Below, piece after piece: positions 1 to 64,000 of a stretch of 64,000 nucleotides of DNA. Numbering within the stretch: position 1 is the stretch's first letter; each line of letters starts with the position of its first letter. This DNA is from Rotaria sordida (Eukaryota > Rotifera > Eurotatoria > Philodinida > Philodinidae). The notes beneath the pieces were generated by a model. It saw only the letters and a list, made by a program, of their open reading frames with translations. It was not told the origin of the DNA and did no database searches. Where the stretch lies: positions 191,410 through 255,409 of the forward strand of contig CAJNOL010000075.1 of NCBI GenBank assembly GCA_905250125.1, given 5' to 3'. The translations under genes and the position numbers were made by a program.

Positions 1-575
1 AAGTTTCAAGTCGTTTGATTTGATTTTATCCTAACATAAAATCATTGAATCTACTCGTGTATATGAGCGATGTAAAAGACACACTTTTCTCAGAACTATA
101 TCTTAGAATAGGCACAATGATAAAACCTGAAACCATCCTCGCTAAGATCTATCTCTGTGCAAAAGTCGAAAATAAGGATTCATGACATTCATTTAAGATA
201 TACTTTAAAAATGGAGTGTCTCGGCAGCAATAAACTAAGGATCTGAACTCTTTTTTAGAGTATACATAGCTCATGTGTGGACTAGCTGAATTTTAACATG
301 CATCTGAAATTTTTATCATTCGGTTTCGAAGAGAAATCCTTGAAATATGGAAACCAAAACTTATTAAATCTTAGATAATAGCCAGTTTCGACATTATCAA
401 GATGTCTGTCTATAACTAGAGTTCAGTATGCGAAATGATGATCACTATTTTTATGTGTTTACTATAATGGAAGACTTAGCAAATCTCTAAATCATACATA
501 CATGAAAGATATACGAAGAAAACATAGTTTTGCTTTCTTATTGATAGAAAAATCTATCATTTTCAAGATACGTAC
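1..575. other. Intron of the SLC4 gene, cut by the window edge
   Basis: The last SLC4 exon seen here ends at 576 and a GTACGT donor follows on the minus strand. I see no SLC4-like coding sequence (the next expected helix would carry an IPMPVLYGV-like motif) between 1 and 575, so this stretch is read as part of a long intron whose downstream exons lie outside the window. Confidence 0.6.
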
Positions 576-3500
576 GCTTAAAATATGAGTAAAAAATACA
601 CTTAAACCAGTTAAAATAGACATTAAAAGTGCACTGGCACGTTGTTCACTAAAATCAAGAACAAATTCTTTGTTTGTCAAATAAAAAAACAAAAACATAC
701 AGAATTCCTTCAAATTTTGGTTTTTCACCAGGTGCTGAATTTTCACTCATAAGTTTCAATGCATTAACATGTGTTAAAGCTAAAACAGTAGCTGCAACAA
801 ACCATGGTAAACCGAGTATGGATTGCATTAATATTGTAAAAGATAAAACAAATAAATCAAGATGATAACCAAGACTTTTCTAAAGCAAAGAGAAAAAAAA
901 TCATAAAAGATTCTGTTGTTTTTTTTTATTTACTTTTAATTTATATTCTTTTCGATTAATAATCACAGCTGTTATTTGTTGATCCATAAAAATAAGTATA
1001 GTTGCTATTAAAGCTGGAATTATTGCTAATGGTATTGTCCATAATTTATTTTTACCAACAAATGGTATTAACCATCCACGATCATGTGGCCGTGTTGGTT
1101 TAAATTCAGTTGGTACATGTAATTTAGGTGTATTTAAACGTAAATATACATCCCATGATGACATAAGTATAATAGCAATTAAAACACAAAAATCACTAAG
1201 AAGTATTCGAATCTAAAATTTAAATAAAAAAAATATTTTTTAATTTCATACATTTTATTTTATTAACTTACTTTAGATGGAAGAAATGCACTATTACGAA
1301 ATTCTGTAAGAACCATACAAATTAAAAAAGTAAAAACAAATAAAAGTACAGAATAAAAAAATATATCAGCATGATAAACTGGTGTTGAACAACCTGAACC
1401 CATAACAAAACCACCAGCTTTTGTACAAGCAATTTGTAATGTTCTATTTAAATTTGTTCCATGAAATAAATAATCAACTATAGTTGTATCATTTAGTGTT
1501 GTTTGATTATAAGTAATATCAGTAAATAAACATGAACATGAATAATCTAATAAAACATGTGGTCGATAATTAACAGGATACAGTTTACGAATTTTTAAAA
1601 TTTCACGTATAGCATCATAGATAAATATTAGTGCAACTAATGATGCAAAACAATCTTCAGTAAAACGTGTTATATATTTAACAAGAAAACTTAAATTAAA
1701 TATAACAAATATTATTAATAAAATAAATATCCATACACCAATCCATAAACGAAATTCAAGATAATTTACACGATAATCTCTAAAGAATTAATTTCGAATA
1801 AATTAATTTCAATTAAAAACAAAGAAAAAATAACAAACTTACTTGCACATAGTTTTTATTATACGTTCGAGTATTAACATTGGACCAGTAGCAGAAAGAA
1901 TATTTAATGGTTGTCCACTAAATAATGCATATAGAATACCACTTACAGATCCAGCAAGAATACATTCCATTGTAGCCTATCATATAAAATATTAGTAGAA
2001 ATTTTAAGAATTCTGAATATAATTGAGAAGGGCTCAGACTCTTAGATTATTGTCGCCGAGATATTGCATTTTTATGGTATTTTTTTTTAAATCAATGCCG
2101 TAGTCCCTTTCAGAAACATTAGGAAATAGAGATCGAATCGAATCAGGTTTCTCTGATTCGATTCAACTAGCCATAGTTTCTTCTAATCAGGAATAGACGA
2201 TAGATTAGAACTTTCTTTTCGGAAGATTAGGATGTCACATTAGAGTTGATATTGGGATAAATTAATACTGGTTAATACACTTGTGGATTCAAATAAAGTT
2301 TTTAATATTAATACTTAAGTATCATTAGATTTTTTTAGTTTTAATATATAATACAGAAAAATGGAGAAATGGAAAAGAGAAGAAAATAAGAGAATTATCC
2401 CATAGAAGCGATCTATGTTATATAGAAATAAACCTAAGGATGTCCAACAATCAAGCAAAGTTCGGTTTATCTTCGCCAACTGTGCTACACTTTTACAAAA
2501 TTGATTATAGTTCAATCAATTATGTTTTCATTTGAGATTTTCGGTTTCTGTTAAGAAAACTCATTTTCGAATTTTGATTTGAAACTTTGTACATATCAAG
2601 AACTCAATGAGACTAGCTTCCATAAAAAATTCAAAAGTTTTGAATAAAGTCTCTTTGATATATAAAGCTTTCAAAAGATGCATGTTATATACACTATCCA
2701 TAGAAAAGATTCTTAAGCTTGTCTAGTTGAATACTGTACATGCACAAAGTTTCAGATCAAAATTTGAATCTACAAGTTTTCTGAAAATTTGTAGTTTCTA
2801 AAAAAAATATTCGACAGCTTCGGCAAACCCAAATCCTTTTAGAGTTTTTATGAGAACACGATATAGTATCTATAAATGACCAAAAAAAGACCCATAATTC
2901 ATACCATGTAATTTTCTGTTGCTGTCCCAAGCATACCACCAAAAGCAACGACTGAACAAAGACATACCAGATATAAATAAAGTGTAGCTGCTAAACATTG
3001 TAAACTAGCACAATCAGTAAAATCTGATATATAAAATGGTAATTTATTTTGAATATCCATACAAAGGCCATGAAATGGTCTACAAAGAAGAGTATTGATC
3101 AATAGTTATATTTTTATTTTATTATCTTTACCTTTTTGAAGCTACCAAGTTCGGATCTGTATGAGGAGTCATATCAATCTCTTCAACTGTTCCTAAATTT
3201 TCTTGTGATGATTTAGCTTTTCGTTGTTCCTATCAAAGGACAAGAAAATTCAACAAAAAAAAAAATCATCCCTTATTGTTTTTTTTTTCTTTTACTTTGC
3301 TCGTATATTGTGTTGGTGGTTCGATTCGAATACTTGGATCCCATTCAGATGGTGGTATAACATATGTATCTTGCATAAATTGATTCATCATGTTCAGAAT
3401 TTCATCTGAATCTTTTGATAAATATGCATGTTCTCGACAAATATCATCAGTTAAAATTGTTGCCATTGATCGTCCTATTTGTAATAATTGTCTTTCAGTT

Positions 3501-6500
3501 TCTTCAGGTCCAATTAAAAGAACAATAAAACGTGAAACAATTTTTATTTCAAGCATTCCAGATAATTCAATTGGATTTTGTAAACGAAAAAAAACAATAG
3601 CTTGTTTATCAACAAAATTAACTGGACATATAAGAATTGATGCACCTTCTGCTTTACTATGGATTTTTTTTTGTAATTTGGTATTGTAATCCTAATAAAA
3701 ACAAAAAATAAATAAATTTAATTATCTGCTTATAAAAACAAATAATTTTTAGCCATGCAAAATTAGTAGAAATATTATTATTTTTATGTTTACATCATCA
3801 TCTCTCTCAACAGGAACTTTATTTAAACTTTTGCGCAGATTTTTATTGAATTTTAACCAATGCTAGATAAAGATCGATTTCGATTGAATCTTTTTATGTC
3901 ATTTTAAAATTCGATTAGTTTTTTTTTTTACTTTTGATGTTGGTTGTGTTACACTAGTTGTGTCTTCTTGATCTGTAGGTGTCATAGCCGGAGAATTTGA
4001 TTGTATAGTAAGAAGACCTGGTTCTGATCTATCATATTCATCATCTAGAGAAACAGAAAAATAATAAAATAGAATTAAAGAAAATAATCAGAACCTCGTG
4101 GATTAAGAGTATTCATAACAAAACTTGGACTTGGTTGAAGACCTTGTTTTGATAGATTAATAGAACTAGCAGTTTTTGTTGCTGTACGTTTTTCATAATG
4201 ATGAAAATGTGGTAAACCAAGAATACAAACAAGTTTTTGTGCATCTATTGGATTACCAAAATAGTTTGAATCCAATAATGATTGAGTAATGGTTTCTAAA
4301 GGAAAAAATTTCAATTTGTTTTTTTTTTTTTTTGAAAAAGTATTTTTTCAAAAATTCTACGTGAAATTGTTGGTAAATCACTAGCTGGATTATCAAGAAG
4401 AATAACGCCATTTTGAAGTAAAACTTTTAAATCTAATAAAGCTGTTTGCATTAATGTTGCTACATGCGGTTTTGACCAACGACCAAGAACATTTTCAGCT
4501 ATTTCTTCAAAACGTATCCATCTTAAGAAAAAAAATATTTATGAAATTTTTTTATTCATTTTGACATTATTAAAATTTTCAATACCGAGCTTTTTCTTTC
4601 CAATAAGCATAGTCAACTTCTGATCGACGAAGAATATCCAATTGACAAAATACTTGTGGAAAATCTTCATCAAACTGAGTACTGTCTCTAGGTACCTGAA
4701 AGAAAAGACAACGAAAATTATTTCACTAATTAATATAATACGTAGGAAATTAGCGGCAAGAGAGTTTTTTAATCTAACATCGAGTTCCTGTCGCATTCAT
4801 TTGACCTGTAATGATATACTTTTTTAACTTAATACATGACAAATTCTTTTGAAATTTAATGTATCAGAATAATAATGTATAATATTTCCTCTGTTTTTAA
4901 AGATTTTTTTATAATCAGAGATAACAATTTTGCGCGTATAGTATAAACATTTTCTTTCTATAAAAAAATGTCTTCAAGTATATTGCATATTCAAGAAAAG
5001 TTTCTCACAAACCAACTAATGCAAATTAAAATTTAATATGCAGAAAAAAGACCTTGTTTTTTCGTTTAAAACAAAACGCAAGTTTGTTGTCTTCGTAAAA
5101 TGAAAAACAGATCGACTATAGTCAATTAAGGTCTCTCTGATGTCATTGATTAATGCAAATATTACCTCTAATTGAAACTTACCTTACCTCTGTCTTATCA
5201 ATATGATGAATATGTTGTACTATTGTGTCTGTGTCCGAGTGACGTCGAGCGGTTCCGTCTATGAAAGAAAAATAAACGAAATTTCAAAATAATAAAAGTT
5301 GTTTAATTTAAATTTATAACCATTTAATGATCAAATCCTTTTTTTGGAAAAAGAACAACATATAACATACAAGTATTAATTACGTCGTCGGCGTGCAGCA
5401 TCTTATCAGAAGCGGAAAGACTTCCGAAATATCAACTGAATATATTTACTGATGTTGCTTTTTTTCTTCTTTTTCTTCTCTATTTCAATATTATTATTTC
5501 ATTCGCTAACTATCTTCTTTACCTCTTTTTTTTATGTATGAGAACAAAAAAAATTTAACATAGATGTATAATTATCCTTGGTCAGTACGGTTGATATAAT
5601 TATCTTTCGACTTCTATAGAGAATTTTGAGATCATTTCTTAGTATATTCACTTAAAATTTACGTTTCATCTACTCATTTCATGGTTGTTTCGATCAACGA
5701 AAATATATAACAGAAGAACAAGTTTGAAATCAGATGAAAAATAAAACATGATCTGACATTTATTTTGTACATATATGCAATGATTTATCTAATAAACAAT
5801 GTCATTGAGTATCTTTTTCGTTATCAAATGTACAATATTTTTTCTTATTTATTAAGCCTTGATGAATTAAGCTAATGTTTAAGCCTAATAAAACTAATTA
5901 ATAAATACAAGAAAACTGTTATCTTAAGGTTATTGAGGCCTATTTTCATTCAATTTATAGTAAAAGGAAAGAAAGAAAAGTAAACGATATACGTTATTGA
6001 GAATCTATGACGTATGTCATTAATGAGTAATCATGATCAATGATTTCAAACTCTAAGGATATTGTAAACATGTTGCATGATTACATCATTTATAAGACAA
6101 TATAAATATTTGTCATGTGAGTATATATAGCCGAATGAGTTGTTGGGTACATATTTAATCTTTCTACTAAAACGTTCTACGACGTACTCAAACATTTAGT
6201 TGAAAAAAAAAACGATAGTTCTGTATGATATTTAATGAACAAAACTAAATCAAAGTTAGGACTTCTATCTTATTTTTTGATTGTAAAACTTTTTGTTTTC
6301 TTCTATTTAATAACAAAAATAGAAAAGTTTTGAAATATAATAATTTGAGTAGATATCATAGACACAAAACTAGATAAATAACGAAAGATAGTCAATTATT
6401 TTCGGTCTTCTTCTGTTTCTGGTTAAAAAAAAACAACATACCTTGCTTCGAAGATTTTTTTTTCGGGGCTAAAAAACAAGGTTCATTCAAGCGAAAAGAA

Positions 6501-6819
6501 TTTAAATTTATTTCTTCATATTGACATCCTCACTTTGAAATATGAATGAATCTTTTAATAAAAATATGCAAGATTTATGAAAAGCGATACTACGATATTA
6601 AAAATATTTCGAGTTTAGGTTTTTAATATTTATTCTTAGATTTATCCTCTATAACATTTAGAAATAGTGCCCTTATTGTAATTACAATAATCAATATTCT
6701 TTCAGTTGCTGTCAACTTATATGTTCAAAATAAATTATGAATACTTATATCATGCTATCAATATACGTACCATGCACCTCTAATTTATTACTTTTAGTTC
6801 TACCATACATACGAGACAT
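576..6819 (-). CDS. SLC4-family Na+-coupled bicarbonate transporter (3' part outside window)
   Basis: Membrane transporter exchanging or co-transporting HCO3-, most like the Na+-driven NDCBE/NCBE/NBC branch (SLC4A4/A8/A10). Sixteen exons, in coding order: 6771-6819, 6442-6468 (27 nt), 5188-5258, 4586-4695, 4361-4521, 4095-4295, 3932-4044, 3794-3862, 3296-3691, 3132-3229, 2905-3079, 1843-1976, 1272-1779, 934-1212, 701-879, 576-648. Phases close to 881 codons. The N-terminal cytosolic domain shows GRWSKPHVATL and EWDPSIRIEPP. The membrane domain shows TFGG-like AFGGMLG, SGQPLNILSATGP, FTEDCFASL, DRGWLIPF, FMDQQITAVIINRKE, GYHLDL and SAPGEKPKFEG. A CSC pair in the large extracellular loop matches the family. 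ATG at 6819 opens a short basic leader. The 4095 exon uses a GTTCTG donor. Branch assignment (Na+-dependent or not) is inference; family membership is firm. Confidence 0.93.
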
Positions 6820-7106
6820 GTTAAAGTATTATTTTGTAATTAATAAATTTACTAAAACAGACACTATATATTTATATAGATATTAATTGGATTTTAAAAA
6901 ATAATCTTACTGTTTTTATTCTAAAGAAAAGAAACTTTTATTGTTATGAAATAAATGTATCTATATTTATTTCTTGTTCTGTATTACCTGTGATCAATGA
7001 TATAAAACGAAGGATGATATTGATCATATTCTAATGTATGATACAGTTATAAAGTATAAGGATTGACTGACAAAAAAAAAAGAACAATCAACCAAGTAGA
7101 AAGTTA
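6820..7106. other. Short intergenic spacer
   Basis: AT-rich DNA of 287 bp between the SLC4 start codon and the stop of the next minus-strand gene. It would hold the SLC4 promoter or 5' UTR. I recognise no specific site in it. Confidence 0.4.
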
Positions 7107-7566
7107 CTATTCATAGCTATAAAATGATGGTCGTACTTTGTCACGCGGTCGATTTCGTTTTTGCATATATCCTATAAATAAAACCATGCTTGCAATAACA
7201 AAAAAAGTACAAACAATTGAAACAAAGAAAGAAGCAAAAACCCAAAACAAAATCGCCTAGTAAATTAGATTCGGTCGTATTGCTTTTGTTTTTAATCTTT
7301 AGAATAGTTATCTAATATAACGATATTTTTTCATTCATTTTTCTCTCATAAGATCAGCAATATAAAAAAAATGCGTTTCATTTATGTCCATAATAAATTC
7401 AATGACATCATTATATAGAATAACTGTCTTAGATTATATATGAAATTGATTGAAACAAAAAAAACCAATAAAATGAAAAATTTATATGGACAATAACTAT
7501 TACCGATGGGTATCCTAGAATAAATGAATCTCTAAATATTTTATCAATGAATTTGTCAATCTCCAT
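7107..7566 (-). CDS. Two-exon 70-residue single-pass membrane microprotein
   Basis: Not a family I recognise. Exon 1 (7504-7566, 21 codons) starts at an ATG and ends at a GTAATA donor. Exon 2 (7107-7256) follows an acceptor after TTTACTAG and ends in TAG. Phase is kept and the product is 70 residues: a short amphipathic N-terminus (MEIDKFIDKIFRDSF), one hydrophobic segment at about residues 22-45 rich in F, V and I (AILFWVFASFFVSIVC), then a basic tail (QKRNRPRDKVRPSFYSYE). The positive residues after the segment would by the positive-inside rule put the tail in the cytosol. It resembles SMIM-type small integral membrane proteins in layout only. It has the same strand as SLC4 and starts 747 bp upstream of the SLC4 start codon. 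Upstream exons cannot be excluded. Confidence 0.55.
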
Positions 7567-9362
7567 TATTTCGACTTGGAATTTTTATCAAAAGATTTTT
7601 CGATCAATCGTCTACAAATGTGTTTAGAATATTTGAGTATAATAACTAACTGTCGAATATGATGAACTAAAGATTGTGAAACATGTAAATAAGGTCTTTC
7701 GTAACATTGTTTTGTGTTTTTTTATTCTCTTAACTGTTGGATGTGCGTAATACAAACAAAAATCTAATCATTCAATGATAAATTATTTTTGAATATGAAA
7801 TCAAATTTTAAACTAAACAATCTGTCTGTTTACATTCAATTATGCAACATTCGATCGTTAGATAAATGAAAAGTTAATATTTGTTTTATATGTATCAAGT
7901 TGAGTTTGACATAACTCTGTAGGATTGAAGATCTAGATGAACTAACGAGAGAGCCATCTATCTTCTTTGACCTCCGGTTTAAGTTGTTAGGAAAAAAACT
8001 GTTGAAGAGAAAAAAAAACCCTAAGAGGATATGAGCTATATTCACACCTTCAGGATGCCATATCCAAAAGTTCTGAAATTTTTTATACAAACTAATTCAG
8101 TTAAGATCTTGATATAAGCGAAAGTTTAGATTCAAACTCAAAAATTTCGCTTGAATAAAAATCCAGTGTTCTATAGAAAATTTTTTATAGTTCATTCGAA
8201 TTGAAACATGAGTTGTTACGTTGTTAAGCTTTTTTTCTAGTCTATAATTTTTCTTCTTAAGAGAAAAACATGTTAACAGTAATTTTGATCTTGTCTTCTT
8301 CAAGGAAAATAATCAAATATGATTTTATATTATTATGATACAGTTTAATATTACTTTTTTTGCTTGATGATAGTATCTTGCAATGCCAGGGCTGGCTCGA
8401 GACTGGCAATATTCGAAGGATCTCTGAGAAATACTTTTCAACATTAATCATAATAAAAAAGAATACAAGTATTATTTCCTTTTCATATTATTACGAGTTT
8501 TTTGGACAGCAATCGAAGGACTTTCTCTTTCTACTACTCACAAGTTTAGCTGCTCTTTTCATTCAATCTTGTTGTGATAAACTCGTATGTCCTTTACAAT
8601 AATTATTTTGTTTAATTGTTGCCAATCATTTTCAAATTTGTATAGTTTTGGTATAAACATCAATCAGTTGGTATTCTTGCACATATATGGATTTATAAGA
8701 TATTGGCAATCATTTTCGAAAATGTATGATGTTATTTTGATAGATACTTTCATTCTCATGAATATATCCTAATAATATCAATAATAATAAATGAATCAAT
8801 ATTCATTGAATAGTTACTAGCATCAAATCGTCTTGAATAACAGCATTTATACGTCATTGTTGTACAGGTAATCAGCAAGCGACTTTCATCCACTTGGAAA
8901 TTCACGAGCCCACTAGGAAAATCATACACATATACGCCATCGTCAATTTGTTGTAAAGTTGAGTACAATTCTCGAAAACAGTAACAAGCTTTTTTCATAC
9001 AATCTAGCCTTTGTATTATTTATTGATATAGAAAAATCGTAATAAAAACTAAGTCATACATCTAATCAAATAGGTCAAGAATAGATATATATGAATGAAT
9101 ATTTTTAAAAAGATTCTTTCTTTTTTATTTTTCATAGCAATCATATTACGCCATCTTTCGTTTCTAATTCTAAAACCTCTAAAAAACAATCCAATCCATT
9201 GTTCCCATTTAGTCAAATATTTGTTCAATTGATTAAAAAAACTTTCCAATCAGACAAGGATTACCAAGGTGCTTATAATTTCTATACAAATATCACTAAA
9301 ATGTGTAAAAAAAGAAGATAATGAAAGGAAATACGATACCATCCATATGAAAATTTGAAATT
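7567..9362. other. Intergenic region, no convincing gene
   Basis: About 1.8 kb between a minus-strand and a plus-strand gene. A minus-strand open frame at 8756-8998 (80 codons, Cys-rich start CYCFRELYSTLQQIDDG) has higher GC than its surroundings and might be an exon or a gene remnant, but I found no partner exons and no family. The rest is AT-rich and featureless to my reading. Promoter sequence for the plus-strand gene at 9363 must lie at its right end. Confidence 0.4.
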
Positions 9363-12300
9363 ATGACGAGTTATTTAGATAGTTATAAAAGTATATTTCT
9401 CGATATAAAATTACGAGATTTTTGGACAATATTTTCTTTAATACGTAATGAAAAACGTCTTTCATCATATGAAATTTTAACTAATAATTTAGTTCAATAT
9501 TGGTCGAAAAACAATCATGATACAAATCATTATTATTTACCTGTATTATGTGTTCGTACAGGTTTTGATTTATTTTTACGTGCTAATCAATTTCCAGCAC
9601 AAAGTGAAATAATTATGTCTGCAATAAATATTCCATCAATGATAACAATTGTTCAATATCATCAATTAAATGTTATACCATGTGATATTAATTTAGATAC
9701 ATTAGAAATGAATATAAATCATGTTAAACGTTTAATAACATCAAAAACAGTAGCTATTGTTTATGCACATATATATGGAAGATGTGCTGATGTATCCGAA
9801 TTAGTTAATTTAGCTTATGAAAAACAAATTTATTTTATTGAAGATTGTGCTGAAAGTTTTTTTGGATTTTGTTCTTGTTTATCAGAAGATAAAAAGTAAG
9901 AAGAATTTCTATTTGAATATAAATGACACAATGATAGAATTGATTATCATCGAAATTTTTCAAGATTATAAAGAGTATAACAAAAGTCTTTGAAAAAAAT
10001 TATTTGTTTTTTTTTTTGTACGAAAAATAGACATATGTACAAATATGATAGCATCTTGAAGTGTAGGAATTGAATGAATGTCCAGCCTTCAGAGATCGAG
10101 TTTATTCTCCTGAAAGTAGATGTTTGTTGTGATAAAGTTTTGAATCGTTATTTTGAAAGAAAAAAAAACTATTGTTCGAACAATCAAAAGTACCACTTAG
10201 AATTTTACTTTTTTTTAGTTTCATGATAATGTGTTGTTTTGTTTTTATATACTATAGACTGATATGGATTGGTCATATATTTACTATTATAATCCTATAG
10301 TGGTCCTCTACCTATATTGTATATCTCAGATTTTTATCGTCGTGTATATGTGTATATATAATTTCAACTGTAGTGCTTTTCAGCATTTGATTTTCATTTA
10401 CACATTACACTTTGTTTCACATATTTTTTTTTATCGTACGTATATGTTACAGTTGACATGGGAATTCAGTTGAGTTTGGAATGCATGTTAATAATATGAG
10501 TCACACGATAATTAATGTTTGTTTACTATTATATTCAACTTTTGTAATTTTAGCGATTCTAAATGATTGGTCGAACTTCTATGATTTATTTTGAGTTATT
10601 TTAAAATACTTACATATAGAAAACTTTCATTCTTAACCATTCTTATTTAGTGAATATTAGAATTTTATGGGCTTTATTCATCTTCTTATAATTAATCGAT
10701 TGATGTTCATTGCTATGGAACATTCAATCAAGAAACACATTCTATGTCTGTTTGTTTTAAATTACATAATTTTTTTTTCATGTGAATCTCTTACAAAAAA
10801 ATGAGCATTCTTAATTCTAAGCTACAATCTTACATTGATAAACTTTCTCACAATAAGTCGATTGAATAGATTATCAACAATCCGTTTATAGTCCAATTAT
10901 TAATCAATCCAACATCAGATCGGCTGCTATTCTAAATAGCATGAATTATTCAATTTCAATTTTTTAACAACGAATTTGCTAACACCAAACATTTAAGCAA
11001 TTATTCAATCCCCCCATATCACGAGCATCGAAAAAAAACTATTTTATAAAAACGAATAGCTCAAATACTCTCGATTTCGTTTCAACCAATCATTTAATTT
11101 CCCCATGTCTTGCAGCTCGAAAAAATCTATTCTATAGAAACAAATAGCTAAAGTAGTCTTGATTCCATTTCAACCAATTATTCAATGTCCCCATGCCCCA
11201 CAGCTCGAGAAAATCTATTCTATTGAAACAAATAGCTCAAGTACTCTCGATTTCGTTTCAACCAATCATTCAATGCCCCATGTCCCGAGCACCGATATAG
11301 AAACTACAATATAAGTAAAATGATGAGTAAGATTTACTTTTAGAAGGAAACAATAAATAGAATGATTAATGGCTTTTCATCAACAAAATAACAGTACGAA
11401 GATACTTTTTATTGTCCGAGAAGTAATACTAAATATAAATTTCACAAGAAACAAACAAGTTTTCTTGAATATGTGTTGGACAAATTTTTAAACAAACAAA
11501 GTGAACTAAGTGATTCCAATCTCAACTAGATTCCAAACTCAACTGCAACATATACCTGACACTGTGTACCAATATATGCCGGGATAACTTTTTATATTAT
11601 GTTTTCTTTCTTGTATTATGACATATAGAGTTGACCTGTTCGTATAGAGAGACCATAGCCACTATACCTTCAGATGAGTTCTATATATCATAATACAAGA
11701 AAGAAAGCATAATATAAAAAGTTATCCCGGCATATATTGGTACACAGTGTCAGGTATACGTACGATAAAAAAAACATATGTAAAACAAAGTGTAATGTGT
11801 AAATGAAAATCAAATGCTGAAAAGCACTACAGTTGAAATTATATATACAAATATACACGACGATAAAAATCTGAGATATACAATATAGGTAGAGGACCAC
11901 TATAGGATTATAATAGTAAATATATGACCAATCCATATCAGTCTATAGTATATAAAAACAAAACAACACATTATCATGAAACTAAAAAAAAGTAAAATTC
12001 TAAGTGGTACTTTTGATTGTTCGAACAATAGGATAAAACACTAACCTTGATGAATCCAGACAAACATCAAATAATTAACATAAAGAGCGTGAGTTAAGAT
12101 TTATAATAGAGCATCACGATCTGATGCTGTGAACATAATGGATTTTTACAATAGTTTTGTTTACCATTTAATTCAATGTTTATAATAATAACAATTTTAA
12201 ATTAAGTAAAACAAAATACAAAAAAGAAAAATAATTAAATAAGACAGACTCATACTCTGGTAATCGACTATTATTTTGAAAAAAAATTATAGTCTACGAG

Positions 12301-14740
12301 AGATTTTTTTACTTTACATATTTTGGAATAGTTTAATGAGCCTAAAGAACAAATGTGATTTTCACATTTCAGCTCCACGGAAGAGACTGTGCTAACAAGC
12401 TTTTTTCCTATATGTCATAATGAAAAGTGTATCAGGTTAGATTTTTTTATTTTTTTGATAATTTCTTTTCTACTAGCATTATTATACTTTTCAAAGTTGA
12501 AGGTGAGTCACGGCAACTTGAATAACTTGTGAACTCGAAGAATATTAAACTATAGAAGAACAGTTTTTTTTTGATTGGGTTTCTAGAAGGTTTTCGAGTA
12601 AGTCTTTAGAAAATTACCAAAATTTTCATAAATCCAACTCAATATGGTAAAATAGGTCTTTGGTAGAGAAAATTGTTATCTTTGAAATTATGCACATCTG
12701 GAATTTCTAACTTGTATTATTGAAAAGTTAGGAGGATTTTCTAGAGATCCCAGATTATATAAAAATAGACGTAGAGAGAAGTGATTGACTATGCGCAGTC
12801 GATTTCTAATGATTGTTTTCAATTTCAAAACGATCTACAATTGTTATATCCAAATTTTCAAAATATCAACTGTTGACATTGTATAGCTAAAAAAATTTGA
12901 AATTTTGAAAGTTGGGATATCTAGACTCAGTGTAGTCAATTACTTCTCTCTAGACCTATTTTTGCGTAATTTAGGATCCATTAACCAAAATCGAGGATTT
13001 CTGAAAAATCCTTCTTACTCTTGAACAATTCGTAACAACAAACTAGAGGGGATAGTTTACCGCCATCCTTGGTAATAATGTTTATTGAATTACTTCATAT
13101 ACAACACATGCTTATATAGCAGAGAGAGATAAGCTAAAGAGAAAAGGAAAATTACCAGGAGATGGGATCACTATTAACACACAATTGAAGCTCGAAATCT
13201 CGGATGTATGTAGTTTTAAAACGAACAATTTTCTCTGATCGTTATGGTAGTTTTCTAAAGAGTCACTTAAAAACAACTTCTAGATATCTAATCGAAAACA
13301 GATATTCTGCTATAGTTCAACGTGTCCTGAGCTTGACTAGAAAGCTGATGAAAATAGTTTCGTAATATTTCTTCAAGGTCCTATGAGTCGCCTTATTTTT
13401 TTAGCTTGAGAAAATTATTCAATAGTAATTTTTATATCTTGCATAATTTCTGATTAAATGAGACCGTTTTCGAATGCTATCGTTCATTTACAATGATATA
13501 GTTGGTTAAGAAAAGTTTGATTTGAATACAAGCCATTATATTGAGACCATTTACTCTCATAAGAGAATGTAATTTAATATGTTTTTTTTGAAATTTCATC
13601 GTACTAACAAAGTTGAATGTTTTTCTTGAGTAGTAAAAAACTATAGAATTGAAGTTTTTTTTTTTTTGTTAAGTTTCCAATTTCAGTAATACAAAACGAG
13701 TATTGCCAACGTTAGAAGTAAAAATATGAATGAAATTTTTCGTCAATTTTCTTTTTCTAATTGAAATTACTATTTGTGAAAAAAAATGAAAAGTTTTATC
13801 ATTTGAATATTGTAGTCTTTTTTTGTGACCAATCATGGACATTTTTTTTTTTGTTTTCTTTAGTTCGAATCAATCTGCTCTCGAAATGTATTGTCCAACA
13901 AGAATAGAAAATAATAATGAACCATCATGTTATATGGGTCATCCACGTTCACATCTAATTTTATATAGTTTTGGTGTTTTGAAATTTTGTACATCATTAG
14001 GTGGTGGTCTTGCTAAAATATCTGATTATAATTTATATACAAAAATGTTAGATATATATCGTAAAGATCCTATTCAAGAAATTCAACAATATTCATTAAA
14101 TGTAAAAAAATATTTTTATTTATATTGGTTATTAAATGCTCCATATGTAATAAAACCATTAATGTATTTTGTACGTTTATTAAATTTAGATCATATGAGT
14201 TTTGTTGTTAATCGTTTACGTGCATTTTCAAAAATTCCAAATCGAGAAGAATTATTTTTTTCATTACGTCGTCAACCATGTCGACCATTACTTGCTTTTC
14301 TTTATCATCGTTTTCAAACATATGATTATAAACAATTAGAAATGCAAAAAGAAAAAGCAAATTATGTTTTAAATAATTTAGAAAAATTATCATCTATACA
14401 ATTAATTGGTATGAATTGTAAATTAAAAAATTTTTGGTTATTTCCAGTAATTGTTTCAAAACCAGATTTATTTGTTCAAATTTTATCTAAATATCATATT
14501 GATGCATATCGTGGTACAACACAATTAAATGTTATTACTAAACAATTAACTGATACTGATAATATACCAATTAGTATAGATGATTATCATAAATGTCCAA
14601 ATGCTGAATATTTAATTGAACATGTTATTTATTTACCTGTTCATTGTTATGTACCAAAACAAGTTTTAAATCAATTAATTGATATTGTTAATAAAACAGC
14701 CAAACAAATTGAACAATATCATTTAAGATCAAAATTATAA
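9363..14740 (+). CDS. DegT/DnrJ/EryC1/StrS-type sugar aminotransferase
   Basis: PLP-dependent aminotransferase of the family that aminates nucleotide-linked keto-sugars in bacteria; its substrate here is unknown. Exons 9363-9895 and 13864-14740 join in phase (donor GTAAGA, acceptor TTTCTTTAG) to give 469 residues. Exon 1 holds the PLP-binding region: RTGFDLFLRA, an IVYAHIYGRCAD strand and FIEDCAES with Asp near residue 161 (pyridine-nitrogen contact). Exon 2 holds SFGVLKFCTSLGGG, where Lys near 218 is the expected Schiff-base lysine, then YRGTTQL and a C-terminal YLPVH motif typical of the family. The 3968-bp intron is the longest in a coding gene here after the one in AACS and contains a fold-back element. 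A polyadenylation signal AATAAA lies at 14994. The family is rare in animals and abundant in bacteria and some algae, so an acquired gene is plausible but not shown by sequence reading alone. Confidence 0.9.
10172..12028. mobile_element. 1.86-kb fold-back DNA transposon, TA-flanked
   Basis: Two arms of about 280 bp (10172-10450 and 11755-12028) are nearly identical inverted copies. Both ends read TTGTTCGAACAATC, itself palindromic, and both are flanked by TA (10170-10171 and 12029-12030), the target duplication of Tc1/mariner-type elements. The internal 1.3 kb has no transposase frame, so it is non-autonomous. A second small hairpin (about 11555-11640 against 11690-11765) lies at the inner edge of the right arm, and an 88-bp tandem repeat lies in the middle. 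It sits wholly inside the intron of the aminotransferase gene. Confidence 0.85.
10994..11305 (+). repeat. Tandem repeat, 88-bp unit, about 3.5 copies
   Basis: Units begin with ACCAAT at 11085, 11173 and 11261, exactly 88 bp apart, with a more diverged copy before them. Each holds CCCCATG, a CTCGA box and TCTATTCTAT followed by AACAAATAGCT. It lies in the core of the 10172-12028 element. Confidence 0.8.
12720..13030. repeat. Degenerate inverted repeat
   Basis: The strings AAAAATAGACGTAGAGAGAAG (left, near 12760) and CTTCTCTCTAGACCTATTTTT (right, near 12945) are inverted matches with about 80 per cent identity, and the similarity extends outward on both sides. It is probably an old fold-back element in the aminotransferase intron; ends are not sharp. 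Confidence 0.5.
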
Positions 14741-17528
14741 ATTATTGTTTTTTATACGGTTTTCTGTTGTTCTTCCATGCTTTTTTTTTCTTAAGTTTAT
14801 TATGATGATTATTTTTTATCCTTTTAAATTTTTCTTTAATCGTTCATCTATAATTAAGATAAGGTGCAAAAAAAAAACTCATCTGTTTCAACTGTGATAA
14901 GTTATCATGTAATCTGATAAATTTTTATTGTACAAATTTCGATCTACATCTTTTGTACATAATCTATTTCGAGACAGTGTTATTGATTAAGAGAATAAAA
15001 AATAAAGCATTGACTAATTTTAAATTACAACTTTATTTTACCTTGGTTTTTTTTATTAAGCTGATATCAAATTGCAAAGAAGCATAACTATCAAAATGAA
15101 GAGAATGAAAAAAAATGATTTATAATTCAAAACTGTAGATGACCGACAGGCTAATCTCATGATGCGAAGCATATTTCAAGCGGGACTCATCACTGATAAG
15201 ATTATAAAACTTTCAAAAAATTTAGCGAAAAAACATATTTCTATCATAGACCGTCACAAGGCACTTTTTTCGCCCTACCTTATCCTCACGGCCAGGCATG
15301 GTACATAAACTGAGTTCGACTATGGAACAGACCTCGAAACGAACCGCCCGGCCCGACGATTTTATCCTTTTGTGACATAATTTTTTCTGAGATCTGGTTC
15401 ACCCGTGAGGGGAATAGGGGAAAGCTTCTCTATGCTACTCGTCTTTGTCATCACTTTTTATAAAAGCCGAAAAATATGAAATAGCTAGAAAAAAAATATT
15501 TGTAAATGAAGTTTCTTTCGGATCCGGGCCTAGAACATTTGTCGGATTGGCCAGTCTGAACAAAAGTTGAATCGAGCCGGGCGGGTCTGAACAAGGTTCT
15601 GACTACTTTGGTCCGGATCGAGTCATAAAAAGGTGGCCCGATTTCGAAGTCTGCTATGAAATGGTTTTATAACCTAAGGAAAAATTTTGGTCATGTTTAT
15701 ATGCAGTGCTCATAACTTTCTTATATCATTTCAAAAGAATATTATCGCCTTTTTTTTAGTATATAAGCATGACACTAGTAGCATATTTATACAAAAACAA
15801 AATATCCGTCGATGAAAACATAGACTCTTTGTGATTGAGTATCGCCATTTAATTGAGTCGATGTCTTTCATCACCTTTGAGTAGGAAAGTGAGATTCATT
15901 TTTTTATTATTTGCTAGATGCGCTTATAGTTTGATAAAAGATACCGAATCTTTTCGAAATCGAAAGAATTCATTTTGTACGAGCATCACATACATAAGTT
16001 CTATTGAAATTATCACTAGCTAGTGGAATTACATTGATGACACATGTTCTGTAAGATTCATGTTTGCATTTAGTAAACGATTTCAAATGATTTTTTTTAT
16101 GAAGAAAACGTTAGCAGAGCAAATTACTTTGCCCTACCCTGAGAGCAGAGCAGAACAGAGCGTTAAGGTATCAGAATGTCCTGCCCTAATGACTGTCTCT
16201 GGTTGTTTATTGTACAAACTAGAATGATGAGTTTCATTCATATCTAATTATGTACACACCAAATAGATTATTAGGAAGCAACTCGGACTTTATGCTAATT
16301 AAAAATTAACAGATATTGTATCAAAAATCCATGAAATTTATAGTACACTGATGCATGAGAACTCTTGACCATAAGCTTTCATTTATTTCCATTGGTTTTT
16401 TAATCTCTACTTCATTTTGACTCTCTATCATAACGAGAAATACCATGCAGATGTGAAGAAAAATGTATTTGCAATTAAGTGTATATACGATGGAATTGTT
16501 CTAAATGACTTCTAATAGGTTGTGTCATAGACAAAATATTTTTCATGAGCATTTCTGATCAATCGTTATGGTATTTGATACTCGAAAAGGATTAGTTCGT
16601 CACTTATCTGGTTCAAAAAAAACTCCAAAACTAAAATAATTAAAAATCAAAGACTACTGTATCGTCATATCAACAGAAATCATGAATTGTGATTGAACAG
16701 TGAGCATAATTTTATTGATCTATTTTGAATTGAATTTATGTTCTTGTTGACGATAAAATACAAAGAAGTTTGACGTTCACGAGACTGGAAACAATGAATC
16801 ACATAGCATCAACTGTTAGAATACTTTTGAAAACAAAGATTATAACGTGGTTTTCGTCTATTCAATGGAAAACAGACATATACTTAGCTAGCACTGTGGA
16901 TCTTCTAACAACTTTTATCAATCAGAAAGTAAATTAAATCAATTATATCCACATGTACTCATAACGATTCATGTTTCCTTGAAAATATGAGACTGACGAA
17001 TACATTTTCAAGTGCAATTACTGATCTTCGAAGACGGAAGCAACATTCGATCTAAATCATTGTTGCTGCTGAGACTCGTTTTGATTATCTCGAAAAACAA
17101 AAAAATCAGCATTGTCGTTTCAAATTCATCATTTTGCGGTCGCGAATTGAGAATGAACGGAACTTCATATCGAAATTTCGGAAAAAAATTCATCACAGAA
17201 GAACATGAAACTTTGTAACAACTTTTGAATGAAAGTTGTATGACTCTTCGATCTTTAGATTATCACGACTGACTACTATACAGTACTTTGCATCTTAATA
17301 AACAAAAGTTAAAAAGTTAATGAAAATAGTAATTAGATTAAAAAGACGAAATCTACATGATGCACTAAGAAGGTTTTGTTCAGAAGTGTAATTCAAATTG
17401 TTTTCAATAAAAATCCATGAACATTACGATAATGCTTTTACGATGGTTATAATTCTATTTCCTCCGGCGTAAAACGGAAAGATACTAGCTGTGACATAGA
17501 TAAGAATCCATTTTCTCGATATGACCCA
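14741..17528. other. Gene-free region with scattered GC-richer patches
   Basis: About 2.8 kb downstream of the aminotransferase stop. It holds the AATAAA at 14994 and the GC-rich patches at 15240-15660, described separately. Short open frames here (for example 17012-17218) overlap on both strands and show no family signature. I see no gene. Confidence 0.5.
15330..15660. repeat. Dispersed GC-rich repeat patch
   Basis: Islands such as CCGCCCGGCCCGACGATTTT, GGATCCGGGCC and GTCCGGATCGAG stand out in AT-rich DNA. Similar patches built on GGATT(C)AAAATTTTT..CCCGACGGG recur near 31000-31160, 31340-31445, 34370-34510 and 45400-45475. They look like copies of one short dispersed repeat family. Boundaries are uncertain. 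Confidence 0.4.
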
Positions 17529-18122
17529 CAGGATGTTCAGAAAGTCACGAAACAGATACCAAAAATTGAATATCTCCATTGCACTCTAATCAAATGAGCT
17601 AATGTTTTTCTGAGAATAGAGAACAGTTCCAGATTTTTATTCATTAATGAACAGTTAATTCATTCCTATAAAAACAATATTACTGAACTCGTGTACTACA
17701 TATCGCTAAATAACTAATATATCTCATATATAATGCAACAAAACTAGTTCGAAAGAAATTGCTCTTCGTTGTCTAAAAAATCACGAAAACGTTGTTCAAC
17801 AGAACGGCATACTTTGCGACATATGTCGCTGGTCACTTGTTCACAGGCTTATTCAATTCGGTTCAGAAGCTCAAAAATTGTAGCATATGATTCCCTGAAT
17901 ACGAGACGTTTTTTTCTTTTATTTGGAAGAAATTTGTGTGTTTGTTTGGGTCTTGAAAGAAATTAAAAAGATGAGGGATATAACAAAGAATAAGCTATTT
18001 ATATATAGATAAAAATTCGAAACTGTCCTCTATTCTCAGAAAAAAGAATCAACTCATTTGATTAGAGCACGGTGGAGATATTCAATTTTTAGTGTCTATT
18101 TCGTGACTTTCAGGACGCGCTG
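17529..18122. mobile_element. Mariner-like MITE (element A of an adjacent pair)
   Basis: About 110-bp terminal inverted repeats: left CAGGATGTTCAGAAAGTCAC, right end reverse-complements to CAGCGCGTCCTGAAAGTCAC, followed in both by GAAA and a shared AAAAATTGAATATCTCCA. The right end is flanked by TA (18123-18124); the left flank is CA, presumably a mutated TA. There is no transposase frame. It directly abuts the next element. Confidence 0.75.
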
Positions 18123-18124
18123 TA

Positions 18125-18884
18125 CAGGGTGTGTAAAAATATTTTTCCAAAGGGTAACGCTATGATTTCCGATAACATCAATAACAAATTTCATACCAAA
18201 TTAAAACGCATCGAAATTAGGATTCACCGATACTAAACAATAAGCGTTAGGGCAACTTGTCAGTATCGAATTCAGAAAACTTCTAAAATTTTACGCCATA
18301 TCAGCAAAGAAAAATTCCTTTCATGAGATAGCTCAAACTAGAGCTCATTTAAAATGATGAATATCACAAAGTACTGCATACCTGACCTAGGAATATTGGA
18401 ACAATAATTAAAAATGAAGCTGAAAAGAAAGGCTATCAGACACGCAACACAATCAATATGATGAAGAAGCTCAAAAAAAACCAGATTTCATATGGTTTGA
18501 CAAAAATAGAAACAAACATTGAACTATTTGAAATTGTTTTATATTCGTATTCGTATCATCTTCCTGTTATAAAACCTTGAATGGTCGTCATACTGATTAT
18601 TGATTATGTTCATCAAATCTTGAGAAATAAATATAATTTTTTGATATTCATCATTTTAAATGAGATCTAGTTTCAACTACCTCATGAAAAGAATTTTTCT
18701 CTGCTGATATGACGTAAAATTGTAGGAATTATCTGAATTCGACACTGACAAGTTGTCTTAACGCTTACTGTTTAGTATCGACCAATCCTATTTTCGATGC
18801 GCTTTAATTTGGTATAAAATTTATTATTGTTGTTATTTGAAATCACAGCGTTACCTCTGGAAAAAATATTTTTATGCACTTTGT
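18125..18884. mobile_element. Fold-back MITE with TA duplication (element B)
   Basis: Arms of about 240 bp: left starts CAGGGTGTGTAAAAATATTT, right end reverse-complements to CAAAGTGCATAAAAATATTT. TA flanks are at 18123-18124 and 18885-18886. The left TA is shared with element A. The core of about 270 bp carries no recognisable protein. Confidence 0.8.
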
Positions 18885-19032
18885 AAATATAAATGTAAGA
18901 TTAATGGTTATAATGTATATCAATTGAGATTGATATTACAATTAGAATTAATAATCATATATGGATGATTTCATCGTATATGTGATACATTCACATCGAG
19001 TTCCTCCAAATTGATTTCCATATTTCAACCTA

Positions 19033-19636
19033 TGTAGAGCATAGTTGATTTCGTTTACTATGACAACAAAAGATTGACTATAAATTGTAATGTTGAAGAG
19101 ATCAGCAATTCACAAAATTAATGCGAAATATAACTAATACTATACAAAAACAGTATAAATAATGCTAAAATATCCATCATCATATATCGCTAACACAGAA
19201 TTTGAGCACGTAGTGACATAGCAGATTTTGTAAAAATTTGCTCTACACACTCATATATAACACTTTTTAGGGGAGTACCAAATAGAGGGCTATTTTAGCA
19301 TGGAAATTTTATCGTGTAATAGCATATATACTTATAATTAGATTAATTAGAAAATAGTTTCGTGCAAAAATGGTCATCTATTTGGTACTCCCATAAACAG
19401 TGTTATATCTGGACGTACAGAGCAAATTTTGCACTATAGAACCTCCTATTTCACTATGTGCGCAAATTCTGCGTTAGCGATATATGATGATGGGCATTTT
19501 ATAGCATTATTTATACTGTTTTTGTATAGTATTAGCTATATTTTGCATTAATTTTGTGAATCGCTGATCTCTTTCACATTACAATTTGTACCGGATCTTT
19601 TATAATCGTAGTAAGAAAATCGACTATGCTCTACAC
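19033..19636. mobile_element. Fold-back element, 600 bp
   Basis: Nearly the whole element is an inverted repeat: the left arm starts TGTAGAGCATAGT and the right arm ends ACTATGCTCTACA. The arms meet near 19330. TA lies outside both ends. No coding capacity. The inner arms carry AGTACCAAATAGA and its complement. Confidence 0.75.
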
Positions 19637-19640
19637 TAGG

Positions 19641-19843
19641 GCGTGCCAATATTGATATTATCTTCCACTAATCTTCCTTTCCTCTTTCCGCCTTGTTTCT
19701 CTCTATTGTTCTTTCCTGTGTTCATCTCTCTTCTATGTAGGCGTGTGTTGCACGTGAATTAGTTACATTCTGAACATGTCAAGTAGCTAAATGAATATGA
19801 TTACCGAGGATGACGGTAAGCTACTCAATCAATTTGTCGTTAA
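19641..19843 (+). repeat. 200-bp direct repeat, copy 1
   Basis: Starts GCGTGCCAATATTGATAT, has a pyrimidine-rich stretch of TCTTCC/TCTCTC runs, and ends GCTACTCAATCAATTTGTCG. A copy about three-quarters identical lies at 21700-21899 in the same orientation. It could be a pair of ends of one old broken element of LTR type or two separate insertions; the 1.86 kb between them shows no recognisable protein. Confidence 0.55.
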
Positions 19844-20527
19844 ACAGAGCTTCGCGTGGGATGTGACATCCTTATAATTTTATGTCCTATGTGGAATGGG
19901 ATGGAACGCAAAATTTTCCAACCCATCCCATGGGACTTCACGCTCGTCATATATTTTAAAAAATCTTCGGAATACATCTATCATTTTCATTAATAATGAA
20001 TGGACCGAAAGTTTTTGACACAATATCTCTTCATTTTTCGACCTATTAAGAGGGCAAGCAGAAATTTTAAAACCTTGAGTCAGCATTAGAATTATGTGCT
20101 CTTTCCGAATTTAAGTTCAAAATTTTTGTGTGACTCATAGGTTAGTAGTTATGAGTTAGTATTTGAAAGGTCTGCAAATGAAGTTTGGACGAGTTTTAGT
20201 GCACAAAAGCCGTCTAAGATAAAATCAAGATTTATTTCAAAAATATCGAACGAAAGAGTAAACATTTCTCTATTTTCTTTTTAATTTAATTTATTGTTCC
20301 CAATTAGTAGGGTTAACAGAAAAAGAAAAAATACAATATATAAAGAACAACAAAAAAAAGAAAAGAAAAAATGAAAAAATGACCGACAGACATAAATAAA
20401 TAACTAACTGAAGTAGAAAATTACAATTAGTGAAGAAGGGTAAAGGAGATTTTAAAGAGTACAGTTTTACTACTAAGTCGGTTACTCTCTGCTTCTTATG
20501 TTCTATATATTTTTACGCGCTAATCTC

Positions 20528-20552
20528 TTTTTTTTTTTTTTTTTTTTTTTTT
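20528..20552 (+). repeat. Poly-T tract
   Basis: Twenty-five consecutive T residues in gene-free DNA, preceded by CTC and followed by CACGC. It may be the tail of a minus-strand retroposed sequence or simple slippage. Nothing next to it decides. Confidence 0.5.
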
Positions 20553-21699
20553 CACGCTTCTAAAAAAAACCGAATAAATAGAATTAACACATGAGTACTA
20601 CGAAAATTAACAATTAACAATACCTTTACAAAAAAAAACATCAAAAATATATATATATACCGAGAACAGATTTAGAAGATTTCCTTCGAGGGTCTATCTC
20701 TTGTACTATACAATTTAATTCGGTTTGTTTTGTTCTGTTTTATTTTGCTTTAACTATTATGGTTTTAAGGGGGTATTAAGTGTCTACAAATAAACTCTTT
20801 TATTTCCCTTGAGGAAGTTCGAAAGTAGTTTACTTGTTTTTCGTGAATCGTGAAAAAATTAAATAGGTCTAGATACATGTAAACATTTCTCTATGGAATA
20901 ATATCCTGATCATTAGTTTTCTGAAAGGCATCTGTCGACGACGAGAGATTTGGCAAGAGTCACAGGACATGTTTACAATTCCTTAATTTTCAGAATTACA
21001 AAATGAACTTGGTCACTTCTGGAGAATTGTTGCGAGATCCTGGATTATTAGCGCACTTTGTAGAGCACCGTGTTGCCCTTCATGCTGTGCAAAAAAATTG
21101 CTAATAAAATGTATGCTATAGGGAACATCGTTGCTGAGAAGGATATCTGCTGTTTAAGTGCTGGTCCAAAAAATCTTCGAAACTTGATGCAGCCAAGCAA
21201 AATAAAATGGAACTAAGTGATATGGATGTTTTTATGACAGAAATACTGCACTGCCAAAGAAAATCGCAGAAAATCATCAAAGAACTAATGTCAAACAGGA
21301 TACGGTCACATTCTCCGCCTTTGGATCTGTTAGTGTAACTTTCTCCCTTCAAAATTTTGTTTAAGACCTTACAAAGATTAGCTCACAACCTCTAATCTAT
21401 AGGTTCCACAAAAAATTTGAACCTTGATTCGAAAAGAGCACAAAATTCTGATTCTAGTTGAAGGTTTTGAAATTTTTGTTGAACCCTTAATCAATCAAAA
21501 TATGAAGATACGTTTTGTCTCCAAACTTTCGACTCTGACACTATTACTAAATTTTACATCATTCCATTTTGTATTTCATAATTTTATCATAACTAAGTTC
21601 ATATTTCGATGAGAAAGACATCTATTTCGAAACAGTTGTGTTGTCTTTATAAAAAAAAAAGATTGTTGTAAAAGATGTTTGTCTCATGGAAACCCAAGA

Positions 21700-21899
21700 G
21701 CGTGCCGACATTGATATCACTTCCTAGTGATCTTTCTTTCTTCTTTATCTCTCTCTATTGTCTTTCCTATGTTCCTATCTCTCTCCTATATAAGCGTATG
21801 TTGTATATGAAGTAGTTATATTCTGAAGATGTGAAGTAGCTAAATACATACCATTATCAAGGGCGGCAGTAGGCTACTCAATCCAATTTGTCGTTGTAA
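21700..21899 (+). repeat. 200-bp direct repeat, copy 2
   Basis: Same order of motifs as copy 1 (GCGTGCCGACATTGATATC at the start, GTCGTTGTAA at the end). It contains CTCCTATATAAGCG, a TATA-box-like string, which would suit a promoter-bearing terminal repeat. Function is not shown. Confidence 0.55.
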
Positions 21900-22153
21900 T
21901 GAGATCTTTGTTGCATCCCATAGGATAGAATGTTTTCGAAAGCCTTGCATGAGATGTGATGATTCTGAAAATTTTCTATTCCACCCCATTTCATCCCACA
22001 CGGAGCTCTGCTCTACACGATTTGAAACATTTAAATCGATTTAGAGAAAGTCATGTATAAAGTGTCACATATACAGTGGAATGATCCATACATATACATG
22101 ATTACAATGTTCTCATTTTAATAAACAACAATTTTTCACTGTCAGCAAGAGTA

Positions 22154-22728
22154 AGGTTCCGGAAATGCAAAATTAAAGCAGATTTTTTTTTTCTTTTTTT
22201 TATATATGATTAGATAGAGCTTGACGAGCTGATCAAGAATATGTGTGTTTTAAATTTTTTGGAGTGAATTTTTAGTTAAAAATTCTCAGTTTTCTCCTAT
22301 AACCTATTGTCTTCAAAAAAAGAAAACAAAAAGGCAATTTTCGAGAATCAACCAGTTTTCAATTATTTTTCATTTGTTTCAAATTCTAAAACTGTTTGTT
22401 TCGTATTCAGCATGAAAAACTGAATCTAAAAAAATCTTTTTAAAATGATTTTTTTAGATTCAGTTTTTCATACTGAATCCGAAACAAACAGTTTTAGAAT
22501 TTGAAACAAATGAAAAATAATTGAAAATTGGTTGATTATCGAAAATTGACTTTTTGTTTTCTTTTTTGAAGACAATAGGTTATAGGAGAAAACTGAGAAT
22601 TTTTAACTAAAAATTCACTCCAAAAAATTTAAAACACACATATTCTTGATCAGCTCGTCAAGCTCTATCTAATCATATATAAAAAAAAGAAAAAAAAAAT
22701 CTGCTTTAATTTTGCATTTCTGGAACCT
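22154..22728. mobile_element. Near-perfect 575-bp palindromic fold-back element
   Basis: Both arms (about 285 bp) read AGGTTCCGGAAATGCAAAAT from the outside inward and stay almost identical to the centre near 22440, with hardly any loop. TA flanks the ends (22152-22153 and 22729-22730). The few mismatches suggest a young insertion or arm homogenisation. No protein. Confidence 0.85.
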
Positions 22729-22996
22729 TATATGTATAACTTTTATCACTCTTTTTCTTCATACATACACACAAAACTCTATATGATAATCATTTATTCT
22801 TTGTTGACAATATTCATGCAATAAAATCTTGTCATCATATGTCGTATTCAAAGAATCAAATCTTGAAAATATCATTATGTTTATTTGTAAATCCGAATAA
22901 ATGACATGGAAAAAAGGAGAAAGAAAAAAAATCAACCTATGACCATTACAACAAGAAAGAAAAAGGAATAACAAAGGATGAGATTAAAATTGTTAA

Positions 22997-25900
22997 TTAC
23001 CATTTATTTAATTCAGGTATATTACGATAATAGTCAAGACAATCTGGATTAGCTAATGAACCAGTTGCATGAATTTGTCTACCTTCAATTATACGACGAA
23101 TAGGTACTTCAACTTTTTTCATATTAATTGTATACTAAAATATAACAATACACAGAATAATTAGTTAATCTATTTTCAATAGTACTTTTGTTAAAATGTA
23201 TTTCTTTGATTTTAATCAACTAAAAGTAAAGAAGGAGTAGGTGTTTCAAGGTCATTCATTCTTTTTATTTCCTTTATTAATAATTAGTTTATCTATTTTC
23301 AATAGCACTTTTACTAAAATATATTTCTTTGACTTTAATTAACTAAAAGTGAAGAAGAGGGTGTAGATGTTTCAAGATCATCCATTCTTTTTATTTCCTG
23401 TATTATTTTATTAAATAATGCACAAGTAAAAAATAACAATTTTTACTGTTGACACAAAAAAAGTGAGAGAAAGTATTCTTCAATGTGATGTTTTTGGAAG
23501 CTATATACTGTGAAGGTCAACAGCCTTAACATCATTTTGACAAAAACAAATTTAAAACATCAACAAAATTTCTTGTATTAGTTTCTTATGTTTTCAAATC
23601 TATTGGTTATATTTCAAGACAAATATCTTTATGTCATATTAATCATCTAATCTATAAAAAGATTTAACCAATCTTATTTTTTAAACTAAAGAATAGGTTT
23701 TAAAATTTACATTACATCCCAATAAAAAAATCCTTTAAATTTAATTTAACCTGAAAAAAGAACAACATATAATTTATCTATTGTTACTTAACTGTCTTTT
23801 TTCATTCATTCATCAAAATACGTGATAATAGAATTTCTAGAATGGATTTTACCAAGGAACAATAAAAAAAGAAAATGCGTAATATTTTAAAACAATAAAT
23901 GAATACTAAATTGAATTATGAATTTTTAAAACTGGGTTTTTTTTAGACACATCTCGGTAATTGCATTTATTATTTAAAAGGAAAATATTAGTTAAGTACC
24001 TTGAATTATCAAATACGTATGTTCAAAAATATTAATCAATAGAAATGATTTGAGTGAATCAAAGTTTTAGTTCTAAAGGAGTGATAGTACTCTTTTTCAT
24101 TCTCTTTGATATTAACTTTTAGGAAAAAAAAATCTATCCGTTTTCATTTATGAAAATTAATAAGAAAAATTATGTTTACTGGAATGTCTGGTATTTGTAA
24201 AATCAGTCCCGGAACATGTCTTGCTGATAATTGTTGTCGTATAGCTATTTTAATTCGATCAATAAGTGATTTTTCTAGACGATCCACATTCATTGGAAGC
24301 TAAAATAAAAAATAAAAAAAAGGAAAAAAATTAAAATTCTAAAAAAGACCAATCATCTATGGTAAATTTCTTATCTCTGTTCGTGACATAACTTGATTAG
24401 TTAAACTGCATATGACACCCACGTATTTAATGTAAAAATACCTCTTCTTCTTTTTTTATGAGGTGATCTATGTGCTGCTGATGACTTAGATAATTAAGTG
24501 TTAGAAGAACAAACGTTACTGTCAATATAAATCATTCGTATATTTTCTTGCTCGTGTGCTATAAAACTCGTTCTTCTTACGAACTAAAATTATCATTCAA
24601 AACTACGACAAACACATAGTTATATGCAAGACATGCCAATAATAGCTTGTTTGAAACATTAAAAATATATTCTTTTTTTTTAATAGTTCGATATTTTATA
24701 TTTGAGGAAACTTATATTAATTTATATGCTCTTTGATATTGAAATGTGGATTAATCAATAATTTCTGTTAACTAGCAAATAAATGTAATAAAGATTTTAT
24801 TGTAGAACTTAACATTTAATTGCTTTTACTGTTTTATATAAAAATAACTTTTCAAATGTTTTTCTTATCGTCATAGAACTACTAACACATGATGCAAAAA
24901 TAATAGGGCAAAAATATCGGCACCTATTTCTATTCGATATAAGGGTATTGGAAGAAAAGTTTTTTTTCTTTTTTTACTAGAAAATAGAAAATTTTTTCTT
25001 GTTAATTGCATATAATTTTAAGATACACTTATAAACGAAAGAATGCAACGGAAAAGAAAAGAATCCTTAAAAAGAATCCGGACTTCCCTATAAAAGCAGT
25101 GGGCAAAGTGCTGATTCTTATATCTCTTCGATAGATGAATTTTCAAAAAAGAATATTATTTTTCTTATCAGTTCATAGAAAATTTCCTTTTCTTTCGAAC
25201 AGTTTATAGTTCATATTTGTCACATATTAATGAGTGAAACGAGACGACAAACATTCGCGCAAAAATATTTTGTTGGTAACAGGTAATCACAACTAGCTGT
25301 CGTTTAACAAGATGTTTTCGATGAGTTCATATAAAAATTATAAATTTATTGTGGGAATAGCTCTTTTGTTTTTTTGTTTCTTATCTCATTTTATTTATGA
25401 ATATGCGACAAATATGCATCATACACTATTCGAAAGAGGGAAAAATTTTCTATCTTCAGGTAAAAAGAACTTTTCTTCCGATACCCTTCTATCGAAGAGA
25501 AATAAGTGTCAACATTTGTCCCTTTACTTTTGCATCATATATTACCATCTGCTGAAATCAAGAGTTAGCTTTTTTTAAATTAAGCGAATATAGCTCAAAG
25601 TTATATTAAGTTTGTCCTTCGTTATATTGATAAACAAATTATTTGAACGTATTGTAATTCTTTATTCCGACAATGTACTTTGCACTTAAATAATCCTATT
25701 TAATATTTTACGTCAATCAAGTAGCATATAAATAATTATATCTCACTTAGTAGTATTCGTTATGTTTAAATGCATTCAGATCTGACAGGTAGTAATTAAA
25801 GAAATATGATTTGTATTCTAACTTCTAGAGACTCTTAGAAATCTTTAGGGAAAAAAAATCATTCTTAAACAAAAGAAAAAGATAATCTTCTATTCTATAA

Positions 25901-28900
25901 AAATATAATGTCTTCATATACAATGAGGGACGAAAATGATGAGTGCACACTATGACGCTTTTTTCAAGGTTTTTTTTTCTTTCGCTCAAATTAGTTTCAT
26001 TTAAAAAAGTTTATGATAAGATAGAACACCAATTTCTTCACGTATGTTCGACCTATGTACCAATCAGTAATCTTTTCTACATTCTATTCAAAGAAAACTA
26101 TACTGTAGGTTGTCTAACAATTTTTTTTTTCATTTAATATTATTTTTTAACATGTACTACATGCTGCTTAAAATTAAAATCTGTTTGATGATGTTATTGA
26201 ATAATTCTAATGAAATTTTTTGTACGAACTATTAAGAATTGTTGTTGACCTTTTTTTCGATAGAATTCTTCAAATTAGATGATTAGAATTTGTTTTATGC
26301 AGAATGTATCGTACTGATTTTTATATCCCATTGCATTTCATTAGGTTTTTTAGCATATGAAAAACAATATTTTTTTTTTCTTTGGTCAGCAAACTTATAT
26401 TCTCGCAGAGTAGAAAATTTTCTTCGTCTTTTCTTTTTGGTTAAGAATAATTTTTCTAATTACAAATTTTCTAAGAATCTCGCAAAAGTAAAATCATACT
26501 TCCGCAGTCCGTATGTTCCCTTCGTTAAGGTTAATATGTTTCCTTTCTTAATAGCACTACATGGGGTTTTCCATCTTCGTATTTGTGCGTGATTAACAAC
26601 ACCCAGGACGACTTTTTTCTTTGATAATGACAAAGACACTTTTTCAATTAAAAATATGATAGATGCAACCGATTTTCTTATTCATCGACTATTCAGAGAA
26701 AGTAATAGGTTTTAGCAAATTGATAGAAGAAAATTTTATTACATATATTTTCTCATAATCTCTAATATATGCTATCGAAAAGTATATAAATATTTTATCA
26801 ATCATCTCTTTTTTTTTTTGACACAGAAAGTAATTTTAAAAAGCTTTCAACGATAAAATAATGTGATTATGTCTTAATACATTGCTTTAATGTATTTTCT
26901 TCGTTCATATAAAACAAAAAGTATCATGTAGGATTTTTATTCGTTTAGTTAAGGTTTATTTTTCTGTAGAAATTTTATATATCATTTCCGAAAGCGAAAA
27001 ATTTTTTAAGTATTCAGTTATCTTTTATCATATTGATACTATTTAAGTAACTATAACGTATCAAGTTAGCAAATCCTCAATCTAGGTACTATTTGTTACT
27101 TAAGTGTTAGAATTCATTCAATCATATATTTCTAGTTCAGAACAAAAAGCATCAAATAAATGAATTTGTCAATAGATTCATAGATAATAATCAATCATTT
27201 TAATTAGATTTTTCTTAACTAAGATCGTATATATTTTAATAATAAGAAATGATCACTTAGATAATCTAATTCAAAAAATAGTATCTAAATAACGTGACTA
27301 GAACCCGTAGTGCATTTGCTTTTATTTTTTATAATTCACTATATTCATCCAAAAGAATATATACTTAGGGTATACCAAAAGTAGTGGCACCATTATCTCA
27401 ATTTCTTATAGACCGCTTGAGGAAATTTTTCTTTTTTTATGAATAGATAGTGTCTTTGGTTCTATTTTTCTATGCTATTTGATCATTATTCAACTGGTAT
27501 CATAATAATAAAATTTCGATAAGAACTATTTTTGTTGGAACCTAGCTGGTAACATTAGATCATAACAGGACCAATAAATAACTAGCAGAACTTTGTATTT
27601 CATATTTTAATCTCTAAATACATTTTATTTAAAAAAACAGAATATACCAAAAGATGCAACGCGAAAAGCTCAACAATCTATGAAGTAAAGTTTATTTTAT
27701 AGTGCGCTTTTTCTGTTCAAAAAAAAACAAAACCTCTGTGCGATCAACCTTCGACGCTACGAAGAAGGTCATTTTTTGGTGCACGAATAATTCCTTTTCT
27801 TTGTAGCATTAAAGGTTTGTCGCACAGAGGTTTTGTTTTCTTTTTTGAACAGAAAAAGCACATACTATAAAATCAACTTTACTTCGTAGATTGTTGAGCT
27901 TTTTGCGCTGCATCTTTTGGTATATTTTGTTTTTTTTAATAAAATGTATTTAAAGATTGAAATATGCAATACAAAGTTCTGCTATTTATTATAGGTCCTG
28001 TTATGATCTAATGTTACCAGCTAGGTTTCAACAAAAATAGTTCTTATCGAAATTTTATTATTATGATACCAGTTGAATAATGATCAAATAGCATAGAATA
28101 ATAGAACGAAAGACACTCCATCTATTCATAAAAAAAGAAAAATTTCCTCAAGCGGTCTATAACAAATTGAGATAATGGTGCCACTACTTTTGGTATGCCC
28201 TAAGTATATATATGTCGTATCGAAGTTACACCGGTCGACGAAGTTATAACTTCGTCAACATTCTTGACGAAGTTATAACTTCGTCGATCGATATTGACGA
28301 AGTTACAACTTCGTCGTATAAACGCGACGAAGTTATAACTTCGACGCTCACAGTTATCGAAGTTATAACTTCGACAGAGAAACTTGTCGAAGTTATTTTT
28401 AATTCACTTATCAATAAGTAATTTATTAAACTAAGTATTTTACTGTTGAATATATGATTAAAAAATAAAATTTTTATTAATAAATATTCATTTTTTTTAT
28501 AATATTGTGAAATAAATGAACATTTATTAGTAAAAATGTTATTTTTTGATCATGTATTGAACAGTAAAGTGCTCAGTTTAATAAATTATTTATTGATAAG
28601 TGAATCAAAAATAACTTCGATAACTATGAGCGTCGAAGTTATAACTTCGTCACATTTATACGACGAAGTTGTAACTTCGTGAATATGAGACGACGAAGTT
28701 ATAACTTCGTCGACCGGTGTAACTTCGATACGACATATACATATATATATATGTATTTATATGTATAGAAAAAGACAAGATTCATTTCATAAAGTATTTC
28801 TTCTTTATTATTACAATTTCTTTCGTCTAATTGATACTAAGAAATAGTTGACTATATTTCATTGAAAGATTCTTGTATTATTATTACTTCATTCATGTAA

Positions 28901-31900
28901 GTATAAGAAATAAAAAGACAAAAAAACCACATCGAGATTATTATATTCTTTAGAATGAATAACACATGCATAATTTTTCTATTATTTTTTGCACTTGTTT
29001 CATGTGCATTATCATCTTATCTTGACATTCCACCACCACCTGAACGACCATTACGTTTCAAAACAAGAGAACAAATTGAAAATTATCTTAAAGCTATTAA
29101 AGATTATTATGATGCATTTAAAATTAAACTTGTTCGTCGAGATAGTCCTTTATATGATATATATTCACAATTAGACAAATCAAACAATGATGATCATAAT
29201 TATGACGATAATAATGATATTGATGATGTTGATTTAAATAATTATATTAAAGAATCACCAAGAAATTCTTATATTCAACGACGATATAGAATCAATCGAT
29301 TGATGAATATTTAAGAATTTAGTTTATGATTATAAAAAAAAAATAACTACAGAAAAAATAAAAATTCTATGTGTTGATTTCAATTATATTTCATCAAAAA
29401 ATTTTTTTTGTTTGTCTTTTTCTATTAATCAACTCATCAAATATTAACGTATTCAAATAAAAGAGAAATTATTTGACAATTTTTTTTTTGTTAACTTACT
29501 TTAAGAAAAAGTATAACACGTTCATCACCAGTTGAGGGATTTCGTTGTGCAACACATAAACTATCGAGAATTTCACCATTAAATTGATCAACAATGGAAT
29601 AGATTTCAGCTGAACCAAAACGAATACCATTAGGATTAAGAGTACCATCACTAAAAAAACAAATAATGACTTGATTTTTTTTTTGTAAAGTCAAAGTTTT
29701 AATAGACAAACCTTCGACCAAGCATAACAATGCCTCGTGTAACTGGATTAATAAGACAAAAATCAGAATGATTCCATATGCCTAGATAAAATAAAAATCA
29801 GAAAAAAATTATTTTGAAATACAAAGATTCAATAGAAAATTAAACTTGAAAATTTATCAAAATAGGCTCGATGATATTTTTCACCATTTGGATCATTCCA
29901 AAAACAAACAGGCATCGAAGGAAATGGTTTAACACAAACAAGTTCACCACTATCACCTTCCAATTTTTTTCCTTCAAATAATAGATCATCAAATGTAAAA
30001 ATAAAGATAAAAAAAGACTAATTCATTTTCATACCTTCTTCAGACCAACATTCAATAGCCATAGCTAAATGTGGAGATTGTATTTCTCCTCGATGAACAT
30101 TCAATGTTGGATTAACACCAGCAAAACATGAACTAAAGAGAAACAAAACAAAACAAAACAAAAAAAGAAATTATATAATACATCAGAGATTTATCCTATA
30201 CATAATATCTGTTCCACCAGTGATTGATCCTAATAAAATATCTGTTTTGATATTTGTATAAACATAATCAAATATTCGACTATGTAATGGTGAACCAGTT
30301 GATAAAATAGTATGCAATTTTTCAAGTTTATTATGTGTTTGAGGTGTTATATGATGTTCTTCTAATGCTGTTAAATAACGAGCACTGCAGCCGAATATTG
30401 TTATGCTAAACAGAATTTAAACTTCTTTATTTTTTTTTATCTATGAATTTATCAGAATACAATAATATAACAAAATAATAGTTTCATAAATGAGATCAAT
30501 ATCAAGATTATCAATATGTTTCTAACGAGGAAATCATCATAATTTGAAAATCATCGTTGATTTTGAACTCTATACATAACGTAGATTCAAATGAGACCTT
30601 AAAAACTTCAAAAAAAGGTAAAAGCTCCTAGGTCTTTTCTACAAAGTTATATCCATTTTACTGAAATTTTACCCTATAGCACGGTATGTATAAAAGAATC
30701 GAATGATAATATTTTTACTATAGGTAGGCCTACTTGTGATGAAAATATCCTGAAAATTTCAGTTCAAAATAATGTTCCCTTCACAAGATAATGAATTCCA
30801 AAAAAAAAACATTAAATTCTATAATCTTTCGTTGGAATATAAGTGTTTTTTTCGGAATTCAACATCTCGTGCAGGCCTATCGACGGGCAAAATATCATCA
30901 TTTGATTCTTTTGTATATACCGTGCTATAGGCTAAGATTTTAGTAAAACGACTTTCACATTGTGGAGAAGGTGGTGCCCGTCGGATTAGTCTGGACCCGG
31001 GTCCGAAAATTTTAGGTTCGATGGGCTCTACGCTTTTGAGTAATTTATAGCGTGCACTAGTCACCGAATAAAAGTGGCTATTCAATTCCGATTAGAGAAT
31101 TTCATGGAAACCACGGAAGTAGGATTCGATCAGAACCGGATTCAAAATTTTTGAGCCCGACGGGATCTAAAGGAGCGGCTAGAGACCCTTATCTTTTTGA
31201 GGTTTCTAATACATAATTTGGGTTTACGTTATGCACAGAGTTCCAACTTAAAAGCAATTTTCAAGCTAGAAAGGTTCCCTCGTAAGTAAATGATGAAGTA
31301 TACGAAAAGTAATGATCATGAATGTTTTGTGGGAGTTAGAGTCCACCCGATTGATTTCGAACTCGAACCATTCCAGTCTATGGCCGAAATTTCTCTATTA
31401 AATGGGTTTGAATGGGAAAATTTTAGATCCGGCAGGCTCTACTGAGAATATCAGATTATGCAAAATATCTTCATTTAATTGTTTAATAATCTGAATCATC
31501 TATATATGCTAAGTAATTCAAACAATGAGACATATCGATTGGTATTGCTGAAAGCTTTCATTAAAAATCTAAACATTAGACATTGAAAAATATTCATTCG
31601 TTTTCGCTAGAATTTCCTACAATCTTTGATTTAACTATCATCAAACTATACGATAAGGCATGAAATTTCTTTTTCTTTTAAACCTTTTGTTTGACATCAA
31701 TTATTTTACTTTTTGAGAAACTTTCTTTATGAGTTATCTTTCCATGAATCTGCGGTGTAATTATTATATAACATGAATAGAAATATGTGGAATCACTTTT
31801 GATCTTTCATATACTCTCAAACTATATTTATATAAATATGTTTGAAATCAAACATTAGATTTTTCATTTTCTAGATATGTTTTTCGTTTTAATAATTCTA

Positions 31901-33793
31901 CCCGATTTTATCAGCTAAATCCCAAAGTCGATAATAATCTGGTATAATTGGTGAACCATCATAAAGTACAATTGGTGTACCAAGTGCAATCGATGAAATT
32001 AACTAAATATCAAAAATATATAGTTATTGATTTAAAAACAAACAAAATAAAAAAAAAGACATCATCATCATTACCCAATTCCACATCATCCACGAAACAG
32101 CTAAAACACAAAACATTTTTTTTTCATACTTTAAATATATCTCAATACAATGAATTAGTTTTTTTTTGTTACCTGTAAAATAAAATAAAATATCTCCATC
32201 TTTCATATTACTATGTAATCGATGTTCTTTTAAATGATTTAATAATGTTCCACCATGGCCATGAACTATACATTTTGGTGCACCAGTCGTACCCGATGAA
32301 TACATGTAAACACATCAAACAAAAAACCAGCATAATTATTAGAGAAGTTTTTTTTTTAAAAATGATACTTATAATAAATAATGGATGATTAAATGGAACT
32401 TGTTCGAATTCGAGTGGTGCAATAATTTCACCAGGCATTGAAAGAAATTGTTCAATGGTTACACTAAAATTTATTTGGATAAAAATCTAATAATAAATAT
32501 AGATTAAAACCTATTTGGAATAGTGCTAAGATCCATTGAATAATCAGATATATATGGAATGACAACAACATGTTGTAGTGTTGGTAATGCTAGAAAAAAA
32601 AATGTATAACTTTATATTCATAGAAAATATTAATAAATTTATCTTACCGAATACACATTCTTTTAGTTTAGTTAATGAATCATGAGTTTTTTGGTTGTAA
32701 ATAACAGCATTACAACCGAATATTACTTTAGGTTCAATCTGACTGAAGCGTTCAGTGACACCCTTACGAAAAAAATAAAAAATAAAAACATTAATTTATA
32801 AATTTTCAAAACAAAAAAAAAAGGTTATACATACAGGTACACCAAAATCTGGTGATGCCGCACTAAATATCGCGCCGAGACTAGCTGTTGCTAGACAAAT
32901 AATTAATGCTTCAGGACAATTTGGAAGATAAACTAAAAAACAAAAAAATAAAATAATTAATTTTGTATAATTGAATTTGTATTTAAGTACCTGCAACTCT
33001 GTCACCCACTTTAACACCAACATATTGAAGTGCTGCACGATAACGACGAACACTTTCATGTAATTCAGCAAATGTTATTTGTTTTATTGATGTATTTGCT
33101 TCACCTATAAAAATAACCAATGTTTAAAACAGTATATTATGAAAGTAATATCTTTTGTACAATGCAAAACTTCGCTTAAGAGCCCTCAATTTGAGAGAGG
33201 AAGCTGATCAATGAAATATATATTACATTAAATGACAACACATTTCTTTTACCTTCTCTAACAATCTATTTAGATTAAACAACTAAAACTTTGCAACTTT
33301 CTTAGAAATTATAAAATTTGAATTTGTTCACTTACTAGAAGCATATACAGCAATTCGATTATCATTGAAACGAAGTAAATTTTCGGCGTAATTAAGTTTT
33401 GCACCCAAAAACCAACGAGGAATTTCATTCATTTTCTTATTTTCTTCTAATACCTAGATATTTGTTTTTTGAAATTCATAATTATTATTCATATCAAGTT
33501 TAGTTAAAATAAAACAAATGTAATATGAAATTGACATACTTGTTCGAATGGTACTGAATGTTTAATATTAATATAAAACCAAAATTCTTCCCAAAATTTC
33601 GGAATATTATTTATAGACCATTCATATAAATCCCAATATGTTTCTAAATTTATCAACTATGGATTTATCATTTCGCAAAAGAACAAGAAATCTTTATACC
33701 CAATTGAACTTGATATTTATTCACAATGATGTCTCGAAAATCATCAATATTTGTACGAATGCCCGAAGGCGGTGACCAGAGTTTATGAGACAT
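22997..33793 (-). CDS. AACS: Acetoacetyl-CoA synthetase
   Basis: Cytosolic ANL-superfamily ligase that makes acetoacetyl-CoA from acetoacetate, CoA and ATP for sterol and lipid synthesis. Eighteen exons in coding order: 33700-33793, 33540-33643, 33336-33453, 32991-33104, 32835-32932, 32648-32762, 32511-32589, 32373-32463, 32173-32305, 32075-32100 (26 nt), 31902-32002, 30202-30405, 30035-30132, 29846-29971, 29712-29781, 29500-29650, 24180-24299, 22997-23134. Phases close to 659 residues (human enzyme 672). Motifs: LNYAENLL; P-loop [15 protein letters not shown] at about 273-287; [64 protein letters not shown] carrying the catalytic-lysine region; C-terminal [10 protein letters not shown]. One intron (32306-32372) is AT-AC. 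The 5.2-kb intron 24300-29499 carries repeats and a gene on the other strand. Confidence 0.96.
23157..23400 (+). repeat. Two-copy tandem duplication, about 120-bp unit
   Basis: Both copies contain ATCTATTTTCAATAG, ATTTCTTTGA and CATTCTTTTTATTTCCT in the same order, about 90 per cent identical. It lies in the last AACS intron. Confidence 0.75.
25312..25459 (+). other. Possible orphan first exon encoding a signal anchor
   Basis: An ATG opens 49 codons with a hydrophobic stretch ([20 protein letters not shown]) near the N-terminus, then ends at a GTAAAAAG donor-like site. This is the layout of a type II membrane enzyme start (for example a glycosyltransferase), but I found no following exons in the AACS intron, so it may be chance or a remnant. 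Confidence 0.2.
27368..28200. mobile_element. Fold-back Tc1/mariner-like MITE, 833 bp
   Basis: Arms of about 370 bp, near identical. Ends read GGGTATACCAAAAGTAGTGG and, at the right, the complement with one change. TA duplications are at 27366-27367 and 28201-28202. The loop near 27755-27805 is short. It lies in the long AACS intron. No transposase frame. Confidence 0.85.
28211..28738. mobile_element. Fold-back element made of phased 20-bp palindromes
   Basis: Terminal inverted repeats start TATGTCGTATCGAAGTTACA. The left arm carries the palindrome GACGAAGTTATAACTTCGTC or close variants at 28237, 28266, 28296, 28326 and 28356 and a half-site at 28386, a 30-bp period. The right arm carries full sites at 28632, 28662 and 28692 and a half-site at 28611. 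The AT-rich middle is also an imperfect inverted repeat. It follows directly on the 27368-28200 element. Arrays of sites near transposon ends are usually transposase-binding sites; that role is inferred here. No protein is encoded. Confidence 0.75.
28955..29314 (+). CDS. Neuropeptide F/Y-like precursor nested in an AACS intron
   Basis: Predicted secreted peptide precursor of 119 residues on the strand opposite AACS. Residues 1 to about 20 form a signal peptide ([20 protein letters not shown]). The next 39 residues read like the PP-fold of molluscan NPF: a PPPPERP polyproline run, then [20 protein letters not shown] as the amphipathic helix with the Leu and Tyr-Tyr positions of the family, ending FKIKLV before a dibasic RR. 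An acidic Asn/Asp-rich C-flanking peptide follows. The usual R-P-R-F-Gly end is missing: the segment before RR is KIKLV and no Gly is present for amidation. ATG at 28955 is preceded by TTCTTTAG, so a 5' UTR intron is possible. Family assignment rests on pattern, not a search. Confidence 0.6.
   Translation: MNNTCIIFLLFFALVSCALSSYLDIPPPPERPLRFKTREQIENYLKAIKDYYDAFKIKLVRRDSPLYDIYSQLDKSNNDDHNYDDNNDIDDVDLNNYIKESPRNSYIQRRYRINRLMNI
30655..30951. repeat. Degenerate inverted repeat in an AACS intron
   Basis: CCTATAGCACGGTATGTATA on the left and its complement near 30920 share about 80 per cent identity, with flanking TTTTACTGAAAT matches. It is probably an aged fold-back element. GC-richer dispersed patches follow to 31450. 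Confidence 0.55.
32306..32372 (-). other. AT-AC intron in AACS
   Basis: On the minus strand the intron runs from ATAAGTATC to GTGTTTAC, 67 nt. It sits at phase 0 between PLFI and MYSSGTTG, where other AACS proteins are continuous (PLFIMFSSGTTG in human). No AG lies between the donor region and the conserved P-loop codons, so a GT-AG reading would delete the P-loop. The ATAAGT donor resembles the U2-type AT-AC class rather than the U12 ATATCCTT consensus. Confidence 0.75.
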
Positions 33794-33931
33794 CTAAATT
33801 AATGAAATATGAAGCAGACAAAAAGCTAGTTTTGTTTTTTTTTTGAATATAATAAAAAACAGAAAAAGAAAAGGAACGAACGAACACAAATGCACAAGTC
33901 ACAATATGAAATTCAATTTAAGTCGAACATG

Positions 33932-35301
33932 TTATATATTCTTCTTGTCCTTTTTCTTATCACTCGGTGCTCTTTGTTTATCTTCATCGTCACTTTGTGA
34001 TTCTTGATCATCCGACTCTTCTTCGACATCTTCGTCTTTTATTTTTTCCTCTGATTTCATTGGTTTCTTTTCTGCACTTAAACCTTTCTCTCGTTGTACC
34101 ACTTGTCGATAAATGATAAGACGAGTCAACAATAAAAGACTAAATACAAGTCCAGGTGCCATACGTTCAAATTTATCATGTAATATATAATGTGTATAAA
34201 CAGCACCTAACATTAATATCAAAAGAACCACATTAGCCAATTGTTTAAGTCGTCCTAAACAGAAAAGAAAAAATATATTTTTTTTTTGAATAATAGGATA
34301 GTGAAAAAAAGTTTAACAATAGCATTTTTTTGATCAATAGGGCTCTGGAAAAAATGCTGGTTTCTCTACGAGAAGTAGAGAACTGCGGGTCCTTCCACAT
34401 CCGGACCTGGTTGGGTCCAAAGTTTAATTTTTTTTTGAGTTCGGGTTCAAATTTTAAACTTTGTTCGGGTTCGGGTCTACAAAAAAGTGAACCCACAGCT
34501 CTCCAACGAAAAGAGCTCTCATAGATCTAACAGTTTCGATTCTTAAACAAAGAAAAATGAACAAGATTTAAAGCAGATATAAAAACCTCGATTACGCAGC
34601 TCATTACCGACTCGGTTATGTCTCTTGTGCAATGACACGTAACGAAAGAAAAGAAATAGATAAAGATAAAGAACAATATTGACTCAAACAGTGTCATAAG
34701 CCAGTTACGAGTTGATTCAAAACTATTACATATATATACGTAACTTGTGCTGAAGAGGTTAAAAAAATTTTCTTTTCATCGAACATATGCCTTCTTATTA
34801 TAAGTGCTCTACGTGTAATAGAAAATCTCATGTGGATTAGTTGTAGCCTCTTCGAGAACCAGAAAGCTTCTCGGACTTCAAAACTCTAATTAGCTACTAA
34901 AATCATCATATGAATTTGATCTAAGTTCTTGAACTTATAGAAAAAAAAATCTTGTTGTTAAACTTTTTATTTTTACGAATTTATCTATAAAAATAACCTG
35001 GTATTAAAACTAAAATAGCTCCACAAACAACTTCAGCAATACCAACAGCTAATCGATAATTTTTAGCATATGGACGCCAACCAGTTACTTGATAAAATGG
35101 AAATACTTTATTAACACGACCAAATTCACGTCTCTAGAACAAAAATATTGAAGTAAAAAAAAATGATCAGAAAAAAAAAATTTTATTTACCATATCTTCA
35201 TGTACATCAGGAAAAAATTTTGGTGTAATTTTAAAGTGACCAACAAATATAAAAAACATTCCAAGAGTTAATGTAAGAACGGTTAAAGCTATTGACGCCA
35301 T
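33932..35301 (-). CDS. TMEM35A: TMEM35/NACHO-like chaperone, multi-pass membrane protein
   Basis: Homologue of the TMEM35 family; in vertebrates NACHO is an endoplasmic-reticulum chaperone for nicotinic acetylcholine receptors. Three exons 35191-35301, 34998-35133 and 33932-34254 close to 189 residues. It shows an N-terminal membrane segment with the FVGHFKITP motif, a second with VGIAEVVCGAILVLIPG, then LANVVLLILMLGAVYTHYIL and APGLVFSLLLLTRLIIY, in family order. The C-terminal 50 residues are a charged tail, acidic then lysine-rich (EEKIKDEDVEEESDD, DKKKDKK), longer and more acidic than in vertebrates. The second intron (34255-34997) is 743 bp and holds a GC-richer repeat patch. Whether the client is a nicotinic receptor here is inference. 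Confidence 0.85.
34370..34510. repeat. Dispersed GC-rich repeat patch
   Basis: GGACCTGGTTGGGTCC, TTGAGTTCGGGTTCAAATTT and TTCGGGTTCGGGTC in the second intron of the TMEM35 gene match the patch family seen at 15330-15660 and 45400-45475. No coding role. Confidence 0.45.
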
Positions 35302-35392
35302 GATCTACAAAAAAAGGAAAAAACAATAATACCTACATTACAAATTAAATAATTATTTATAAAAAAAAAAAACAAAAAGAAAAAACAACAAT

Positions 35393-38300
35393 TTAAACAT
35401 CAATATCAATAGATTTTGATGTAAGTGCTATACATGTTTCTGTATCAAAATCATAATCGACAGTAGCTGATGATGCATCTGATGATGTACGTTCACGATT
35501 ACCATCTGTACATGGTAATTCAATAGATTGATCATTTATTATTGGAATTATATCTGATGATAAATTATCTGTAGCAATTAATAAATTTGATGTATCTTCA
35601 GATTTTAATTCAATAGGAAGTATCTGACTTGATTGAGAATTTTCAGGAGATATTAATTGTTCCAATTTTAATTTTTGTGAATCATTTTCGAATTCGATTT
35701 TTTCATCTTGAGATTTTAATAAGTCGAATGAAATAGCTAAAATTTAAAAATATTTATTTCAAATATTTCATAGTTTAAGGAAATTTTGATACATACATCG
35801 AATAATTTGATTTGATTCATCTGTTTTAATTTTTTTATTATTAGATTCTTTTAATGAATTAACACGTTGTAAAAGTAATTTATCAGCTTCATCATTAGTA
35901 TCTAAATCTAAATCATCATTATTATTTTTTCTTTCTTGTTGTTCTTTGACAATTTTCTTTTTTCGTTTTTTTTCTGCTTTAGTTTGAAATGATTCATAAC
36001 GATATTTAATTTGTAATTGTTGATTAATAGGTTTTCGTTGTAATTTTTCATTAAATTTTATTGTTGTTGTTGTTGATGTTTTAGGATTTTTTGGATCTTG
36101 TATATAATGATCAATGATTTGAAAAAGACGTTTTGGTGTCAGTTGTGATATTAATGGTGTTGATATTGGTGTAGCACGTTTTGGTTTTAATGTTTTTAAT
36201 ACATCAGCTATTTCAGAAAATGATGAATGAAGAGAATAACATAAACGATAACTTAAATATTTATCTGAATAAGAAACATCAACACCTTCACCACCATAAT
36301 CTTGAAAACCAATAAAATAACGTTTAGATGATGTTGATACACTTTGCTCAAAATTTGAATGATATTTATGATATTCAACTAATAATTCACCTAAAGAAAT
36401 AAAATATATATACATATATTATTTAAGAAAATTTCTTTTAAACAATCATTAACATTTATTTTACCTGCAGCTATTTGATCTGTAAACCACATAATTGATA
36501 AAAGTACACGTATAGGTTTATCACAATTACGAAAAAAAGCACAAGGTTGAGCAAAATTTGATGCCGATGTACGACATGCATGTAAACGTGTTGTATTAGG
36601 ATCAGTTGTTAAACATTCTTGTATTATTGGTAAACATGCATAAAAATCATATTGACCCTGTTCAACATGAATACGCATTCCTAAACCGTCATATAAAGCT
36701 CGATATATTTGTTCATAACCAACACGAGCACTGGAAAGAAAAACAATATATATTCATGTTATCATATGTTAGGGAAAATTCAGTGTTTGATTTAGTATGG
36801 GAAACCAAAGAGCAACATCACATTTACTCTCAGAAAGAGAAAACTCGAACAAAATGAATAAATAGTTTCATTGCAAAGTTCATGAAATCGATCGGAAATG
36901 TCTATACTTATTTTTAAAACAAATAACCCTGTACTTTTTATTTAGTAGATTCATATCAATTTACTCGAAATCATCTTGGTCGGGTATTTCCGACTAAAGA
37001 TGTAAGATGATGTATTAATCGGCGGTGGCTACAAAAGGTTCAGACTTCGGTGACGACTACAAAAGCCTCAAACTTCAGCGACAACTACACAGGTCTTAGG
37101 CTTCGACGACAATTACAAAGGTCTTAGGCTTCGGCGCCGTCAGCTACGAAAGTATCAGACATTTTAACTTTGCAACTGTAACCAATTTGAACCATTGCAG
37201 ATTTTAAATGCTAAAAATAATATTTTCTAAGTTGAACATCAAAAACAAAAGCTTTTTTTTCGAAACGTTAAATATTGAAGAAAAAGCAGAACTGCATAAA
37301 TTTTCAGTGTTCACTACATTCAATGCAGTGAAATTGGAAATATTTTTATTTTTGAATATCATCGCGGCAGTTGCAGGTCTTTTCTTCGTGGAAAAATCGG
37401 TATTACAACAATGGATTAAGGAACTTAAGAACGAGTCTCATTGCAATAGAAGCCCCGAAGCTTCCAATACGACTTGGATATACATGTTACTGAAGAACAA
37501 TGAATTTTTTAACCTGTGATGATATTCAAAATATCGGTTTCCAGACAAAGTGACAGTTACAGAATACATAGTGAGTGATCATGATCTTAGATGTTGACGA
37601 GAAATGAAAATTATTTCTATAGATCATTTTTAATTATGAATATTTGTCGTCGATAGAAACATTTTTTATACATAGGTTGGCATCTACCAAACTCCGTATG
37701 TGAGACTTATACCAATCGATAGAGCTTGAGATTCCGAGTCTACTGGACTCCACTGTGAGCTAAAATCTTAAACAAATGATGTTAGACGGAAATTTTAGTT
37801 CAAAGTGAGCCGCTCTAAAAATTCTTTTCTTTTTATCTTTTTGATATTTTTTTTTCAGAATAGGATTCAGAACATCAAATGCTATCCACTTGTATATGTC
37901 TCAAGTAAAACAGTAGTCAGAGTATATTTTGTCAAGCCTTGAAACTTCTAATATGTAGTAGTGCATTAATTAATAACTCATGACTCCTAATATCTTTTCT
38001 CACCAATCATACCTAGTTTTAAAATAAATATTAGCCTCATTTGATTTATCAGCAATTAAACCTTTAATCCATAAAATAAGTGCTTCACAACTAACTTCAC
38101 GTGTTGGTATATGTAAAATATCTGGACGAAAAAATGTCATATCAATATAAAGATTATCAATTGGTTTAAATATATATGTTTCATCTTTATCATTATCTGT
38201 TCGTCGTCGATGTAAATGTGTTATACGTTTAGCTTGTCCACGATAAAGACGAAAATCACCTGTAAATAAAACATTTCCATGTTCACCTTCAATCCAAATC

Positions 38301-38794
38301 ATAACTGAACCAGGACAATGACCGGAACCAAAACATGTAACAAGTATTGCTTCACCAACATGTGGTGTATGAGATGATAGTGTATTTTTCATACTATCAT
38401 AATCTAAAAACAATTAAGAATTATATACTGATGTTAATTTTTTGTTTCTATCTGATTTATTTATCTTACTAGCTCCTTCTTTTTTCTTTGCTTGTACAGG
38501 ATCATTTGATTGAATTGTTAATGCAAATGGTTGATCAATAGGTACTGATTTAAAATATGGTATTAAATGTCTATATGGTGCCATTGTACTTAGTAATTGT
38601 TTAGAAATTTCTGACATATAAATAGGTGCATTAATTTTTGCAACATATTTACCAAATTCTGGTCGTTCAAGACCAACAAGATGATCCATATGAATATGTG
38701 TAATAAAAAACATTGTACTTGTATAATTATGTGTTTCAAATGAATCAATAGATATAAGAGGATATTCTTCTATTATTCCGTGATATGTACACAT
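35393..38794 (-). CDS. DCLRE1C: Artemis-type metallo-beta-lactamase/beta-CASP nuclease
   Basis: Nuclease of the SNM1/Artemis group acting in DNA end joining and cross-link repair. Five exons: 38470-38794, 38013-38403, 36465-36730, 35797-36390, 35393-35736; phases close to 639 residues. THIHMDHL gives His33, His35, Asp37 and His38, the same numbers as human Artemis. GHCPGSVM gives His137 and FTGDFRLYRGQA gives Asp158, the other metal ligands. The beta-CASP part follows (RTSASNFAQPC, SIMWFTDQ, SYRLCYSLHSSFSEI). The last 290 residues are low-complexity, lysine- and serine-rich, as in the regulatory tail of Artemis. I chose ATG 38794 because EEYPLISIDSF then aligns with the start of the human protein; an upstream in-frame TTG is not needed. 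The 1.28-kb intron 36731-38012 holds a minisatellite. Confidence 0.93.
37033..37150 (+). repeat. Minisatellite, 28-bp unit, about 4 copies
   Basis: Units resemble AAAGGTCTTAGGCTTCGGCG followed by ACGACTAC. It is GC-richer than its surroundings and lies in an Artemis intron. Confidence 0.75.
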
Positions 38795-39194
38795 ATTTGC
38801 TAATCTACAACAGAATTCTTTTTTTTTTTTGTTATCCAAGACAAACTATAAAATCATTGGAGATTACATTAATAATCCCTATAAAGACACGTATAGTGTG
38901 TGTGAGTGTGTCTAAGCGAGAGACATGTTAGTAGTTGATTTGAAACAAAGACTTAATGGTACAATATAGCAACCAATGAACCAATGATAAAATCATAAAA
39001 TATTTATTTATATTTAAATAATTCATTGCACGGAAAAAAATTATGATTTATTTATTCTTTTTTTTTTTGTGATTAAGTCTCATCAATTAGCGACATCTTA
39101 ACACTCTTCAAAAATAGATGTAACGAAAAAAAAAACAGAACACAATATTCAAAAAATACATAAGCAATAGTTAATAATATCACATGAAAAAAAA
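38795..39194. other. Intergenic spacer between Artemis and TMEM8/PGAP6
   Basis: A 400-bp AT-rich stretch with a short TGTGTGAGTGTG run near 38899. It should contain the Artemis promoter and the 3' UTR of the next gene on the same strand. No specific site recognised. Confidence 0.4.
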
Positions 39195-42100
39195 TCAATG
39201 TGTTTCATGAGAATTGTCTTGTTGATCAAGTGGTATCGCTGCTCCTTGATTAATAACACCAACTGATGAATGAAATGGAGTTCTATCTATTTCACTGAAT
39301 CGTTCAGTTGGCGTATTTTGTCCTAAAAAAAAGAAAAAGAATGAATGAGTCAAGGAGTGGCTTAGTCTTTAAAAAAAATGATCCATTTTTGTAGAAGTTC
39401 TATATTTATTCAAAATTATTTGATTATTTTTCGATTAGAAAAATTTCTTAATTTCTTTTTCTTCAATTTATTATTTATGCATGTAATATACTTTAGAAAT
39501 AGAAAATAATTTTCATCTGATATTTTCTTACGTATTTTCTTTGGAAGAAAAAATAAAATTGAAGTTGCCATCAATATATGCCATAAACTATGTATATACC
39601 AATAATTATCATCTGTTTCAACAACAACAAATAAAATAATGCCTGTAATTGATAATACAAGTCCAGGTGTAATTAATAAAAGTTGTTTACGAGATGGTTG
39701 TAGACGACGTTTTTTAATTGAAACAACTATCTAAATTATTATTTTTTGCAAATAAAATCTTTATTCTTCTTTTTCATTTCTTCATACATACCCATGTTAT
39801 AATAGTAAAACTGAATGTAATAATCATTAAAGCAACAAATTGTAAACTATCAAAACGATCACGCGCATTAATAGCAATACATGTTAATAAACCTAATATA
39901 AAAAGAAATGCTTTTATTGATCGTGGAATAATTGACATTGTTATTAATGTTATAACAAATGATGAATATGAACCAATAAAATCTGATAATTGTAAACCAT
40001 CATATTTAAATATACAAATTTGATGAATTTCTTGATCACAAGCATGATAAAACTAAAAACACAAAACTTTCTTTTGCATATAAACATGAAGAAAAAAATC
40101 ACTTACAGTTGAAAAAAACATATTAAAAAAATATACAAGTGCTTCAATATATAAACGATAATAAATTGCTACTATCACTGCCGGAATAAACATTAAATTA
40201 CTAAGTGTTAAGAAAAGAGCACTTGGTAGATATCTTGATAGATACGAATAAGTACCATCCGTACAACCGTATCCACGATAGCCTAAAAAACAAATCGTAT
40301 TCATTTTGATGTATAAGTGAAAAAAAAACCATGTGTATGAATCAGAGATGTCCATGACAGCGTTACCGCTGTGACGGTGACGGCGCGGGGAATGTTTTAA
40401 AAATAACATCGCGGCAGCAGCGTGGTAGTGGCAACTTTCTATATAGTTCATCGCGTCGGCAGCGACACGGTAGAGTTGGATTTTGGTCGCGGCGCGGGGG
40501 CCTTCGCTCTCATCTGACCGCGGCGCGTGAGCCTTCGTCCGCCTAGGATCATGGCACAACAACGGTACATTCTCAGCCACGATGGACATCTATGGTATGA
40601 ATAAATGGGTAAAATCATTCGTTAGCAATGTGACTTTGGAGAATTAAAATACGTGTATTTTGGGATAATAAATTTTCCTAGAGTTAATTTTTATATGTTG
40701 AGTTACTTTAGATACTCTGATAAATTAGCACTAGAGACCTTTGTTTAGAGGAGTTACAAGTAAAAACTTAGATAGACATGTGATTCAATCACATACAGCA
40801 CCACGCGAAGATGATGATGGCATGTGAACAATGAAGATTTACCCGATGGAATGGATTCGTAGATGATCTCGCTGGTAGACAGTTATTGAATGTTAACATC
40901 CATATTTTTGAATCAGAGACTGAATCGAACCGACTTTTACAGATTCGAGTTCGGTTCGATTCATTTTCAGTTCCGGATAGGCATGGGATTTTTCTGTAAG
41001 TTTATTTTAAACTAAAACTGTTGCCAATATAAATTTAAATTGTTAGGTGGAATAAATTTAAAATTATTTTAGATTTAAATTTTTGAGAATTAAAATTCAA
41101 CAGGCCAATTGTCGAAATACATGACTTCAAGAAAAATAGATCGGAAGTAACGAGAGTAACTACTATTATACATTAACATCCGATCATCACTATAGAGGAT
41201 TCCGTTATAAAATGGTCGCTCTCCGTTCCTGTTATATTCTAATAATAATAAAAAACTTGTATAAATACTTTTGCTAGTAGATCTGAGAGATAAAAGATTT
41301 CTTTTGATTTCTATAGATAACTGTACAAAGTGGAACCTCTTATGTACTTGTTCAAATTTATTCGCTATTCAAAAATTAGTTAAATTGGGTTCAGTTTAAC
41401 GTCTCTTTTTAAGAAGTGATTCGATTTCGGTCTCTGTTTTGAATTTATCGAAATGTAACGAAAAAATAAAAGGTATATTCATTATCGCATAACGAAAACC
41501 GCATCAGACAGAAACTCGAAAAAATTGCTGATTTTATTTTTCAATATTACGATTAATTAGTTTTTGATAGGTTCTATTAATTTCTTTTCTAGTAGCTAGA
41601 GTCATAATCTTGTTAACATTGATCTGATCCCAATGCGCATATCGAGACCAAAATTAGTCCGGCATATGAGAAACAAAGATATGCTGTTGTGATCCACTAA
41701 CTGAAAGATATTTCAAAAACCTATGCATTCACAATAGAAACAACTTAACCATATTTCACGTTTTAATAGCAAAAAAACCTCTACTTAACGTTTTCCATTA
41801 TTCAATAAAATACTCTAATCATAATTCATTATCAATGATCGATTATTTTAAATATTTACTAACCAACAAGACATGTACAAGTAGAAAACATATTTTGTTG
41901 AGATGTCATTATTCTACAAATACCATATGTTCCACATTGTTCTCGAGTACATTGTGATGATGATATTTGAAATGTAACTGACATTGATACATTATTACAT
42001 ATATTCTTTGAACTAAATTTCAAAAATATATAGATTATTTAAATAAAAAATTATTAGTTGAAAATTTACTCATTGCAATTATATTCTAATGTTAAATACC

Positions 42101-45100
42101 AAAGAGCCATTTCAGGATAAGGTAATGATCTGACTACAACTGAATTTTTATTAATATATATTTTATAATCAATTTCACATGTATAATATCGACGTGGTCG
42201 ATTTTTAGATAAACATCCAAGAATACTAATATTTGCATTCAATGGAGCATAAGGCTAAAATAAATATATAAATAGTGACTATCAAAACTATTTAACAAGG
42301 TTTAAATATATAAGAAAATGAAAATGATTATTGGATTTCTAAAGACAAGATCTCCAGAAAATTTAATCTCCAGTGTTCAGCACGTGTGAAAATATAATTT
42401 TATTCAGGCTACATGCAGCGATAGAACAAACAATTCTCTATAAAATGTGACGTCTCGATTTTCTTCGACTGAGATACAACGATCAGATATGAAGTTTTCA
42501 TAGAAAATAGGAAACGACTTCAATGCATTGACTTAAATCTCTGTTGAGGATTTGTTTTTTTCTGAAAATCTCATCTTAAGAATCCACTAATCATTTTTAT
42601 ATATATTTCTCTGTGATATGAATTCTGCTAAGCGTTTAAGATAATGAAAAAAAAAATCTTGTTGAATAATTTTATTTGTTAGTGTAAATCGGTTTTCTAC
42701 CTTGATTTGAGTTTCAAAATCAATATGTATTGTTCCACCAATATTTCTATCATCAACAATAAATTCATATGAATAAACAGATGAATCACTTCCATTCGAT
42801 GTTATTGAAGTAACATTGGTATTTGTATACATAGGTATATATAAAAAATCAAAATAATAATTAAACATAAGACGTCGAGTTGGATATGACGGAATACAAG
42901 TATCATTATATGAATAAGATGAACAGTCTAAAAAGTTTTTTTGTTTTTTAATTTTGAAATTAAAAATTTCGAGATTAATTATGAATGTGAATAACCTGTA
43001 GAATGAATAAGCATCGAGCCATGAATAGGATTATTTAAACATGATAAATTTTTTACTGATATTTGGAAATAAATCCAAATAAATGCAGCTAATTGATCGA
43101 GTTCTATTGAACACGAACCATTTTTACAAACTAAACAAAACATAATCTTTTTTTCAAACATTTAATTTTTTTAATAAAAAACAAACCAGTTTGATAATCA
43201 TATTGAACAACACTCGGTAATCCATTCAATCGTCCTAATATCACTATATCACAATTAGAAAGCCATTCGGATACAAGAGTAAGTTGAAAATTGCCTATTG
43301 ATGTATAATATCTAAACAAGAAAAACATCATATCAATTTTTTCTTTGTCGGACTCTATCATTCATATATCTAAACTATCTCATAATAAGTAAGCTGCGAT
43401 TTGTAAAACACTCGATGACCGAACTTTTCGCCTCATGAACAAAACGTTATAATATCTTTTCTGGCTGTGGGTACCAGTACGAGTGTGTGCCTATGGGTGC
43501 GGATTTATCGCTGTGAGTCCTAGTGTATAGTTGTGGGTGCTGGTGTATGGCTGCAGGTGCAGATTTGTGACTATGGATCCCTGTGCGTGGCTGTGGGTTT
43601 CTGAATGTAGCTATGAGTCTCTGTGTGTGGTTGTGGGTGCATGTGTGCGGCTGTGAGTGTTAGCGAAGGAAACAGCCACACACTCCCACTATCATGAAGC
43701 CATTTTCTGATATACAAAGGTTTAGTATTAAGAGATATTGCAATAGTTTGTCCATTGGACGAAAAGTCCTAGTACTAAATATTCTTGGTCCAATTCGTCA
43801 AGGAACTGCATTGGTCATTTCGATTAAATACTTATTAGGCTTTTGGTTTCATTAAGTAGAGTTTTATCCTGTTTGAAAACATTTTGTCACCAATGAAGTG
43901 CAGTTGCACTTGTCTATTTCATTATCTGTTATGTTTTCACTAACTATGAAAGGATCAATCTCAATCATTTTGATTTTGTATTGTTAGTTTTTATCAACAT
44001 AGCCTCTTTCCGTTCTAAGTATAGACAGGAAGAAGACGCTAAAGATCTAAAAAATTTGTATTACGTATTAGTGCTGTTTACAATGTTGATGATTTTATAT
44101 AAACTGTGAACTTTAGAATAGTACTTAACGAGATAAAGATTGTCTGTCTTGCTTTTTCCTCCTGTATGGTCTCCAACTCTAAGTTAAATAATGCGTGAGA
44201 AGCGTTATGATTATATGGTTAATAAAACAATAGGATATTAAAATGTAAAAGTTATATACGATGCATAAATGAATGTTGAACTATTTGATAGAATAATTTG
44301 AAGTTGTTGATTAAGAGTAAGTGTCACTGGAGCTGGTTCAGCTTGATAGTCAAGCCAAGTTGTTAGATAAATGTTACAGTTACTTGACGATCTCTATATA
44401 TTTATTGTTAAAATAAAACAATTCATGTTTTATTTACATACTTTAGATTGGGTATTTGTTGGTAAGTGTTCAACAAATACCTGAAAGACATTCATTTAAG
44501 CATTAGAAATGTTATTTAAGCTCTTTTCCTTTTATTTACCAGAGCAAACCATGTTCCTCTCAAAGGATTTTCCAACTGAACTGTTCCATTAGATACTGTT
44601 CGATTAAATACTGTTTTAGTTAAATCATGACGAGTACTTATATACGTTTCAGGAAATGATTCATTTCGTGGATTAATCAATGGATAAGCACCATATTGAA
44701 GATCACTGATTAGGAACAAAAAAAAATCTTATTTTTTTATAAAGAAAAAGTAATTTTCATTTGATCATACAAATGAATATTAGCAAGATAATTGGTACAT
44801 TGTCCATTTGTATCAATAATTATTGACCAATTAGCTAATTTTGTTGTATCATATATATTAAATTTCAAAAATTTTACACTGGAATAATCCGTATATTCAT
44901 ATATACGAATACGAGAATAGTATTGTCCAAAATCATAACCTAGATTAAAGACAAATATCATATAACATATTGAAAGAAGCTCCGGATAATGATTACAGTC
45001 ACTAAGACAACCAAAAACAGTATTATATATTGTCGTTTCATAACAGTTTGCAGTCGTAAATATCTGTAAATTTACATTTGGTAGGCGCAGTATTTCAACC

Positions 45101-45979
45101 ATATTTTATCATACCGCAGTGACGCAGCCAGAGGGGGGATTATGGAAATCGGTCCCCCCCCCCCCCCCGAAAGACCGAAATGCCTGGAGGAGGGTACAGG
45201 CTAATTCGTTTTTGCTAAACAAAAAATGCCTTTTTTCTATTACGGTCCCCCTCCCCAAAAAAAATTTCTGACTGCGTCACTGTCATACCGTACACACGTG
45301 GTAACGGTTCGAAAATCAAGTATTCAACCGTTAACAATACAATGGAATACAGGCTCTTAGTTAGAGACCGTCAGGCTGGTCTCGGATCTGGACCTGGTCG
45401 AGTTCGGATCCGAATCCGAGCCTGCGTCAGAGTCCGGATTCAAATTTTTTGGGCCTGTCCAGCTGTATTCATAATACTGCGCCCACCAAATAGAGAAAAA
45501 ACCATCTAAAACCACCGTTTACAATCGTACTTATTTAACCACGGAGATATATGATTGAATCAAGTTTTCGAGTGTATTGAATAATGACGATGTATGCTAT
45601 CGTATTGAAATAGATACAGAAGTTAAATACATAGAACATCGTATTCGAGGAAATGAAAATAAATCGTAAGACGACATGTGAATAATATCATGATCTTTAC
45701 TTCTCTCTCTTCTGAATCTTGATTTAGATAGATCCATATCCAGATTCAAACTCAATAATTTCTATTGACTAGAAGTTGTATTAATAAATTACGTTTTTTT
45801 TTTCGTTCATTGGCAGCATTCAAACGAGGAAGACTCATTGAATTTCTATTTAAATATAAAGTTTTAAGATTAATTTCATACATACCACGAAAGGAATTGT
45901 TCGTTGCTGAACAATAAGAAATAAGAATAATCAATATAAACTTAATCATCACGAACAAATTATAATACAACGATTTCAT
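39195..45979 (-). CDS. PGAP6: TMEM8/PGAP6-like GPI-phospholipase, EGF and CREST domains
   Basis: Plasma-membrane protein of the TMEM8 family (vertebrate PGAP6 is a phospholipase A2 acting on GPI anchors). Fourteen exons: 45886-45979, 44771-44939, 44540-44705, 44442-44480 (39 nt), 44260-44393, 43187-43311, 42996-43130, 42701-42927, 42070-42254, 41864-42012, 40107-40282, 39792-40052, 39532-39730, 39195-39322; phases close to 728 residues (human TMEM8A 771). Exon 1 is a signal peptide (KFILIILISYCSA). The extracellular part has LQYGAYPLINP and ENPLRGTWFAL, matching TMEM8. An EGF-like module (QCTREQCGTYGIC ... CTCLVGYRGYGCTD) leads into the seven-helix CREST domain with FYHACDQ and SLWHILMATS, whose His and Asp are the conserved polar residues. 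Introns carry a GC-rich element, a minisatellite and a hAT-like MITE. Confidence 0.92.
40344..40592. mobile_element. GC-rich MITE-like insert in a PGAP6 intron
   Basis: About 250 bp, GC-rich (GGTGACGGCGCGGGG, GGTCGCGGCGCGGGGGCC) in DNA that is otherwise about one-quarter GC. Ends are short inverted repeats AGATGTCCAT and ATGGACATCT. An open frame crosses it but continues into intron sequence and has no family features. Confidence 0.5.
43462..43665 (+). repeat. Degenerate minisatellite, roughly 23-bp unit
   Basis: Repeated GGCTGTGGGTGC / GTGTGTGGTTGTGGGTGC blocks with drift, G- and T-rich on this strand. It lies in the 949-bp PGAP6 intron between exons 44260-44393 and 43187-43311; the rest of that intron (43666-44259) shows nothing I recognise. 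Confidence 0.65.
45117..45282. mobile_element. hAT-like MITE with exact 8-bp target duplication
   Basis: The 166-bp element starts CAGTGACGCAGCCAGAGG and ends with the complement (CTGACTGCGTCACTG). Identical TCATACCG octamers flank it at 45109-45116 and 45283-45290, the length expected for hAT transposition. CAGTG-type ends with a following G-run are typical of hAT MITEs. Inside is a run of about 15 C residues. It lies in the first PGAP6 intron. Confidence 0.9.
45370..45475. repeat. Dispersed GC-rich repeat patch
   Basis: GTTCGGATCCGAATCCGAG and GGATTCAAATTTTTTGGGCC belong to the same patch family as 15330-15660 and 34370-34510. It lies in the first PGAP6 intron. Confidence 0.45.
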
Positions 45980-46361
45980 TGAATATAAGAAACAACAATA
46001 TTAAATTATACTATAAATTGTTTTATTTCTTTTTTTTTCCATCCTATCTAAAATATTAATTATTGAGTTTTAAGAAAAAAAAAAGCAACAAGAGAGTTCA
46101 ACAAATTATGTTTACTTGTTATTTTCCAAACTCTCTTTACATAAATGGCTTTCTTTTGTTTTTTTTTTTTGTTTTTTTTCCTTTAAAAAATTCACAATCA
46201 TAGAAAGCAGAACAGATGTGTTGCATTGAAATATAGCAGACGATAAATATGAAAAAAGAAACGAAGAATAAAACAGGTTCTATTTAATAATAAATTAAAA
46301 AAACTAATAGATGATTTGGATAATTATAATATTTCTTTTTTTTATGTTGTTGTTGTTGTGG
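45980..46361. other. Intergenic spacer between PGAP6 and OSBP
   Basis: About 380 bp of AT-rich DNA with long T runs (for example 46159-46179). It should hold the PGAP6 promoter and the OSBP 3' UTR. Nothing else recognised. Confidence 0.4.
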
Positions 46362-49300
46362 TTAAAATATATCATCACATCTAGACCAATCTTGTTTTAA
46401 TTTCGCTTCCCAATATTCATTTGTAAATATATGCATGTCTGAATGAGTCATTGAATCAAATTGTTTAACAAACCATTTCGGTTTAAATATATCAATTCCA
46501 TTTCCTTGTGTTTCACGAATTTTTCTTGAATGTCGTTGTTTATCTTCAAGACGTAATTTTTCTTGATTAGCTTCATCCCAACGTCCTTCTTCCATTAAAC
46601 GTTGATCGGGACGACGACGAGAATCAGTTGGTGCAACATCTGATTCATTTTCATTTAATTCAATAGCTAATTCAGTAAAATTATACATTTTTTCCATATA
46701 TGCTGGTGGCATTTTCCGTTGCCATAGTACTTTCATATTATGTGTTTCCATATGATGAGAATGTGTATGACGATCTGATGTTGATTCAACAGGACCACCT
46801 TCAATTTTTCCTGTCCATGTACCTTGAAAGTAAAAAAAAAAAAAATTAATTAATACAAAAAAAAAAAAAAAGAAATAATCGAATTTTGTTTTTATTTTAC
46901 CAGATAATACCCATCGGGCTTGAGAATTTGAATCAGTTATAACACCGGTTACTTTATGTGGAACATCTTTTGAAAAATAACTATATTGAAAATATTTTAA
47001 TTTACATATATCTTTTGTTGTATGATTAATTATATCCATTTCACCTACCTATAATCAAATAAAAGATTATAGAATTTTAAATGAAAATTTACTATTTAAC
47101 ATACATTATCTATCCATAGTTTACCAACAATTATATTATTAACAAGTGTAGTTACTTTTTTCCATGTAAAATGATTACCAGTATTTTTAAATACAAGATG
47201 AGAATAACCTAAAAATTAAATTCTATTTTCTATTTATTGAATAAATATTTAAAGTAACTCTCAAAAACAGATTTTATACAGCAAGAGTTGATTCATATTC
47301 CCGGTAACTTTCCAGAATGGTCCTGATTAGAGATCAGTAGGAACATTCTGACCCCATCAGGGTCGGAGGCAAGGTAAAAAGACGAACAAAGAAAAACAAA
47401 AATATCTAATCGTTAGAATTCAAAGCTTCATCAACGAAAGAAAAAAAGAGGTGTGGATGTGGGTGTGAGTGGGCGGAATGTACAGAAGACCTACCGACAT
47501 TCACACATTCATCCACATAATTAATAGAATCATCTTGTTTCTTTATTAACATCTTCGAGTTCGCTTCATGTTAACAACTTTAAAATCATCCTTTTGTTTT
47601 ATATACAAACGATGAGAAAACCTTGTTTTTTTCTCAATTTATTCCTTTAAACTGGTGAACAATCAAGACTTGTCTGCATTTCACTGTTAACATAATATTA
47701 GACATCAGTTATTAATAAGAAAAAAATCGGGGAGAAATGAAAAACATTTCGAGTTTCGGGACTAAAAAGTTTGACACCACTGATCTCTAGTCTCTGTGTG
47801 TGCATAATTTTCAGTTCTGGTTCGGACAATTTTATTTGTCTCATGATCCCGACTGCTGTCATGAAGACTAGAATTGATTGCGGACGTCACTAATCATTTC
47901 ATTCTGTTTAATAAATGTTGATTAGAGATGCGTGGAACTAACGAGGGAAGGCCACCAACTGTCTCCTCGCTTTTGAGCTGAAACTCAGTTGACAGTAGGT
48001 AATCGAACGTGCTGATTCCGAATATTACAATGGTTTTTTCCCGCTTTTGATTTAAAGACCCATTTTTTAAAAATCTTGGTTTTTCAACCGAAAAACCATT
48101 TTCACTGGAAAATTTTCTTGACCCGTCCAAATGAAAGAGTACGTCGTCAAACTTACAGAAAACAATTTTTCAAGGTTCTAAGCGAGGTTTTGAGCGAGTT
48201 TTCTGTGTCTAAAACTTAAAAAAAGAGGGAAAAACCGCTAATATTCTTACACAATTCAGCCAGTCTAATGCATAATCAATTGAGCGCAGATGTATTCACG
48301 CCAATGATTAAATACGCTTGGTTCTCCAGTGGCTTAATACGTGAAGATCCTTCTCCATTTGTCAGCGTTAATCAAGTTTGCTTTGCAAGTTCAGGAACTC
48401 ATATGCAGTGTAAAGAAAAAGACTACGATGAGTCTGTTTTTATAACTTGTGCTGATGTTCGAAGAAATTGTGTTTTCAACACTTTTTTACCAGTTATCAT
48501 TTCCATTAAGAACACAGCAAATATTTTTACGAATGATGACTCTGTGAAATTGCTTTATTGCCCTCTTTAGCACAAACTGCTAATAACATGTGTGAAAAAA
48601 ACAGTAGTTTTTCTTCCATAAATTGTGTAAGAATATTAGCGGTTTTTCCTTCTTTTTTTTAGGTTTTAGACGCAGAAAACTCGCTCAAAACCTCGCTTAG
48701 AACCTTGAAAAATTGTTTTCTGTAAGTTTGACGACGTACTCTTTCATTTAGACGGGTCAAGAAAATTTTCCAGCGAAAATGGTTTTTCGGTTGAAAAACC
48801 AAGATCTTTAAAAAATGGGTCTTTAAATCGAAAGCGGGGGAAAACCATTGTAATATTCAGAATCAGCACGTTCGATTACCTATTGTCAACTGAGTTTCAA
48901 CTCAAAAGCGAGGAGACAGTTGGTGACCTTCCCTCGTAAGTTTTATTGATCTCAATTCTTGTAACTTCTGTTTTCATTGATAAATCTAATTTGGTTCGGA
49001 TTCCGGTGATTTTAGTTTTTTGAGTTTTGACCTTGATAAAACTATTCTAGAATTTATTCAATAATCGTTTTGATTCATTTAGTCGACGACTACGTTATTG
49101 ATTTATGTTCTGATTAATATGATTTCCAAGATAATTAACTTAAAATTATCAAAATATTTAATTATAAAAGTTCTACATAAATTAAAAGAATCTTTTGTGA
49201 AAGTGTATTTATTCTGAATGAGAATGCTAAAAGTTCTTATCATGATTAAAGATTAGTAAGCAGCACAATTTATTTTGTAACTTGAGAACATCTTTATTGA

Positions 49301-52300
49301 TATTATTAAATAACAATGAAATCTTACCCATTGGTGTTATACTTAAATATTGCCCACGAAATTTTGATGCCATAGTAAATTCCTGATATAATGTCCAACC
49401 TTGTCCTTCAGAATGTGTTGCAACAGCTGGTGGATGATGACTAACTTGTTCTAAATAAAAAAAGAAATTTTTTTTTCCTATTAAAAATCTCAATTCAAAA
49501 AAAAAGAAAATTCTCCTACCAGCCATTGATCTCCAACCAAGATCATCTGTTCTATCACATTCAAATGTTTCACCAAGTATTGGATTAAATGGTTTATTAT
49601 TTCGTGTTGCTGTTGTTGAATATGATGAAACTGTAAATGCAGCAACATATGCTAATTGTTCCCAATTATTATTTGTTTTAGCTGCTGCATCAAGTACAGA
49701 ACTATATTCAAGTTCTTCAGTTATACGTTGTAACATTGATAAAGGTTCACTAAAATTAACTGGTATGGGAATTTTTGATAAATCTTTTCCAACACAATTT
49801 TTTATTATACTCCATAAATTAATACTAAATATAAAAAAATCTTATTCATTTTTTTTTATTATGAATTAAAAAAAAACAAAGTTAAACCTATGATTTGGAC
49901 GTTCGGGAATACGATCACGACGTTTACGTTTTAGTATAGTAGATTTTTGAATATTATTTGTAGTTTTAAGTACAGGTGCTGGTGATGGAATATGATTCAT
50001 TGTATCGGGTTTTTTTGATCCTTAAGAGTTTTGTTTTTTTGTCTATCATTTATAGTAGAATAAAGAATAGTTTTAAACATACTTTTTACAATAACTACAG
50101 GTAAATTTTCTTCTTCTTGTTCTTCTGATTCACTTTCATCATCATCCTCATCACCATATGAACTAACATCATCATCAACAATATGTGTTGGTTGATTTTC
50201 ATTATTTGCTGTATGTTGTTGAAATCTATAGAAAATGAAATACAAATTGTTGAAAATGTTCTTGTTTTTTTTTTAACATACGGAATACGAAAAACACTTT
50301 CAGCATCATGGAATTCGTCACTATCAGATGAATAACTATCTTCATTAGTATTACGTATATCAGATGGTTTTATTGCATTTTGATCTTTACGTGATGCACG
50401 TTGTATTTTTTTTTCTAATTTTGCACTTTGTGATGCAACTTGTTCACACATACGTTCCATACGTATACGTGCATCACGTTCAAATTGAATAGCTTTTTGC
50501 CATTTACGACCTTGTTTTTGAATTATTTGTACTAATTCTTGACATGCATTAAGCATTGCTTAAAAAGAACAAATAATTTACTTTTCATCTTAGAGAATAA
50601 AAGATTGATAAAATATTCACATAAAAGAAATAAATCATTTAATTATAAATATTAGACAAACAGGATTTAGTGATTAAAAGTTCATTGTATTTAAATACTT
50701 TACTGAAATGAAATACTCCAATAAATGAAATAGTGTTAAATTACATGTTTACTTATAAGTGCTCAGAAATTAAAAAAAACCATCTTTCTCTTTATTCTTT
50801 ATATTATCTCTTCCTTCTAACAGATGAAAGTCACCAAGAAAAAAAAGACCAATTCATCATGAATATACTTGTTTACCTGTTGATGTAATACGAAATAATG
50901 TAGCACGTTCATTAACACTTTTAATTGTAATTAAAGTTGCTTCGGATTTATCAATTTGTTCAAGATCTGCAAGTGTTCGATGAAGTGCTTGATAATGACG
51001 ATTTATTAAATCCATACACATTTTAAGATCATCTAATTTTGCATCTAATGTTTTATTCATTGTTGCTAATTCAACTCGATCTGTTGTTTGTTTTGTTTGA
51101 TCATTTGAATTTTGTTGTTTATTTAAATCATCATTTATTAATCCTTCATCATCTGAATCTTGATATTGTTTACGTACTTTTATTGCTTTTTGTTTAGCTA
51201 ATTCTAATGCATTCATCCAACGTTGTTTATCATTTTCATTATTTGTACGTAAATGTATTATAGTTGAACCATTTGATATAACAAAATGACATGAATCATT
51301 TGATGATAATTGTGCTGATTCAAGATAAACTGTACCACGACATGTATGAGTCATTTCATCTTGTGAACGATAATATGATAAGATTCCAGCTTGTAAAACA
51401 AACCAACGTTTTTGGTAACCTTTTAAATACTAAAGCAACAAACAAACAAAAAAGAAAAGACTCATTTATTTATTATGTTTTTGTTTACATTTGTCCATTT
51501 ATATAACCATCCACGCATTTCATCTTTTCCATTAGCAACTGATGGTGTTGTTGATTGCATATATTGCGGTTGTTGTTGTTGTTGATAATGCATTGGTGGT
51601 GGTACAATACCCGTACCTATAGCACCTAAATTAGATGAACTAGCTGTATTTTGCATTGTATTTGATATTGCTGGATAATTTGATGATAATGAAATAGGTT
51701 GACTATCTATTTTAGGGAAAAAAAAGAACGTTGAATGTTTCTATTTTTATGTTATTCATTAATTTTTTTAAATTTTAGTATTTACCACAATCTTTATTAC
51801 TGGAATGAGTTGATAATTGAGGGGAATATTTTAATGTTAGATTAGAATTATTTGTCGTCTGAACATCATCAGAAATAATCGTGACAGAATTAGTACTGAT
51901 GTTATTGTTGTTGGAGTCTAAAAATAAAAATTAAAAAAAAAAAGATTTCTTATTATTCATTTCCTTTTTTTTTGTAGATATTTTTATATATTGTTAAAGC
52001 AGCTGTTGTAATGATAATAGTCACTTAAACAGAGTAATTTTTTGAGTTAAAAGAAAGTCACATACGTTTTATTCAAAGCATATGATAATTAAAAAGCTTG
52101 TTTAGATGAAGATTAAAATAAAAGCAAAAGTTTTTCGAAGAAAGTAACTGATTCTAATATATGTACGATCTTTCATAATTGATAAAAGAAAGTAAAAAAA
52201 AAATGAAGGATCAAATAATGACATTGACTGTTGATAATCAATATTGTCTTTGTCATCAAATAGAAGAAAACGAAAAAAAAAACAAGTTAAACTACTGTGA

Positions 52301-52900
52301 CACATACAATAATAAGTAGGACCATGTTTATGCTGATTACGACGTGTTCCAATAAATGGTGGACGACATCTCGAAACAATCTTGCGCATACGATGTGGCA
52401 TCTCTGTTAGTTTAGTTATCGACGGCAAAAGACGTAAAGAACAAGAGAAAGAGTTGAAGACAACAAAATAGATGCAAAATAACAGAACAACGCAAACAAG
52501 TAGAATGAGATAGAGTCAGAATGCGGTAATATGGAAGAACGATTCGAAAAAAAAAGAATGTTTTCTTCTTTTTTCTTCTCTTTTCTTATTCATATTTTGG
52601 TGAAAATATCGTGTGACACTCGAAAGGTCGCTCATGATTATTGTTATATAAACTAAACACACAATACAGAGTGCAAAACTGAAGATATATAAATGTATAT
52701 CTACAGCAGTATATATGTCAGTATTAAATAGTTGATGTGTGTGTGTATGATTAGTTCTAGTAAATCTTACCACCAGTAGAAAGGGTTTTTAATATTATAT
52801 CTGGTATAATTCGTTCTATTAATCGTACTGGTATGAGTACAGTATTTTTGATATTATCCATTAACTGATGTCCCACGTCTGGAGCACGATTTGTTGCCAT
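46362..52900 (-). CDS. OSBP: Oxysterol-binding protein (PH, FFAT-like, ORD)
   Basis: Lipid-transfer protein exchanging sterol and PI4P at ER-Golgi contacts. Thirteen exons: 52771-52900, 52308-52403, 51786-51917, 51489-51706, 50877-51429, 50282-50558, 50083-50225, 49888-50020, 49520-49824, 49328-49450, 47105-47208, 46901-47048, 46362-46822; phases close to 940 residues. A PH domain begins at MRGWLYKWTNYLKGYQKRW and includes HLRTNNENDKQRWMNALE. A coiled-coil-like central region follows. An FFAT-like motif SDEFHDAES (about 456-464) has His where the consensus has Phe. The ORD shows SLNLW-like SINLWSIIKNCVGK, KPFNPILGETFE, the signature EQVSHHPP (663-670) and the C-terminal NEYWEAKLKQDWSRCDDIF. 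The first two exons encode about 75 residues unlike vertebrate OSBP; they fit in phase but could belong to an alternative 5' end. Confidence 0.93.
47941..48936. mobile_element. 1-kb fold-back element in an OSBP intron
   Basis: Arms of about 325 bp begin ACGAGGGAAGGCCACCAACT and end with its complement; TA is adjacent to each end. Between the arms (48268-48570, plus strand) lies a 100-codon open frame of higher GC content (start MHNQLSADVFTPMIKYAWFS) with several Cys; I do not recognise it. It might be a captured host fragment or a residue of a transposon gene. It sits in the intron 47209-49327. Confidence 0.75.
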
Positions 52901-53446
52901 CAAAAAACAAAAGAAAAATTTCTTATTGAAATGATTTCAAAAATTTTTAAAAAATCTATATTGTTAAATGATATTTTTGGATAAATATAATTAATATTAA
53001 ACACTTAACTTACGTCACGTATCCATAAGAGAGAGAAAAAACAAAAGGAAAAACAAAATTATCATGCAAGAATGTTTTCATCGTGCATGCAACATTCCTT
53101 TGTTTTTCTTTACTTGACGAGCACTATATAAAAGAAGAAATACAAGGCAAAACATGCGAGTCTCATTTAATTCCACTATTTTACAAGCATAACATTAGTC
53201 TCAAGAGAAAAACAAAACACAATCATTTTTTTACATGGACTAGTAAGCATGTCAAATGGACATGAAAAAAACGACATTATTTTATTTACCTCCTTTTTAT
53301 TGGATATATAATAAATGCAACTAATTAAATAATCTATAACAATAACAAATAATTGATCTGAAAAACAAAACAACAGCACACATTGTTTATCATGTACTAT
53401 TTAAAATAGCTGTAAAAGTGACAGTTAATGTCACAGTTAATTCGTT
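52901..53446. other. Intergenic spacer between OSBP and C6orf136
   Basis: About 545 bp of AT-rich DNA upstream of the OSBP start and downstream of the next minus-strand stop. The short frame at 53176-53379 on the minus strand shows no coding signature. Nothing specific seen. Confidence 0.4.
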
Positions 53447-55926
53447 TTATTTCATAATTTTTTTAGTAAATTCATCGTCTTCATCGACTGTAACCTTAAA
53501 AAAGAAAGTTTTTTTTTAAATAAAAAGGAACAATGTAAAATATGAATTAATTTACTCGATCAACACGATGTTTATATATTCGACCATCACCACGTACATA
53601 AAATGTTGAAAGACCATCAATATATCTTTGATAAAAGAAGATTAATAAAGATTTAGAATATTCAAATTCTTACTCAACATAATCACGTATATTTCCAACT
53701 ACATCTCGTGGTTGTTTCCAACCTTTAAGAACACCAATAAACGATTTATTTGTTAGACCTGATATACGCCAACGAATTTTAACACAATTTGATTCTTCAT
53801 CAATAGTTGTTTTAAGTAATTGAATAGTTAAATTCATTAATTTAAAATTTAATTTTAATCGAATCCAAAATAATGACAAAGCATAACTACCAGCTCCTCT
53901 AAAATTAAACTCATTTAGTTTTCTTATATAAAAAGACTATTATTGTTGACAGAATGAAGGATAAGGATTATTTCAACATATTTCATGAAACCTCTTTAGT
54001 TTTCAAACCTTCATAAAATAATCTATTTTTAACTATAAGCATTCTTCAAAATTGCTTTTTTTTTCGCTAAGAAAAACCCATAGGAATGTTCATTTCTACT
54101 TTCTTATTCTAATAGACAAGAGTTTCTTGAATAGATTTGTTATCATTTTTTTTTTTCATATGTATGTAACAATTTCATATGAAAGTTTCTAAAAACAAAT
54201 TTGTAAATCATCTAAAGTTCATTTAAAAAGATTTAATCGATTAATTCATAAGCTTAACTTGTCATATTTCTATTTTATTCTCGATAATTGCAAAATTATA
54301 ATAAATCATGTAAATATGTAATTTATCAAAAAATTAGTTACCAAGAATTTCAATTTAAAATTTAAATCATTTTTTCATAGATAAGAATTCATAATAAACT
54401 TAAATCTTAGTCATCAAGTCCTCTTTAATGTGTCAATATGAGTGTAGGATACTTGACATTGACCTCTATCTGAAAACATTATTTTTTTGTTTATGTCATA
54501 CTCTTTTAGAAATCATTCCTAATGCAATGTTTGCCTTTCTCCAACTTGATAATTAACTAAATGGAAAGCAACATACTTTGTAATATTGTATCCTTATTGA
54601 CACATCTACTGTTATAATGTGTAAAAATACAATATATTTCTCGTACATTAACTCCGTTGAGTATACAACAGTTGTGTCTAACATAGAGAACACCGTAGTT
54701 CGATTATACAAATGATTATTATTTAGTTTATTTATTTATGTATTCATAAGTAGAACTTCTTTAGCCTCTCATTATTTCATATTGTGTTTAAACACGTTAT
54801 GTGAGGAGTGTAATCAATGTAGTGATATTAAAATATTTGAATCACAAAACTATAGGTTTTACAGATAACAGTTTTTGATAAGAAATTTGATTCATTCTGC
54901 ATAGTGTCCAATGAAGTTTTTCTTATAATATCTAATATTTTGTTTTTGTTGAGTCTTTATTAAACTCAAAATTGTATATAAAATATGGAGTTTTGAATAA
55001 GTTCGACTACTGAAAGGTAATTTTATTTTTCGAAAGCGAAAGTCGACTTCGAACTCAACCGATAACTTGACAATTTTATTTTATTTTTTTTTATCTCTTC
55101 ACAATGTTTTATCGTAGTGTTATAAAACTTAATAAAAAACATAAAATAAGAACAACTTTCTAAGACATTTTCTTGTAAATTCTACAAGCTTTCAATATTT
55201 TTACATAGCTTTCTTCTTACGCTATACTAAAAATCAATGTAAAAATTTTTGCCTTACTTATCATCAAATATCAATAAAAAAAAATGTTAGACTTTAAAAA
55301 GCAATCGTCGAATACAAATTATGACAAATATTGACTATATTCAAATAATAAATCTATTAAATGATTGTCACAGGAGTTGTTTGAGAAAAGAAAAAGATAA
55401 TCAGTTTCTTTTTTTTTATTATATTTAATTGATTTATTCGTTTTTGAAATCTAGTTTTTTTTTTGCTTTGCATACTTAATAATTTTTGGTGGATCTTGAT
55501 AATAATTTTCAAAAGTCATATCAGCTGTATAAAGAGCATATGGATGCATTCGTTTACAAAAATCTGGTAACTGAAAAAAGAATATTTATATGTGAAAAAA
55601 AAAAGCATGACAATAAATAATTTATTTACGATTTGTTTAAGTTGATTTTCAATATAACGTAAATGTTCAATTGTTGGTTGATCATTTGGTTTACCAGGTG
55701 GAAATTGAAAAGGTAATTTATTATTTTGTATAGTTGATGTCTGTTTTTCATTATTTGATGGTGTATTTAGTGTAATACTACGTTTATTATAATGATTAAT
55801 TTTTCTTTGTATTGAAATATAAGCTAAATTTGATAATAATTGATTAGAATTTTGACGTACAATAAATGTAGATAAATGACGACAAATTATATACGATCTA
55901 TTAGATGAAAAGAATAGGATAGACAT
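53447..55926 (-). CDS. C6orf136: C6orf136 homologue, DUF2358 family, probably mitochondrial
   Basis: Function unknown in any animal. Exons 55630-55926, 55476-55570, 53674-53898, 53556-53625 and 53447-53494 close to 244 residues. The N-terminal 60 residues have no acid cluster and are rich in Ser, Arg and Ile (SILFFSSNRSYIICRHLSTF), like a mitochondrial targeting sequence. The conserved part runs from EHLRYIENQLKQILPDF through YALYTADMTFEN, YALSLFWIRLKLNFKLMNL, VKIRWRISGL and YVEYIDGLSTFYVRGDGRIY to KHRVDRV, which follows the human order (LYS-DVEF, LSLTL-R, ARWR-GLP, YDAYSTFYL, HR-DK-MPS). The 1577-bp intron 53899-55475 is AT-rich and contains nothing I recognise. Confidence 0.8.
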
Positions 55927-56137
55927 ATCTAAAAGAATGTTTGTTTCTTTTTTTTTGTTTTTTTTCTTTAATATCTGATAATATATTTATGAGCAAACAT
56001 CAAGCTGAATTAATCATGTGTTGTTTTTTTTTTATAGAAGAACGGAAGAAAATGAACACACCGGCATAGCAAACAACAGTTCAATGAGTCTTTTCTCTTA
56101 TTATCTACATTTGTTTTGTTTTTTGGTATTATAAATG

Positions 56138-57747
56138 TTAATCGTTTGATGTCATCGTTGTTGTCATCGTCGTTGTTTTCCGATAGATTTTAGTTTGATC
56201 ATCATTGCCACCTTGTAACTATAAAAAGAAAAATGAATATAAGAATTATTTATCTTTTTTGGATATATATATAAAGATTGAACATTTAACGTCTATGAAT
56301 ATTTCATTAACTTTTTGATAATGAAGCCGAAATATAGTAAAACCGGTATTTTCAATATTTGATGTATTCTCACATAGATGTCACTAGTAATAGTATTAGG
56401 TCTAAGTCTAAACTAAGCAATTACGATGTTTATTATGTAGCTTATTACTTTTAAACTAATATCTAATAACATTAAAACTTATAAACACAACAAATTAATA
56501 ATGACTGTAATTTAAGAAATGATCAGTATATATTATTGAATGGTCAGTACACTTCATTATAAAATGATCAGTTTATTATATACAGAATTGTCCAAAAACA
56601 GTCCCGGTAGTCTTGGATTGCAAATAAATTTTGATAGGAACAAGATAGAGAGTTGTGACTTTCACCATCCGAAAGAATGGATGAAGATACATTGAATCAT
56701 ATATTATAGGTTTTTCTACGATATTAATCAATTTTCTAAAAACATTGGCGGAAAAAAATGATTTCTTATAAAATCAGAAAAACGCAACAATGTGATTTTT
56801 TTTCACAGCAATTGATCGAAAAATCGATTCAGAATTTCGAATAGTAACTTTCAAAGTCTGGACATTGCACAGTTTTTGACTAGCGATTCGAATACACACC
56901 TAATCATAAAAAACTCAGTGTAGTCACCTTACGAAGTAGGTCAGTTTAAGTCCTTAAAAAACCTAAGTCAAATTATCTGATATTATACAGTTCGATGCAT
57001 CTTCATCTCCTTTTTCGAACAGTGAAAACTGCAGCTCTCTATCTTGTTCCTATCAAAGACTGCCGAACTACTTTTGGATCATCCTGTATAATAGATACTA
57101 AAAAAGAAGAATATAGATTTTATTAGTAAAAATTTTTTTTGCGAAACACGATCTATAAGGAGTAACAAATTTGAACCTCTCACAGACATTTGCTAGAGAC
57201 TGTCATGAACGTTGTTAATATACAATCAAAGATCGTATATTAATAAAGTCTCATTATAATATATGAACTATTATCTTCAGTGTCCGACTCGTGTCGGGTC
57301 ACAAAAATTTGATCCATGTCGGACGCTGATAGGTACTGTATTGTTTTTTTCAATGTTTAAATAAAACGATGGTGAAGTAATATATATCAACATAGATAGA
57401 ATAAAACAATCGTCCTACGATAAGCAACAGTAGCTATATCGTGTTTCGCATTTTAATTCTACAGAGATTATACAAACAGGTTTTTTTTGTCTTATCTCTA
57501 TAAAATAGGGTATGGGTTTTTATTTCATTCACACCTACATACTCTTATGATTATCGTACTCAGATTCAGCTTTACAAAACAGTAACTTTTTTTTTCACTA
57601 TCTATATGATATAGAAGATAAATACTTGCTCTACATTAATTAAAGTCCACAACATGCTTGACTTTGTTGCATTTGTAATAAACTGTTCTCCCATGTTCTG
57701 TATCTGCTCTTCTGCTTGATCAACATTGTTAAATGTAGTTTCGTTAA
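56138..57747 (-). CDS. Doubtful two-exon small gene
   Basis: Exons 57626-57747 and 56138-56218 join in phase (donor GTATTT, acceptor TTTTTATAG) to an open frame ending TSND and a TAA stop. An ATG in the first exon, in the context AACATGG, would give 49 residues: MGEQFITNATKSSMLWTLIN, then VEQLQGGNDDQTK and a Thr/Met-rich tail. The frame is also open upstream of that ATG to a poor acceptor at 57748, so the true start may be elsewhere. Not a family I recognise. The intron is largely filled by a MITE. Confidence 0.3.
56583..57086. mobile_element. Mariner-like MITE, 504 bp
   Basis: Left end CAGAATTGTCCAAAAACAGTC and right-end complement CAGGATGATCCAAAAGTAGT, both flanked by TA (56581-56582 and 57087-57088). 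Inner parts of the arms share TTTGATAGGAACAAGATAGA. No transposase frame. Confidence 0.8.
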
Positions 57748-59329
57748 CTTAATAGTTCGATTTTGTTTTTTTTTTTTTGGTAAGATCTTTCATTTTCATA
57801 ATTTCTTCCAATCGGATACATCATATGCGTATATTGAATAACTTGTAATCACATTGATCTTTTTTACTTGTGGACTCTATGCTAAAGTCGGAGGAAACGA
57901 TAGAAGCAAACAGTGTTTACATGTATGTCATACAATACTACCACATGATACAATGAAGTAAAGAAAGCGAAAACGAAAATAATGAATCATACTATAACGC
58001 ACTTCAATTTCTATGTTTATCCTTGAATTTAATTGATTGTTAGTAAACTTTCTAAGTACTTAACATACTGATCATTTCATTTTTTATTTTATGGATCAAA
58101 TATATTGTACGCATTTAAATATGTCGAACATTAGCAATTGTTTTTAAATTTCTAGAGTACTACAGAAATTATGAAACAGTATCTTTCTGTTTCTTTTTAA
58201 TGATATTTTAACTGCAAATTGATGCATGTTTTATCAAATTTTTTATTATAATTTACGTTTATTTCAATTTTTTTTTACTCATATCTAAAATCAAGAGTAT
58301 TTAATTGAGTAACTGTTTGAAAAAATACAAATGACCTTACGATGATATCTGCAAAATATTTATCAGAGATAGTCAAGTTTTCTGATAAAATTTGGTTTAT
58401 GTATCTTTCAGATAAAAGTGCAAACTTTTTAAATATCTAAACAAGAAAGCAATTATTTTGACTTAATCTATTAGAATAATAGAAAATTCTATCAATATTA
58501 TCTTAATACTGTAGAGAAGACCTAGGAATCTGAATCATTTTGTGTCTAGAGATGCTCTTTTCTATATGAAAAGTTATAAATCATTTCGAATTATTCTCAA
58601 ACGATGGAACAATTTTCTGTATAGTTTGATGACTAATAAGAAATTATTTCTGTAGAAAAAAAAAACATTGGGCTTTTTCAGTCAAATAGAGTTAATTAAA
58701 ATCGATAGTTTTTATATTTTCTAAACATGGTATTTCCTTATATTCATTCTTAATACAAACTTTTGTTAAAGAAAAATTAGTGTATGATATTAAATCGAAT
58801 AATGCCAATGATTTCTTGGAGATAATGAAAAAAACAATTAACTTATGAACAGATAAGAAAATTATCTAACAGTGAAATCTAGATGGTCTTAATATGATTT
58901 CGATCAGAGATTTATCGAAATTCTCGTTCAAGAAAATGCATAGTTTTCACGCTTGACCTATTTTCTTGAAACAGAGTCCCTCCTCCCGACCGAAAAAAGT
59001 CGAAATGTATTAAAGAACATCGTAATTTTGTCACGCGTTCATCGTTACATTCCTAATGAATTCAACTCTATCAACATGAATTCCAGACAGAAAAATCTGA
59101 TCCAGTGAATTATAGACAATCGACTATGTGCATTACGATTATCAATATGAGACTGACGACCAGGACTCTAGAGATCGATTTTCTGGAAAATCAGTTTTCC
59201 TAGCGGAAACATTTTTTTTCTATTGAGATTATAGAGCACGTCGTGTTAACTATAAAACATTATTTTATCAGCGTGGTCAATTATCTATAACCTAATAGAT
59301 TTAATGAAAGAAAGCAATTAGAGACTTTT
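57748..59329. other. Gene-free region
   Basis: About 1.6 kb of AT-rich DNA downstream of the AS3MT-like stop codon. No open frame with family features, no clear repeats. A slightly GC-richer patch near 58970-59180 is unexplained. Confidence 0.4.
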
Positions 59330-62300
59330 CTATCGTGAGACATGTAATATAGATTTCATATTCATCGTTCTAGGCAAGAATATTTTTATAATAATTACTT
59401 CTTCAATAGTTTCAATTGTAGTCGTTCCCATATTTGTATCTTCAATTGGATCAAAAATAAAGTTGTCTTTATATCGTGATACATTCAATGCAAGAGCAAT
59501 TGATGGATCATTTACAACCAATAATTCGCCAGGCTAAGAACAAGAATAAAAAAAGGAATCTATTTCATCAATTTTTTTTTCTTGTTTTTTTGATTACTTT
59601 AAATTGAATTAAATGATCAAAGAAAAATTCTTCTTCACAGCTAGGTAAAGGTGTTTCATAAGTTAATTGATATGGTACATTAAATTGTGTTGTATCATTA
59701 TCATTGAATGGTAATTTAAAACAACGAAATATAGCTGTTACAAATCTTGCTTTACCTTCAAAACAAAACAAAAAACATATTTTCAAAAGTTCAATTTCGA
59801 TTGTATTACCAATCGCTTTTAGAATATCTTCATTTATAATTGTTACTGGTTTAGCTGTAACTAAACGTGGTTGAGTAAAACCTGCTTCTGTTGCATATAA
59901 TATTAAATCTTCCCATCGAAGAGCTCCACCAACATATTCGCCTATGTATTCAGAAAACAAAAAAAAAAGATGATTATTATCTTTTAAAATCAAAAAACAA
60001 AGAGTCAATAAATGAATATCTGACCGGATAATAATTCTTGATATTCTTCAGGTATTGATCGATTAACATAAACATCCGAAAAATAAAATTCTCCACCAGG
60101 CTAAAAAGAAAAAAAAATCCAATTCATAATAATTTATTTATTTGATAAAACTATATTAGTATTTACTTTAAGTAATTTGCAAACACCTTCGATAATTGCT
60201 TTTCTATTTCTTCGATAGTTAATAACACTATTTGATCTATAAATATTTATTAATTTTAAGATAGATTTAGTTTTTTGTTTTCTTATTTGTTATTAACTTA
60301 CACAATAACGTCAATTGAATTTTCTTTAAGATTTGCTTTTTCTAATTCATCAATTTCACCTTGAATAAATTCAACATTGCATTTTTCTAATTCGAATTTT
60401 TTCATATGATAATCAATATGTTGACGAGCAAAATCCAACTATAATTAAAATTTCATAATAAATAACTCTGATGTTTTTTTTTTGCGGAAATCTATAAACA
60501 TTATTATATTAATATGAATTTTTCTCATCTTTTGTGAAGTGTTTTATTTATATGTACTAGTTGTTATTTAATGTGAGGCTCTCTGTAGATCGATTTGATT
60601 GTCTTAGAGTTTTAAATCTGGATAAAACCATTGGTTTTATTTATTAGTACCATATACATACGAAAAACTTCACAATGTATTTTACCTGGGATGTGAAAGG
60701 ACGAAAGCGCATAAGATCACAAATCGGCCCACTAAGAATTTCTGCATAAAAACTACTCAGACATGGATAAAAAGTTGTGCTGAATTGTTTGGTGATGTTT
60801 TCAAATGAAATGAAAATGACTTGTACTCATCCATTGAAATTGACTCATTAGATTGTGCTAATTTATGTTATCCAAGATTGAATATACATCATTAGAAAGA
60901 GTACTGAAAACTGTAGAAGTATGTACATGAATTATGAAAACATCACATCTCTTTGATAAATTTTTCCGANNNNNNNNNNTGTTTTAAACTGAAAATAAGA
61001 GAGAAAGATCATCCACAATGTCGACAACAACTACTTAGCTACCCATATTGATACATTGTTGGTCTGAAGGATGATCGGAAAAATTTATCAAAGAGATGTG
61101 ATGTTTTCATGATTCATGTACATACTTCTACAGTTTTCAGTACTCTTTCTAATAATGTATATTCAATCTTGGATAACATAAATTAGCACAATCTAATGAG
61201 TCAATTTCAATGGATGAGTACAAGTCATTTTCATTTCATTTGAAAATATCACCAAACAATTCAGCACAACTTTTTATTCATGTCTGAGTAGTTTTTATGT
61301 AGAAATTCTTAGTGGGCCGATTAGTGATCTTATGCGCCCCTATCCTTTCAATTTACTGAGCATCGCAACAAACCGCTACAAATAGGGCATGTTTTAATAG
61401 AGTTGCAGCAAACGCGGATATCAATGAACACTGATGTTAGTGTAATCAGTAACTCAGGATCATAGGCGGTGCGCCATAATAGCGAGGAGCATCAATAAAA
61501 AGTTATTGCTACCTTTAATAACCCATATTCTCATAGTTGTTAGAAGAACTTTTATGTACTATGAGACTTGTTTTATTTTCTTCGGAGATTCTACTTTCAT
61601 CATGTATCAATTCCAGTTAATATATCTGAATGTGAACGAAGTTTTTCTTTCTTACAGAAGACTTAAAACATACATTCACAATACAACAGGTTAAGAGAAA
61701 TTATCAAGTTTATCTTTAATAAATATTGAACGTAGTTTTGATATTGATTTCGATACTATTGTAACTGAATTTGTATTGAATGAAAAATTTTTTTTGAAAA
61801 TAATCTGTGTATAAAAAGTCTTTGTACAATATATCTACTCGATTTTCATTCACTTATAGATTGTAGAAGAGAATCAAAAATAGTCAATTAAAATGAGAAT
61901 TTTATACTCTTTATAAATACATTTTTAAAACTTTGATTTGACTTATAGTTAGTTAACTGTAAGCAAATATTTGTTTAAATTAAAAACATCGTTTGCATTA
62001 CAAAAAACAGATTTTTCTTTCTGTTTGGAATAGTTTTTACTTTCTATTGTTGTAGAGAATTTAATGTTCTATAAAATGATAGGTGTCAATAAACTAAAAC
62101 TTAAACGAATCAAAAGTTACAAATATTTTTTTGAAATGTTATTCTTTTCATAAGATGACATTTTTCAAATTAATCATTGCTACAAATTTTGACATGTAAA
62201 ATGCAATAGATTCTACTAGTTTTCAACAATATGTAGGATGCAAAACAAATTGAGCGTTTTGTCGAACAAGCTTCGTTCTACAAAGTAATGTATAAGAAGA

Positions 62301-63161
62301 GTTTCTTTTAATGATATTATTCAAATAGATTAATATTCAAGTTTTTCAAAAATTATAGCCTTGAGAAAATGAAATTCAATTTAAATAAAAAAAAAAAAAC
62401 TTTTACTATCGGACTGCATACTGTGTGAATGACTACAAGATAAGATATAGTATTTTATTCACGTCTTGTCTTCCGAAGAAGCTTCGAACCCCCCGGCCTT
62501 CACGCTAAATCAAACATGTATAATATATTGCTTCTTCCAAAACAATGAATCTCCATCGCTTATGCATGAAACTATATTCTAGCAAAAAAAAAATCTTTTC
62601 TTCAAAAATCTACATATTTACAAGGATATTTGTTATTAATATTATATTACTTCGATAAGAAGATATTGTCATAGAAAAATAAAGTTTTTGATTTTTGTTA
62701 AACATTTGTTTTCTCTGTTTTTTTTTTGACTTAATCTAAAAATATTTACGTGATCTCTTGCAGAATCAATTCCAATAACTCGTCCATGTTCTCCGACAAG
62801 TTTTGATAAAATAAAAACATCACGACCAATACCACAACCAAGATCCATAACCGTACAACCTTGTAATTTTGGTGGAAATAAAACAAAATTTGATTGATGT
62901 GATCTAAATAAAATAAATATTTTTTCTTTTGCTTTTCTTTTTTCTAAAAACAAAAAAAAACAGAATGTAAACAAACTTTGCTATTATATCCGGATGTATT
63001 TGATCAATAATAGCATTTAAAACACTTGGTGTTCTTAAAAGATTTGTTTTAGCACGTGAAAAATGATCTGTTTCTGATTCATCTTCCTCTTCAACATTAT
63101 AATTCTTCTCCGTATCAAGCTCTTCAGTTGTGGGTGTTTTAGGTTCGGTTGATGTTGACAT
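59330..63161 (-). CDS. AS3MT: AS3MT-like SAM-dependent methyltransferase lacking arsenic-site cysteines
   Basis: Homologue of arsenite methyltransferase. Eight exons: 62977-63161, 62750-62903, 60302-60438, 60167-60236, 60025-60100, 59810-59941, 59598-59755, 59330-59533; phases close to 371 residues (human 375). SAM-binding motif VMDLGCGIGRDVFILSKLVG, then GRVIGIDSA and LDFARQHIDYHMKKF; SNSVINYRRNRKA; LLKPGGEFYFSDVYVNRSIP; GEYVGGALRWEDL; GFTQPRLVTAKPVTI; ARFVTAIFRCFKLP. The four cysteines of human AS3MT (32, 61, 156, 206) are absent: Ser162 replaces Cys156, Tyr210 replaces Cys206, and the N-terminus is a Ser/Glu-rich leader without the CCTT-type region. The Cys-rich C-terminal tail is also missing. 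The substrate is therefore probably not trivalent arsenic, but this is inference. A GTCAGA donor is used after 60025; the 2.3-kb intron 60439-62749 holds a fold-back element. Confidence 0.88.
60694..61350. mobile_element. Fold-back element in the AS3MT-like gene intron
   Basis: Arms of about 275 bp: the left starts near GAAAGGACGAAAGCGCATAAG and the right ends with its complement near CTTATGCGCCCCTATCCTTTC. Arms are about 97 per cent alike by eye. The loop near 60970-61075 contains an assembly gap. No protein. Confidence 0.75.
60970..60979. other. Assembly gap (10 N)
   Basis: Ten undetermined bases directly inside the loop side of the left arm of the fold-back element, a place where a hairpin would stall sequencing or confuse assembly. 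True gap length is unknown. Confidence 0.95.
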
Positions 63162-64000
63162 GTTTTTGTAAATGATTAATCTAAATTGAAATATAATCAA
63201 TATTATGTTTTCTTTCATATAATAATGTATCAAGATTCGTTTTTTTGAACAAAACATATTTTATATCTATTTCTAGACTAGAAAAATCTAGTATTTTCTC
63301 ATCAAAAGTGTAACAACAATTCTTTTTTTTTGTTCTTCCTCAGCAGTATGTTATTTATTAACAAATAGCTGATTTAATGGCGACATCTTTTGAAATGAAC
63401 AGAATGTTTTTTTAGATTAAAAATTAAATATTGAATGACAAAAAAAAGAATATTCGGAAAAAAATTTCTTTTTTTTTTTAGTAAATAAAATTTTCAATTA
63501 ATTTGAGAATAAATGTTTTCATTGGTTTATTGTTGTCAATTGTTTATTATTATTTTTTTTTTCGATTCATCTTTTGTCAGTTACATGAAATAATCATCAT
63601 GATGCGTATGTAAAAATACATATCGATTATGATTGATAAATTTTCAATTAAACATGAAAGAAATTTTTGACAAAAAAAAGTAAAATAATAATAAGATTTA
63701 AACGTATGTATTATAATGACGTATCATAGTCTTTGATTCTTATGGCTCAAATCAAAAATACATTGGTTCTATTTATTAAAAAATATACAGGTAGGAATAA
63801 AATTTTATTCTTAATGTAATTTTTTTTCTCATGTGATTATATGAATATTGATTAAAATAACGTGAAAAAGGTAAGATTAGTTGAATTAGGTTTTTGTGAG
63901 TCACAGTCGTACGAAACCACTTTTTTTTCCTATTCTGGTTTCATTTTTTTTTATTGGTTCTAGATTGGTTTTGCGTATATAACCTTAATAGTACTATCAG
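63162..64000. other. Upstream region of the AS3MT-like gene, window edge
   Basis: About 840 bp of AT-rich DNA with many T and A runs. It should contain the promoter of the minus-strand gene. No further gene or clear repeat seen before the window ends. Confidence 0.4.

Follow-up and report, generated by a model that had tools for sequence, protein, structure and literature searches.

A probable NPY/NPF-family prepropeptide gene with an unamidated KIKLV end in an AACS intron of Rotaria sordida

Analysis of a 64,000-nt stretch of Rotaria sordida DNA, hereafter the window, led to a single coding exon lying within an intron of AACS. It is probably a genuine prepropeptide gene of the NPY/NPF superfamily, likely to have diverged after duplication, and it would give rise to an unamidated peptide ending in KIKLV. 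NPF and NPY form one of the most ancient systems by which animals control feeding, and their amidated RxRF/Y end is held to activate the receptor. Should the gene be maintained without this end, it would show that a PP-fold can be retained for a different use, and the locus would serve as a natural experiment on the part of the hormone that selection preserves; should it be merely a decaying copy, the finding is a minor one.

Gene structure, coding character and genomic setting

The putative NPF-like CDS is located at 28955–29314 of the + strand and encodes a 119 aa protein, followed by a stop codon, in one exon. The coordinates, frame and translation that had been given for it in an earlier note all proved exact when compared with the ORF listing and the translation. 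The translated parts follow each other in the order signal peptide, proline-rich arm and helix, KIKLV and RR. Specifically, a signal peptide of 20 residues (28955–29014, + strand) is predicted by hydropathy and the -3,-1 rule, with cleavage after A18 or S20 and the mature peptide following directly; the best 11-residue Kyte-Doolittle mean is 3.39 at residues 5–15 and no later stretch is comparable. The predicted mature peptide (29015–29134, + strand) is unamidated and comprises 40 residues (S21–V60), which is the length given by cleavage after S20, while the 39 residues proposed earlier hold if it starts at Y22. It is followed by the dibasic RR processing site (29135–29140, + strand) and by an acidic C-flanking peptide, DSPLYD...RLMNI (29141–29311, + strand). 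This tail consists of an Asp/Asn-rich part and then a basic end, where cleavage at a second dibasic site could free YRINRLMNI.

Judged by its codon choice, the whole ORF appears to be coding, the core and the acidic tail alike. Synonymous-codon scores were calculated with 507 AACS codons as the reference and were compared with non-coding windows taken from the same AACS intron. The complete ORF scored +25.4 bits (-24 ± 10 for 1014 non-coding windows, 0 as high), the mature part +16.1 bits (about -9 in the non-coding windows, none as high) and the tail +8.7 bits (-11.7 ± 7.1, none as high). The GC content at the three codon positions is 0.40/0.28/0.09 for the ORF and 0.49/0.37/0.14 for AACS. 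Moreover, the 119 codons stay open in DNA of 72% A+T, and 400 Markov simulations of the 5.2-kb intron produced an ORF of this size once.

Upstream of the ATG, a candidate 57-nt 5'UTR intron (28897–28953, + strand; CAT|GTAAGTA ... TATATTCTTTAG|A) stops 1 base before the start codon. With splice-site matrices built from AACS introns, the donor at 28897 and the acceptor at 28953 were both the best of the region, an equally good pair was found before 3 of the 2601 ATGs of the window, and the length resembles that of several neighbouring introns. A leader intron 5' of the ATG is plausible on these sequence features, and the acceptor at 28953 could equally take spliced-leader trans-splicing.

AACS is encoded on the minus strand, where its exons were followed between 33.79 kb and 29.50 kb; the next exon found is located at about 24.3–24.2 kb. 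The NPF-like gene is established in opposite orientation within the ~5.2 kb intron between the flanking exons at 29500 and ~24300 (24300–29499, minus strand), confirming the antisense nesting in AACS that had been described before. Two palindromic foldback elements sit in the same intron, beside the gene. One of them (28205–28743) is built of copies of the perfect palindrome CGAAGTTATAACTTCG at a spacing of 30 bp, of which 8 with at most 1 mismatch were counted, whereas chance would give none; the half-sites look like loxP arms, which may be coincidental. The second large foldback (27357–28211) adjoins it and has inverted arms of 97–155 nt that are 85–96% complementary. Elsewhere in the window, a DegT/DnrJ/EryC1 aminotransferase (PF01041, E 2e-19) was detected at 9363–9899; this family is mainly bacterial and the gene was possibly acquired horizontally. 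Its apparent second half, recognized by eye and having no Pfam match, lies 3.9 kb on at 13835–14740, and the two halves look as if they had been separated by an insertion. Rfam and tRNA scans of the 64-kb window returned nothing.

Family membership and the C-terminal end

The Pfam-A search (24736 families) matched the ORF with PF00159 (Hormone_3, the pancreatic hormone/NPY/NPF family) and with no other family. The match covers ORF residues 26–52, corresponding to profile positions 1–27 of 36, and breaks off where RxRF-G is expected next. The whole ORF gave an E-value of 1.3e-4 and a score of 22.3 bits, while core segments gave E-values of 1.3e-5 to 2.8e-5 and 24.5–25.5 bits, all of them under the curated gathering cut-off of 28.7. 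When RPRFGKR was grafted in silico onto the core, the score rose to 34.6 bits and passed the cut-off, so that the C-terminal end partly accounts for the sub-threshold native score. A molluscan-type NPF scored 68.6 bits as a control, and none of 8 composition-matched shuffles of the core matched PF00159. Within profile positions 1–27, the core of the PP-fold is present as a PxxPxxP arm and a YxxxxxxY helix; the alignment of single residues (prolines and helix tyrosines) to family positions was made by eye. The profile search recommended in the earlier note was therefore positive for the family at E 1.3e-4, yet under the curated cut-off, and the NPF/NPY-type precursor proposed there is supported by the core match, the signal peptide, the dibasic site and the negative shuffles. 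No relatives of the ORF were found in viral and prokaryote sequence collections, no second copy of the gene is present inside the 64-kb window, and the open-access papers that were searched contained nothing useful about NPF of rotifers.

In place of the C-terminal RxRF/Y the peptide carries KIKLV. The 119-aa precursor contains no Gly, and the ORF has no Gly codon that could provide the amidation donor ahead of RR. The earlier description of a lost RF-amide end holds as far as this absence is concerned, while descent from RPRFG does not follow, because the resemblance is not above chance. Although 4 of the 5 KIKLV codons differ by one base from RPRFG codons, the likeness of the two motifs has a p of ~0.21 by BLOSUM and ~0.10 by nucleotide distance, and an origin of KIKLV by point changes is possible at no more than the chance level.

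The AlphaFold model of the single peptide, built from one sequence, has an arm that is extended at the N-terminus and a single helix (model residues 18–37), with a mean pLDDT of 76.6 and a pTM of 0.43. A fold search with this model gave no match with E < 1 and no solved NPY-family hormone among the matches; with a model that comes from a single sequence, this does not point to another fold. Among the solved structures listed, one alone extends over most of the model, namely 5lo2 (Z 3.5, rmsd 2.2 over 33 residues, Foldseek E 8.7), a designed miniprotein of 34 residues with a polyproline-helix hairpin. The predicted structure is weakly consistent with a PP-fold.

Alternative explanations and proposed mode of action

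In NPF and NPY genes alike, the second Arg codon of RxRF is interrupted by an intron after its second base (PMC8536682), and the caution previously expressed, that an intron often splits off the last residues in NPY-family genes, was right in principle. An ordinary NPF gene receiving its RF-amide end by splicing to another exon would depend on such a junction, and for the present locus this is highly improbable. There is no GT donor at the place of the phase-2 intron, the frame running on through a tail that is itself coding-like, and the donors close by score poorly (3.5 at 29132, a value that 17% of all GT reach or exceed; below zero at 29136 and 29145). From 28717 to 29535 the + strand contains neither a GG nor a GT donor with a preceding G, hence no GT-AG junction inside this region can make a Gly codon and none is encodable before 29536. 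Downstream of the gene, the window has no phase-2 exon beginning with F/Y-G-[KR]. A rescue scan, in which GT and GC donors at 29085–29150 were combined with all AG acceptors within 20 kb, gave spurious junctions only, which had poor acceptor scores or encoded the wrong ending, and none offered a believable route to a [hydrophobic]-G-[KR][KR] sequence; the single KIKL-GRR junction was 18 kb off and had an acceptor score of -5.8. A frameshift or assembly indel hiding the end was likewise rejected, since the other two frames have no RxRF-G and no GG is present, and the idea that KIKLV and the tail are a former intron, now read through, is disfavoured by the coding-like codons of the tail. The alternative exon that had been suggested to restore the usual end is thus refuted within the window.

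It is also improbable, although to a lesser degree, that the ORF has no relation to NPF and encodes another small secreted protein with a chance proline run and an amphipathic helix. The core E-value of about 2e-5 among 24736 families without a competitor, the failure of shuffled cores to match, and the expected succession of signal peptide, core and dibasic site all argue against it, whereas the sub-threshold Pfam score, the unclear fold match and a phmmer search against PDB sequences, which gave just weak FIS matches and no NPY-family chain, could be cited in its favour. More serious, but in our opinion still rather unlikely, is that an ordinary NPF gene was duplicated and the copy is now decaying, as an early pseudogene or a retrocopy, with the C-terminal end gone and a working NPF elsewhere in the genome. 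The missing RxR|F intron, otherwise conserved, fits a copy made from mRNA, and the location in the intron of another gene next to foldback elements agrees with it, as do the absence of the pharmacophore and the distance of one base between most KIKLV codons and those of RPRFG. A frame of this length open in A+T-rich DNA and coding-like codon choice in both core and tail argue against decay; the plausible leader intron speaks against a simple retrocopy, and the changes seem to affect the receptor-binding end, the fold being spared. The retention of fold positions beside a wholly different activating end leans against random decay, an argument drawn from one sequence and from family positions aligned by eye. 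A selectively maintained, secreted and unamidated NPY/NPF ligand with a PP-fold, acting on another receptor or naturally antagonizing that of NPF, can be put forward tentatively.

Under the reading that we prefer, that of a genuine but diverged duplicate of an NPY/NPF-family gene, the prepropeptide would be secreted, and cleavage at the signal site and at RR would leave an unamidated peptide of ~40 residues, the polyproline arm of which may fold back on the helix, so that the fold-forming part would be retained in the absence of the receptor-activating RxRF-amide end. NPY that is not amidated gives no signalling at the human Y1 receptor, where R33A and R35A do more damage than any other change of NPY and where the NPY amide contacts Q120 (PMC8844075). 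Since non-amidated NPY is inactive at Y1 and R33 and R35 are critical, a free-acid KIKLV peptide should not be a classical agonist and is probably unable to activate a classical NPF receptor. If used, it would act via a different site, via a different receptor or by binding only partially; either it has another target, or it binds weakly, or the gene is a recent relic.

Comparison with known systems

A close parallel in organization is lophotrochozoan NPF, represented by the abalone Hdh-NPF (PMC8536682), with which the present gene shares a signal peptide of ~20 aa, a mature peptide of ~39–40 aa near the start of the precursor, the PxxP arm, the paired-tyrosine helix, the dibasic site and a C-flanking peptide. 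Unlike Hdh-NPF, it ends in KIKLV and not in RPRF, and it lacks both the amidation Gly and the RxR|F intron (PMC8536682). Concerning vertebrate NPY, PYY and PP (PF00159), the likeness extends over profile positions 1–27, with the proline spacing and the helix tyrosines compared by eye, whereas positions 28–36 are unmatched in the present peptide and the amide is missing. The absent end has a counterpart in cattle, where seminalplasmin/PYY2 is a PYY-derived secreted peptide that lost its NPY-type end after duplication. Both peptides are devoid of that end, but seminalplasmin is mammalian and of independent origin. One source lists the cattle peptide as 'seminalplasmin or peptide YY2' (PMC2698874). 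Finally, the non-amidated WI peptides of Platynereis, which are related to MIP/Wamides (PMC3890597), show that an amidated neuropeptide family can have a sister without the amide, although both the family and the fold differ from those described here.
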